Assembly (NCBI GenBank): GCA_024654445.1
Contig: JANLHP010000029.1
Span: forward strand, 1-46,260
Direction of reading: 5' to 3'
Length of the DNA stretch: 46,260 nucleotides
From: Candidatus Curtissbacteria bacterium
GTDB taxonomy: Bacteria > Patescibacteriota > Microgenomatia > Curtissbacterales > GWA2-41-24
Shown here: positions 1 to 46,260 of the stretch, one piece after another
How the letters are laid out: the number at the start of each line of letters is the position of its first letter
How positions within the stretch are numbered: the first letter of the stretch is position 1
The notes under the pieces: generated by a model
Databases searched by the model: none
Seen by the model: the letters and a program-made list of their open reading frames with translations, nothing else
Told to the model about the DNA's origin: nothing
Position numbers and translations under genes: made by a program

Positions 1-161
1 GAATTTTATTTAATCGAAATGGCTTCTTAACCAATTTAAAGTTAACTTCCCTCGGTATTGTCCTCATATCTTAAGGTTATACGAATATAACCCAAAACAC
101 AAGGATGTTCACCGATATAGTTGGTTAAACTTCCGACATTGCTGTCGGAGGGGACCATTAC
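1..161 (-). ncRNA. 5' part of a group I-like intron interrupting 16S rRNA (continues past window start)
   Basis: Read on the minus strand, conserved 16S sequence stops after GGGATT (E. coli about position 788-789, where AGATACCC should follow) and unrelated sequence begins. The exon GGGAUU pairs with GGUCCC (151-156) across a 5-base loop, with U·G pairs at the junction, as expected for P1 of a group I intron. Next come a 7-bp hairpin with a GCAA loop (132-149) and a 7-bp hairpin with a UUCG loop (75-92). A possible P4 follows (UUAAC 41-45 with GUUAA 27-31), preceded by a GGGAAG element resembling the P segment. The catalytic P7/P3' half and any homing endonuclease lie outside the window, so family assignment is likely but incomplete. 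Confidence 0.72.
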
Positions 162-983
<822 letters not shown>

Positions 984-1349
984 AATTCAAAATTACTTTT
1001 GAAAATCAAAGTTATGATCTTACTCGATTTACTCTTTTTAGAATTGTACGAAGATCATGGTTTTTAACCATACTCTTCAAACTTTGCAAAACTTACGTCT
1101 TGCATATTTTGGGTACCACTTTTCAGAATTCAAAGTTTTGCAAAAGAAAACTGCAGTCCGCCAAAATTCGCTCTTTGTGTCGCGTACGAATAGTACAAAA
1201 AGACACAAAGTAAGAATAGGTGGGCAATTTTCCCTTTGCATTAGACAAAGAAAAACTGAAGAGTGGATTTATTTTCTCTTCAGTTGTTAATGTGCAAAAA
1301 CAAGTTGTAAACAAGGCTTTCCAGGCCTTGGCCACCCGTTATGGTAGCG
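984..1349 (-). other. 16S rRNA leader with a series of hairpins
   Basis: No protein gene is visible in this AT-rich stretch. It holds four strong inverted repeats: 1254-1285 (10 bp, CTGAAGAG/CTCTTCAG core), 1173-1210 (9 bp, CTTTGTGTC/GACACAAAG with an inner GTAC/GTAC), 1083-1144 (12-bp TTTGCAAAACTT with its complement), and 1050-1078 (ATGGTT/AACCAT inside GAAGA/TCTTC). It lies between the promoter and the mature 16S 5' end, so the hairpins probably serve rRNA processing or antitermination. I found no convincing boxA. Confidence 0.6.
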
Positions 1350-1355
1350 AAAGCC

Positions 1356-1385
1356 ATTCTACCTTCCCCGGGCACAAGTTGTCAA
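1356..1385 (-). promoter_or_regulatory. rRNA promoter (sigma70-like)
   Basis: On the minus strand TTGACA (1385-1380) is followed after 18 bases by TAGAAT (1361-1356). This is the best promoter upstream of 16S and would start transcription near 1349. Confidence 0.7.
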
Positions 1386-1435
1386 TGTGTAGCTTTCGAG
1401 TCAAACTTTTATAGATTTGAACCTAAATTGCTCAC

Positions 1436-1465
1436 TTGACAACGATAGTAGCAACAACTTATCGT
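1436..1465 (+). promoter_or_regulatory. promoter of the first pilin gene
   Basis: TTGACA (1436-1441), 18-base spacer, TATCGT (1460-1465), then only 7 bases to the ATG at 1473. The predicted transcript would begin at or next to the start codon. A 7-bp inverted repeat (AACGATA/TATCGTT) overlaps the spacer and -10 and might be an operator. Confidence 0.55.
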
Positions 1466-1472
1466 TAAGTTA

Positions 1473-1913
1473 ATGCCCAATATAAAAGTCAAGCGCGGAT
1501 TTACCCTCATCGAACTGCTCATCGTCATCACAATTATCGGAATACTTGCAACAATAGCAATCGCCTCTTTCAGTAGCGCTCAAGGAAAAGCAAGAGATGG
1601 TCGCAGAAAAGGTGATCTTGACGCTCTTAAAAAAGCGTTTGAACTCGCCAAAAGCGATAGCACCGGCGGATTCTACCCGCAACAAATGAACACAGCGTCA
1701 CTTGAAACTCCAGGTTACATTAAAAAGATTCCCACAGATCCGCAAGCACCGTCCGCAACATATGTCTACACACCAGCACCAGCAGCTTGTACTACTGCTT
1801 GCACGAGCTATACACTTACCGCCTGTCTTGAAAACGGTAACGACAACTCCAAAGATGCCGTCAAAGCCGGTTGCGCAAGCTACGCTGCTAGCTACACAAT
1901 AAGCAATCCTTAA
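1473..1913 (+). CDS. type IV pilin / pseudopilin (paralogue 1)
   Basis: 146 aa. The N-terminus has a short basic leader ending KRG followed by FTLIELLIVITIIGILA, the classic class III signal cleaved and methylated by prepilin peptidase before F. The hydrophobic alpha-helix (residues about 9-30) anchors the subunit and forms the filament core. Glu at mature position 5 is present. The C-terminal domain has four cysteines suited to disulfides. Downstream after 39 bases is a close paralogue with the same C-terminal TYTLTACLENG-type motif. The specific role (adhesion, DNA uptake, twitching) cannot be told from sequence. Confidence 0.93.
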   Translation: MPNIKVKRGFTLIELLIVITIIGILATIAIASFSSAQGKARDGRRKGDLDALKKAFELAKSDSTGGFYPQQMNTASLETPGYIKKIPTDPQAPSATYVYTPAPAACTTACTSYTLTACLENGNDNSKDAVKAGCASYAASYTISNP

Positions 1914-1952
1914 TTCTACAAACGCTTCTCTAAAAATTGTATAGTATAGTTA

Positions 1953-2393
1953 ATGCCCAACATTAAGCGCGGATTTACCCTCGTCGAACTTCTTGTAGTT
2001 ATTACCATTATCGGTATTTTAGCCACCATTGGTACGGTTTCTTTCACAAAAGCTCAGCAAAAAGGAAGAGATTCAAGAAGAAAAACAGATCTCGATAGCA
2101 TTCGGAAGGCTCTGGAGTTGAAAAAACTTGATTCCGCGGGGGCATTCTATTATGCGCAAGACCTCAATTCTCTCGACCCTCCGGAAGGAAATTACATAAA
2201 GCAAGTTCCCGGAGACCCCAGAAACAGCAATTATATATACGCACCAACGTCATCATCTGGCGGAAGTTGCTCAACAGACTGCGTAACCTACACACTCACA
2301 GCCTGTTTGGAAAATGGAACTGACACCCAAAAAGATCCGGATAAGGTAGAAGCTTGTACAACAGATGCCAGCTACACAATAAGTCCCCAATAA
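1953..2393 (+). CDS. type IV pilin / pseudopilin (paralogue 2)
   Basis: 146 aa, same length and layout as the preceding pilin: prepilin leader MPNIKRG, then FTLVELLVVITIIGILA with Glu5, an amphipathic helix rich in K/R/D (KGRDSRRKTDLDSIRKALE), and a C-terminal domain with four Cys. A TATAGT box at 1940-1945 lies 7 bases before the ATG, so it may have its own leaderless promoter in addition to read-through from the first pilin. The stop abuts the convergent methyltransferase gene (adjacent bases 2393/2394). Confidence 0.92.
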   Translation: MPNIKRGFTLVELLVVITIIGILATIGTVSFTKAQQKGRDSRRKTDLDSIRKALELKKLDSAGAFYYAQDLNSLDPPEGNYIKQVPGDPRNSNYIYAPTSSSGGSCSTDCVTYTLTACLENGTDTQKDPDKVEACTTDASYTISPQ

Positions 2394-2921
2394 CTACTTT
2401 TCGATCGCCCGATAAAGCACAATCGCGAGTGAAACCATTACATTTAAAGAAACATTCACTCCGTATATAGGCAACTCAACAATCACATCAGCAAGATCAA
2501 GTACTCCGCGACTCACCCCTGTTGTTTCGTGACCCACAATAAAGGCAATCGGCTCACCATAGTCAAAAGTGCGGTAGTCAACGCTCTTCTTGTCCTGTTC
2601 GATCGCGACAATTTTTATCCCCGGAACTTGCTTCCTTAGCTTTAAAATGGCAACCTTGGTAGTTCTTACATGCTCCCAAGGAACCCACTTATCTGTTCCG
2701 ACTGCGGCCTTAGTAATTCTGTGATAAGGAGGCAGAGCAATGTTGTTGCCGCAAAGATACACCTTTGAGGCCGCTACAGCGTCTGCAAGCCGGAAAATTG
2801 ACCCGATGTTGTAAGTATCAAGTATGTTGTCGCAAATAATATAAATCTGCCTGCGTTTTACCTTGGCAAGTTGCGACTCAGTAGGATCACTTGATCTTAA
2901 TTGTGCAGCTTTCAGTTTCAC
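2394..2921 (-). CDS. SPOUT-family (TrmH/SpoU) RNA 2'-O-methyltransferase
   Basis: 175 aa. Motif 1 region NILDTYNIGSIFRLADA (N and R of SpoU motif 1), motif 2 FIVGHETTGVS and motif 3 LPIYGVNVSLNVMVSLAI are all recognisable and form the trefoil-knot SAM site. No extra N-terminal substrate-binding domain is present, so it resembles the short TrmH/TrmL-like members that methylate tRNA or rRNA ribose; the exact target is unknown. Start is GTG at 2921; TAAAAT lies 6 bases upstream (2928-2933), matching the leaderless pattern seen in many genes here. Confidence 0.88.
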   Translation of the reverse strand: MKLKAAQLRSSDPTESQLAKVKRRQIYIICDNILDTYNIGSIFRLADAVAASKVYLCGNNIALPPYHRITKAAVGTDKWVPWEHVRTTKVAILKLRKQVPGIKIVAIEQDKKSVDYRTFDYGEPIAFIVGHETTGVSRGVLDLADVIVELPIYGVNVSLNVMVSLAIVLYRAIEK

Positions 2922-3024
2922 GCACCAATTTTACCAACAATTTGCGCTAGATACTAAATTTCCTATACAATCCGCGCACCTCTGACTCTCGGATCTTTAA
3001 AACACCTTCTGCTCATATTTATTA

Positions 3025-3048
3025 GTTCGATAGTTCGAACTATCGAAC
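3025..3048. repeat. perfect 24-bp palindrome
   Basis: GTTCGATAGTTC is followed directly by its exact reverse complement. It sits in the 220-base divergent gap between the methyltransferase and the gene at 3142, 82 bases before the latter's -10 box. It has no T-tract, so an operator or protein-binding dyad is more likely than a terminator. Confidence 0.75.
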
Positions 3049-3141
3049 CGTACTTCCCCACACAAATACAACTTATAGAAATCAGCAGCAAAAAAACCTT
3101 TACCTATTTAAATCGGCCGCGCCAGAAACTATAATTCAAGC

Positions 3142-3567
3142 ATGTCTCCCGATCGAAATCGAAATCATAATGTAGTGGAAACAGAAGGAATGAGAGATAC
3201 AAAAATCGTTTCCTTTCCAGCTAAAAAACCTCGAGTAATAAATAAAGAGTTAGGACTCGTAGGATGGTGGGGGCCGGAAGGGTTCATTCTGGATGTGTAT
3301 TGCGACAGCAACGTGGAAATTACTCGCAGTAAAAAACTCCCATTCGTCCCATTTCAGAAAAAGGACAGGCCTGATGGAATTCGCAGATTCAGTTTTTGGC
3401 CAAAAGAGGGCGAAACATTGTTTATCGGAGACAGATATGTCATTTCAGAGATAACTTATCACGAAAATATGCCCCCTAGCGCATATGTGTCTTCTACTCA
3501 AGATATTCACGTTAAAAAGTACGAAGAGCCACTAGAAGTAAGAAATGTGCTGCGGTCTATGAACTAA
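3142..3567 (+). CDS. hypothetical protein, 141 aa
   Basis: No family recognised. The protein is soluble, mixed alpha/beta in composition, with a Trp/Gly-rich stretch (GLVGWWGPEGFILDVY) and a central FWPKEGETLFIGDRYVIS segment; no signal peptide, TM segment or Cys cluster. A perfect TATAAT (3130-3135) is 6 bases upstream of the ATG, suggesting leaderless transcription. The 3' end overlaps the convergent cupin gene by 4 bases. Confidence 0.7.
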   Translation: MSPDRNRNHNVVETEGMRDTKIVSFPAKKPRVINKELGLVGWWGPEGFILDVYCDSNVEITRSKKLPFVPFQKKDRPDGIRRFSFWPKEGETLFIGDRYVISEITYHENMPPSAYVSSTQDIHVKKYEEPLEVRNVLRSMN

Positions 3568-4172
3568 GACTTTTTGAGTGGGTACTCGGATGCTTCTGTT
3601 ATTTCAAGTTCAGGCACCTTTTTGTATTTGTCATTCTTAACCAAAGCCGGTTTTCCGTCTTTTTCAACAACATAATACGCGAATCCTTGCATTTTTTTAA
3701 CCGCTTCGTAATCCGCATGCCCAGGCAAAGAAACCGGATCTACCTCTTCAAAATTTACAGGTGAATCGTCTGCCGTTACAAAATAAGTTTCGGAAATATT
3801 GGCAACCAAATGTCCCCAGCCGCTTGGGATAAACAACGCATCCCCTGGTTTTACGTGTACCGCATACATCGCTTCGATTTCATCGTCAACAGGGTCCCCT
3901 TGATCCTCTGCCCTCTTCTGCAATACCACTATCCCTTCTCCAAACAAAACCCAGTACGTTTCGTCTAGGTCTCCAACGTGATAATGCCCATAAGTCTTGA
4001 TATATTCGTCTCCAATTTTCCCAGGCTCCCAAATTGTAATGTTCCTCTGATCGCTTCCCCCACGAACCATGTGGTAATGAACCTCAGGACCTTCAGCGTC
4101 CTGATTTTTTAGAACGTCCATCATCTTTTCGTGAGTTCTCGATGCGTAATGTTTGCCCGTGTAGTCTGTCAT
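3564..4172 (-). CDS. pgiA: cupin-type (archaeal) glucose-6-phosphate isomerase
   Basis: 202 aa from ATG 4172, chosen because it makes an ATGA overlap with the upstream cupin stop; an in-frame ATG at 4187 is the alternative. The metal-binding cupin motif is clear: TYGHYHVGDLDETYWVLFGEG (His, His and Glu ligands) and a second-strand PSGWGHLVAN (His). Together with the N-terminal EVHYHMVRGG region this matches the cupin phosphoglucose isomerases (Pfam PF06560), which interconvert glucose-6-P and fructose-6-P and are unrelated to the usual bacterial Pgi. It is translationally coupled to the mannose-6-P-isomerase-like cupin. Confidence 0.85.
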   Translation of the reverse strand: MTDYTGKHYASRTHEKMMDVLKNQDAEGPEVHYHMVRGGSDQRNITIWEPGKIGDEYIKTYGHYHVGDLDETYWVLFGEGIVVLQKRAEDQGDPVDDEIEAMYAVHVKPGDALFIPSGWGHLVANISETYFVTADDSPVNFEEVDPVSLPGHADYEAVKKMQGFAYYVVEKDGKPALVKNDKYKKVPELEITEASEYPLKKS

Positions 4173-4633
4173 TTGTCTGGATTCCATCCTCTGTTGGGAT
4201 CAGCTCTCATTTCTGCGGTTTCATCGGGCCTATTATAATCGTCTTCCAACCTCTCCGTCGTTCCATCGCCTTCGGGAGACGATGCTTCATGGATATCGCA
4301 GTCAGTTATCCCAACTAGTCTATGTTTTTGGCCAATGACAGAGGTAAACCCTTCCCCCAGATTAAGTTCAGTTTCGATCATTTCTCCAGTTGCGTCTTCC
4401 CAAATAACTTTTGCTTTACCGCTTACAACCACCCATGATTCAACTTTCCCTGGAGATGTCTCCCCAGGCAGATGCCTCTGTAACGAAAGTCTTTTGCCGG
4501 CGTCAATATGCAAGTTCTTGAACATGTAAGGCAAATCTTCAGTCACATAGTGGTCCTCATAACCCCAAGGCTTCAGCACCCTTTTTACAAAACCTTCTGT
4601 ATTGATTTTCAACATTTCCGCAGTCACTTCCAC
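4169..4633 (-). CDS. cupin protein, type II mannose-6-phosphate isomerase-like
   Basis: 154 aa. Contains the C-terminal-domain pattern of bifunctional phosphomannose isomerase/GDP-mannose pyrophosphorylase: VLKPWGYEDHY, RLSLQRHLPGETS and ESWVVVSGKAKVIW, with later HRLVG. The nucleotidyltransferase half is absent, so it is a free-standing isomerase-like cupin. Start is GTG 4633: TAAAAT (4643-4648) lies 9 bases upstream and CTGACT (4671-4666) is 17 bases further, again placing the -10 box next to the start. It is followed with a 4-base overlap by the glucose-6-P isomerase cupin, suggesting a two-enzyme sugar-phosphate operon. Confidence 0.75.
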   Translation of the reverse strand: MEVTAEMLKINTEGFVKRVLKPWGYEDHYVTEDLPYMFKNLHIDAGKRLSLQRHLPGETSPGKVESWVVVSGKAKVIWEDATGEMIETELNLGEGFTSVIGQKHRLVGITDCDIHEASSPEGDGTTERLEDDYNRPDETAEMRADPNRGWNPDK

Positions 4634-4680
4634 AGGATTTATATTTTAGCAAAAAGAGGTACAAAAGTCAGATAAGAAAT

Positions 4681-5955
4681 TTATTCAAATCCTTTTCTTT
4701 CTAAGTAATTAAATAATTTGGTTACGACTTTCTTAGGATCACTAGAAAGAACCACCGCTCCTTGCATTTCCATGAAACCCATATCCGCTGTTGGGGAGGC
4801 AGAGCTTCCCCGGTCTACGAAATAAAACATAGGCTTAAAATCTGACCAATAACCACCCTCACGTGCCCTTCCGTAAGGAGGCATGTAGAAATAAGTATTG
4901 AATTCCCTAACACCTTCCTCTTCACGGTCCATCATAAATTCAACCACACCCCAAGATACCTGCATCATCCTGAGGCTTACAAAGTGATCAGTAGTATTGT
5001 TCCCGATCACTAGAACAGATCTTTCTTTCGCAGGCGTGAGAGGCATAACAACCCACAAACCATTTCCAGCCATTTCATCCTTAAAATGTCTTGCCAGCCC
5101 TAATTCTTCGTGAACCTTCAAAACATCTCTCAAGTACTCTCTGCCTTCGAATTCTCGAGCGTAAGTCTTCGCAGTTTCATGAAACCTTTCATACTCACCT
5201 TGCTGCAAGCTCCCTCTATCTAAAAGTGCCTGAGAATGTTGATGCACCTGAGACGCGCCAGCCTTATATCCAAAATTCATTCCCCAAAGTAAATTAACTG
5301 CTTCGGAATCACTCTCGTTAACAGCGCGTCCAAAAGCCATCGCCTTATAAAATTGATTCGCAAATTGCCTGCCATCAAGATCGTAAGGGTTATGAGGACC
5401 AGCCATCATCATATTGTATTCACCCATTTTTGATACATTTGGAAACGCCGTCAGACCTTCCAAGTTCATACCCGGACTGAACTGGTCATACGGAGTATTG
5501 CCCTCGCTGGCACAAAGATCACAGTTATCCCTCCTGGCTTCGATATCATCTTCAAATCGGCTTGTTCCTGCTCTAACCATGGGCCTGTTTGCTCTCAGAG
5601 GATTATAAACAGCTGCCTTTTTGGAGTATCTATCGATAATCCTCACGGTCCATTGACCCTCCACAGCATCCACAACATCTCTAAGATCATCACTTTCTAC
5701 TGCCCCACGAAAAAGATTGGCCACTCTTTCTTGCATCGGTGCGGGAATCGTCATACGTCCTTTATTGCGCGGGTTTCCCTCGTTATCAAACCTACCATCG
5801 ACCAATTCGTACAAATTATGGAAAATTTCTTGTGATTCAGAGGATAGCAGAGCAATGGCCTCTCTTAAATTAGTAATAGGAATTTCTTGAATTCTTCTGC
5901 GGTTTTCGACCTCGGAAACTACACCAGTATAAGAAGGGGACGTTTCTGTTGTCAT
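4681..5955 (-). CDS. GalT-like HIT-superfamily nucleotidyltransferase
   Basis: 424 aa. A CDLC zinc-type pair near residue 140, a region resembling GalT's substrate loop (LEGLTAFPNVSKMGEYNMMMAGPHN) and the HIT-type active-site string GASQVHQHSQALL (His-Gln-His-Ser-Gln, counterpart of GalT HPHGQ) support a galactose-1-phosphate uridylyltransferase relative. Family members transfer UMP or AMP between sugar phosphates through a His-nucleotide intermediate. The N-terminal 60 residues and C-terminal third are diverged, so the substrate is open. A weak SD-like AGGACT lies before ATG 5955. It lies 48 bases downstream of the cupin pair on the same strand order. Confidence 0.72.
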   Translation of the reverse strand: MTTETSPSYTGVVSEVENRRRIQEIPITNLREAIALLSSESQEIFHNLYELVDGRFDNEGNPRNKGRMTIPAPMQERVANLFRGAVESDDLRDVVDAVEGQWTVRIIDRYSKKAAVYNPLRANRPMVRAGTSRFEDDIEARRDNCDLCASEGNTPYDQFSPGMNLEGLTAFPNVSKMGEYNMMMAGPHNPYDLDGRQFANQFYKAMAFGRAVNESDSEAVNLLWGMNFGYKAGASQVHQHSQALLDRGSLQQGEYERFHETAKTYAREFEGREYLRDVLKVHEELGLARHFKDEMAGNGLWVVMPLTPAKERSVLVIGNNTTDHFVSLRMMQVSWGVVEFMMDREEEGVREFNTYFYMPPYGRAREGGYWSDFKPMFYFVDRGSSASPTADMGFMEMQGAVVLSSDPKKVVTKLFNYLERKGFE

Positions 5956-6019
5956 ATAGGAGTCCTATTAATTTTAGGTCTCCGTGAAAAATTTAGGCTT
6001 GACAAAATTCGGACAGAAG

Positions 6020-6724
6020 TTAGTGACCGTATCTGCGCTGTCGTCTGGAGTAATCAGCCATCGCGCGCTTAAGTTCCGCTAAAGAAAAGTCTGGGAAATA
6101 TTGCTTGGAAAAATAAAGTTCCGTATAGACAGTCTGCCAGGGCATAATTCCGGAAGTTCGCTGTTCGCCGGAAGTTCTAATCAAAAGATCAGGATCATCG
6201 AGCCCTGCTGTTTCCAGATTCGCGGTAATAAGTTGTTCATCAACTTTTGAAGATTTTACACCTTTTTTAAGAATTTTCCGGAAAGCTCTGATTATTTCGT
6301 CGCGTCCGCCGTAATCGATACATATGTTAAGAACATAATTCGAGTTCTTTGCTGTCGCATTTTCCATATTTTCCAGAATCCCCCTTAGCCTTGCAGGTAC
6401 CCTATCGCGCCTACCGAGCCAATGAAACCTTACGCCTTCTTTTACCAACTCCTTCAAGTGTTTTTTGAAAAATACTGAATACAGCCTCATTAAATACTTG
6501 ACCTCTTTGTCTCCTCGACCCCAATTTTCCGTAGAAAAACCCCACAGAGTAAGCGTTTTTACACCCAAACCACGAGATCCACGGACTACATCCATAGCCG
6601 TTTCTATGCCTTTCTTGTGGCCTTCGATCGGCTCCAGACCATGAAGTTTTGCCCACCTGCGATTTCCGTCGGGGATTATCACCACGTGCCGAGGTAAAAC
6701 TTTTTGTGTTGTTGGCTTAGACAT
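6020..6724 (-). CDS. uppS: undecaprenyl diphosphate synthase (cis-prenyltransferase)
   Basis: 234 aa. HVVIIPDGNRRWA with the catalytic Asp, GHKKGIET, LTLWGFSTENWGR, and the C-terminal DLLIRTSGEQRTSG plus YTELYFSKQYFPDF are the five conserved regions of UppS. It condenses IPP units onto an allylic diphosphate to make the C55 lipid carrier for cell-wall and glycan synthesis. It lies just downstream of the polyprenyl synthase fusion and ispH, completing an isoprenoid cluster. Length is near the family norm (about 240-250). Confidence 0.95.
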   Translation of the reverse strand: MSKPTTQKVLPRHVVIIPDGNRRWAKLHGLEPIEGHKKGIETAMDVVRGSRGLGVKTLTLWGFSTENWGRGDKEVKYLMRLYSVFFKKHLKELVKEGVRFHWLGRRDRVPARLRGILENMENATAKNSNYVLNICIDYGGRDEIIRAFRKILKKGVKSSKVDEQLITANLETAGLDDPDLLIRTSGEQRTSGIMPWQTVYTELYFSKQYFPDFSLAELKRAMADYSRRQRRYGH

Positions 6725-6809
6725 TAAATTTGAGCCTGCACCAGCAGGCCCTTTAGCAACTCAAAGGATATCAGATAGTAAGGCATCTTTTCAACTTGCA
6801 TTCTTCCCG

Positions 6810-8429
6810 TCACTTGGTCCTGTTTATGACAAAGTCCGCAATTTGGCCAAAAAGTGCCCTTTTAGCTTGATCGTTTGTAATTTTTCCTATTTCCTTCTTC
6901 GCAAGAGAAATTAGCCTCCTATTCTCTCGTTTACACCAGTCAAGTGCTCCACTTTTTGTAATTATCGCGCCAACTCTTTCAAGATCTTTATTTTTTGCGG
7001 CTTCATTGCCCCAAATTTTATCAAGGTCATCGCGATCTCTACCTTTTGCAAGTTCTTTTGTCTTATGAATCAAAATCGTATTTTTCCCCTCCCAAAGGTC
7101 CGACATCGTAGATTTACCAAGAACAGCCTCGTCACCGAAAACCCCTAAAATATCATCTTGCATCTGAAACGCAAGACCAGCCGTTAACCCAAAAGCTTCG
7201 ATCGCTTTCAGTTGTTTTTCCGCCGCTCCCGAAAGAATTGCGCCTAGCGTCAGAGGGCCTACAAAACTATACCTTGCAGCCTTCAAATCCGCCACTTTTG
7301 TTACATCCGACAAGCTTGCATCAACATAGCCGTATTCCACGTCTAAAATTTGACCATACGCAGTTTCCAGAATAACTTTGGCAAGCTCCTTTTGACACAA
7401 AATCTTTAAATCTGAAGTAAAGTCGGAATTACTTACAAGATCGAATAATTCAATGGCAGCTATGTCTCCTGCAATTATCGCCATACTTTCACCGTAGTGT
7501 TCATTTACCCCTTGAAGCCCCGTTTGCCTATCGAAACTCGTACGAAATTGGGGCGAAGTGGGGCCAAACTTTTTGCCAAAGATTTTATGCACGGTCGGTT
7601 TTCCTCTTCTTAAAGTTGCCCTGTCAATAATATCGTCATGAATTAAAAAGAAACTCTGAGTCAACTCAAACGCCAAAGAAATCGGCAAAATCTTGTTTAA
7701 GTCTTTTCCCCCGCCTATTTGATAACCAAGCCATACCAAAAACGCTCGCATTTTTTTCCCTCTGCCGGAAAAATCTTGAAGTTTTTTATAAAAATCAGAA
7801 ACAATCGGTGAATATTTCTTTGTAGATCGAATTTTAGCCTCGAAGTATTTTTTTGCGTAAATATCGTAGTGAGTTAAAAATTTATCAAGCTCTACTTTTA
7901 ACAAATTGGGGCTATAACCTTCCAGTTCTTGAGCTGCAAGTCTTGTCCAAGGAGCATAACTTTTATGGTTCTTCTTCACATCCGAGAGGAATTCATCAAA
8001 AGAAACTTTCTTTACATCGTAGACCTCTTTATTATTAGGTTTGAAGTCACCATCATATTTGCCGACTAGAACAGCACAATGTTCGTTCTCACAATTTCCC
8101 CCATCCTTCGCAAAATAATTAAATGCTCCCACGTTTTCGATACGTACATGATCTATACCCATTTCCTTTTTTAAGGCGCGATCAGAAGCCTCCTGAAAGC
8201 TCTCATCATGCCCATCTACGTGAAGCGGGTGAGAAATAGCCGTTAAATCCCAATAGCCATCAAAAAGCCTATGTTTACGCTTCTGGAGGAGAACTTTATT
8301 ACCCTGATCAAAAAGCAACGTTACAAACGCTCTGTGCCTTTTGCCTTTGCCAGTATGACAATGGTCATATGTGTCATAGCCTTTAAATTTGTCGTGATCG
8401 TCTACTAGAAGAAGTGTTTGTGCCCTCAT
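6810..8429 (-). CDS. fusion: Nudix (IPP isomerase-like) domain + trans-polyprenyl diphosphate synthase
   Basis: 539 aa. Residues 1 to about 190 form a type I IPP-isomerase-like Nudix domain with the metal ligands in place: His25 and His32, SHP at 66-68, and ENE at 114-116. The position of the catalytic Cys (E. coli Cys67, five residues after Trp) is Ile65, so classical isomerase activity is doubtful. Residues about 205-539 are a complete FPP/GGPP-type synthase with DDIID (265-269, first Asp-rich motif), RRGKPTVH, and QMQDDILGVFGD (second motif). The stop/start gap to ispH is 5 bases, so they are one operon. Such a fusion could hand allylic primer directly to chain elongation. Confidence 0.9.
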   Translation of the reverse strand: MRAQTLLLVDDHDKFKGYDTYDHCHTGKGKRHRAFVTLLFDQGNKVLLQKRKHRLFDGYWDLTAISHPLHVDGHDESFQEASDRALKKEMGIDHVRIENVGAFNYFAKDGGNCENEHCAVLVGKYDGDFKPNNKEVYDVKKVSFDEFLSDVKKNHKSYAPWTRLAAQELEGYSPNLLKVELDKFLTHYDIYAKKYFEAKIRSTKKYSPIVSDFYKKLQDFSGRGKKMRAFLVWLGYQIGGGKDLNKILPISLAFELTQSFFLIHDDIIDRATLRRGKPTVHKIFGKKFGPTSPQFRTSFDRQTGLQGVNEHYGESMAIIAGDIAAIELFDLVSNSDFTSDLKILCQKELAKVILETAYGQILDVEYGYVDASLSDVTKVADLKAARYSFVGPLTLGAILSGAAEKQLKAIEAFGLTAGLAFQMQDDILGVFGDEAVLGKSTMSDLWEGKNTILIHKTKELAKGRDRDDLDKIWGNEAAKNKDLERVGAIITKSGALDWCKRENRRLISLAKKEIGKITNDQAKRALFGQIADFVINRTK

Positions 8430-8434
8430 TCAAA

Positions 8435-9469
8435 TTATTTAGAAAAGCGCTGTCGCAAACTCTCTAAACTTTCTTCAGGAAGTGGGTATCTTGCATCCAT
8501 TGGTTCACGTTTAACTTGCTCCTGATAAGATCTTGAAGCACTTGGACTCCTCGCTTCGATCCATACAGCTACTTCATCCATAAAACGATCCAAGACAGAA
8601 GCACCGGATGTTACCCCAACCTTACGAACACCTGTAAACCATTCGGGCATCAACTCATGTGGGTAATCAATAGAATATGAAGGAATTTTTAACCTTTCGC
8701 CTTTGCGTCTTAGCATCTGAGAATTATGACTTTCGGGAGACCCTACAACCAGTAAAAGCCCAATTCCAGATTCAACTAACTTCTCAACAGCTTTTTGTCT
8801 ACTAAAAGTCGCGTAACATATACCGTTTCTGTCCGGTATTTCGATATCGGTAAACCTTCTGGCCAAGGTTTTTTCTATATCCACAACTTCGTCTGGCATC
8901 AAAGTTGTTTGGGAATACACAATACAGTCTTCTCCGGTTCCTATGTTCAATTTATTGATATCTCTGGCAGCATATTCCGCATCTATAAGGTCAACATTCG
9001 CCTCATCAACCTCGGACATTACTCCCACGGTTTCAGGATGACCCTCCTTACCAATATAAACGACATGTAAGCCTTGTGCTTCTGCCTCGTGGGCCATACT
9101 ATGAACCTTAGTCACAAGTTGGCAAGTTGTATCGACAGTCAGAGATCCTTTTTCGCCTGCAATCCTGTGATGTTCTGGGGTTACTCCATGCGCTGAAAAC
9201 ATTACGATTGAGCCGTCAGGAACCTTCGACCAATCGTTGTTAAAAACGTTAAGTCCGCGACCGGAAAGTTCTGAAGCAATTCGTCTATTGTTAACCACAG
9301 GCCAGTTTGTATATACAGGCTCTCTTCCATCCACAATGCTTAATACTTGATCAGTAGCGTCAAGAGCCATGTTTACACCAGCGCATGGTCCACGATTACC
9401 AGCAATAAGTACCTCTTCGACACCAAAGCTTGGCATTTCTTGTGATTGGGTTGAAAGTTCAGGACTCAT
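8435..9469 (-). CDS. ispH: 4-hydroxy-3-methylbut-2-enyl diphosphate reductase
   Basis: 344 aa. The three Fe-S cysteines are visible in GPCAGV, TTCQLVTKVH and GICYATFSRQ, with the catalytic GHPE (His and Glu), SQTTL and VVGSPESHNS, VGVTSGAS motifs. IspH performs the last MEP-pathway step, yielding both IPP and DMAPP. It is longer at the C-terminus than E. coli IspH by roughly 30 residues. It leads an operon with the polyprenyl synthase fusion. TATAAT lies 19 bases before the ATG on the minus strand. The earlier MEP genes are not in this window. Confidence 0.95.
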   Translation of the reverse strand: MSPELSTQSQEMPSFGVEEVLIAGNRGPCAGVNMALDATDQVLSIVDGREPVYTNWPVVNNRRIASELSGRGLNVFNNDWSKVPDGSIVMFSAHGVTPEHHRIAGEKGSLTVDTTCQLVTKVHSMAHEAEAQGLHVVYIGKEGHPETVGVMSEVDEANVDLIDAEYAARDINKLNIGTGEDCIVYSQTTLMPDEVVDIEKTLARRFTDIEIPDRNGICYATFSRQKAVEKLVESGIGLLLVVGSPESHNSQMLRRKGERLKIPSYSIDYPHELMPEWFTGVRKVGVTSGASVLDRFMDEVAVWIEARSPSASRSYQEQVKREPMDARYPLPEESLESLRQRFSK

Positions 9470-9548
9470 TTTTCGAATTTGAAGCCTAATTATACACCAA
9501 AAGCACTAAAAAAAGAGAAATTTGCAAAAAAACCTTATAATTCCTGGC

Positions 9549-10196
9549 ATGCAGACAGAAAATTACAGAAGTTGGCTTGATTACTATAGACAAAAAGGCG
9601 AACAGCCAGAGGATTTAAGAACAATTAGCGGCTATGACCACCCTTTGGCTCAACTCACAGAAGATGGGCTCGCAGATCTTAAAGCACAAATTGTCACACT
9701 TCTTAGGATTCAGCCCGGAGATCGAGTGTTAGACCTAGGAAGCGGCGCCGGACTTATTACACGAGAACTTATTTCTGCAACAGAAAATATCACAGGTTTA
9801 GATGCAAACCACGAAATGATAAGACACTCACCCTATTACATAAGAAATGTCGTTGGGGCAGCAAACTCGTTACCCTTTCAAGATGAAAGCTTTGATAAGA
9901 CACTCTGTCATTCTATCTTTCAATACTTTCCTGACCTTAATTACGCTCGAGATGCAATTAGTGAGGTTATGCGCACACTTTCGCCTGGTGGATCATTCTT
10001 AGTAATGGATCTCCCAGACCGAGCAAAACAGGATGAATATACACAATTAAAAGGGCCTGAAACACACAATTTAACACGTATTTTCTACGACAAATCTTGG
10101 TTTAGTGAACAATTTCCCGATGCACGAATTTTTGATCATTCGTTAAGGGATTATAAAAACGCCGATTACAGATTTAACGTTCTAATATTTAAATAA
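9549..10196 (+). CDS. SAM-dependent class I methyltransferase
   Basis: 215 aa from ATG 9549. Motif I VLDLGSGAGLITREL, acidic residue of motif II (ITGLDANHEM) and the FDKTLCHSIFQYF / PGGSFLVMDLPD post-motifs define a UbiE/Methyltransf_11-type Rossmann methyltransferase; substrate unknown. I prefer ATG 9549 to an in-frame TTG at 9522 because a perfect TATAAT (9536-9541) ends 7 bases before it. The C-terminus overlaps the convergent Nudix gene by 15 bases. Confidence 0.85.
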   Translation: MQTENYRSWLDYYRQKGEQPEDLRTISGYDHPLAQLTEDGLADLKAQIVTLLRIQPGDRVLDLGSGAGLITRELISATENITGLDANHEMIRHSPYYIRNVVGAANSLPFQDESFDKTLCHSIFQYFPDLNYARDAISEVMRTLSPGGSFLVMDLPDRAKQDEYTQLKGPETHNLTRIFYDKSWFSEQFPDARIFDHSLRDYKNADYRFNVLIFK

Positions 10197-10712
10197 ATCT
10201 GGGTTTTTAATAAGAAACCTTATCTCGTCTAGGCCCCAAGGAGTGAAATTATTTTTGCTAAACTTTCCAAGCTCTTTTATATCTACGAATTTCCCCTCTT
10301 TAACCTCTTCCTTGTTTAAATTAATTTCACCTTCGTAGTTGGCAAGATAAAGCTCAACAAGTTCGTATTCCTTAACTATCTCTTTACCCTTTTTGTACTC
10401 ACTCTTTTGAATATGTTTCGGTCTAATTAATCTCACCCTAGCCTTCATTGAAAGCTCCTCAGATAATCCTCTTTCAGCTGCTTGCCTAAAAGTCTCGCCA
10501 GAAACTAAATGCTCCGATGCGCTAACATCCCAAAAAAGCGGAAATGCAGACTTTTTTGCACTTCTTTGTTGCAAAAATACCTGTCCCTTTGAATTAATTA
10601 CGAATATATTAACAGCTGGATGAAGCAAACCAATTTTGCACGCTTCACTCCTACTGCTCTTACCCAACCTTCTACCCTTTTCATCTACTATATCAATGAT
10701 TTCATCGGGCAT
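10182..10712 (-). CDS. Nudix hydrolase, IPP-isomerase-like/YfcD-like
   Basis: 176 aa. LLHPAVNIFVINSKGQVFLQQRS leads into a Nudix box (SGETFRQAAERGLSEELSM). Layout resembles type I IPP isomerase, but the residue corresponding to the catalytic Cys in WDVSASEH is Ser and only one His ligand is visible, so a diphosphate hydrolase is more likely. TAAAAT (10721-10726) lies 8 bases before ATG 10712, with TTGATG 17 bases further up. These elements overlap the 3' end of the ThiL-like gene. Confidence 0.82.
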   Translation of the reverse strand: MPDEIIDIVDEKGRRLGKSSRSEACKIGLLHPAVNIFVINSKGQVFLQQRSAKKSAFPLFWDVSASEHLVSGETFRQAAERGLSEELSMKARVRLIRPKHIQKSEYKKGKEIVKEYELVELYLANYEGEINLNKEEVKEGKFVDIKELGKFSKNNFTPWGLDEIRFLIKNPDLFKY

Positions 10713-10723
10713 TTGTTGTTATT

Positions 10724-11683
10724 TTAGGTGAATAATTTATAGTCATCAAACTTATGCGTAAAACCAATATCAACAGAAACATCCAACAACCCTTGTGGGG
10801 TATTAACCCTTACCCCAGGACTGTCGGTAACCACGCCAATAACTTGAAGAGACAACCTTCTTTCAGAAAAAGCCCTCTCTATCGCCTCAAGTGAAGATCT
10901 TTCAAAAGTAAATAGTAACTGAATATCCCCTGCTGGTCTTGAAGCTAACATGAAATTGGCTACTCCACTCCTCTTATTCTGTATCGGGATATCTTTATCA
11001 TTTATCAAATAGCCCAAACCACTAGGACTATTGTCGTATAAAGTTTTTACAAGTCCATCAGGAAGATCTGTACAGCTGGTAACACCACCCACAGCAGCCA
11101 AAACCTTGCCAGCTTCAATTGGTGCTGGTTGTCTGAGCATATTTCTAAAACCCACGGATACATTATTCTCATACTGTCTATAGCCGTAATTAAATCGGTC
11201 TAAATAACCCGTGACAGCCACTACGTCGTCTACCCCAGCTCTTCTTCGCATCAAAACGTTTTCTTTCTTCACCTTACCAATACTCACAACCGAAAGACTA
11301 AATTCACCCGCAGAATTTGTGTCCCCACCTAGTATTACAGTTCCAGCGTCATTAACCGCTTTTTCAATACCTGTATAAATTTGTTGCATCTCTTCTATAT
11401 ACTCCCTTGAAACCGAACAGGAAACGAGAACACCTGTAGGATTCCCCCCACAGGCAGCAATATCACTTAAACTAAGTGCTGCACAAAAATAACCCACTTC
11501 AAACGGAGGCGCATTTTGGGGGAAATCAACCATTTCCGAAGAAGTATCTACAGTGAGTAGAAGATAATTTTCAGGATCTCCAATATCTATTACTTCACAA
11601 TCATCGCCCATCCAGTCGCTCACCAATCCCGGGGGTTTTTCGAACCTTTTTCTTAGACTATCAACAAATTCTCGTTCGTTCAC
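10724..11683 (-). CDS. ThiL-like (AIR synthase-related / PurM fold) kinase
   Basis: 319 aa. MGDDCEVI (metal-binding Asp pair), LTVDTSSEMVDF, ALSLSDIAACGGNPTGVLVS, GGDTNS and RRRAGVDDVVAVTG follow the order found in thiamine-monophosphate kinase ThiL. The canonical GDDAA and SLGD strings are altered, and no other thiamine gene is nearby, so a related small-molecule kinase is possible. Its start overlaps the stop of the 71-aa gene upstream by 4 bases, indicating translational coupling. Confidence 0.75.
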   Translation of the reverse strand: MNEREFVDSLRKRFEKPPGLVSDWMGDDCEVIDIGDPENYLLLTVDTSSEMVDFPQNAPPFEVGYFCAALSLSDIAACGGNPTGVLVSCSVSREYIEEMQQIYTGIEKAVNDAGTVILGGDTNSAGEFSLSVVSIGKVKKENVLMRRRAGVDDVVAVTGYLDRFNYGYRQYENNVSVGFRNMLRQPAPIEAGKVLAAVGGVTSCTDLPDGLVKTLYDNSPSGLGYLINDKDIPIQNKRSGVANFMLASRPAGDIQLLFTFERSSLEAIERAFSERRLSLQVIGVVTDSPGVRVNTPQGLLDVSVDIGFTHKFDDYKLFT

Positions 11684-11895
11684 ATCTTAACCCTTAGGCA
11701 GATACGATCTACACCACTGGTCTGAGGCACATTCATCTTCAATAATCGCCTGTTTGTTAGAACAGCCGCCTTCAACAAAAAAATTAAGCTTGGTTCCTCA
11801 CAAACTATTCTCGACTTATAGTCCACATCGTAGTCAATAAGAGCCTTAGCTCTAAATTGTGAGAAGGAACCTTTTAGCTCAGCAAATTCAACCAT
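11680..11895 (-). CDS. hypothetical small protein, 71 aa
   Basis: Unrecognised basic protein beginning MVEFAELKGSFSQFRAKAL. ATG 11895 is preferred over TTG 11901 because TATTAT (11902-11907) ends 6 bases upstream of the ATG. It is coupled by a 4-base overlap to the ThiL-like gene. It is divergent from the HAD gene at 11954, so the 58-base gap holds two back-to-back -10 elements. Confidence 0.55.
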   Translation of the reverse strand: MVEFAELKGSFSQFRAKALIDYDVDYKSRIVCEEPSLIFLLKAAVLTNRRLLKMNVPQTSGVDRICLRVKM

Positions 11896-11953
11896 GTGCA
11901 AATAATAATCTAAACCACTAAAAATTTACAAATAGATTATAATAGCAATCTTA

Positions 11954-12715
11954 ATGGAGCTTCAACGAAATAAAGCTGAACAGGAACAGAAAGAAGGCGC
12001 TATCGTCATTTTTGACGTAGATAATACTCTTTATCAAGGATTTACTTTACTTGCATTTTCCAAATTCCTTAGAGATAAAACCCTAATTTTAGACCCCGCT
12101 CTCGATCAAATAACAGAGGACAAAAGACAATATGACGATGACGAAATTAATTATGATACTTTTGCCAAAAACGTTGTAAACCATTTCTATCAAGCATTAA
12201 AAGATAAGCCTCAATCTGCTGTCCTGGAAGCAGGCAAAGAATTCCTACCTGGATATTTAAACGACGTTATGCCATTCACGCAAGATTTGATTGAGATTAT
12301 GAGATCTCAAGGAGAATTATATGCAGTCTCAGGTGCGCCCTACGAAGCATTTCTGCCTTTTGCAGAAAGATTCAATATGCCTTCGAATAATTTATTTCTC
12401 CTGCAAGGAGAAGTCGTAGACGATAAATATACTGGTAACGTAAGAGTCAACATGGCTTTAGAGGATGAAAAACGAAAAATTGTTACAAATATTATTGGTT
12501 CTGGGTTCAATTCTCTAACTTCTTTTGCATTTGGTGACAGCAAAGGAGATTTACCAGTCCTAGAAATCGTTGATAATAGATTTATCCTTGAACCAAAACC
12601 AGAAATGATGGAGGAAATCGAAAAACGAGGCTGGAACGATTCAGTCGTCAGAAGAGACAATATCATCTCCAGAGTCACTCAAAAAATAGCTGAAATCAGA
12701 AAGCTCGAGGCTTAA
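11954..12715 (+). CDS. HAD-superfamily (IB, SerB-like) phosphatase
   Basis: 253 aa. Motif I IFDVDNTLYQG (DxDxT nucleophile), motif II YAVSGAP (Ser), motif III Lys in EDEKRK, and motif IV FGDSKGDLPVLE make a complete HAD hydrolase with an alpha-helical C1 cap, as in phosphoserine phosphatase-like HAD-IB proteins. Substrate unknown. TATAAT (11938-11943) lies 10 bases before ATG. It ends 3 bases before the convergent acylphosphatase stop. Confidence 0.88.
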   Translation: MELQRNKAEQEQKEGAIVIFDVDNTLYQGFTLLAFSKFLRDKTLILDPALDQITEDKRQYDDDEINYDTFAKNVVNHFYQALKDKPQSAVLEAGKEFLPGYLNDVMPFTQDLIEIMRSQGELYAVSGAPYEAFLPFAERFNMPSNNLFLLQGEVVDDKYTGNVRVNMALEDEKRKIVTNIIGSGFNSLTSFAFGDSKGDLPVLEIVDNRFILEPKPEMMEEIEKRGWNDSVVRRDNIISRVTQKIAEIRKLEA

Positions 12716-12718
12716 AAT

Positions 12719-12982
12719 TCAAATTATAGAAAACCCCTCGAATTCATCACCCTCATTTAACCAATCTTCCTCTACTCTGTCCACATTTGCCATAGGCGGG
12801 CCTTTTTTGCACCAATCTACAAATTGTTTAAGCTTCCCCTCGTCTCCCTGAGCGACAATCTCAACCGATCCATCCTTGTTGTTTCTCACCCATCCAACCA
12901 AGCCTAATTCATCTGCCTCTGCTTTGGCATATCTACGAAATAAAACGCCATGAACTTTTCCGTAAATTTTAAGATTGACCAT
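12719..12982 (-). CDS. acyP: acylphosphatase
   Basis: 87 aa, the usual size. KVHGVLFRRYAKAEADELGLVGWVRNNKDGSVEIVAQG contains the phosphate-binding loop (GxVxGVxFR with active-site Arg) and the catalytic Asn in VRNNKDGS. It hydrolyses carboxyl-phosphate bonds. Its start overlaps the 95-aa gene upstream by 14 bases. Confidence 0.95.
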   Translation of the reverse strand: MVNLKIYGKVHGVLFRRYAKAEADELGLVGWVRNNKDGSVEIVAQGDEGKLKQFVDWCKKGPPMANVDRVEEDWLNEGDEFEGFSII

Positions 12983-13256
12983 TTTTTGTACTATTCCTTG
13001 TTTTATAACCGATTCGGCCTACTGCTTCCTGTGCTGGGTCAAAACCTGCTTCTTGGACAACCTTTCTCCAACCTCCCGGATAATCTTGAATTCTTTCACA
13101 TAAAACAGGGTGATGAACGTCTAAATATTTACGGTTAATAGGAAAACCCGCTTCTTTCATAGTGTATAAAGCCCCCGCCATTATCCCAATCGTCCATTTT
13201 CTTCCAGAATTACGCTCACCCGTTTGATGAGAATGACTTACTTGTTCAGCACCCAC
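12969..13256 (-). CDS. small protein with one homing-endonuclease-associated-type repeat
   Basis: About 95 aa from GTG 13256. The central portion (GFPINRKYLDVHHPVLCERI followed by PGGWRKVVQEAGFDP) resembles the short DNA-binding repeat in which a Gly-x-x-Leu-Asn segment is followed by a Pro-Leu and an FGSW-type Trp with AAG. That repeat is seen in HNH/homing-endonuclease-associated proteins. No nuclease domain is present. It overlaps the alkyltransferase gene upstream by 19 bases and acyP downstream by 14. A DNA-binding role is inference. Confidence 0.55.
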   Translation of the reverse strand: MGAEQVSHSHQTGERNSGRKWTIGIMAGALYTMKEAGFPINRKYLDVHHPVLCERIQDYPGGWRKVVQEAGFDPAQEAVGRIGYKTRNSTKNGQS

Positions 13257-13558
13257 AAACTCGCCTCCAAATCTACATGTGTTTTGTTGACAAACTTTAC
13301 GCCTTCGACCTCAAGCCTCTTCCTCTGTTCATCAGCTCCATCAAAAGCGAAATTCGGCGCGAGCCTTCCTTCGCGGTTAACTACTCTATGACAAGGAACA
13401 TTTGACGAATCAGAATTTCGGCCGTTGGCATGTAGCGCCCACCCAACCTGCCTTGCAAGCCTTGGGTTACCTAATTTCGTGGCTATTTCGCCGTATGTGG
13501 AAACTTTACCTTTGGGAATTTTCTTCGTTATCTCCCAAACCTTCTGATTGAAGTTCAT
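13238..13558 (-). CDS. methylated-DNA--cysteine methyltransferase (MGMT/Ogt C-terminal domain only)
   Basis: 106 aa from ATG 13558. VWEITKKIPKGKVSTYGEIA, RQVGWALHAN and the active site PCHRVV (acceptor Cys) are canonical for O6-alkylguanine transferase. The N-terminal RNase H-like domain is missing, as in many stand-alone short forms. An earlier in-frame start (13615) exists but would lie deeper in dedA. From 13558 the gene still overlaps the dedA 3' end by 53 bases. Confidence 0.88.
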   Translation of the reverse strand: MNFNQKVWEITKKIPKGKVSTYGEIATKLGNPRLARQVGWALHANGRNSDSSNVPCHRVVNREGRLAPNFAFDGADEQRKRLEVEGVKFVNKTHVDLEASLWVLNK

Positions 13559-14222
13559 GGTTATTTTTGACTCTGTTTTTGATATTTGTGCCATATTTTT
13601 TACTTGTATAACCAATTAAATCGATTATTAATCTAATCCTTGTACGGAAGTAATAAACCAATATACCAGCAAATACAATCCATGCAACTATCGAAAATCT
13701 GTTTAACCATCTTTCAATAAATTCCCTGTCTCCCCCGACCACATAGCCACCAAATACCCATATCGATGTCCATATCAAAGCGGAAAAAGCTGAAACTATC
13801 AAAAATTTCCAATAAGGATATCTCGTTACGCCGCAAACAAGCGCGACCCAGGCTCGTGAAACGCCAGAAAATCTACCCGCAAAAATTGCCCAAATTCCGT
13901 GCTTTTTAAGAAGCGGCTCAACTGTCGCAACCGGCCTAGCAAATAAAGGTTTTTTATCCAAAAGCCTACCAGTGTGCTTGCCTATAAAGTAATCAAAATT
14001 GTCACCAATAAGTGCACCAAGAGTTGCAAGAGCAATAATCACACCTATATTGGCATCGGTTGACCTAGCTGCGAAACCCGAAAGAAAAATCAGCGTCACC
14101 CCTGGAAAAACGAACCCCAGAATAACAGAATTTTCCAAAAATGCACCGATTGGAATAATTAGAAGTCCCCACCTGATAATGCTGTACTCAACTAAAGCTA
14201 TAAGATCACTAAACGATGGCAT
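13506..14222 (-). CDS. DedA-family membrane protein
   Basis: 238 aa, four to five hydrophobic segments. The DedA signature ENSVILGFVFPGVTLIFLSGFAA, GDNFDYFIGKHTG and GRFSGVSRAWVALVCGVTRYPYWKFL (the conserved GRF...R and G...F) are visible. DedA proteins are probable lipid or undecaprenyl-phosphate translocases. The gene starts 1 base after the pth stop, and its C-terminus extends unusually far into the alkyltransferase gene. Confidence 0.92.
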   Translation of the reverse strand: MPSFSDLIALVEYSIIRWGLLIIPIGAFLENSVILGFVFPGVTLIFLSGFAARSTDANIGVIIALATLGALIGDNFDYFIGKHTGRLLDKKPLFARPVATVEPLLKKHGIWAIFAGRFSGVSRAWVALVCGVTRYPYWKFLIVSAFSALIWTSIWVFGGYVVGGDREFIERWLNRFSIVAWIVFAGILVYYFRTRIRLIIDLIGYTSKKYGTNIKNRVKNNHELQSEGLGDNEENSQR

Positions 14223-14223
14223 G

Positions 14224-14784
14224 TTAGTTAAACTGATTCATTGTTGCATTAACTCCCTCACTTATAAAAGATTGTACGGCACCATCCGCACGCGTAATAA
14301 CTTCAGACAGCTTCTTCTTTTCATCCGTAGTAAAATCAGAAAGCACATAATCGCTAGGCTCCCTTGGACCACCTTCAATATCTCTAGGATGACCTATTCC
14401 TATTCGTAGCCTAGAAAAATCGAGCGTTCCCAGCGATTCAACAACAGATTCAACTCCGTTATGTCCGGCGCTAGATCCATTGAATGTGATCCTAATTTTG
14501 CCAAAATCCAGATCCAATTCATCGTGAACAACCAAAACGTCTTTAGCCTCGATCTTAAAATAATCAGCAGCTGCCTTTACGGCTTCACCCGATTTATTCA
14601 TAAATGTTGATGGTTTGATAATTACAAAATCAGAAGATTTGGCATAGTAGCAAATAAAATCGCGGCTGTAGCGCCACGAAAGAGCGTTTATGATCGCAAA
14701 CATGTCGACAACTATAAAACCCAAACTATGTCGATTGTTTTTGAATTTTTCGCCCGGATTACCCAGACCCACGATTAATTTCAT
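14224..14784 (-). CDS. pth: peptidyl-tRNA hydrolase
   Basis: 186 aa. LIVGLGNPGEKFKNNRHSLGF (Asn and catalytic His), KPSTFMNKSGEAV (Asn), VVHDELDLDFGKIRI (Asp) and GSSAGHNGVESV (Asn) are all present. It recycles peptidyl-tRNA released by ribosome drop-off. It leads a pth-dedA-mgmt block on the minus strand with single-base or overlapping junctions. Confidence 0.97.
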   Translation of the reverse strand: MKLIVGLGNPGEKFKNNRHSLGFIVVDMFAIINALSWRYSRDFICYYAKSSDFVIIKPSTFMNKSGEAVKAAADYFKIEAKDVLVVHDELDLDFGKIRITFNGSSAGHNGVESVVESLGTLDFSRLRIGIGHPRDIEGGPREPSDYVLSDFTTDEKKKLSEVITRADGAVQSFISEGVNATMNQFN

Positions 14785-14812
14785 GTTGAAAGTTATTGAA
14801 ACTACAGAAGTA

Positions 14813-15154
14813 TCACTTTACCTGTCTTTCGGCAAAATCTCCTGCCCAAGGCCACTTGTAGATTTGACCTTGATAAGCTTTGATCATCGAAACTATCCAG
14901 ACAATTATAACCGCAATCGAAATAAGCGTGTTGATAACGGTTGCCAAGAAGCCCAAAAAGCTTAAATTGCCAAAGATAATTCCAATTAAAATATTAAGGA
15001 TAAAGAAAAAACCAAACACTACTGTCGATTGCATCGCGTGAAATCTTATAAACTTGTCATCTTTTTCTACGAGTAGAATGACAACTCCAGTTATAAAACC
15101 CAAGAAATAAGAAAGTGCCGCGACAAAATTTCTACTTTTATCACTTTGCGCCAA
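14813..15154 (-). CDS. Tic20/DUF4870-like four-helix membrane protein
   Basis: 113 aa. Begins with a YFLGFITGVVILLVEKDDKFIRFHAMQS segment typical of the DUF4870/Tic20-like family, followed by two more hydrophobic stretches. The start is TTG 15154: AAAGGAGGTGA lies 5 bases upstream, one of the few perfect Shine-Dalgarno sequences here, and no better ATG exists. Function unknown. Confidence 0.85.
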   Translation of the reverse strand: MAQSDKSRNFVAALSYFLGFITGVVILLVEKDDKFIRFHAMQSTVVFGFFFILNILIGIIFGNLSFLGFLATVINTLISIAVIIVWIVSMIKAYQGQIYKWPWAGDFAERQVK

Positions 15155-15168
15155 TTAAATCACCTCCT

Positions 15169-16518
15169 TTACACTAATAAATTTAACTGCGATTCTTCGT
15201 CTTTTTGCCCAGAAACATCTGTTGTTCCGCTCCATATCTTAACAATACCAAATTTGCCATCGAAGCCGGGCTCAACAACGATTTCTCTACTCCTTACCTT
15301 GCCTATCGCCTCGCTTAATTTAGAACCACCAAAGCGGACAATCTTCTCAAGTTCTGCTTTAAGCAGTACGTTGAATTCACTCCCAAATACGTTTACAAGC
15401 GACATATACTGGTCGTTAACCTTTTGCGTTCCAACTCCAACTTCCAAAGCTTCCGCAATAATTTCATAAAGAGGAACCAAGGAAATAAAAGGCGGCCTTG
15501 ATTCTCCGTCGGGGTATATCCACTTTACTCCATTCTTGTCTCTAGTTTCTTGTTTCTGATTTATAGTTTTAAGTTCTTCTACTCTATGCATTACACCAAC
15601 AGTTAAACTACGACCACAAACAGAACATTTTTCTCCTTTTTCGCGAGTTTCAGCAGGGCTCAAACTGACATTACAATCTCTGTGACCTGTAAAATGATAT
15701 TTTCCCTCTTCAGGATAAAATTCAATCGTAAAGGCAATACGGGAAGTGGACGAGCCAGAAATGGCACCATAAATTGCGTCATAACTAATGTTATTCGCTT
15801 CAAACACCGTCACTTCTCTACCCATTTTTTCTAGTGAATGAGCATCCGAAAAAGAAAGTATCGAGCGATTATCGAGATCTCCAACTTCCCAATTCATAGC
15901 TGGATCACTCGAAAGACCGCTTTCAATTCCGTAAATGTACTTGGCCATGTCACCGAAGCATTCTTCTACACTGTCAAAACCAGAAAAAGAACCATAGAGC
16001 GAAAACCATGGTGTCCACGCGTGAGCAGGAATAACAAGCGCTTTATCCGAAACTTCAAGCGCGATATAGGCTACATCCTTTGCGGATAAACCCACAATTG
16101 GCCTTCCGTCCGACCTTAAATTGACCCTCCTTTTTATAAGTTCGTTGTTAAATTTTTCAACATCAGAAAGCTTAGGAAACATCACAAGATTATGTATTCG
16201 TCTACCTTTTCCGCCTTGACTGTAAATCGAAGAAATCTCGCACGAAAGCAGGAAGAAGATCTCGCTAGCCGACTGTTCGTTGCTGACTACTGTCTGCTGC
16301 GGGCTATTTTCCGGCTGCTTTAATCTGTACAAACCTTCGGCCGTCTCCTCTAGCTGATTTTTAATATGGTCAAACCAAAAAGGATGCGTAAAATCGCCAG
16401 TTGCGAGAACAGAAATGCCCTTTAGCCGGGCAAACTGCGCCATATTTTGTAAATTCATCTGTTGAGAAACCGCCCTGGAGTATCTGGAGTGTAAATGAAG
16501 ATCCGCAACAAACTTCAC
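15169..16518 (-). CDS. endonuclease Q family PHP-domain nuclease
   Basis: About 449 aa from GTG 16518. VADLHLHSRYSRA (metal-binding His-x-His), ATGDFTHPFWF, SCEISSIY, PAHAWTPW and SDAHS form the PHP active site. The C-terminal GHRDCNVSLSP ... CSVCGRSLTVGVMHRVEEL carries the EndoQ zinc element (HxxC...CxxC). EndoQ nicks 5' of deaminated bases. Start 16518 is chosen because the protein then opens directly into the PHP motif; TTGACA and CAAAAT with 17-base spacing lie just upstream. Two low-complexity inserts (at about 15535-15575 and 16269-16300) interrupt the family pattern. Its neighbour is DNA ligase. Confidence 0.85.
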   Translation of the reverse strand: MKFVADLHLHSRYSRAVSQQMNLQNMAQFARLKGISVLATGDFTHPFWFDHIKNQLEETAEGLYRLKQPENSPQQTVVSNEQSASEIFFLLSCEISSIYSQGGKGRRIHNLVMFPKLSDVEKFNNELIKRRVNLRSDGRPIVGLSAKDVAYIALEVSDKALVIPAHAWTPWFSLYGSFSGFDSVEECFGDMAKYIYGIESGLSSDPAMNWEVGDLDNRSILSFSDAHSLEKMGREVTVFEANNISYDAIYGAISGSSTSRIAFTIEFYPEEGKYHFTGHRDCNVSLSPAETREKGEKCSVCGRSLTVGVMHRVEELKTINQKQETRDKNGVKWIYPDGESRPPFISLVPLYEIIAEALEVGVGTQKVNDQYMSLVNVFGSEFNVLLKAELEKIVRFGGSKLSEAIGKVRSREIVVEPGFDGKFGIVKIWSGTTDVSGQKDEESQLNLLV

Positions 16519-16581
16519 TGCTGCCTCATTTTGATCAAAAACAACCGACTTGTCAACAATGTTGTTATATAATTCCCTCTT

Positions 16582-17058
16582 ATGGAAAGACCCGCACCAG
16601 ACGTTGAAAAAATAGCAGAGCAAATGCTCAAATTTGCGAACATGGGAAACGAGTCAGGGGTAAATAATGTAATTCTAGAAGGAGTACCCAGCGTAAGAGG
16701 AGTACGTGAAGCCACATTTGGCTATTTTCCATTAGCATTAGGTAGAGAGGCTGCTACAGCTGTGGGGCAGGTTGAGCCAGATCTAGACTACGAAAGCTAT
16801 TTAGAAAAAATATTAGCCATGGAAATATCACCAGAAGTTCAAGCTCTTACTCCCGACAACAAAAGGCAAAGAGATCACATGGAAAGATTTACTGTTCCAA
16901 ATCTACTTCCATCTCATGTAATAACTTTTGGCCGCTCCGATGGTCAAGAGGTTGTTACTCTTCATATGCTTATTGGAATATCTCCCCGAACCGCATTGAA
17001 GGAAATGCAGAGAACAATAAAACAAGAACTGCAGAGAGCAAACTTTCACAAAAACTGA
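16582..17058 (+). CDS. hypothetical protein, 158 aa
   Basis: No family recognised. It appears soluble and helical, ending in an amphipathic KEMQRTIKQELQRA helix. A perfect TATAAT (16568-16573) lies 8 bases before the ATG, supporting the start and leaderless transcription. It is divergent from endoQ and convergent with the DNA ligase (1-base gap). Confidence 0.65.
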   Translation: MERPAPDVEKIAEQMLKFANMGNESGVNNVILEGVPSVRGVREATFGYFPLALGREAATAVGQVEPDLDYESYLEKILAMEISPEVQALTPDNKRQRDHMERFTVPNLLPSHVITFGRSDGQEVVTLHMLIGISPRTALKEMQRTIKQELQRANFHKN

Positions 17059-17059
17059 C

Positions 17060-18805
17060 CTACTTCTTTTTCTTTAAACCTGCGTATTGGTTTGCGTATA
17101 ATTTTTTGATCTCAGTCACAGTTGTTGCATCCTCTGCTCTTTTGTCATCGCCTCGGAACTTGACCAATCGCGGAAATCTCAAAGCGTACCCAAACCCGTC
17201 TTTCTCCCCAGCCGTATGAATTGGCCCCTTCGTAATTTCATCCGCGTAAATTTCCATAACAACCTTCGGTTCTACCCAATAACTAGGCTCAATTTTGGCG
17301 GTTACCCGCGCGGGTTTATGGCTAAGTTTCAACTTATTAGCAATTTTATTCACCTTTCTAAACTCATCATCTGTAAGCCCTGTACCAATTCTCGAGATCG
17401 TCTCGAACTTATCTTCTTTCTCGTTGTACACACCAACCAAAAGACCTCCAACGCCAAATTCCGTCCTCTTTCCGCGGCCGGAATAAACTCCCAGCAGTAC
17501 ACAGTCAACAGTATCTGTTAGTGCCCCCGCGCTTGCCCTTTTAAACTTCACCCAATGAAAACCACGGCCTCCGGCTTTGTATGGCGAATCGAGCTTCTTA
17601 AGCATCAGTCCTTCTAATCCTTCGGAAACTGCCTCGTTAAAAAATTCTGTGATCTGTTTTGCGCTGTGAAGAACTCTTTGCTCAGCCAATCTCACAACCA
17701 AATTATGCTCCATTGTCACATCTTCCAGCTTCTTTCTTCTTTCCGTCTGCGGAAGCTCCGTTATGTCGCGTCCGTTCAAATACAAAATATCAAAAGCGAA
17801 AAGCACCAGCGGCATATCCTTGGCCATCTGTTCTACTTCATACTTTCTTCTTCTCTTTGTCGTTTCCTGAAAGGGCAAAAACTCCTGAGTTACCGGGTTA
17901 TAAGCAATCGCTTCACCCTCCAAAATCACGCTTTTCGCGTGAACCTCTTTCCTCACTCCTTCTACCAGGTCCGGAAACATGTGCGTCATGTCTTCAAGGT
18001 TCCTCGAAAAAAGCTCCACCTTGTCTCCGTCTTTATGGACCGCGATTCTAAATCCGTCGAATTTAGGCTCCGCGACAAATTTATCTCCAAGCCGTTTTAC
18101 TGCCTCGTCAGCACTCGGTAATCGTTCCGCGAGCGCCGGCCTTACCGGCTTCCCAACTATCAAATGCACCTTCTTCAACCCTTCTTCTCCATGCTTAAAA
18201 TAAGTTTCCGCAACATACCCCAAATCGCTGGTTTTGTTGTAAGCATCTTCCAAAATCGGCCGCAGCGATTTATCTCCCTTTTTGGCCAGAGAAAGCGCGT
18301 CCATAACCGTTGGATCACCAATTCCCAGCCTTAAAGTGCCCAATGGAATATTAACGACGTGTTTAACAGAAATCGGGTCTAAAGATTTCAAAATATCCGA
18401 AAATCCCGAAACTTTCTGGTCAACCGTTCCTTTACCAGAATGATTAGCGATCTTTAAAAGATCATTAAACACTTGAGTTACCGAAGGGTCACCTTTGTGT
18501 TTATGCTTCTGGGCAAGTTCCTGAGCAGCCAAACCCATATTCCCTTTTTTTCTGTAAAGCGCAACGACATCATCCTTTGACTCTCCGTAAGCCCTCCCAA
18601 TAGCTTGAGCCACCAGCATTTCCGCCATTCCGATTTCTATTGGCTCAAAATATGGCGCCACCCTACCTTGAATCAGGTACATAATCTTCCCGATTTCGGC
18701 AGCCGAAGACTCTTTAAACAAGTTAGATAGAATATCGATCATCTCCAAGCGTTTGCTTGTTCCCTCTAGTTTTTCAAAACACTGCGCTAAGTTGGAAAAC
18801 GTCAT
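17060..18805 (-). CDS. ATP-dependent DNA ligase, archaeal/eukaryal type
   Basis: 581 aa. An N-terminal all-helical DNA-binding domain (residues about 1-215) is followed by the adenylation domain: motif I AEPKFDGFRIAVHKDG (nucleophilic Lys), SRNLEDMT (Ia), ILEGEAIAYNP (III), LFAFDILYLNG (IIIa), EGLMLKKLDSPYKAG (IV) and WVKFKR (V). An OB-fold C-terminus ends in a basic KKKK tail. Length and order match archaeal LIG1-type ligases rather than bacterial NAD-dependent LigA. A 4-base overlap couples it to the Fic gene upstream. Confidence 0.95.
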   Translation of the reverse strand: MTFSNLAQCFEKLEGTSKRLEMIDILSNLFKESSAAEIGKIMYLIQGRVAPYFEPIEIGMAEMLVAQAIGRAYGESKDDVVALYRKKGNMGLAAQELAQKHKHKGDPSVTQVFNDLLKIANHSGKGTVDQKVSGFSDILKSLDPISVKHVVNIPLGTLRLGIGDPTVMDALSLAKKGDKSLRPILEDAYNKTSDLGYVAETYFKHGEEGLKKVHLIVGKPVRPALAERLPSADEAVKRLGDKFVAEPKFDGFRIAVHKDGDKVELFSRNLEDMTHMFPDLVEGVRKEVHAKSVILEGEAIAYNPVTQEFLPFQETTKRRRKYEVEQMAKDMPLVLFAFDILYLNGRDITELPQTERRKKLEDVTMEHNLVVRLAEQRVLHSAKQITEFFNEAVSEGLEGLMLKKLDSPYKAGGRGFHWVKFKRASAGALTDTVDCVLLGVYSGRGKRTEFGVGGLLVGVYNEKEDKFETISRIGTGLTDDEFRKVNKIANKLKLSHKPARVTAKIEPSYWVEPKVVMEIYADEITKGPIHTAGEKDGFGYALRFPRLVKFRGDDKRAEDATTVTEIKKLYANQYAGLKKKK

Positions 18806-19893
18806 TTTAGAATATACACAGCTCCCTTTGTGGAACCTTTCTTCTTGATCAAGCCTTTTTTCTGCAAATCTTTAAGGTCGCGGAGTATTGTATCGTCGCT
18901 GTAATCTCGCAGCAAGCTTCTCCATTGTTTATTGCTGACGGACCCGTACTGCTCAATATACTCCACAAGCTTTAATTGCCTCTCGGAAAGCGCGATTTGT
19001 CCTGTCCTTCCTTTCATCCTAAGATCGAGCGACAGCTTTTGAACCTTTTCTTTAACTCTGCTTAGTTCTTCTGCCAATCCTTCACAAAAATACTCCAGCC
19101 ACGGCGTCAACTCACGCTCACTCAAACTATCCACTTTCTGATTAGAAACAGACTGCAAAGTTTTGTAATACCTTGGCGCGTTTTTGTCGAAAAACTCCTC
19201 TAGCGAAAAGAACTTCTTGATGTCGTAGCCTTCGGCAAACAAAACCATCGTCGCAAACGCCCTCGCCGTTCTCCCGTTCCCATCGACAAAAGGATGGATA
19301 AACGCCAAGACATAATGAACAATTCCGGCTTTAATTACCGGATGAGTTTCTTGCCCGTCTGTAGAATTTAGCCAATCGAGAAATTCACCAACCAGATCTT
19401 TTACGTCACCCGCCTTGGGCGGAGAAAAACTAACTTCTCCGGTTTTAGAATTTTTAACTACAACTTGCGTACTTCTAAACTTCCCAGAAGCATCCGCTCT
19501 CAAAACCTTCTCTACTGTTAGTTTATGAATTGCCAAAAGGTCTTTTTCCGAAAATTTAGCCTTTTTATTCTTTGATTTGTCGATAAACTTAAGTACATTT
19601 CGATAATTCAAAACCTCTTGAATATCTCGGTCTCTCGCGTCAATTCCGATGTCCTTCCCTCCGGGCCCAAGGCCCTCTGGGCCGGCGGCCAAAACCGCCG
19701 CGACTTCACCCGTATCTAGCTCATTTCCTTCAATATGTGTTCCGTGGTGAACCGTGCGGATTATCGCCTCTTGCCTAAATTTAGCCTCATACGCAGGCAC
19801 CAAAGGCGCGTTTTCAATAATTTCTTTGGAAGCTTCTATCTTGCCAATGTACTTGAGGATGGCGGAATTTATCGTGAATTTTGGGGAATACAT
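18802..19893 (-). CDS. Fic-domain protein with C-terminal winged helix
   Basis: About 363 aa. The Fic active site HPFVDGNGRTAR (His, Asp/Glu position, Asn, Arg) predicts AMP transfer to a target protein. The N-terminal region has THIEGNEL, close to the class II inhibitory helix motif, though its Ser/Thr position is Gly. The C-terminal LSERQLKLVEYIEQYGSVSN...DTILRDLKDLQKKGLI is a winged helix, as in regulator-type Fic proteins. An in-frame ATG at 19905 lies inside a repeat, so ATG 19893 is preferred. A Gly/Pro-rich insert (AAGPEGLGPGGK, about 19657-19700) looks repeat-derived. Confidence 0.9.
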   Translation of the reverse strand: MYSPKFTINSAILKYIGKIEASKEIIENAPLVPAYEAKFRQEAIIRTVHHGTHIEGNELDTGEVAAVLAAGPEGLGPGGKDIGIDARDRDIQEVLNYRNVLKFIDKSKNKKAKFSEKDLLAIHKLTVEKVLRADASGKFRSTQVVVKNSKTGEVSFSPPKAGDVKDLVGEFLDWLNSTDGQETHPVIKAGIVHYVLAFIHPFVDGNGRTARAFATMVLFAEGYDIKKFFSLEEFFDKNAPRYYKTLQSVSNQKVDSLSERELTPWLEYFCEGLAEELSRVKEKVQKLSLDLRMKGRTGQIALSERQLKLVEYIEQYGSVSNKQWRSLLRDYSDDTILRDLKDLQKKGLIKKKGSTKGAVYILK

Positions 19894-19900
19894 ATTAATC

Positions 19901-20039
19901 GTCATTGCGAGGAGAGAAACGACGAAGCAATCTCCTCCTCTGTCATCCTGAGTGCAAGGAAGGATCTAGATCCTTCACGGAGTTTATCTCGAGACTCTTC
20001 GCTACGCTCAGAGTGACAATCGAGAGGTTCAGAATGACA
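19901..20039. repeat. cluster of dispersed GTCATTGCGAG / GTCATCCTGAG-type repeats
   Basis: The stretch contains GTCATTGCGAGGAG...GAAGCAATCT (19901-19933) and TGTCATCCTGAG...AAGGATCT (from about 19941). Inverted partners end near 20039 (CTCAGAGTGACA, TTCAGAATGACA). A second cluster with the same words, in inverted orientation, is at 44763-44939. These are REP/MITE-like intergenic elements without a coding region. Confidence 0.75.
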
Positions 20040-20079
20040 CTAATGCGTTAATTATCGCATAATAACCGCAAAAATACAA

Positions 20080-21117
20080 CTACAATTCTATAATCTTAGA
20101 AGTTTTGGCTAACTTTCTTGGAATAGAATTAGGCTCTGCTGCTGTGATAATCGTTTGTTGCTTATTAATAACACCCAAAACCGCTTCTCTGTGCTCCCAA
20201 TCAAGTTCGCTAAAAATATCGTCTAGCGCCAAAATTGGCCTGTCCCCTCGTTTTGCGTTAAACAGCTCAAGCTCAGACAATTTTAAAGCAAGAACGGACA
20301 TTCTCTGCTCTCCCCGGGACCCAAAATATTCCAGATTTTTGCCTCGAAACAAAAACTTAAAGTCGTCCCTGTGTGGCCCCGAAAGTGTCACACCGGCCGC
20401 AATATCGCGCTCCCTATTTCGCTCCAGCTTTTCGTCCGAAAGCACGCTTTCTTCAAGTTCCCATTTGTAAGCGCCTTTTTCTCCGTTAACGAAGTTTATA
20501 AATTCAAAAAATTCCTTCCGCTTTCTAGAAACTTCGCCCCCGTGTTCTAGTAATCGCTCGTCCCAAAAATCCAATTCAGTTTTCTTCGCTTTTCCTTCCT
20601 GAATCCTTTGCAAAACCCTATTCCTTCTAGTTACAACTTTTCCGTAGGCAGATATTGCTCTCCAGTAATCACGATCTAAAACCGAAAGCAAAATATCCAA
20701 ATGGTGTCTGCGCTCCGAAGGAGATCCGCTAATTAAATCCAAATCACTAGGCTCAAAAACAATAACAGAAAAATGTTCGGTAAAATCAATCAGCCTCTTT
20801 TTAATTTCGTCTATAAAGTAAGCTTTCCTGACGAGTCTTTCGTCTACAACTTGCAGATTTATAGTCAATTTAACTTCTTCCTCTGAATTCTGCTTGGTAT
20901 AACCTTCAATCTTTGCTTCAGATTGCCCAAACTTAACCAAATCCAAATCCGTATCGACTTTCTTGGCACGAGTCGCAGCCAAAAGCCCAACCGCTTCCAG
21001 CATATTGCTCTTACCGCTGCCGTTTTGCCCCACAACAACGGTCAACTTCGGATCAAAAACAAATTTTTTGGAAGAAAAATTACGAAAATTAGTTACGTGA
21101 AGATTTAAAATCTGCAT
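20080..21117 (-). CDS. recF: DNA replication and repair protein RecF
   Basis: 345 aa. Walker A VVGQNGSGKSN, the RecF signature LSGPHRDDFKFLFRGKNL, ABC motif SRGEQRMSVLALKLSE and Walker B ILALDDIFSELD. RecF loads RecA at single-strand gaps through RecOR. The ATG overlaps the upstream Nudix stop (TGATG). It is the last gene of a long overlapping minus-strand operon that starts near 27174. Confidence 0.96.
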   Translation of the reverse strand: MQILNLHVTNFRNFSSKKFVFDPKLTVVVGQNGSGKSNMLEAVGLLAATRAKKVDTDLDLVKFGQSEAKIEGYTKQNSEEEVKLTINLQVVDERLVRKAYFIDEIKKRLIDFTEHFSVIVFEPSDLDLISGSPSERRHHLDILLSVLDRDYWRAISAYGKVVTRRNRVLQRIQEGKAKKTELDFWDERLLEHGGEVSRKRKEFFEFINFVNGEKGAYKWELEESVLSDEKLERNRERDIAAGVTLSGPHRDDFKFLFRGKNLEYFGSRGEQRMSVLALKLSELELFNAKRGDRPILALDDIFSELDWEHREAVLGVINKQQTIITAAEPNSIPRKLAKTSKIIEL

Positions 21118-21653
21118 CAGCTATTTTGCGAAAGCAAGTACAGCCCAAAGGCAGCCACGGTTGGAGAATCCTTAACTTCGCCATCTTTGATCATTTTTCG
21201 AAGCTTATCAAAGCTAAATGAGCCCACCTTCATATCAATTTCGGTAAGATCACGATTGAATTCACTTTGTTTGCAATCTTCTGCAATGTAGACAGAAAAC
21301 TTCTGAGTACAAAATCCAGGCGCAAGATAAAGTTGACCTAGATATTTCAGTTCTTTTGCAATCAACCCGGTTTCTTCTTCCAGTTCCCTCAGAGCACTAT
21401 GCGCAATGGACTTATCGCCTTCGAAATGACCCTGAGGAAACGCCCAAGAACGCGCGTCGACCGAAAGTCTATATTCATTAACCAAGTAAAACTTGTCTTC
21501 AACTTTAGGAATTATCAGCCCATAATCCTCTTTTTCGACAATACCGAAGTCGGTTTCTCTTCCAACTGGGTCGATAACTTGATCCAGCCTAACCTTCATC
21601 CAGTTATTTTCAAAAACCACTTTGCTAGATAGTTTTTTCCAAGGCTTTGTCAT
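21117..21653 (-). CDS. Nudix hydrolase, ADP-ribose pyrophosphatase-like
   Basis: 178 aa from ATG 21653, one base after the fpg stop; an earlier in-frame start lies within fpg. The fold resembles ADP-ribose pyrophosphatase (LVNEYRLSVDARSWAFPQGHFEGD...ALRELEEETGL, then LYLAPGFCTQKFSVYIAE). The catalytic REL-EE core is intact, but the conserved Glu after Gly-x5 of the Nudix box is Lys (GHFEGDK). Confidence 0.85.
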   Translation of the reverse strand: MTKPWKKLSSKVVFENNWMKVRLDQVIDPVGRETDFGIVEKEDYGLIIPKVEDKFYLVNEYRLSVDARSWAFPQGHFEGDKSIAHSALRELEEETGLIAKELKYLGQLYLAPGFCTQKFSVYIAEDCKQSEFNRDLTEIDMKVGSFSFDKLRKMIKDGEVKDSPTVAAFGLYLLSQNS

Positions 21654-21654
21654 T

Positions 21655-22512
21655 TTAAACCTGACATTTCGGGCAAAAGTGAGCACTGCGCCCATCCATA
21701 AATTTTCTAACGATCAGTGTTTTACACCTTGCGCATGGCCTCCCTGTCATATGATAAGCCTTCACAAAGCTTAAAAATAAACCTTTTTCCCCTCCGCTAT
21801 CTATAAATGAATTCGCGCTCGACCCGCCTTTTTCTATCGCCAGCTTAAGGCTGTCCTGAACTCCTTTATGTATTGCCTTAATTTCCGCATCACTCAGACT
21901 TCCAATTATTCTTGCGGGGTGAACTTTTGCCCTCCATAATCCTTCATCCGAATAAATATTTCCTATTCCGGAAACAAAACTTTGATCCATCAACAACTTT
22001 TTGATTCGAGCTTTAGGCTTTTTCTTCAGTCTCTCTTCAAATTCTTTATGAGAAATGGCCAGGGCATCCGGACCCAGCCTGCCCCCGATTGCGGAAGCTA
22101 TTTTCTCCTCATCGCTTTCTACAAACCTCACCCAGCCAAATTTTCTTAGATCGTTAAAGAACAAGTAGCCCCTGTTTGTAAACTTAAAAGTTGCCCTCGT
22201 TGTCGTGTTTGGAGCTGGACGATTCAAGGGCGGAATTGGGTGCCCGCCGGCAATTCTCGTCTTCTCATCCTGATAAACAAGTTGGCCAGTGAGTTTAAGA
22301 TGAATTAAAATTGTGAACCTGTTCGTGTTAATTAAAACTACCTTCCCACGTCTTTCTACCCCAGTAACCTTCGCGCCCTTCAAATTATCATCTCGATAAT
22401 TTCCCCATTGGAACCCCTTTGGCCAATCAAACACGACCGACTTAAAAGTCAGCCCTTTGAGTTTTTTATTTAATCCGTTCACTATTACAGTTACTTCAGG
22501 CAACTCAGGCAT
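21655..22512 (-). CDS. mutM: formamidopyrimidine-DNA glycosylase (Fpg/MutM)
   Basis: 285 aa. N-terminal PELPEV with catalytic Pro2 and Glu3, Lys in RRGKVVL, H2TH segment KKLLMDQSFVSGIGNIYSDEGLWRAKVHP and the C-terminal zinc finger CARCKT...HFCPKCQ. It excises 8-oxoguanine and opens the abasic site. The start overlaps the upstream unknown gene by 8 bases. Neighbouring Nudix genes fit a nucleotide-damage theme. Confidence 0.96.
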   Translation of the reverse strand: MPELPEVTVIVNGLNKKLKGLTFKSVVFDWPKGFQWGNYRDDNLKGAKVTGVERRGKVVLINTNRFTILIHLKLTGQLVYQDEKTRIAGGHPIPPLNRPAPNTTTRATFKFTNRGYLFFNDLRKFGWVRFVESDEEKIASAIGGRLGPDALAISHKEFEERLKKKPKARIKKLLMDQSFVSGIGNIYSDEGLWRAKVHPARIIGSLSDAEIKAIHKGVQDSLKLAIEKGGSSANSFIDSGGEKGLFLSFVKAYHMTGRPCARCKTLIVRKFMDGRSAHFCPKCQV

Positions 22513-23197
22513 TTCCTCGCAAGACCTCCTCTATTTTTGGATATAACTTTCTGTAATATTCTTGTGCCATTTCTGCACCGGCTATAACAAATTCCGGATT
22601 ATTGTACGATTTAACCAAAATACCGGTTGGAAACTCGGCAGCTAGAACAAAATGCTCAACCTGAGTATCTACGATAGAAAATCCAGTTTCATCCTGTCTC
22701 AAAAGACCTCCTAAATGCTGTTCCGTCCTCATTTCTCCGGAAGGATCGTCTCGGGTATATTCCTCCAGATATAAAGCTCTATGCGCAACTTGAACTGATT
22801 CCAATACAACGGAAAATCCAGCACTAAAATCATGCATAAGAGCTCCGACCCATAATTTGTTACTGTCTATGCTCCCCAACATCCTTCTCTCAGCTAAATG
22901 CATCATATATGTGTAAGTCCCTAAATAAGTAGAGGTCACTGCAGCAGTAGTCCGAGGAAATCTTTCTACATTTTTTACAGATTTCACAGCTTCTTCAACA
23001 TGCTCCCTGAATTTGTCTTCATCATCGAGTGTCTCGTCAATTGACCGTCTTATTGGTCCACTTAATTCTCCAATCGGACCAAGAGGGGAATCATCTAAAA
23101 TCTCCACCTTCCCAATAGCTCGCCTCATAAGTTCGAAGCCAATTTGCTCTCTTAATAGCTCGTCGATATCAATTTGATCTCTAGGAAGTTCTGGCAT
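22505..23197 (-). CDS. hypothetical protein, 230 aa
   Basis: No family recognised. The sequence is mostly helical and acidic, with a central LWVGALMHDFSAGFSVVLESVQVAHRALYLEEY region and a YYRKLYPKIEEVLRG C-terminus. No TM segment or signal peptide. It overlaps fpg (8 bases) and the 281-aa unknown upstream (17 bases), so it is probably translated with them. The isolated HD pair is not enough to call an HD phosphohydrolase. Confidence 0.7.
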   Translation of the reverse strand: MPELPRDQIDIDELLREQIGFELMRRAIGKVEILDDSPLGPIGELSGPIRRSIDETLDDEDKFREHVEEAVKSVKNVERFPRTTAAVTSTYLGTYTYMMHLAERRMLGSIDSNKLWVGALMHDFSAGFSVVLESVQVAHRALYLEEYTRDDPSGEMRTEQHLGGLLRQDETGFSIVDTQVEHFVLAAEFPTGILVKSYNNPEFVIAGAEMAQEYYRKLYPKIEEVLRGNA

Positions 23198-24026
23198 ATC
23201 TAGATCTCATTACTAATGAATCAAGTTGTGCTAAATCGTTTACACCATCAAGCGTCTTCAAAAGCTCAACACAATCACGGACAGCAACTTTAAAAGTGAA
23301 ACTACTAACAGAATCGGGCTCTTGAGGAGATACTTGTCTTCTTGATTTGCAAGAAATCTCTACAATTTTAGCAATGATAGATGGTGGCATTTCCGCAGAA
23401 TAACGGACTGTATCTATTGTCCCCCGCAGACTCTCGTAAAGATCTGTGAGCTTCTTTATGTTGAAACCTCTCGCGATCTCCATAGCTCGCTCCTCTTCTA
23501 ACCATGTTGGCATCATAGTTGCTTCCTCCACACCTTCTACCTTATCCACATCCCTGTCATACGCACTTCTTCTATTTCTCCCTCGAAAAAAATCCGAGGG
23601 AGTCATTTCTATCGACAAAACTCTGTCAGAATTCGCCGGTACCCGTAATCTTCGAGAGACTTGATGATTTTCCCCAAGTGCTTCTCTTGTCTCTTCGATA
23701 ACACGTTCCCACGAGATAACTAAGGGTTGGGTCTGTCTGAAATTTTCTTTGACGACAAAACATATAGCCGCAAGAGCTAGGGCCCCATCTTTATCAAATC
23801 TCTTTCCCGACACCATCTCGATAACCCCTTCTTCTATTGATTCTCTCTGGATTCTCACTGCTGCTGTTTTAGAAATCTCCAATTTGCCTTTTAAGATATA
23901 GGCCAACTCGAGTCTTGTACGAGAAGCGTCGGTATCCACTTTCGGCTCCAATTCACGTAATATTTCAGCGAGGCTACTTACTCGTTCGTGTTGTATTGAT
24001 TCTGTTTGTCTAGTTGCTTCTACCAT
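23181..24026 (-). CDS. hypothetical protein, 281 aa
   Basis: No family recognised. Largely helical; the GALALAAICFVVKENFRQTQP segment has a faint cyclin-fold (TFIIB-like) look, which I do not consider sufficient. An AAAGGG Shine-Dalgarno lies 7 bases before ATG 24026. It forms a pair with the following 230-aa unknown (17-base overlap), so the two may act together. Confidence 0.68.
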   Translation of the reverse strand: MVEATRQTESIQHERVSSLAEILRELEPKVDTDASRTRLELAYILKGKLEISKTAAVRIQRESIEEGVIEMVSGKRFDKDGALALAAICFVVKENFRQTQPLVISWERVIEETREALGENHQVSRRLRVPANSDRVLSIEMTPSDFFRGRNRRSAYDRDVDKVEGVEEATMMPTWLEEERAMEIARGFNIKKLTDLYESLRGTIDTVRYSAEMPPSIIAKIVEISCKSRRQVSPQEPDSVSSFTFKVAVRDCVELLKTLDGVNDLAQLDSLVMRSRYARTS

Positions 24027-24040
24027 TTTTTTACCCTTTC

Positions 24041-24460
24041 TTATTCGAAGAAATTAACTTTTCTCTTAAATGATTCTATCTGGTGGGCGTGTCCAACAAA
24101 AATATTGTCTGGCAATTCGCCGAGGCCGAACCACTCCCACTCATAACATCTATCCGGCTCTCTCAGCTCTGGCTCGCCATCAACGTCATTCGCTAGAAAT
24201 CCTATTTGGATGTAATGTTGATCATCTCTCGCATCATTAACCATGTTCAAAAATGTAAAACTTTGAGCAGATAAACCAGTCTCCTCGTCTAATTCTCTAG
24301 CCGCAGCTCCAACCATTTTTTCTCCTTTTTCAAGATGTCCACCCGGCAACCCCCAATCCCCATCTCCATACGCATTTTTTCTTTTCCCAAGTAACAACTT
24401 ACCGTCACGAATAACAAATATGTTTATGCCTAATGGGAATTTTTCCCGCTCACTTTCCAT
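24041..24460 (-). CDS. Nudix hydrolase, MutT/NTP-pyrophosphatase-like
   Basis: 139 aa. A perfect Nudix box sits in GDWGLPGGHLEKGEKMVGAAARELDEETGL, preceded by LLLGKRKNAYG. Small single-domain MutT-like proteins hydrolyse (often oxidised) nucleoside triphosphates. The start overlaps the upstream glycosyltransferase stop by 11 bases. Confidence 0.9.
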   Translation of the reverse strand: MESEREKFPLGINIFVIRDGKLLLGKRKNAYGDGDWGLPGGHLEKGEKMVGAAARELDEETGLSAQSFTFLNMVNDARDDQHYIQIGFLANDVDGEPELREPDRCYEWEWFGLGELPDNIFVGHAHQIESFKRKVNFFE

Positions 24461-25589
24461 TCTTCACTTTACTTTCTACAAATTCTAGAATTTCTTCTTT
24501 AAACCTTTCTTTGCCAAACTTCTTTGCGTGGCGTTTGATTGCGACTGAATCAAAAGTGCCTTTTTTCTCAAGCTTCATAAAGCTATTCAAAGCGCCAGTT
24601 AGAGATTCTACACTATTTTGTTCAAAAAAGACGCCTGTCTTACCATCAATAACAGTTTCCAGATAACCTCCGCCTCGGTAAGCGATAACCGGAGTACCAC
24701 AAAGCATCGCCTCAACCGGCGTGATTCCAAAATCTTCGTCTGTCGCAAGCGCCAAAAACGCCCGTGCTCCCGCATACAATTTCGCCAGTTCACGATCGCT
24801 TACGTATCCAAGGAAGTCGACGTTTTTCCCGGCAATTTTCTTCATATTGCTTTCTTCCGACGCGTAGCCGGCCGGCTTACCAATAACTTTAAGCGGCACA
24901 TTCAGTTTGTTTGCTGCTTCCACCGCAAGTTTTAACCCTTTCCCACCAACAATTCGCGAAACCACCAAGAAATAACCTCCGTCTACCGTCGACCGTTTAC
25001 TGTCTACTGATTTTGCCTTTGGCAAATCAACAGGCGGATAAATAACATCCGCGTCTCTTCTGTAAAACTTTTTTATTCTCCTTGCGACGTTTTGCGAATT
25101 GGCGATAAAGTAATCAACCCTTTGCGCCGCTTCAAAATCGTAAATACGCATGTAGTGATTAATAAAAAGCGCGTACATCCTCACCAAAAAATATTTTTGC
25201 CACTCGACAGAAGTCGGATACCCATAAAGATATCTCGGCGGCGTATGACAATAACAAATCTCAATCGTCCCAGGTCCCTTTTTTACTCCTTTGGTCACAT
25301 ACCAACTACTCGAAGTAATAACGACATCAAAGTTAGAAAAATCAAAGCTATTCCAGATTTTTGGTGCTAAAAATCTTAAGGGGCTGTGCAATTTTGTATT
25401 GAAAAAGGGCACTTTTTGTGCCCAGGAAGTAATAATCTTACGACCCTTAAATCGCGCGTACGCTGGCGAATCCTTTCTGTAAAAAGCTGTGTAAATCGGC
25501 GCGTTTGGCCAGATTTCCGAAAGCGCCAAAAGAACTCGCTCGGCTCCACCAAATTCCCCTAAATAATCATGAACCAGTGCAACCTTCAT
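24450..25589 (-). CDS. GT4-family glycosyltransferase
   Basis: 379 aa. GT-B fold: N-terminal KVALVHDYLGEFGGAERVL (acceptor domain) and C-terminal FLVVSRIVGGKGLKLAVEAA plus EDFGITPVEAMLCGTPVIAY, the EX7E donor-sugar motif. Acceptor and sugar are unknown, though surface-glycan synthesis is usual. A Ser/Asp/Lys-rich KSVDSKRSTVDGG insert (about 24980-25015) between the domains appears to derive from a low-complexity repeat. Start forms an ATGA overlap with the HAD gene. Confidence 0.92.
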   Translation of the reverse strand: MKVALVHDYLGEFGGAERVLLALSEIWPNAPIYTAFYRKDSPAYARFKGRKIITSWAQKVPFFNTKLHSPLRFLAPKIWNSFDFSNFDVVITSSSWYVTKGVKKGPGTIEICYCHTPPRYLYGYPTSVEWQKYFLVRMYALFINHYMRIYDFEAAQRVDYFIANSQNVARRIKKFYRRDADVIYPPVDLPKAKSVDSKRSTVDGGYFLVVSRIVGGKGLKLAVEAANKLNVPLKVIGKPAGYASEESNMKKIAGKNVDFLGYVSDRELAKLYAGARAFLALATDEDFGITPVEAMLCGTPVIAYRGGGYLETVIDGKTGVFFEQNSVESLTGALNSFMKLEKKGTFDSVAIKRHAKKFGKERFKEEILEFVESKVKNGK

Positions 25590-26233
25590 AGACTATCCAT
25601 CACTTCATCTGTTAATTCGTCAAGATTTTTTAAAATCACGTCCGCTTTTTCGTGACGCGCTTTTGTAAAACGAACGTCCGGCACAAAAACAACTTTCATC
25701 CCGGCTGCTTTTGCTCCCTCAACACCATGGAGTGCATCCTCTACAACCACACAGTTCTCAGGCGCAACGCCAAGTTTCTCTGCCGCCATTAAAAATACCT
25801 CGGGATTTGGCTTACCATTCGTTACGTCTTCCTCGCTTACAATAACCTCAAAAAAATCGTCGACTCCGAATTTAACCAGAGCTCCTTTTATTTTATCTCG
25901 CCTTGCACTGCTAGCAATTCCACACCTTATCCCCTTAGATTTAAGCCTCTCCAATAATCCCCGTACCCCGTCCATCAAGGCCATATTTTCTTCCCAAAGC
26001 GAATCCGAAATCGCCCTTCTTTCTGCAAGAAGATTCTCTGCTTCCCCTTCCAATCCATATTTCTCCTTTAAAATCCTCATGTTGGCAATTCCGGTCCTAC
26101 CCATGAATTTACTGTGATCAATGTTCGGATCCTTACCTCTAACTCTCAAAAACTCTTCGTAAGCTTTTGCTATAAACTCCGGGGAATTCACCAAAACACC
26201 GTCAAAATCAAAAATCGCGGCACGAATAGCCAT
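25586..26233 (-). CDS. HAD-superfamily hydrolase, beta-phosphoglucomutase/phosphatase type
   Basis: 215 aa from ATG 26233 (TGATG junction with the exonuclease). Motif I AAIFDFDGVLVNSPE (DxDx[V]), motif II IASSARR, motif III GKPNPEVFLMAAEKLG and motif IV VVVEDALHGVEGAKAAGM, with a C1 helical cap. The motif I wording is typical of the beta-phosphoglucomutase-like subfamily, whose members act on sugar phosphates. Confidence 0.9.
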   Translation of the reverse strand: MAIRAAIFDFDGVLVNSPEFIAKAYEEFLRVRGKDPNIDHSKFMGRTGIANMRILKEKYGLEGEAENLLAERRAISDSLWEENMALMDGVRGLLERLKSKGIRCGIASSARRDKIKGALVKFGVDDFFEVIVSEEDVTNGKPNPEVFLMAAEKLGVAPENCVVVEDALHGVEGAKAAGMKVVFVPDVRFTKARHEKADVILKNLDELTDEVMDSL

Positions 26234-27174
26234 CAAATTAACTCCAACTGGTCACCCTTCTCTTCATCTTTCTTGTCCTCCGAAGCTTCAGCGGAGGAGA
26301 ATGTCTCTTCTGTTACCCTTCCTCCTGATATTTTCGATGCTATCGATTTAAATCCTAATTTCTCATATTCTGCCCTTACTAATTCCCAGTCGGGATTAAA
26401 TCTTAAGTCTTCAATCTTAAACTCCAAGTCTACGTCGCAGTCCAACTCCACCAAACTTTTAGCAGCCAGTGCCAAATCCCGCCCTGTCCTAAGTTTATCG
26501 GCGACTTTTGGCGAAATTTCATCTAATCTTTCAAAAACCGTTTCCAAATTGTCGTATTTCTGGAGTAAATCACTCGCCGTTTTAGGTCCTATTCCGGCAA
26601 TTCCAGGTACGTTATCCGAAGTGTCCCCAATCAAAGATTTATAATCGACCATTTGCCTCGGTTCTATTCCAAATTTTTCGATTACTTCTTTTCGACCGTA
26701 GAGAGTAGTCGTAGTCAAGTTCCATCCGGGCATTTGAACTTTTATATCCCCATCTACAATCTGCAGAACATCACGATCCCCAGAAAGAATCGTCGTTACA
26801 ATCTTCTTTTTTCTAGCCGCCGTCGCGATTGTCGCGAGCAGGTCATCAGCCTCGTAACCCTCTTTTGTAAAATAAGGAATCCCGAAAGCATCCAAGACGC
26901 TCTTAACTTTTGGCAGCTGTGGATATAAATCAGGCGGCGGAGCAGGCCTTTGCGCTTTGTATTTTTCAAATTCAATATGGCGAAAAGTAGGCGCAGCTGT
27001 GTCAAACGCGCATGCAACATATGTCGGCTTAACTTCATTTACAGCTTTAATAAGCATGTTCGAAAAACCAAAAACAGCATTAGCGTTCTGACCGGTTTTA
27101 TCCGTCAGCGGAGGCAACGCGTGATAGGCACGATGGAACAGATTGTTTCCATCTATCAAAAGGAGTGAGTTCAT
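26233..27174 (-). CDS. stand-alone 5'-3' exonuclease (PolA N-terminal/FEN type)
   Basis: 313 aa from ATG 27174. LLLIDGNNLFHRAYHALPPL, EGYEADDLLATIA, ILSGDRDVLQIV and the helix-hairpin-helix GDTSDNVPGIAGIGPKTA are the canonical FEN-like motifs. The polymerase part of PolA is absent, so it acts as a separate flap/5' nuclease. TAAAAT lies 6 bases before the ATG; the TTG at 27180 is rejected. It heads the long operon running down to recF. The C-terminal FSSAEASEDKKDEEKG tail contains a hairpin repeat (26277-26297). Confidence 0.93.
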   Translation of the reverse strand: MNSLLLIDGNNLFHRAYHALPPLTDKTGQNANAVFGFSNMLIKAVNEVKPTYVACAFDTAAPTFRHIEFEKYKAQRPAPPPDLYPQLPKVKSVLDAFGIPYFTKEGYEADDLLATIATAARKKKIVTTILSGDRDVLQIVDGDIKVQMPGWNLTTTTLYGRKEVIEKFGIEPRQMVDYKSLIGDTSDNVPGIAGIGPKTASDLLQKYDNLETVFERLDEISPKVADKLRTGRDLALAAKSLVELDCDVDLEFKIEDLRFNPDWELVRAEYEKLGFKSIASKISGGRVTEETFSSAEASEDKKDEEKGDQLELI

Positions 27175-27209
27175 GGCCAAATTTTAGCACAAGAGAAGAT
27201 TTTGAGGTC

Positions 27210-27695
27210 TTATTTCCCAGGAGGTAAACGGGGTGTTTCGTGCGTTTCCCACAACTTTCTCGCAAAATGAATCCTGCCTTCTGACGTTAGAGTAAGTCTT
27301 TCGTACTGGTCCTCTTCTTTAAAAAGGTAGTAGCCTACAAGAGGAGAATAAGGTTCTCGTCTTCTCCTTGATAAATAAACGTCATTTGTCCTAGAATCTT
27401 TCGTCACGAGAAAATCATCCTTAGGGAAAACACCCTTTGAGTCATACGCCACATGAATTACCTCTTTATGCTTTTCATCGTCGGCCCAGTATCGCATTTC
27501 TACGTCCGCGTAAGCATTTTCGTCTCTTTGCCTCAGACTCAAAATACCGTTTTTCCAATTAGATCCTCTACTTGAACGCATAACGTGTTCACCTAAATTC
27601 CAGAGGTCATAATTACTAACGTCCCTGCCGCTTTCAATTAATTCTCTCCACCTTTCGTCTTCTTGGTCTATTGTAGGTGAGGTTTCTGTCGCCAT
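27210..27695 (-). CDS. hypothetical protein, 161 aa
   Basis: No family recognised; charged, probably soluble, with paired aromatic motifs (SNYDLWNLGEHVM, EMRYWADDEKHKE) and RRRREPYSPLVGYYLFKEED. It has a near-consensus promoter, TTGACA (27733-27728), 17-base spacer, TAGACT (27710-27705), only 9 bases before ATG 27695, one of the clearest leaderless cases. Confidence 0.68.
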   Translation of the reverse strand: MATETSPTIDQEDERWRELIESGRDVSNYDLWNLGEHVMRSSRGSNWKNGILSLRQRDENAYADVEMRYWADDEKHKEVIHVAYDSKGVFPKDDFLVTKDSRTNDVYLSRRRREPYSPLVGYYLFKEEDQYERLTLTSEGRIHFARKLWETHETPRLPPGK

Positions 27696-27737
27696 AAGTG
27701 TTGTAGTCTAGTTAATTTCTCTACCTTTGTCAAAAAT

Positions 27738-29681
27738 TTAGGCTTGTGCGGATTTTGCGGGGACTTTTTTAAACTTTGTTTCTCCGTTAGAATCAGCCGA
27801 CACGGGTTTTCCGACCAATTTTTCAAACTCTTCTCTTTCCAAAGTTTCTTTTTCCATCAGAGTATCGGCGACCAAATCGAGCTTCTTCCTGTTCTTGATC
27901 AAAATATCTTTTGCTTGTTTATATCCTGCATCGATAATTTTAGCTATCTCAATATCAATTTTCCCCGCTAGTTGTGGAGATACTTGATTCTGTTCCATTG
28001 ACATGGGTGGCCACCCTCCTGCCTGAGGTCTTGGCTGGAATACAGTCGGTCCCAGATCACTCATTCCCAGCTCCGTAACCATCAGCCTTGCGATGCTAGA
28101 AGCATTATCCAGATCGGCAGAAGCTCCTGTCGTAAATTCCTTGAAAACCAACTCCTCCGCTGCTCTTCCACCAAGCGCCATCGCGATTCGCTCAAGTAAC
28201 CTCTTCTTCGTCTCTATATTCCTATCAATCTGAGAATGCACCTCTGTGTGCCCACCGGAAGAAGCTCTAGCTACAATCGAAATTCTGTGAACGGGGTCAA
28301 CGTTTGGGGAAAGATGCGCTACCATTGCGTGCCCACCTTCGTGATAAGCGGTCATCTTTCTTTCTTCTTCCGACTGCATCCTCTTTCGTTGTGGCCCCAA
28401 CTTAACTTTTGTCGCGGCTTCTTCTAAGTCCAAATTCGTAATCTCTTTTCGAGCTTCACGTGCTGCCAAAATTGCCGCTTCGTTAAGCATATTAGCCAGA
28501 TCCGCTCCAGAAAATCCGACCGTTCTTTTGGCAAGCCTTTCGATATCCATATCTTTAGAAAAAGGCTTACCTTTCATGTGAATTTTGATGATCGCTTTTC
28601 TACCTTCTATGTCCGGCAAATCCAAAAGCACTCTTCTGTCAAATCTGCCCGGACGAATTAAAGCCGGATCCAAAAGTTCTGGCCTGTTGGTAGCTGCCAT
28701 AACAATTACGTTATCGTTAGGCGCGAAACCATCCATTTCGACCAGAATCTGGTTTAATGTTTGTTCCCTCTCGTCGTGTCCGCCGGAAAATCCCATACCA
28801 CGCATTCTTCCTATCGATTCAATTTCGTCGATAAAAATTATTGCAGGCGAACTTCTTTTCGCTTGACCAAACAAATCTCGGACTCTAGCAGCACCGACAC
28901 CAACCAACATTTCCATGAATTCGCTGCCAGCAACAGAGAAAAACGGCACATTTGCTTCACCCGCGACAGCCCGGGCAAGAAGCGTCTTACCCGTTCCGGC
29001 AGCTCCTACCAAAAGCACACCTTTTGGCGTTCGGGCTCCGATCGCCTTGTATTTTTCCGGATGCTTAAGAAAATCGACAATTTCTTGAAGTTCCTGCTTT
29101 GCTTCATCTACACCTTCAACATCCGCAAAGGTGGATTTAGGCATATCTTTTGTAAATTGTTTTGCTCGTGATTGACCAAAGCTAAATACCGAAGAAGCTC
29201 CTTCTCTTGCTTGCCTGAATATAAAAAAGAAGAAAACGAGCATTAAGCCAAGCGGCAAAACCAAAGACAAAATAGAAATCCACGCTTGAGAAAAAGCGCG
29301 GTTTTTAACAGTTATTGCAGTTTTAGAAGGATCGACCTTCGCAGATTCAAGAATCGAATAAATAGACGCGCCTTCCTCTTTCCTGGCCGTGTAAGTCGCC
29401 CCGTCTTTAAGTTGAACAATAACATTGTCGCCATCTACTTCTATCCTTTGCGCTTTTTGATCGCGAACATCATTTATTACCTTAGAAATAGGCTCCGCAG
29501 AAGAAAATTGGCTAACAGGATTCGAACTAAATATAAAAAAGGAGAGTAAAAGTAAGCCTAAAACTGCGTAGATTAAAAACCCTCTCCATGAAGACTTTCG
29601 GTTCATTTTAGGAACCTGAACCTTAGGAACGTTGAAGGGTTTTTTCTCTTTTATTGTCGAAGAAATCTTTTTCTTAGCCAT
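27738..29681 (-). CDS. ftsH: ATP-dependent zinc metalloprotease FtsH
   Basis: 647 aa. Two membrane segments (about residues 33-52 and 133-155) flank a periplasmic domain. The AAA+ ATPase has Walker [10 protein letters not shown] (family norm GPPGTGKT), Walker B IIFIDEIE, the [21 protein letters not shown], and the pore loop FMEM. The protease zinc site is [12 protein letters not shown] (HEGGH). It degrades misfolded membrane and short-lived regulatory proteins. Confidence 0.97.
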
Positions 29682-29738
29682 GATTGAAGCCTAATTCTAT
29701 CACTTGAAAACTCAAATTGCCAGAGGTCCGTGAATAGC

Positions 29739-30203
29739 CTAACTAACCCTGAACGGGTCGATCGAATCTCGAGTCGCCCTAAAAGCTCCGCCGAGTCTAT
29801 CTGTCATCACTCCCATTTTGTACGATTCTGAATCTCCTCTATCTAATTTTTTGGCGGTTGCAAGAGATGCTGACCAATCATGTATTTGTCTTAAAGGTGG
29901 AGTAACTTTAAAGTCAACGTAAAGTGCACCAACTGCTTGCAACTTCCCTTCACCCTCTCCCGCCGTTACAAGCGCAGAGTAAAAAATTGTATGCAGAACT
30001 TCTTCGTAAGAAAAAATAAACATCTTGTCGTCAATAACAACAAACTTAAGTACGGGAAGTTTCTCGCTGTCTCCCACCTCTTGAGCAAACTTATCAAAAG
30101 TCTCAAGATTAATACCATCTGGATCCATAAGGTCGACAACAAATAGTTTGGCCTTATATGTCTCCGAAATTTCTAGAACATTTAATGCCTCTGGAGTGCT
30201 CAT
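29739..30203 (-). CDS. hypothetical protein, 154 aa
   Basis: No family recognised; soluble alpha/beta protein with alternating hydrophobic strands (KLFVVDLMDPDGINLETFD, VLKFVVIDDKMFIFSYEEV). TTGACA (30240-30235), 17-base spacer, TATTAT (30217-30212) and 8 bases to ATG 30203 give a strong leaderless promoter, which argues that the gene is real and well expressed. Confidence 0.68.
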   Translation of the reverse strand: MSTPEALNVLEISETYKAKLFVVDLMDPDGINLETFDKFAQEVGDSEKLPVLKFVVIDDKMFIFSYEEVLHTIFYSALVTAGEGEGKLQAVGALYVDFKVTPPLRQIHDWSASLATAKKLDRGDSESYKMGVMTDRLGGAFRATRDSIDPFRVS

Positions 30204-30246
30204 TTGGCCGAATAATAGACTTGGGAGTATAAATTGTCAAGAAAAT

Positions 30247-31275
30247 CTAGAAGTAGTTCATCTTCATCGCCGCGAGTACTAATTTCAATGTTTCTTGAGC
30301 TTCCGCTCGTGCCTTTTCGGTCCCTTCTCTCAAAATCTTTTCAATCAACTCCGGCTTTCCTTCGTATTCCGCTCTCCTCTTTCTTATCGGTTCCAAGAAA
30401 TTATCCAAAACCTCAACCAAAAACTCCTTGACTTCAACATCCTTGACTTCTCCCTTTTTATACTTCTCTTTATAACTTTCAACTTGTGACTTGTGACTTT
30501 CTCCGGCAAACGCATCCAAATAAACAAACACCGGATTATTCTCCACTTCACCAGGTTCATCTCCATGCACCCGATTCGGGTCTGTATACATTCCCATAAC
30601 CTTTTTCTTAACTTTCTCGCTGCTGTCCGAAAGATTAATCACGTTTCCGGCACTTTTACTCATCTTCGCCTTCCCATCTGTTCCTGTCAAAGTTCCAATA
30701 TCGTCTGGAATCAAAGCCTCTGGAACAGGCAATGTTTCTCCACCGTTAGGTCCTGAGCTCGTCGAAGGATAGATTCTGTTAAATTCCTTCGCAATTTCTC
30801 TCGTAACTTCTATATGAGAAGCCTGATCTTTCCCGACGGGAACCAAGTTCGCCCTCACCATTAAAATATCCGCGGACTGCAAAACGGGATAAAAAAGTAG
30901 CCCGAGAGATGGGATTTGAATTTCTGCATCCCTCATTACGTCTTTAAGAGTCGGAATCCTCTCGGCTCTGGGTACAGTCACCAAATTACTAAAAATTACA
31001 GCCAGTTCCTCATTTTCCGGAATCATCGACTGCACATAAATTGTCGCCTTCTGAGGATCAATTCCCACGGAAAGATAATCCAGAACCATTTCGTGAATGT
31101 TTTCCTTAAGCTCACCAGTTTTTTCGGGCTTTGTCGTAAGTGTGTGAAGATCGGCGATTATAAAGAAGCATTCACACTCATCCTGCAGCCTGACCCTATT
31201 TTTAAGCGAGCCGACATAATGGCCGAGATGTAATCGCCCTGTCGGCCTATCCCCCGTTAATATTCTTTTCTTCAT
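30247..31275 (-). CDS. trpS: tryptophanyl-tRNA synthetase
   Basis: 342 aa class I synthetase: N-terminal ILTGDRPTGRLHLGHYVGS (HIGH-equivalent), central LGLLFYPVLQSADILMVRANLVPVGKDQASHIE, and KMSKSAGN (KMSKS). Two foreign-looking insertions are seen: YPSTSSGPNGGE, encoded by a CTTCGACGAGCTCAGGA-type repeat (30751-30768), and ESHKSQVESYKEKYKKGE, encoded by tandem AAGTCACAAGTCACAAGTT words (30467-30502). Both fall where family members vary, so the enzyme is probably functional. Confidence 0.95.
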   Translation of the reverse strand: MKKRILTGDRPTGRLHLGHYVGSLKNRVRLQDECECFFIIADLHTLTTKPEKTGELKENIHEMVLDYLSVGIDPQKATIYVQSMIPENEELAVIFSNLVTVPRAERIPTLKDVMRDAEIQIPSLGLLFYPVLQSADILMVRANLVPVGKDQASHIEVTREIAKEFNRIYPSTSSGPNGGETLPVPEALIPDDIGTLTGTDGKAKMSKSAGNVINLSDSSEKVKKKVMGMYTDPNRVHGDEPGEVENNPVFVYLDAFAGESHKSQVESYKEKYKKGEVKDVEVKEFLVEVLDNFLEPIRKRRAEYEGKPELIEKILREGTEKARAEAQETLKLVLAAMKMNYF

Positions 31276-31295
31276 GATCGATGCCTTCCTGCTTG

Positions 31296-31330
31296 CCCCT
31301 CGAAGTTCTGCGTTGCAGAACGAAGTGGGG
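31296..31330. repeat. hairpin repeat between trpS and the zinc-ribbon gene
   Basis: CCCC...GTTCTGC-gtt-GCAGAAC...GGGG folds to a long stem. A related element (GTTCTG/CAGAAC followed by GAAGGAGGG) occurs at 32193-32222 before another small gene. Confidence 0.6.
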
Positions 31331-31372
31331 TAGGTCGGTCTCCTGTTGGTATCCTCATCTTCATTTTTTCCA

Positions 31373-31600
31373 TCATATCATCCCTTCATAATGGTTTTCT
31401 AAGCAAGGATCGCAAAAATATTGTTTTTCCCCTTCCACGAACTTCCCTTCATCATTTCTCACAACTTCGCTAATAGGCAAAGTTAGTCGAGTCGTTTGGC
31501 AACCCGTGCAAAGATACTCGTGGCCTCGCTTCGAAATAAAGCTCCGGTGGTCCTCCAAATTCGCAACTACTTTAGAATTTTCAGTTAATCTTTCTAGCAT
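31373..31600 (-). CDS. small zinc-ribbon-like protein, 75 aa
   Basis: Two CxxC pairs (LCTGCQ and FCDPCL) separated by about 30 residues suggest one bound zinc; no specific family recognised. The ATG at 31600 lies just downstream of an intrinsic terminator's T-tract on the same strand, an arrangement suggestive of transcription attenuation. No clear SD. Confidence 0.65.
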   Translation of the reverse strand: MLERLTENSKVVANLEDHRSFISKRGHEYLCTGCQTTRLTLPISEVVRNDEGKFVEGEKQYFCDPCLENHYEGMI

Positions 31601-31610
31601 ATTTTTCCAT

Positions 31611-31632
31611 TAAAAAACCCCGCTTGTCGGGG
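31611..31632 (-). terminator. intrinsic terminator/attenuator before the zinc-ribbon gene
   Basis: On the minus strand CCCCG-acaag-CGGGG is followed by TTTTTT, about 10 bases before the ATG at 31600. It could end the upstream transcript or act as an attenuator. Confidence 0.65.
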
Positions 31633-31770
31633 CCTTGTGTGGTTAATTTTGATTTTTAAACTTTAACTTTGATCTTCCTATTGAACCACGCAAGACTCAA
31701 CCCAATTAAGGGGGCAAAGCCTGTGCATCCAAATGTAACTTACATTTGCTTGGTTCACGTCTAAATTAAA
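31633..31770 (-). ncRNA. candidate structured leader RNA
   Basis: No gene is seen here. On the minus strand an outer stem TGAACCA/TGGTTCA encloses an 8- to 9-bp inverted repeat (AAATGTAA/TTACATTT), a GGC/GCC hairpin and a CCC/GGG hairpin, giving a multibranched fold. A possible promoter (TTGACT near 31796, TTTAAT about 18 bases on) lies upstream and the terminator at 31611 downstream. This layout resembles a riboswitch or a small RNA but matches none I know. Confidence 0.4.
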
Positions 31771-31796
31771 ACAAAATTGGCAGCCTCAAGTCAAAC

Positions 31797-32168
31797 TCAG
31801 CGTTGCTTTATCTCTGGCCTTACATCCTTCATCGCATCCCGATTTATTTTATATACGCTTCCTTCTCCAAACCGAAAATCAGGAGTAAATAAAGAATACT
31901 CATCGCCTTCTACTCTAACCCGCAGACATTTGTATTCGTTTTTTTCGTCGGCAAGTAAGCCCAGCATTCCCCTTGCCAGAGCCAGAGATGGATCTTTTAC
32001 GAAATCTTCACGTTCTCGCACTACTTGTGCTACCCTTATAGAAACACCTCCAAACATATTCACCCTAGCATAACCTTCTCGGAGTGCACACCTAGCACTA
32101 TTTACAAATTCCACTTCAAAGTCTACTTGTACTTCTCTAACTTCGGATCGATTTTGTTCTACAATCAT
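31797..32168 (-). CDS. hypothetical protein, 123 aa
   Basis: No family recognised; soluble with a strongly charged middle (VREREDFVKDPSLALARGMLGLLADEKNEYKCLRVRVEGDEYSLF). AAAGGAGG sits 6 bases before ATG 32168, a strong SD, and a 220-base leader with a terminator hairpin lies upstream. Confidence 0.7.
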   Translation of the reverse strand: MIVEQNRSEVREVQVDFEVEFVNSARCALREGYARVNMFGGVSIRVAQVVREREDFVKDPSLALARGMLGLLADEKNEYKCLRVRVEGDEYSLFTPDFRFGEGSVYKINRDAMKDVRPEIKQR

Positions 32169-32392
32169 ATTTCCTCCTTTCTTTATTTACCCGCCCGAGT
32201 TCTGCTTCAGAACGAAGGAGGGCCACAAAAAAACTAGCCCTTCTTTACCCCGCTCAGCGGGCTGGCTAGTAATTTTGTTGTTTATTCGTAGAAAAGCTTT
32301 GCTTATTTGGCTCAGACGATCACAAAATTACCAACCGCTAGCGGCTAATAATGATGTGAATAATGTTCTTTCGAACGGTCGAGCTCATATGT
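32169..32392 (-). promoter_or_regulatory. leader with intrinsic terminator before the 123-aa gene
   Basis: From a promoter with TTGACT (32430-32425), 18-base spacer and TATAAA, the transcript would carry about 220 untranslated bases. They include a terminator-like hairpin (ACTAGCC...GGGCTAG, 32234-32271, inner CCCGCT/AGCGGG) followed by TTTTTTT, then a second hairpin (GTTCTG/CAGAAC, 32193-32222), then the SD. This suggests attenuation control. Confidence 0.6.
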
Positions 32393-32416
32393 TATTCATT
32401 TTTATATCAAACCACG

Positions 32417-32445
32417 TTGACTTTAGTCAACCATAACTCTAGAAT
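32417..32445. promoter_or_regulatory. divergent overlapping promoters
   Basis: The palindrome TTGACTTTAGTCAA (32417-32430) provides -35 boxes in both directions. On the plus strand TTGACT, 17-base spacer, TAGAAT (32440-32445), 9 bases before ATG 32455. On the minus strand TTGACT with TATAAA 18 bases on, driving the 123-aa gene's leader. Confidence 0.65.
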
Positions 32446-32454
32446 AGCGCCGCA

Positions 32455-33078
32455 ATGCCACCAGAAAGAAAACCTACAGAATTATATCTACCAAAAAGTC
32501 CGATGAAGCCGACGGAAATTTCCCCAAGAAATATATCTCGAAACATCGACCTGTGGTTTGCGGAAAAAAAATTCGACGGAATTAGAACACTCATACTTCT
32601 CTCGCCATCTATGGGAGTGATAATAACCACTGTTAACTCCAGAAATATAACCCCTCATTTCAGAATGATAGCGCGAGAGCTAGAACCTGTGGCATCCACA
32701 CATATTGCAGTCCTCGACGGAGAATTAGTCCACACCGAAGGGAAAAATGCCTCTGATAGAAACCTGGTAGTTCACAGATCGACAGGTAGCAGGCAAGCTC
32801 CGGAAGAAGAATTCACCTTTCAAGCGTTTGATATTTTAAATTTGGACGGTGAGGATCTGACTAAACGACATATTGAAGACAGGAAAAGAAAATTAAGTGA
32901 GTTAATAACACCAACCGAACACGTAAAATTAGTTCAACCTTATACATACGAAGAATTGATAGTAGAACTCGAAAAAATGGAAGGCGATACTTATGATGAA
33001 GGGATCGTTTTAAAAAAGTTAGGCACAAACTATACTTCTGGACTTAGCTCTAACTGGCGAAAAGTAAAATACAACTAA
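32455..33078 (+). CDS. minimal ATP-dependent ligase-like nucleotidyltransferase domain
   Basis: 207 aa consisting almost solely of an adenylation domain: motif I AEKKFDGIRTLI (Lys nucleophile), NSRNI (Ia), VLDGELVH (III), FQAFDILNLDGED (IIIa), DEGIVLKKLGTNYTSG (IV) and NWRKVKYN (V), after which the protein ends. The OB-fold and its motif VI, and any N-terminal DNA-binding domain, are absent. It may be a stand-alone adenylyltransferase or need a partner. It has a near-consensus promoter of its own. The 3' end overlaps the convergent YbaK gene by 4 bases. Confidence 0.85.
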   Translation: MPPERKPTELYLPKSPMKPTEISPRNISRNIDLWFAEKKFDGIRTLILLSPSMGVIITTVNSRNITPHFRMIARELEPVASTHIAVLDGELVHTEGKNASDRNLVVHRSTGSRQAPEEEFTFQAFDILNLDGEDLTKRHIEDRKRKLSELITPTEHVKLVQPYTYEELIVELEKMEGDTYDEGIVLKKLGTNYTSGLSSNWRKVKYN

Positions 33079-33551
33079 GTTAAATCCACGATTTCATAAT
33101 CACCTACGGCTTTTAACAGATCTTTCATATCTATGTTCAACCCTTTCGTTAAGTCCCCGCTCCCTAAATTAACGCGTTTTAGTTTCAATGCTTTTCGATC
33201 AAAATATAGGGGAATACCAACTAAAACAGGACAAACTGCGCCGACTGGAACTTTGACTACTTTTAAAACTTCTTCCGGTTTCGCGAGTTCCGCTTTTGTT
33301 CCAAAAAGCCTTTTTACTTTTTTAAAGTTGAGTCGATCCTGACCCCGAATCGCTAGCGCGATAAAAACGGTTTTAAATTCAAATCCTACCTTTTTCTCCG
33401 CTTTAATAATTAAAGTTTTTACCGTTTCTTTAGGATTTATTCCAAACTTAATTACATCCTCCACCCTAAGTACTTCCTGCCCAAAATCGATAATTTTAAA
33501 ATCTATTCCCTCTTTTTTTAAAAACTTCTCGATCTTCCCAAAAACTGCCAT
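33075..33551 (-). CDS. YbaK/EbsC-type aminoacyl-tRNA deacylase
   Basis: 158 aa. The single YbaK-domain pattern is seen: VKTLIIKAEKKVGFEFKTVFIALAIRGQDRLNFKKVKRLFG, AKPEEVLKVVKVPVGAVCPVLVGIPLYFDR. Relatives clear misacylated tRNAs (e.g. Cys- or Ala-tRNAPro). The usual invariant Lys is likely one of those in the KTLI/KAEK segment. Confidence 0.88.
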   Translation of the reverse strand: MAVFGKIEKFLKKEGIDFKIIDFGQEVLRVEDVIKFGINPKETVKTLIIKAEKKVGFEFKTVFIALAIRGQDRLNFKKVKRLFGTKAELAKPEEVLKVVKVPVGAVCPVLVGIPLYFDRKALKLKRVNLGSGDLTKGLNIDMKDLLKAVGDYEIVDLT

Positions 33552-33569
33552 ATGGGAAATAATACAGGA

Positions 33570-33755
33570 TTAATCCCTTCTTATTCTATCTGGCAATCTG
33601 ACTTCAAGACCCTCAGGGCATAATGATCTCGAAACTCTTGCCAAAACTTGGGGTTCAGCGTCTCTGCCCTCCCTCCTGATCCCTTCAACAGCAACCTGCA
33701 AAACATCACAACTCATGCAGTTCCCGACTTGTTCCAATAAACATCTTTCTGACAT
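33570..33755 (-). CDS. small Cys-containing protein, 61 aa
   Basis: Unrecognised. MSERCLLEQVGNCMSCDVLQ has three cysteines and a later Cys (SLCPEG). The SD AAGGAGGTGA lies 6-8 bases before ATG 33755, which strongly supports translation. A roughly 240-base leader with two terminator-like hairpins precedes it. Confidence 0.68.
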   Translation of the reverse strand: MSERCLLEQVGNCMSCDVLQVAVEGIRREGRDAEPQVLARVSRSLCPEGLEVRLPDRIRRD

Positions 33756-34024
33756 AAAAGTTCACCTCCTTGTTTTTAACCACAAAAAAACTCGCCTATC
33801 TTGGCGAGTCTTGCTTTGTGTGGTTTTTTAGTTTTTTTACTTACTTCTTACCACAACAAAACTCGCCGCTTTGCGAGCTTTAAAAATAAATAAAAAGTTT
33901 CGTAGTAAACTAAGAATGTTAGACATTAAAAAGTAGCAAACTTACTGCCCTACTGCCAATACCACCTCAAAAGAGCATTGCTTTTCTGCCTTTTTAATAT
34001 ACCAAAACATCCTAAATTAGTCAA
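33756..34024 (-). promoter_or_regulatory. promoter and terminator-bearing leader of the 61-aa gene
   Basis: No gene is seen in this stretch. Promoter TTGACT (34024-34019), 17-base spacer, TATATT (34001-33996). The leader then has a weak hairpin GCTCGC...GCGAG followed by TTTTG, and a strong one, ACTCGCC-aagata-GGCGAGT followed by TTTTTTTGTGG. The latter is extended by flanking CCACA/TGTGG pairing and sits just before the SD. The design predicts conditional premature termination. Confidence 0.6.
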
Positions 34025-34086
34025 CCTAGCAATTCCAACCTGCAAGTGATAATTGCCACAATTTATAGCCATGGTAGGAAATTGTG

Positions 34087-34306
34087 TAGCAGGGCTGGGA
34101 ATCGAACCCAGGACCTTGGCGTTATATCACAGCCTTGTATATTTTGTAGCGGCGGTAGGAATCGAACCTACGACCTAAGCTTTATGAGGGCTCCGCTCTA
34201 ACCACTGAGCTACACCGCCCTAAAATATACAACCTGATATATCAGAGGAGCCTGAAAGGAACTGCTGATATGAGTGCCACGCTCTAACCGACTGTGCTAC
34301 CCTGCC
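34087..34306 (-). tRNA. interrupted tRNA(CAT) whose insertion contains a second tRNA
   Basis: 5' half 34306-34269: acceptor GGCAGGG, D-arm GCAC...GAGC (one A·A mismatch), anticodon-stem TGGCA, loop CTCATA. 3' half about 34123-34087: AACGCCA, variable AGGTC, T-arm CTGGG-TTCGATT-CCCAG, acceptor CCCTGCT, discriminator A. The acceptor halves pair at all seven positions (G·U at 1-72) and the anticodon stem pairs at four of five. The roughly 145-base interruption carries a complete tRNA (34147-34219). CCA is not encoded. It could be tRNA-Met or lysidine-modified tRNA-Ile2. Function after splicing is inference. Confidence 0.7.
34147..34219 (-). tRNA. tRNA(CAT), elongator Met or Ile2, nested in another tRNA
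   Basis: Full cloverleaf on the minus strand: acceptor GGCGGTG/CGCCGCT (seven pairs including G·U), D-arm GCTC/GAGC with GG in the loop, anticodon loop CTCATAA (anticodon at 34186-34184), variable AGGTC and T-arm GTAGG-TTCGATT-CCTAC, discriminator A, no encoded CCA. The anticodon stem has a C·A at 31-39. An 11-base inverted repeat (34222-34232 and 34135-34145) flanks it. Confidence 0.9.
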
Positions 34307-34440
34307 AAGTCTGTATTCTATCAAATTCTCAAAAAAAAGACCCGACCACTTGTGCCAAGTCCTTTTCTTAATTTTTGAATGTCTCAATCCAACTTGCTTG
34401 CAAGTTGAAAATGAGAAACACCGAAACATTAAGTTTCTTG

Positions 34441-34469
34441 TCAAAAGAAACGACCAATGAAGGTCGTTT
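34441..34469 (-). terminator. terminator downstream of initiator tRNA
   Basis: On the minus strand AAACGACC-ttcatt-GGTCGTTT followed by CTTTT, six bases after the initiator tRNA 3' end. Confidence 0.75.
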
Positions 34470-34474
34470 CGAGT

Positions 34475-34548
34475 TGGTAGCGGGGGCGGGAGTCGAACCC
34501 ACTTCTGGAGATTATGAGCCTCCCGAGATACCGTTTCTCCACCCCGCG
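34475..34548 (-). tRNA. initiator tRNA-fMet (CAT)
   Basis: CGCGGGG...CCCCGCT leaves position 1-72 as a C·U mismatch, and D-stem pair 11-24 is A-U; both mark bacterial initiators. Anticodon loop CTCATAA (34516-34514), T-arm GTGGG-TTCGACT-CCCGC, and 3' ACCA is encoded, unlike in the two neighbouring tRNAs. The usual three G-C pairs above the anticodon loop are partly replaced. Confidence 0.93.
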
Positions 34549-34600
34549 TCGATTAGTGTTGCGTTATTTTAGCTTCAAAACCGGCTTATGTCAACCTTAT

Positions 34601-34948
34601 TTAACCTTCGAAGAATAGGCTCCACCATTTTTTCCAATTAGGATCATTTTGGCCTTGTTGTAAATTAATTTGCTTTTTTTCTTCTTCCTTAGGCAAAACC
34701 ACGATTACTTCCCCTTCTTTGGCCAACCCCAATTTATTCCTGATCTCTTCTTCCGCGAATCTTTCTGTTTTTTTGTATTCAAGTTCTCTTTGTAAATTCT
34801 CATTCTCGCGGCTTAATTCCTCCAGCCTCACCTCGGCCTCAGTCACTTCTTGTGAATTCGTGCGCAGCGCAAGCAACCTTTTGGCGCCATTAAACACCAA
34901 AATAAGCATAAAAAGCACCGCAAAAATCAAAATCAAATTTCTCTTCAC
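34601..34948 (-). CDS. FtsB/DivIC-like septum formation protein
   Basis: About 115 aa from GTG 34948. One N-terminal TM segment (NLILIFAVLFMLILVFNG) followed by a coiled coil (EVTEAEVRLEELSRENENLQRELEYKK) and the GLAKEGEVIVVLP element characteristic of FtsB/DivIC. TATAAT (34960-34955) lies 6 bases before the GTG; the alternative TTG at 34963 would place that -10 box inside the gene. Likely part of the divisome linking FtsL and FtsQ. Confidence 0.82.
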   Translation of the reverse strand: MKRNLILIFAVLFMLILVFNGAKRLLALRTNSQEVTEAEVRLEELSRENENLQRELEYKKTERFAEEEIRNKLGLAKEGEVIVVLPKEEEKKQINLQQGQNDPNWKKWWSLFFEG

Positions 34949-35023
34949 ATTATCATTATACAAGGCTAAATATTTACAAAAATTGCTTTAGGCACGGAGC
35001 CAAATTTATTTGGCGAGTACCAC

Positions 35024-35048
35024 AGGCCTTTTATGTAATAAAAGGCCT
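35024..35048. repeat. 10-bp perfect hairpin upstream of the recombinase
   Basis: AGGCCTTTTA-tgtaa-TAAAAGGCCT. It lies between the divergent FtsB-like and recombinase genes. No T-tract follows on either strand, so it is perhaps an operator. Confidence 0.6.
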
Positions 35049-35070
35049 ATACGCCCAAAAAGGCACGTCC

Positions 35071-35100
35071 TTGACAATACCTATAGGCCACAGGTATACT
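35071..35100 (+). promoter_or_regulatory. promoter of the recombinase gene
   Basis: TTGACA (35071-35076), 18-base spacer, TATACT (35095-35100). The leader would be about 60 bases, unlike the leaderless genes nearby. Confidence 0.65.
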
Positions 35101-35165
35101 TTACACTGTTAAGCTTCCCTGCTGCCGATCCTGCGCACTGCTATTTTTGTACTTACAAACATTAA

Positions 35166-36041
35166 ATGAAACAGTTACAAGAAGCTCATAAAGAATTTAT
35201 TGAGCACCTAAAAACCAAAAAGAGAACAACTTCTACAATACTTGCTTACGGCAAGGATATTGAGCAACTTGTCGGTTTTATGACCGAACAAAACAAAGCC
35301 CAAGTCCACGAAGTAACGGCCGAAGATATTAGAGGCTTTTTAACAAAACTCGAAAATTCAGGCTACACTAAAAAATCTCTTTCCAGAAAGCTAAATTCTA
35401 CAAAAACCTTTTTCCGCTTTCTTAAAATTCAGGAATATATTACCGACGACCCTGCAAGCATGGTCGAGCATCCAAAATTCGAAACCAAACCCCCAAGAAT
35501 TCTCACTCCCCTAGAATACAGAGCACTTAGAGACGCAGCTCGCGACGACGCAAGACTTGCTGCAATTATCGAAGTTTTATTGCAAACCGGAATAAGAATT
35601 GGAGAACTTGCAAACCTAAAAATAGACGATGTCTACTTTGGAACTGAAGGAAAAGAAGGACATTTATACATTTCACCGGCAGAAAACAGACAAGAACGCA
35701 CAGTTCCCCTCAACAAATCAGCCGAAGCCGCTCTTAAGCGCTACATAGAAGTAAGAGCAAAAACTACAAATAAAGCTCTCTTCGTTACAAAAACCGGCAA
35801 ACCGCTTTTGGTCAGAAACATCAGAACCGCAATCGATAGGTTCTACAAAAAAGCAGGAATTTCTGGCGCTAAGGTCAACGACCTAAGACACACTTGGGTT
35901 GCACATCACCTGTCTCGCGGAACTTCCCTTATATTAATAAGCAAAGTCGCAGGCCACAAAAGGCTTTCGACAACAGAGCGATATCTCGCCATAATCCAAC
36001 CCCCCAAAGGCGAGGAAAAGGTAAGGCTCGAAGAGCTCTAA
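35166..36041 (+). CDS. XerC/XerD-like tyrosine recombinase
   Basis: 291 aa. An N-terminal SAM-like core-binding domain (residues about 1-95) precedes the catalytic domain: Arg in LLQTGIRIGELANLK, NDLRHTWVAHHL (box II Arg and His; the usual first His of HxLRH is Asn), AGHKRLSTTERYLAI with His and nucleophilic Tyr. Size and single-copy context suggest the chromosome-dimer resolvase role of Xer in CPR. The 3' end carries a diverged duplication of its last codons with a repeat in between. Confidence 0.9.
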   Translation: MKQLQEAHKEFIEHLKTKKRTTSTILAYGKDIEQLVGFMTEQNKAQVHEVTAEDIRGFLTKLENSGYTKKSLSRKLNSTKTFFRFLKIQEYITDDPASMVEHPKFETKPPRILTPLEYRALRDAARDDARLAAIIEVLLQTGIRIGELANLKIDDVYFGTEGKEGHLYISPAENRQERTVPLNKSAEAALKRYIEVRAKTTNKALFVTKTGKPLLVRNIRTAIDRFYKKAGISGAKVNDLRHTWVAHHLSRGTSLILISKVAGHKRLSTTERYLAIIQPPKGEEKVRLEEL

Positions 36042-36104
36042 CTTTTCCGAGCAGTTTACCCTGAGAGTCGAAGGGAGGAAAAAGTCCGCCTCGAAGAAAC
36101 TCTA
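36012..36104 (+). repeat. diverged duplication of the recombinase C-terminal codons around a repeat
   Basis: GAGGAAAAGGTAAGGCTCGAAG at 36012 encodes EEKVRLEEL. A second copy at 36074-36104 reads EEKVRLEETL in its own frame, with mainly synonymous differences. Between them sits TTTACCCTGAGAGTCGAAGG, a member of the repeat family also found at 43629. Confidence 0.7.
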
Positions 36105-36147
36105 AGCTCCATTGACAACCTTTTTTAAAACTGTTTAAACTGGTTCC

Positions 36148-36885
36148 ATGCCCGAAGTCACCCCCGAAGTAATGCAAGCCCTAGGTTTGGATCGCGAAGT
36201 TGTTGAACGTATTCAGAAAGAACGAGATCAAAAGCTGGAAGCAATTAAAACCTCGAGAGCAAACGGTGCTTCCCTCTACGAATTCGCACGAAATAAACCT
36301 GTAACCGAAATTAAACTCGCTGGCGGCACACTCGAAGTTCCCCCGACACCTCTTGATGAATTATCAGAAGTTATCGCTCAAAGGACCAAAAGTTTGGAGC
36401 AACAAACAGGTTCCGCAGAGCCCATCAGTCAAATTAAAGCATTCGCGGAAGGACTAGGAGACAAGGCACTCCAAGACCGAAATTTCAAAGTTGCAGTCCC
36501 TCTTCTTAATTACGCCTCACCAAGCGGAATCGTTAATAACAGTGAAGTAGTCGCAAAGATTAAAAATCTTGTAGGGGAAAATCCGGAAGAATTAGTCACA
36601 GTGGCAGAACTCATAGAAGAAACAAGAAGAGCGTCTGTTCCCGAACCAGCACCTGCGACAACACCAGAACCTATCCCAGTCACACCCACAACCCCACCGC
36701 CATTCGAACCAATTCCAACCCCAAACCCAAGCCCGACGCCACCACAATCAACAGAAGCCACACCAGCCGCAACTCCAGCTCCTGCGGAAATTCACAAACT
36801 CTACGACGTCAATGAACAGGGGTTGCGGCCAGTTCCCGCACCTAAACCTCAACCACAAACTCCGACAGAACCAAAAGCCGCTTAA
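36148..36885 (+). CDS. proline-rich low-complexity protein, 245 aa
   Basis: Unrecognised. N-terminal two thirds helical and charged; residues about 165-245 are a Pro/Thr/Ala/Glu-rich linker (EPAPATTPEPIPVTPTTPPP-type). No signal peptide, TM segment or catalytic motif. TTGACA (36112-36117), 18-base spacer, TAAACT (36136-36141), then 6 bases to ATG, a clear leaderless promoter. The stop overlaps the minus-strand small membrane ORF. Confidence 0.7.
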   Translation: MPEVTPEVMQALGLDREVVERIQKERDQKLEAIKTSRANGASLYEFARNKPVTEIKLAGGTLEVPPTPLDELSEVIAQRTKSLEQQTGSAEPISQIKAFAEGLGDKALQDRNFKVAVPLLNYASPSGIVNNSEVVAKIKNLVGENPEELVTVAELIEETRRASVPEPAPATTPEPIPVTPTTPPPFEPIPTPNPSPTPPQSTEATPAATPAPAEIHKLYDVNEQGLRPVPAPKPQPQTPTEPKAA

Positions 36886-37031
36886 GCCTTTTTCTTAAAA
36901 AGATCCGAAAGCACGTCAAAAATAAGAATTAGAATCATTGGCGCAAGAAGAAGTCTCCAAAACCACGAGACAAAAAATATCAATACTACTCCCGCTGCCG
37001 CGATAATCAAAAAGATAATTTTTCGAATCAT
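36882..37031 (-). CDS. small hydrophobic membrane protein, 49 aa
   Basis: Short ORF from ATG 37031 with two hydrophobic stretches (IIFLIIAAAGVVLIFF and LLLAPMILILIF) and a basic KKKA tail. Typical of tiny CPR membrane proteins; family unknown. It overlaps the proline-rich gene's stop by 4 bases. No obvious SD. Confidence 0.5.
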   Translation of the reverse strand: MIRKIIFLIIAAAGVVLIFFVSWFWRLLLAPMILILIFDVLSDLFKKKA

Positions 37032-37042
37032 TTCGTTTTAGT

Positions 37043-37087
37043 GACTTCGACAAGCTCAGTCAATACTCCCTGAGTGAAGTCGGAAGG
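37043..37087. repeat. 45-bp repeat with internal hairpin, copy A
   Basis: GACTTCGACAAGCTCAGTCA... through ...GAAGTCGGAAGG. An inverted, nearly identical copy lies at 38564-38608. Arms CTTCGAC/GTCGAAG and GCTCAG/CTGAGC in the family form an interrupted stem. Confidence 0.8.
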
Positions 37088-37109
37088 ATTATTGGCCAAT
37101 TTTTCAGTT

Positions 37110-37194
37110 TTGTAGATTTTAAAACTTTTTTAGTATACTCCCATAAAGTCTTAGGAAACAATCCGGCCGAGCTCATATCTCGGCGGGTTTTTTT
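37110..37194 (+). ncRNA. candidate small RNA or terminated leader upstream of the ATP synthase operon
   Basis: TTGTAG (37110-37115), 18-base spacer and TATACT (37134-37139) lie 24 bases before a strong terminator: CCGGCCGAG/CTCGGCGGG (37163-37187) with TTTTTTT. The predicted transcript is about 50 bases, running roughly 37146-37194. Confidence 0.5.
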
Positions 37195-37302
37195 AAGGCC
37201 AGAATTTAGAGATTATTTCTGCTTTATTATATAAACGACCATCAAGACTGTGGCTATGCGAAAAAGACAGACAGAGATTCAGACAAAAGACACTTTGACG
37301 AG

Positions 37303-37383
37303 ATGGGCGAATTCGGCAAACAAATAAGAATAGTCGTCAACCCTCATCTACAAGAGGAACAGGGTTCTATCGCTGCCAAGTAA
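37303..37383 (+). CDS. possible small ORF, 26 aa
   Basis: ATG 37303 encodes MGEFGKQIRIVVNPHLQEEQ and a few more residues. It has protein-like composition and its frame is open well upstream, but there is no SD or known homologue. An alternative 23-codon ORF begins at 37256 in another frame. Most of 37195-37386 is otherwise unassigned. Confidence 0.25.
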   Translation: MGEFGKQIRIVVNPHLQEEQGSIAAK

Positions 37384-37388
37384 AAACC

Positions 37389-37465
37389 TTGCCCAAACTG
37401 GTTTAGTTTGTTAATATAACTCGAAGGACTTGAGGGGAAGGGTTCCCGAAACAAGCCCTTTTTTT
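37389..37465 (+). promoter_or_regulatory. ATP synthase operon promoter and leader with terminator-like hairpin
   Basis: TTGCCC (37389-37394), 17-base spacer, TAATAT (37412-37417). The leader includes AAGGGTT...AAgCCCTT (37438-37460) followed by TTTTT directly before the GGAAG ribosome-binding site of atpB. Attenuation is possible. Confidence 0.45.
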
Positions 37466-37474
37466 GGAAGTAAA

Positions 37475-38218
37475 ATGGCAGAAGCTCACTTTTCGCTAGC
37501 AGCTGAAGAACTTTTTAAAATTGGTCCCCTACCGATAACCAATACCATTTTAACGACTTGGATCGTGACAATTATATTGATCACTTTCGCCTATCTCGCG
37601 ACCAGAAAAATTTCCCCAATCCCCCATGGTATTCAAAACGTTGCAGAATTTGCAGTAGAGAGTTTGAGTAATCTTGTCGAAAGTGTCGCTGGCGACAAAA
37701 CGAAAGTGTTTTTACCAATTATCGCCAGCTTTTTCTTTTTTATCCTGGTTGGGAATTACATGGGGCTCCTTCCTGGTTTTGGCACAATCGGATTTTACGA
37801 AAATATCCATGGAGAAAAAACTTTCGTGCCGTATCTAAGATCGATTAATTCCGATCTCAATACAACGCTGGGCCTTGCTCTCATCTCTGTTGGATTTACC
37901 CACTACTATGCAGTCAAATATCTTGGCATTAGTGACTACCTTAAAAAATGGTTTAGCTTAAACCCGATTTTTCTATTCGTTGGCATCATGGAACTTGTGG
38001 GAGAGTTTACAAAAATTATTTCTCTTTCTTTCAGGCTGTTTGGAAATGTCTTTGCGGGAGAAGTTGTTCTGGCAACCGCCTCCACCAAACTCTTTGCTTT
38101 TATAATCCCCGTACCTTTCTATTTTTTGGAGCTTTTAGTAGGGTTTGTTCAAGCACTCATTTTCGCTATACTAACACTTGCATTTATGGTAATTTTAACG
38201 AATAAAGAAGGGCACTAA
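37475..38218 (+). CDS. atpB: F-type ATP synthase subunit a
   Basis: 247 aa. Several membrane helices; the essential Arg lies in SLSFRLFGNVFAGEVVLA and the C-terminal helix FVQALIFAILTLAFMVIL is conserved. It forms the stator side of the proton channel against the c-ring. ATG 37475 has GGAAG 4 bases upstream; an in-frame TTG at 37430 would overlap the leader hairpin and is rejected. It heads the operon. Confidence 0.95.
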   Translation: MAEAHFSLAAEELFKIGPLPITNTILTTWIVTIILITFAYLATRKISPIPHGIQNVAEFAVESLSNLVESVAGDKTKVFLPIIASFFFFILVGNYMGLLPGFGTIGFYENIHGEKTFVPYLRSINSDLNTTLGLALISVGFTHYYAVKYLGISDYLKKWFSLNPIFLFVGIMELVGEFTKIISLSFRLFGNVFAGEVVLATASTKLFAFIIPVPFYFLELLVGFVQALIFAILTLAFMVILTNKEGH

Positions 38219-38334
38219 ATAAAATTAATCATAAAAATCGTTAGGCCCGCAGTCCTAAGAGTATCGAAGAACAAGGACCACAGCTTTGCTTATTAGGTTT
38301 GTCCTTAAATTATTTAGAAAGGAGGTTGAACAAT

Positions 38335-38541
38335 TTGGAAATCGTACTAGCAAAAGGCGCATCAATAGCAATCGGAGGAATGATTCCTGCTCTTGCAATC
38401 GGACTTATCGGCTTCAAAGCCATGGAAGCAATTGGTAGAAATCCTGACGCTTCCGGAAAAATTTTACCCGCAATGTTGATCGGTATGGCGTTTGCAGAGG
38501 CTATCGCAATTTACGCTTTAATTTTAGCTTTTACCGGCTAA
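38335..38541 (+). CDS. atpE: F-type ATP synthase subunit c
   Basis: 68 aa hairpin of two helices. The carboxylate Glu is in GMAFAEAIAIYALI and the polar loop is RNPDASGK. The Ser/Thr after Glu and the helix-1 Gln typical of Na+-type rings are absent, favouring H+. TTG 38335 is the start, supported by AAAGGAGG (38318-38325) 9 bases upstream. Confidence 0.93.
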   Translation: MEIVLAKGASIAIGGMIPALAIGLIGFKAMEAIGRNPDASGKILPAMLIGMAFAEAIAIYALILAFTG

Positions 38542-38563
38542 CAAATATATCAGGGTCAATAAT

Positions 38564-38608
38564 CCCTTCGACTTCGCTCAGGGAATATTGACTGAGCTTG
38601 TCGAAGTC
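38564..38608. repeat. 45-bp repeat with internal hairpin, copy B (inverted relative to copy A)
   Basis: CCCTTCGACTTCGCTCAGGG...CTGAGCTTGTCGAAGTC, the reverse complement of 37043-37087 with a few differences. Lies between atpE and atpF within the operon. Confidence 0.8.
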
Positions 38609-38637
38609 AAATAGTTTGATACCTGATACCTTTAAAA

Positions 38638-39144
38638 ATGGAGTTTTTGCGCGACTTTGGATTACAACCAACATTACTACTCGCCCAGATAGTCAACTTC
38701 CTGGTTATTCTTTTTGTACTCAAAAGATTCTTTTACAAACCAATTGTAAAAATGCTGGATGATCGCAAACAGAAAATTGAGGAAAGTTTAAAAAATGCAG
38801 ACACTATTGAGGAAAAATTAAAAGAGACTGAAGAAAAAACGGCCAAAATTTTGGAAGAATCAAGGAAAAATGCGCAAGACATAATAACTGAGGCTCAAAA
38901 AGAAGCTGAAAGAATTGCCCAGGAAGCAAGCAAAGAAGCCAGGGTGACAATCGAACACGCACTTTCCGCGGCTCGAGAACAGATAGAAAGCGAAAGACAA
39001 GCAGCGCGAAAGCAAGTTGAAAAAGAAATGCTAGATTTAGTCGCCCTCGTTATTAAAAAAGTTCTTGGAAGCGAACTTGGGCCCAAAGAAAAACAAAGCT
39101 TAACGGCAAAGGCAATATCAGAAATCCAAAAACAAACACATTGA
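38638..39144 (+). CDS. atpF: F-type ATP synthase subunit b
   Basis: 168 aa. One N-terminal membrane helix (LLLAQIVNFLVILFVLKRF) followed by a long Lys/Glu/Ala coiled coil (KIEESLKNADTIEEKLKETEEK...), the peripheral stalk that ties F1 to subunit a. Stop overlaps atpH start (TTGA). Confidence 0.94.
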   Translation: MEFLRDFGLQPTLLLAQIVNFLVILFVLKRFFYKPIVKMLDDRKQKIEESLKNADTIEEKLKETEEKTAKILEESRKNAQDIITEAQKEAERIAQEASKEARVTIEHALSAAREQIESERQAARKQVEKEMLDLVALVIKKVLGSELGPKEKQSLTAKAISEIQKQTH

Positions 39145-39521
39145 GCAAGAAAAAACAAAAACAAATCGCAAAATTTCTCTTTAAAAGAAGCCTGACAGGC
39201 GGGTTTGTCGACGAGAAAAAAATAAAAATCATTCTCGCCTCCCTGTCCAAAGAAAACTCGGCGGGAATTGTGGGGATTTTAAAAAGTTATAAAAGGTTGA
39301 TCGAAGCAGCAATTGCAAGAGAAGAAGTAATTGTAGAAGTGGGATCTGCAATAACAAATGCCAAAAGCATCGAAAAGAAGCTTCTCGAAAAAACAGGCGC
39401 AAGAAGAGTTATTTTTAAGTTGAACTCGCAAATTGTCTTTGGCGCAAGAGTAAAACATGGAGATTGGATTTGGGACGATACTCTCGACGCCAAACTAGAG
39501 CAAATAATTTTAAATTTTTAA
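39141..39521 (+). CDS. atpH: F-type ATP synthase subunit delta, short
   Basis: 126 aa from TTG 39141, overlapping the atpF stop. The C-terminal half fits delta/OSCP (EVIVEVGSAITNAKSIEKKLLEKTGARRVIFKL...KHGDWIWDDTLDAKLEQI). The family norm is about 175-180 residues, so roughly 50 residues of the N-terminal helical domain that contacts alpha seem to be missing or reduced. Confidence 0.85.
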   Translation: MSKKKQKQIAKFLFKRSLTGGFVDEKKIKIILASLSKENSAGIVGILKSYKRLIEAAIAREEVIVEVGSAITNAKSIEKKLLEKTGARRVIFKLNSQIVFGARVKHGDWIWDDTLDAKLEQIILNF

Positions 39522-39592
39522 ATGAATTTTAAATGATTTAATTTTAGAAATTTAAGAATTAGGATTTGATTAGAAATTAGAAATTGACAAAA
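39522..39592 (+). repeat. AT-rich spacer with AATTAGGATTTGATTA repeat, copy 1
   Basis: The 29-base segment 39557-39585 is matched at 28 of 29 positions by 42125-42153, before atpD. Both sit immediately before an F1 catalytic-hexamer gene. Confidence 0.7.
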
Positions 39593-41188
39593 ATGAGCAT
39601 TGTCGACGAAATAGAAAAGCAAATAGAAAAAACCAGACTTTCGTCTGTTGCCAAAAACGTCGGTAAAATAACCGAACTTGGAGACGGGGTAGCTCGTGTC
39701 AGCGGGCTTTCAGACGTTTCTGCTTCTGAAATTGTCCTCTTCACCCACAACATAACCGGACTCGCACTCAATCTGGAAGAAGACAACGTCGGTATAATTA
39801 TTTTTGGCGATTGGACTAAATTAAAAGAAGGCGACGAAGCAAGAACTTCAGGCAAAATTCTTCAAGTTCCCGTCGGGGAAAAATTAATCGGCAGAGTCGT
39901 CGACGCGCTCGGCAATCCCCAGGACGGCAAAGGTGCAATCACCGCAAAAGATAACTACCCCGTCGAAAAAATTGCTCCCGGAGTTATATATCGCCAATCA
40001 GTCGACACTCCCCTTCAAACAGGTCTTAAAGCAATAGACGCGATGATCCCAATCGGCCGTGGCCAGAGGGAACTCATTATCGGTGACAGGAGCCTTGGTA
40101 AAACCGCGCTCACACTCGACACAATCATCAACCAAAAAGGCACAGGCGTCATTTGTATTTATGTCGCAATCGGCCAGAAAACCAGCAAAATCGCGCAAGT
40201 TGTTTCAATTCTCGAAAAGCACAAAGCTATGGACCACACGATCATCGTTTCCGCGCCCGCTTCCGATTCCGCAACGATGCAATTCGTTGCTCCATACGCG
40301 GGAACTGCAATCGGTGAATACTTTATGGACCGCGGAAAAGACGCGCTAGTTGTTTACGACGACCTTTCCAAGCACGCATGGGCTTACAGACAAATTTCCC
40401 TGCTTCTTAAAAGACCTTCGGGAAGAGAAGCATATCCAGGCGACGTTTTCTATCTCCACTCAAGATTACTCGAACGTGCAGCAAGAATGGCAGAAAAATA
40501 TGGCGACGGCTCGCTTACTGCTCTGCCAATTATCGAAACTCAGGCCGGAGACGTCTCCGCCTACATCCCAACCAATGTTATTTCGATAACCGATGGCCAG
40601 ATTTTCCTCGAAGCAGAACTTTTTAACGCAGGCATCAGACCAGCCGTAAACCCAGGCATTTCAGTTTCTCGTGTTGGTGGTGCAGCTCAAACCAAGATGA
40701 TGAAAAAAGTAGCAGGATCTCTCCGGCTCGACCTTTCTCAGTATCGAGAACTGGTAACCTTTGCCCAATTCGGTTCCGATTTGGATCCTCAAACCCAGGC
40801 AAAGCTAGAACGAGGTAAAAGAATTGTCGAAATCCTAAAGCAGGAACAATTTAAACCAATGGACGTATCATCTCAAGTCTCCGTCATCTGGGCAGCAGTG
40901 AATGGCTACTTGGACTCCGTCCCTCTTGACCAGATTAAAGCTACAGAACAGCGTATCGTGGTTGCACTTTCGACAAACAAAAGGCTCAAAAATTACATGG
41001 AAGAGAAAAAGGATTTTGACGATTTTGTTCAAAAGGAACTCGAAAAGATGATTTCTTCAATCGTCGGTAAAAGTTCAGCTGCAAGTGAGAATGCGGAACC
41101 TAAACCGACTCCATCAAAAACCTCGCCCAAAAAATCATCCCGAAAAATAAAATCATTGCCCAGAAAACCGAAAAGGAGGAAACGCTAA
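39593..41188 (+). CDS. atpA: F-type ATP synthase subunit alpha with basic C-terminal tail
   Basis: 531 aa from ATG 39593. Walker A is GDRSLGKTA (the usual QT is SL), with [37 protein letters not shown], and [15 protein letters not shown] with the catalytic Arg. Residues from about 492 on form an extra Ser/Pro/Lys/Arg-rich tail ([18 protein letters not shown] and beyond, ending KRRKR) absent from ordinary alpha subunits (about 500-510 aa). Confidence 0.96.
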
Positions 41189-41228
41189 ATTCAAGCATCC
41201 CGACACTTGATACTTAACACACTAACCT

Positions 41229-42071
41229 ATGGCCCAAATCAGAGAAATCAAACAACGAATTAGATCAGTAACCAACACCTCCAAGGTAACTCATGCAATG
41301 GAGCTTGTTGCAGCAGCCAAAATGAAAAAGAGCCAGGAAGCAGCTTTGGCTTCCCGCCCATACACCCTCGCCTTAAATCAAATTCTGGCAGAAGTCAGGC
41401 AGAAAGCGAAAGAGGCTTCTCACAAACTTTTGAACAATAATAGCGCACAAACCGAGCTTTTAATCTTGATTACAACAGACAGAGGCTTAGTTGGAGGCTT
41501 AAATATTAACTTATTTAGAGAAGTTGCAAACTTAAATAAAAATGCAAAATATATAGTCGTCGGCAAGAAAGGAACACTTTTTGCCTCAAAATCGCACGCA
41601 GACATTGTTGCCAGTTTCAATTCCGACGAATACTCCCCCCTCGATCTTGCAAGAACTTTAACCAAGCTGGCAACGGAAAGCTTTATAAAAGCAGAGGTAG
41701 CGTCGGTTAAGGTCGCATACCCTGATTTTCAATCTACGGTCAAACAAATCCCAACAATAACTCAGGTCCTTCCAATTGAACTTACAGAAGAGAAAAAATC
41801 GGAAGGAGTAGAGGCTGATCTTCTTTTCGAGCCCAACGCGAGCATGATACTAGAAAACATTTTACCTCATTACGTCCTGACAAAAATCTATCAAACAGTC
41901 TTAGAAGCAAAAGCTTCCGAACACAGCGCCAGAATGGTTTCGATGAAGAACGCGACAGACGCGGCAGGCGACTTAATAGAAGACCTGACGCTTAACTACA
42001 ACCAGGCAAGGCAGGAAGCGATCACTAAAGAACTTTTGGATATAATAACAGCTCAAGGAGCGTTTCAATAA
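41229..42071 (+). CDS. atpG: F-type ATP synthase subunit gamma
   Basis: 280 aa. N-terminal IREIKQRIRSVTNTSKVTHAMELVAAAKM and C-terminal EHSARMVSMKNATDAAGDLIEDLTLNYNQARQEAITKELLDI, the two coiled-coil ends that make the rotating shaft. Middle domain ITTDRGLVGGLNINL is conserved. Confidence 0.96.
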   Translation: MAQIREIKQRIRSVTNTSKVTHAMELVAAAKMKKSQEAALASRPYTLALNQILAEVRQKAKEASHKLLNNNSAQTELLILITTDRGLVGGLNINLFREVANLNKNAKYIVVGKKGTLFASKSHADIVASFNSDEYSPLDLARTLTKLATESFIKAEVASVKVAYPDFQSTVKQIPTITQVLPIELTEEKKSEGVEADLLFEPNASMILENILPHYVLTKIYQTVLEAKASEHSARMVSMKNATDAAGDLIEDLTLNYNQARQEAITKELLDIITAQGAFQ

Positions 42072-43573
<1,502 letters not shown>

Positions 43574-43733
43574 TATCAAACATCAAAATGCAAAGATCAA
43601 AGTTAAGGAAATTCTCCATGCGCGGAGTTTACCCTGAGTCCTATCGAAGGGCTTAGTCGAATAGTATATATTGTTCGAGCGTAGTCGAGAACTTCCACAA
43701 TTTTGATTTTTGATCTTTAAATTTTGGATTACT
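43574..43733 (+). repeat. spacer with CTGAG/TCGAAGG and CAAAGATCAAAG words
   Basis: It holds TTTACCCTGAGTCCTATCGAAGG (like that at 36051-36074) and a long-range inverted low-complexity pair: CAAAATGCAAAGATCAAAG near 43583 and AATTTTGATTTTTGATCTTT near 43700. No gene seen. Confidence 0.6.
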
Positions 43734-44141
43734 ATGATTCATCTACAGATAATCACACCCGAAAAAACAGTTTTTGACGACGAAGTCGATCAAATTTCGC
43801 TCCCAACAACGCTTGGCCAAATCACCGTTCTTCCCCACCACATCGGTTTGGTTACTCAAGTTGAACCAGGCGAATTAATCTTCAAAAAGAATCAAAAAGA
43901 AAAAATCCTGGCTGCCGGTTTTGGATTCGCCCAAATTGGCAAAGACAGAATTAAAGTACTTGTAGACCTGGCAGCACCCGAAGAAGAAATCGAAGAAAAG
44001 AAGATTGAAGAAGCAAGAAAACAGGCAGAAGAAGCGCTCAAACAAAAACACATCCTCTCCGAAGAAGAATACGCTCTCGCTGCCGCCAATCTTCAAAAAG
44101 CCCTCGTCCAGCTTAGAATAAAGAGAAGACGTCGAGTGTAA
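43734..44141 (+). CDS. atpC: F-type ATP synthase subunit epsilon
   Basis: 135 aa from ATG 43734; an in-frame TTG at 43710 falls in the repeat spacer and is rejected. N-terminal beta-sandwich (LQIITPEKTVFDDEVDQISLPTTLGQITVLPHHIGLVTQVEPGEL) and C-terminal two-helix part (EEIEEKKIEEARKQAEEALKQ...LAAANLQKALVQLRIKRR). Last gene of the operon. Confidence 0.95.
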   Translation: MIHLQIITPEKTVFDDEVDQISLPTTLGQITVLPHHIGLVTQVEPGELIFKKNQKEKILAAGFGFAQIGKDRIKVLVDLAAPEEEIEEKKIEEARKQAEEALKQKHILSEEEYALAAANLQKALVQLRIKRRRRV

Positions 44142-44234
44142 TATCTGCCAATTTCCATTTTCCATTGATTTAATAATTGATCAATTTAAAAATTTGAAAA
44201 TATATGGCAAATGGCAGATGATAAATGGAAAATA

Positions 44235-44795
44235 ATGTACAAATCAATCGTTCTCTCCGGTCCGGTAGCTTCCGGAACATCAACAGCAGCAAAATCTCTC
44301 GCCGAAAAATTTAATCTGGAACTCCACATAGCAGGCGATTTCTTCCGAAAATACATACAAGATCACAATATTCCCCTACCAAATAAAGAAGAAATACCGG
44401 ACGAAATTGAAAAACAAGTAGACGAAGACCTCACAAATCTTCTAAAAGACGCGAGCGGCGTTGTAGTTGACGCTCTTTATGCGGGCTATTTCACCCACGA
44501 AATACCCCACGTCTTAAAAGTTCTGCTTATATGCGACGAAGAAGAGCGCATCAAAAGAGCCCTTAGGCGCCACCACACACACTTAGAAACAGCAGAAGAC
44601 GTCATAAAGCGAGATCGCGCTCACGACAAAAAGTTCAGGAAACTTTACGCCGACGAAAACTTTTTAGATCCTAAGTTTTTTGACCTTGTAATTGACACAA
44701 CCAAAACTCAACCAGAAGACGTTGTAGAAAAAATCTCAGAAAAATTCGGCGAAAATAACCCTGTCATTGCGAGCACATTCGATGACTCAGTGTAA
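44235..44795 (+). CDS. cytidylate kinase-like P-loop kinase
   Basis: 186 aa from ATG 44235; the ATG at 44211 lies in an ATGGCAGATGATAAATGG-type repeat spacer and is less likely. Walker A SGPVASGTST, then LHIAGDFFRKYI and RRHHTHLETAEDVIKRDRAHDKKF with paired basic residues fit the AAA/cytidylate-kinase-like family (Cytidylate_kin2). The nucleotide substrate is uncertain. The last 11 or so residues (VIASTFDDSV) are encoded by a dispersed GTCATTGCGAG repeat. Confidence 0.78.
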   Translation: MYKSIVLSGPVASGTSTAAKSLAEKFNLELHIAGDFFRKYIQDHNIPLPNKEEIPDEIEKQVDEDLTNLLKDASGVVVDALYAGYFTHEIPHVLKVLLICDEEERIKRALRRHHTHLETAEDVIKRDRAHDKKFRKLYADENFLDPKFFDLVIDTTKTQPEDVVEKISEKFGENNPVIASTFDDSV

Positions 44796-44939
44796 ACTTC
44801 GCGAAGCAAATCTCTTCATGTCATTCTGGAGCCCTTCACCCTGTCATCCTGAGCGGAGCGAAGGATCTTTTTGTTCAGGATATACCCCGCGATAGAATCT
44901 GAACTAGATTGCTTCGTCGTTTCACTCCTCGCAATGACA
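44763..44939. repeat. cluster of GTCATTGCGAG / GTCATCCTGAG-type repeats
   Basis: GTCATTGCGAG (44763), GTCATTCTGG (44819), GTCATCCTGAGCGGAGCGAAGG (44842) and the inverted AGATTGCTTCGTCG...CTCGCAATGAC (to 44939). Its last unit is the reverse complement of 19901-19933 with few changes. It encodes the 3' end of the kinase. Confidence 0.8.
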
Positions 44940-44978
44940 TCTACTTTAAAGACCAATCTGCTTAAGCTAAACTTAGTT

Positions 44979-45458
44979 GTGGATCAAGAACAGCAAACTC
45001 CTCAAAAACGCCCTTTCCATATACCTGCTGTACTCATGTCCCTGCTCATCTTTCTGACGGGTCCTCTCGCCTATTTTCTGATGATTAGGGAGAAAAAATA
45101 TCACAGATGGCTTTCTGTACTGTTAATTCTGTTCGGCCTCTCTTACGGCTTAATATTTGCTTTTCAGTCTCTCGTAGTGGGACCTAACATAGATACCGTT
45201 CTTCAAAATGTAGGTGCAAAACCTCAAACCCCAATTGTATCGGACTATTTTTTACTCGCCTTTAATGTTTTAGAATTGATATTCGGGGTTTACCTTTTTA
45301 TACAAACAAAATCTCAAAATGGCCCATCAAAAACGCTTCTTTTAATAGCCGCTACTTTACTTAGTGCAAATGCAATTATTGTCGCGATAGAAACTTACAA
45401 CAGCGTCGACTCAACTCTGATTCCCTATTATAAGACTGCTTCGGAGCTCAACTATTGA
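44979..45458 (+). CDS. membrane protein, four hydrophobic segments
   Basis: 159 aa from GTG 44979. Segments include AVLMSLLIFLTGPLAYFLMI, WLSVLLILFGLSYGLIFAF, YFLLAFNVLELIFGVYLFI and LLLIAATLLSANAIIVAI. No family recognised. The start is inferred from TTTAAA, 17-base spacer, TAAACT (44968-44973), 5 bases before GTG; a longer frame opening at 44871 would translate repeat DNA. The stop overlaps the convergent nadK end by 7 bases. Confidence 0.65.
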   Translation: MDQEQQTPQKRPFHIPAVLMSLLIFLTGPLAYFLMIREKKYHRWLSVLLILFGLSYGLIFAFQSLVVGPNIDTVLQNVGAKPQTPIVSDYFLLAFNVLELIFGVYLFIQTKSQNGPSKTLLLIAATLLSANAIIVAIETYNSVDSTLIPYYKTASELNY

Positions 45459-46260
45459 GTGAGACGCGAGGCTAATCCAAACTTGGCGTTCAGAGCTTTA
45501 AGAAAATGATCACGGTCCAAATATCCTAGCTTCACCCGGCTTTTTCCTTTTGAAACTTTGATACTTTGACCTTTAGAAACACTCTCATGCTGCTGGCCAT
45601 CAATAATCAAAGAAACATCGTCTCCGGCAATTACCTTAACTTCGACAGTATTTTCCGGCGAAATTACAACAGAAGGTATTGGCAAACCATGCGCGGAAAT
45701 TGGAGTAATTAAAATCGCGTCTATTTGAGGATCTACTATTGGCCCACCAGAAGAAAGTGAATATGCGGTTGATCCCGTTTGAGTACTGATAATAACCCCA
45801 TCTCCCGAAATATTTAGAAATTTCTGACCGTTAACAAAAACTTCAAGATTTACTACTCTATACGCACTTTTTACGACAATTTCGTTCAAGGCCCTAAAAG
45901 TTTCAAATTTTCGGTTTCTGGTTTCTGGTTCGAGATTAGCCTCGATTGTCATGCTCTCGCTGACCTCATAATTGCCCTCGAGTACATGATCTACAACCTC
46001 TTGCCAATCTTTGCCTTCAGCAGCCGTCAGAAAGCCTAATGTGCCCTCATTTATGCCTATAAAGGGTACATTTAACTCCATGTTCGCGCACGAAACATGG
46101 AGCAGCGTTCCGTCCCCACCTATGGTAATTACAGCCTCAACTTCGCTAAGATTAGCCTCATCCACCACATCGTGGCCTTTCCCTTCTATATAAGAAGCAA
46201 CCTCTTTTGCAAGGTCTTGTGCCTTCGTATTATCTTTTGCTGCTACAACTCCAAATTTCA
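45452..46260 (-). CDS. nadK: NAD kinase (5' end one base outside the window)
   Basis: 269 codons visible. TG at 46260-46259 followed by AAATTTGGAGTTGTAGCAG shows an ATG whose A would be 46261. GGDGTLLH (ATP/NAD-binding GGDG), NEGTLGFLT, and the conserved ISGDGVIISTQTGSTAYSLSSGGPIVDP are canonical. It phosphorylates NAD to NADP. An internal NLEPETRNRKFETF segment (about 45899-45935) is encoded by TTTCTGGTTTCTGG repeats and departs from the family. Confidence 0.94.
   Translation of the reverse strand, partial: KFGVVAAKDNTKAQDLAKEVASYIEGKGHDVVDEANLSEVEAVITIGGDGTLLHVSCANMELNVPFIGINEGTLGFLTAAEGKDWQEVVDHVLEGNYEVSESMTIEANLEPETRNRKFETFRALNEIVVKSAYRVVNLEVFVNGQKFLNISGDGVIISTQTGSTAYSLSSGGPIVDPQIDAILITPISAHGLPIPSVVISPENTVEVKVIAGDDVSLIIDGQQHESVSKGQSIKVSKGKSRVKLGYLDRDHFLKALNAKFGLASRLTQ

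Follow-up and report, generated by a model that had tools for sequence, protein, structure and literature searches.

Group I introns are found in the anticodon loops of bacterial tRNA genes, and some integrative elements insert into tRNA genes and repair the damage with a copy that they carry. The locus described here lies in a window of 46,260 nucleotides (the whole stretch of DNA that was analysed, from a Candidatus Curtissbacteria bacterium) and holds, on the minus strand, a tRNA(CAT) gene whose anticodon loop is interrupted by DNA containing a second, complete tRNA(CAT) gene. This nesting, put forward in the original prediction, was confirmed, since both tRNAs are called by ARAGORN, the outer one after joining of its halves.

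The interruption resembles that of group I introns in its place, the anticodon loop, here after CAT. However, there are only ~73 nt besides the inner tRNA, the sequence is that of a dispersed repeat, and no group I model is matched. The Rfam group I and group II intron models gave no match at the gathering score in the window and none at E 0.1 in the nests, in agreement with the early impression that the insert is unlike either class. Concerning archaeal-type introns, the MFE fold at the exon ends consists of the anticodon stem, an internal loop and a 6-bp helix, which does not match a strict bulge-helix-bulge. The integrative elements of tRNA genes are alike in that the lost function is made good by the invader itself, whereas here the whole element measures ~146 bp, lies in the anticodon loop and not at the 3' end, and carries a separate tRNA that is complete.

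MITEs (non-autonomous miniature transposons) share with the present repeat their terminal inverted repeats, a short AT target duplication, the lack of coding capacity and their dispersal. The terminal inverted repeats are here ATATCAG/CTGATAT, and the AT target duplication is seen at a single locus, by comparison with intact orthologues. The differences are the tRNA cargo and the tandem units sharing an AT.

REP sequences are defined as palindromes with a GTAG or CGTC tetranucleotide tag at one end (PMC3733652). The present repeat is like REPs and BIMEs, other short palindromic repeats and the Rickettsia palindromic elements in being short, dispersed, hairpin-forming and mostly intergenic, and in forming mosaics of differing units, sometimes within genes (PMC3733652). 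Nevertheless, membership of the REP class fails on the tag, as 0 of 54 units have GTAG or CGTC within 8 nt of an end; the ends are ATATCAG/CTGATAT instead, the units share an AT, and in one type of copy the loop contains an entire tRNA gene. By analogy, the element would act as a mobile, MITE/REP-like miniature palindrome that brings with it a substitute for the gene it interrupts. We know of no described case of such a repeat bringing a complete tRNA gene into another tRNA, and a literature search for nested tRNAs of this sort found none, although subscription papers and preprints were outside its scope and absence is therefore unproven.

Layout of the nested locus

The features are listed below in window coordinates, in the order in which they begin on the minus strand.

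34478..34548, minus strand: initiator tRNA-fMet (ARAGORN, Rfam), upstream of the nest, marking the syntenic locus initiator to elongator tRNA-Met
34315..34320, minus strand: -10-like TAGAAT within TTTGATAGAATA, putative promoter of the whole nest, from reading the sequence
34270..34306, minus strand: outer tRNA-Met(CAT), 5' half (acceptor, D-arm, 5' anticodon stem and CTCAT; GGCAGGG TA GCAC ... TGGCA CTCAT), the resident elongator, with its orthologue intact in L016 (G001) and L010 (G014)
34239..34271, minus strand: hairpin repeat unit I, ATATCAGCAGTTCCTTTCAGGCTCCTCTGATAT, with an AT common to the unit and the outer CAT
34124..34269, minus strand: insert, [ATCAG ... GTGAT] plus the duplicated AT, precise with respect to the uninterrupted CACTC-AT-AACGCC of relatives
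34124..34240, minus strand: hairpin repeat unit II, ATATCAG ... AAGGCTGTGATAT, its loop holding the inner tRNA and its AT common with unit I (CTGATATATCAG)
34222..34232, minus strand: distal arm of unit II, 5' side, TTGTATATTTT
34147..34219, minus strand: inner complete tRNA-Met(CAT), "type A" (ARAGORN, Rfam), probably the working elongator tRNA-Met
34135..34145, minus strand: distal arm of unit II, 3' side, AAAATATACAA
34087..34123, minus strand: outer tRNA-Met, 3' half, AA CGCCA AGGTC CTGGG TTCGATT CCCAG CCCTGCT A

The positions first proposed for the nest were right within one base, the outer 5' half ending at 34270 and not at 34269. The inner tRNA (34219-34147), with anticodon CAT by ARAGORN, scores 67.4 bits with the Rfam tRNA model (E 1.2e-12). 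Without the insert, ARAGORN identifies the outer sequence as tRNA-Met(cat), and 19/21 stem positions pair; the mispair A31.C39 is also present in the intact genes of relatives, and the D-stem mispair A12.A23 is new in the window genome. The inner and outer sequences are clearly different in this genome.

The predicted 11-bp inverted repeat flanking the inner tRNA (34232-34222 / 34145-34135) is perfect, which was matched in 2/2000 shuffles, and the further outer helix ATATCA/TGATAT exists. In the MFE fold the nest forms a single long arm that ends in the inner tRNA and is paired as far as the outer anticodon stem, with a modest z of -1.8. In G001, G002 and G012, elongator tRNA-Met genes are preceded by sequence resembling the TAGAAT-bearing TTTGATAGAATA, and the TAGAAT at 34315..34320 was not picked up by a consensus promoter scan. 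The initiator tRNA has C1.U72 in place of the usual C1.A72, as do several relatives. Elsewhere in the window, positions 100-983 match 16S rRNA, with 884 bases aligned over the whole 1533-position model; the alignment is already at about model position 740 by base 201, and most of the 3' half is thus missing or displaced.

Intact orthologues of the outer tRNA in G001 and G014 adjoin the initiator tRNA as in the window genome. Where these relatives read CACTC-AT-AACGCC, the window genome reads CACTC-AT-[ATCAG...GTGAT]-AT-AACGCC, and the comparison shows that the DNA was inserted precisely and that 2 bp, AT, were duplicated. This duplication rests on the empty-site comparison, as the repeat search pattern itself requires ATAT/ATAT ends.

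The hairpin repeat and its distribution

The insert is not intron-like but consists of two units, arranged in tandem, of a hairpin-forming repeat that is dispersed in the genome, AT-[ATCAG...CTGAT]-AT. When the nest DNA was searched against its own genome, the left part of the insert was matched on contigs C23 and C17, both matches being hairpins with the same ends. The pattern ATATCAGN{10,40}CTGATAT is present in 15/15 family genomes with 1-30 sites each (8 in the window genome and 30 in G007), and a reversed-pattern control gave zero matches throughout these genomes. The window itself has one site, 34239-34271, with 0.00 expected by chance. The units measure 28-55 nt and have a 7-bp end stem, a stem length set by the search pattern.

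Two sorts of unit are common, I (ATATCAGCAGGTC...GCTCCTCTGATAT) and II (ATATCAGATT...AAGGCTGATAT), which often stand head to tail with a common AT, giving CTGATATATCAG. None of 95 genomes that belong to the class but not to the family contained this tandem form. Copies of I+II with an ordinary loop and without a tRNA are present at G007:C2:38838-38917, G004:C21:6338-6417, G004:C25:6848-6927 and on G006:C32, and it was by comparison with these four that unit II of the nest was assigned; the 11-bp inverted repeat around the inner tRNA is its distal arm.

Regarding the contexts of 40 loci, the copies are mostly outside long open frames and mostly not in tRNAs. Three of the 7 other copies in the window genome lie <=100 nt from a tRNA gene (G000: C10:1852, C17:67217 and C31:399; P ~2e-5), and copies near tRNAs were also seen in G007, G009 and G012. 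At G000:C10:1831-2010 (L052, L382), a 5' fragment of tRNA-Arg(TCT) has its D-loop broken by the same repeat at CGG-AT, giving CGG-AT-[ATCAG...CTGAT]-AT with the same AT target; a second hairpin (TTTTGAG/CTCAAAA) follows the fragment, and an intact tRNA-Arg(TCT) is found just downstream. The hairpin-forming dispersed DNA repeat is probably mobile.

Nests in related genera and the need for CAT tRNAs

A search of related genomes for the same nesting, as had been recommended, found the junction CTCAT|ATCAG with a closely similar inner tRNA and the invariant CTCATATCAG in three other genera of the family (G004, G005 and G008). Across the nests the inner tRNAs score 67-71 bits (Rfam) with 20/21 stem pairs, and in all four they stand between perfect arms of 8-13 bp whose sequence differs among nests. 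The outer tRNAs pair at 19/21 positions in the window genome and at 17/21 in both G005 and G004. The outer tRNA is broken in G005 by a T-stem with 2/5 pairs, in G004 by an anticodon stem with 2/5 pairs, an acceptor mismatch and inserts in the D-loop and T-arm, and in G008, as judged by eye, by large inserts in the D-loop and T-arm. Decayed halves in relatives, which the original prediction had foreseen as counting against an essential outer tRNA, are therefore present in all three. The hairpin inserts added to the broken outer tRNAs occupy the D-loop, T-arm or anticodon arm. G004 and G005 have in common an extra hairpin in the outer 3' side and differ in the stems that are broken, which points to separate decay after the nest was formed.

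Further D-loop and T-arm hairpin inserts in the outer tRNAs of G004 (L009) and G008 (L008) come from other sequence families, and this suggests that tRNA-like DNA in this lineage is invaded by more than one family of hairpins. In G011 the same inner type stands alone behind promoter-like sequence, with no recognisable outer 5' half. In G001 (L016:1501-1660, G001:C79), an intact outer-type (B) tRNA-Met lies between 12-bp perfect inverted repeats with a degraded GGCTACG tRNA-like 5' half in front; it looks like an independent second nest, so displacement may have occurred more than once. The AtpA tree is too weakly resolved to tell a single-clade origin of the nest from several origins. Regarding a viral origin, the junction pattern had 61 matches in IMG/VR, and none of those that passed a rough tRNA-5'-half filter was a tRNA. 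In a GTDB-wide scan the pattern was too loose and the matches passing the same filter were not tRNAs; the pattern match in G369 was not a tRNA either.

It had also been proposed that the cell needs three CAT tRNAs (fMet, Met and Ile2), which could make the outer tRNA essential. The proposed count of tilS shows that the need for three fails in this lineage: at the curated cut-off, none of the 15 family genomes and none of 21 other class genomes had a match to TilS (lysidine synthase), which makes tRNA-Ile2, and three weak matches read as GMP synthases (named by inspection). Consequently, a tRNA-Ile2(CAU) is not to be expected, and a single elongator tRNA-Met is sufficient. With a D-arm-to-CAT pattern, a single convincing tRNA(CAT) besides the initiator was found in most relatives, among them G002 and G007, which are 99% complete; the sole one found is of the inner type in G011 and of the outer type in G014. 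According to this family pattern, the initiator and one elongator tRNA(CAT) are enough. With TilS absent, a single non-initiator tRNA(CAT) in relatives and the halves decayed in three genera, an essential role of the outer tRNA is unsupported. The inner gene, being complete and having a CAT anticodon in a family where TilS is absent, is probably an elongator tRNA-Met and not tRNA-Ile2.

ATA codons are in use in the window genome (46/2676), so a tRNA-Ile(UAU) is expected; this tRNA is present in G001 and other relatives. In the window assembly, tRNA-Ile(UAU), Leu(CAG), Leu(GAG), Val(TAC) and Phe tRNAs were not found, and its own gene counts are hence incomplete and not decisive. Partial matches that raised the suspicion of a split tRNA-Ile(TAT) were tRNA-Val or tRNA-His.

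Displacement and its alternatives

The best explanation, to which we give a probability of roughly three in four, is that a repeat carrying a replacement elongator tRNA-Met inserted in and displaced the resident gene, the outer tRNA being its remnant. This reading builds on four observations: there is a family of repeats, one of its units has a tRNA in the loop, the insertion is precise when set against intact orthologues, and the nest recurs with broken outer tRNAs in three other genera. A tandem palindromic (MITE/REP-like) repeat with an elongator tRNA-Met in the loop of its second unit would have entered the resident anticodon loop with a 2-bp AT duplication. The promoter of the resident gene would then drive transcription of the nest, and RNase P and a 3'-end nuclease would free the inner tRNA from the end of the hairpin. 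This inner tRNA would be the only elongator tRNA-Met that the cell needs, and the outer halves, left with long tails, would be by-products, most simply waste, and free to decay. In the window genome the displacement would be at an early stage. Counting against this reading, the outer tRNA of the window genome has one new stem mismatch only and folds as a tRNA when joined; the single new mismatch (A12.A23) means either a recent insertion or an outer tRNA that remains in use. Furthermore, the same anticodon-loop site is occupied in four genera, which random insertion does not explain unless the nest was inherited or exchanged.

The soundness of the outer tRNA in the window genome, where the joined halves make a good tRNA by ARAGORN with most stem positions paired, could also be due to a new bacterial tRNA intron, in which nucleases excise the tRNA-bearing hairpin and an RNA ligase joins the outer halves, so that both tRNAs work from one transcript. 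In the MFE fold the insert pairs as far as the outer anticodon stem, although z is only -1.8, and in 4/4 nests perfect arms of differing sequence surround the inner tRNA; both features would fit such an intron. However, the inserted units belong to a dispersed repeat found mostly outside tRNAs, three other genera have a broken outer tRNA, the absence of TilS removes the need for a second elongator tRNA(CAT), and no group I or II intron model is matched. RNase P and RNase Z cuts would, in addition, leave tails of ~50 and 23 nt on the outer halves. To our knowledge, a repeat-derived, tRNA-bearing intron is not a known class in bacteria, and on balance we consider this explanation improbable.

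Movement of a tRNA by the repeat would be unnecessary if the resident gene had been duplicated in tandem and later hairpin inserts in and around the spare copies, with rearrangement, had produced the nested look. The repeat-broken tRNA-Arg(TCT) 5' fragment just upstream of an intact tRNA-Arg(TCT) in the window genome would fit this, and the repeats near tRNAs exceed expectation. Nevertheless, the unit that has the inner tRNA precisely in its loop shows the standard ATATCAG/AAGGCTGATAT ends, the two outer halves run collinearly and break exactly at the AT, and inner and outer differ clearly in sequence in this genome, which makes this origin unlikely. An assembly artefact might be suspected in a genome assembled in 33 contigs and without some tRNAs, but the same junction in three other, separately assembled genera argues that the nest is not one, and we regard this as hardly credible.

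If displacement is correct, the locus would be a compact case in which a repeat carrying a spare displaces an essential gene of the same function. The related genera would then form a series of stages, from a near-intact outer tRNA through a broken one to the inner tRNA alone, and this could be a route for tRNA gene turnover without loss of viability. It would also mean that inserts in anticodon loops of reduced genomes need not be introns.

Finally, at positions 33935-33985 of the window (minus strand), promoter-like sequence precedes a conserved block, GCAATGCTCTTTTGAGGTG, after which come a variable hairpin and a T-run. It has no match in Rfam. The block is present in six family genomes (also at L007, L010, L014, L016 and L229), in at least five of them near the tRNA-Met locus, and together with its hairpin it looks like a small RNA.
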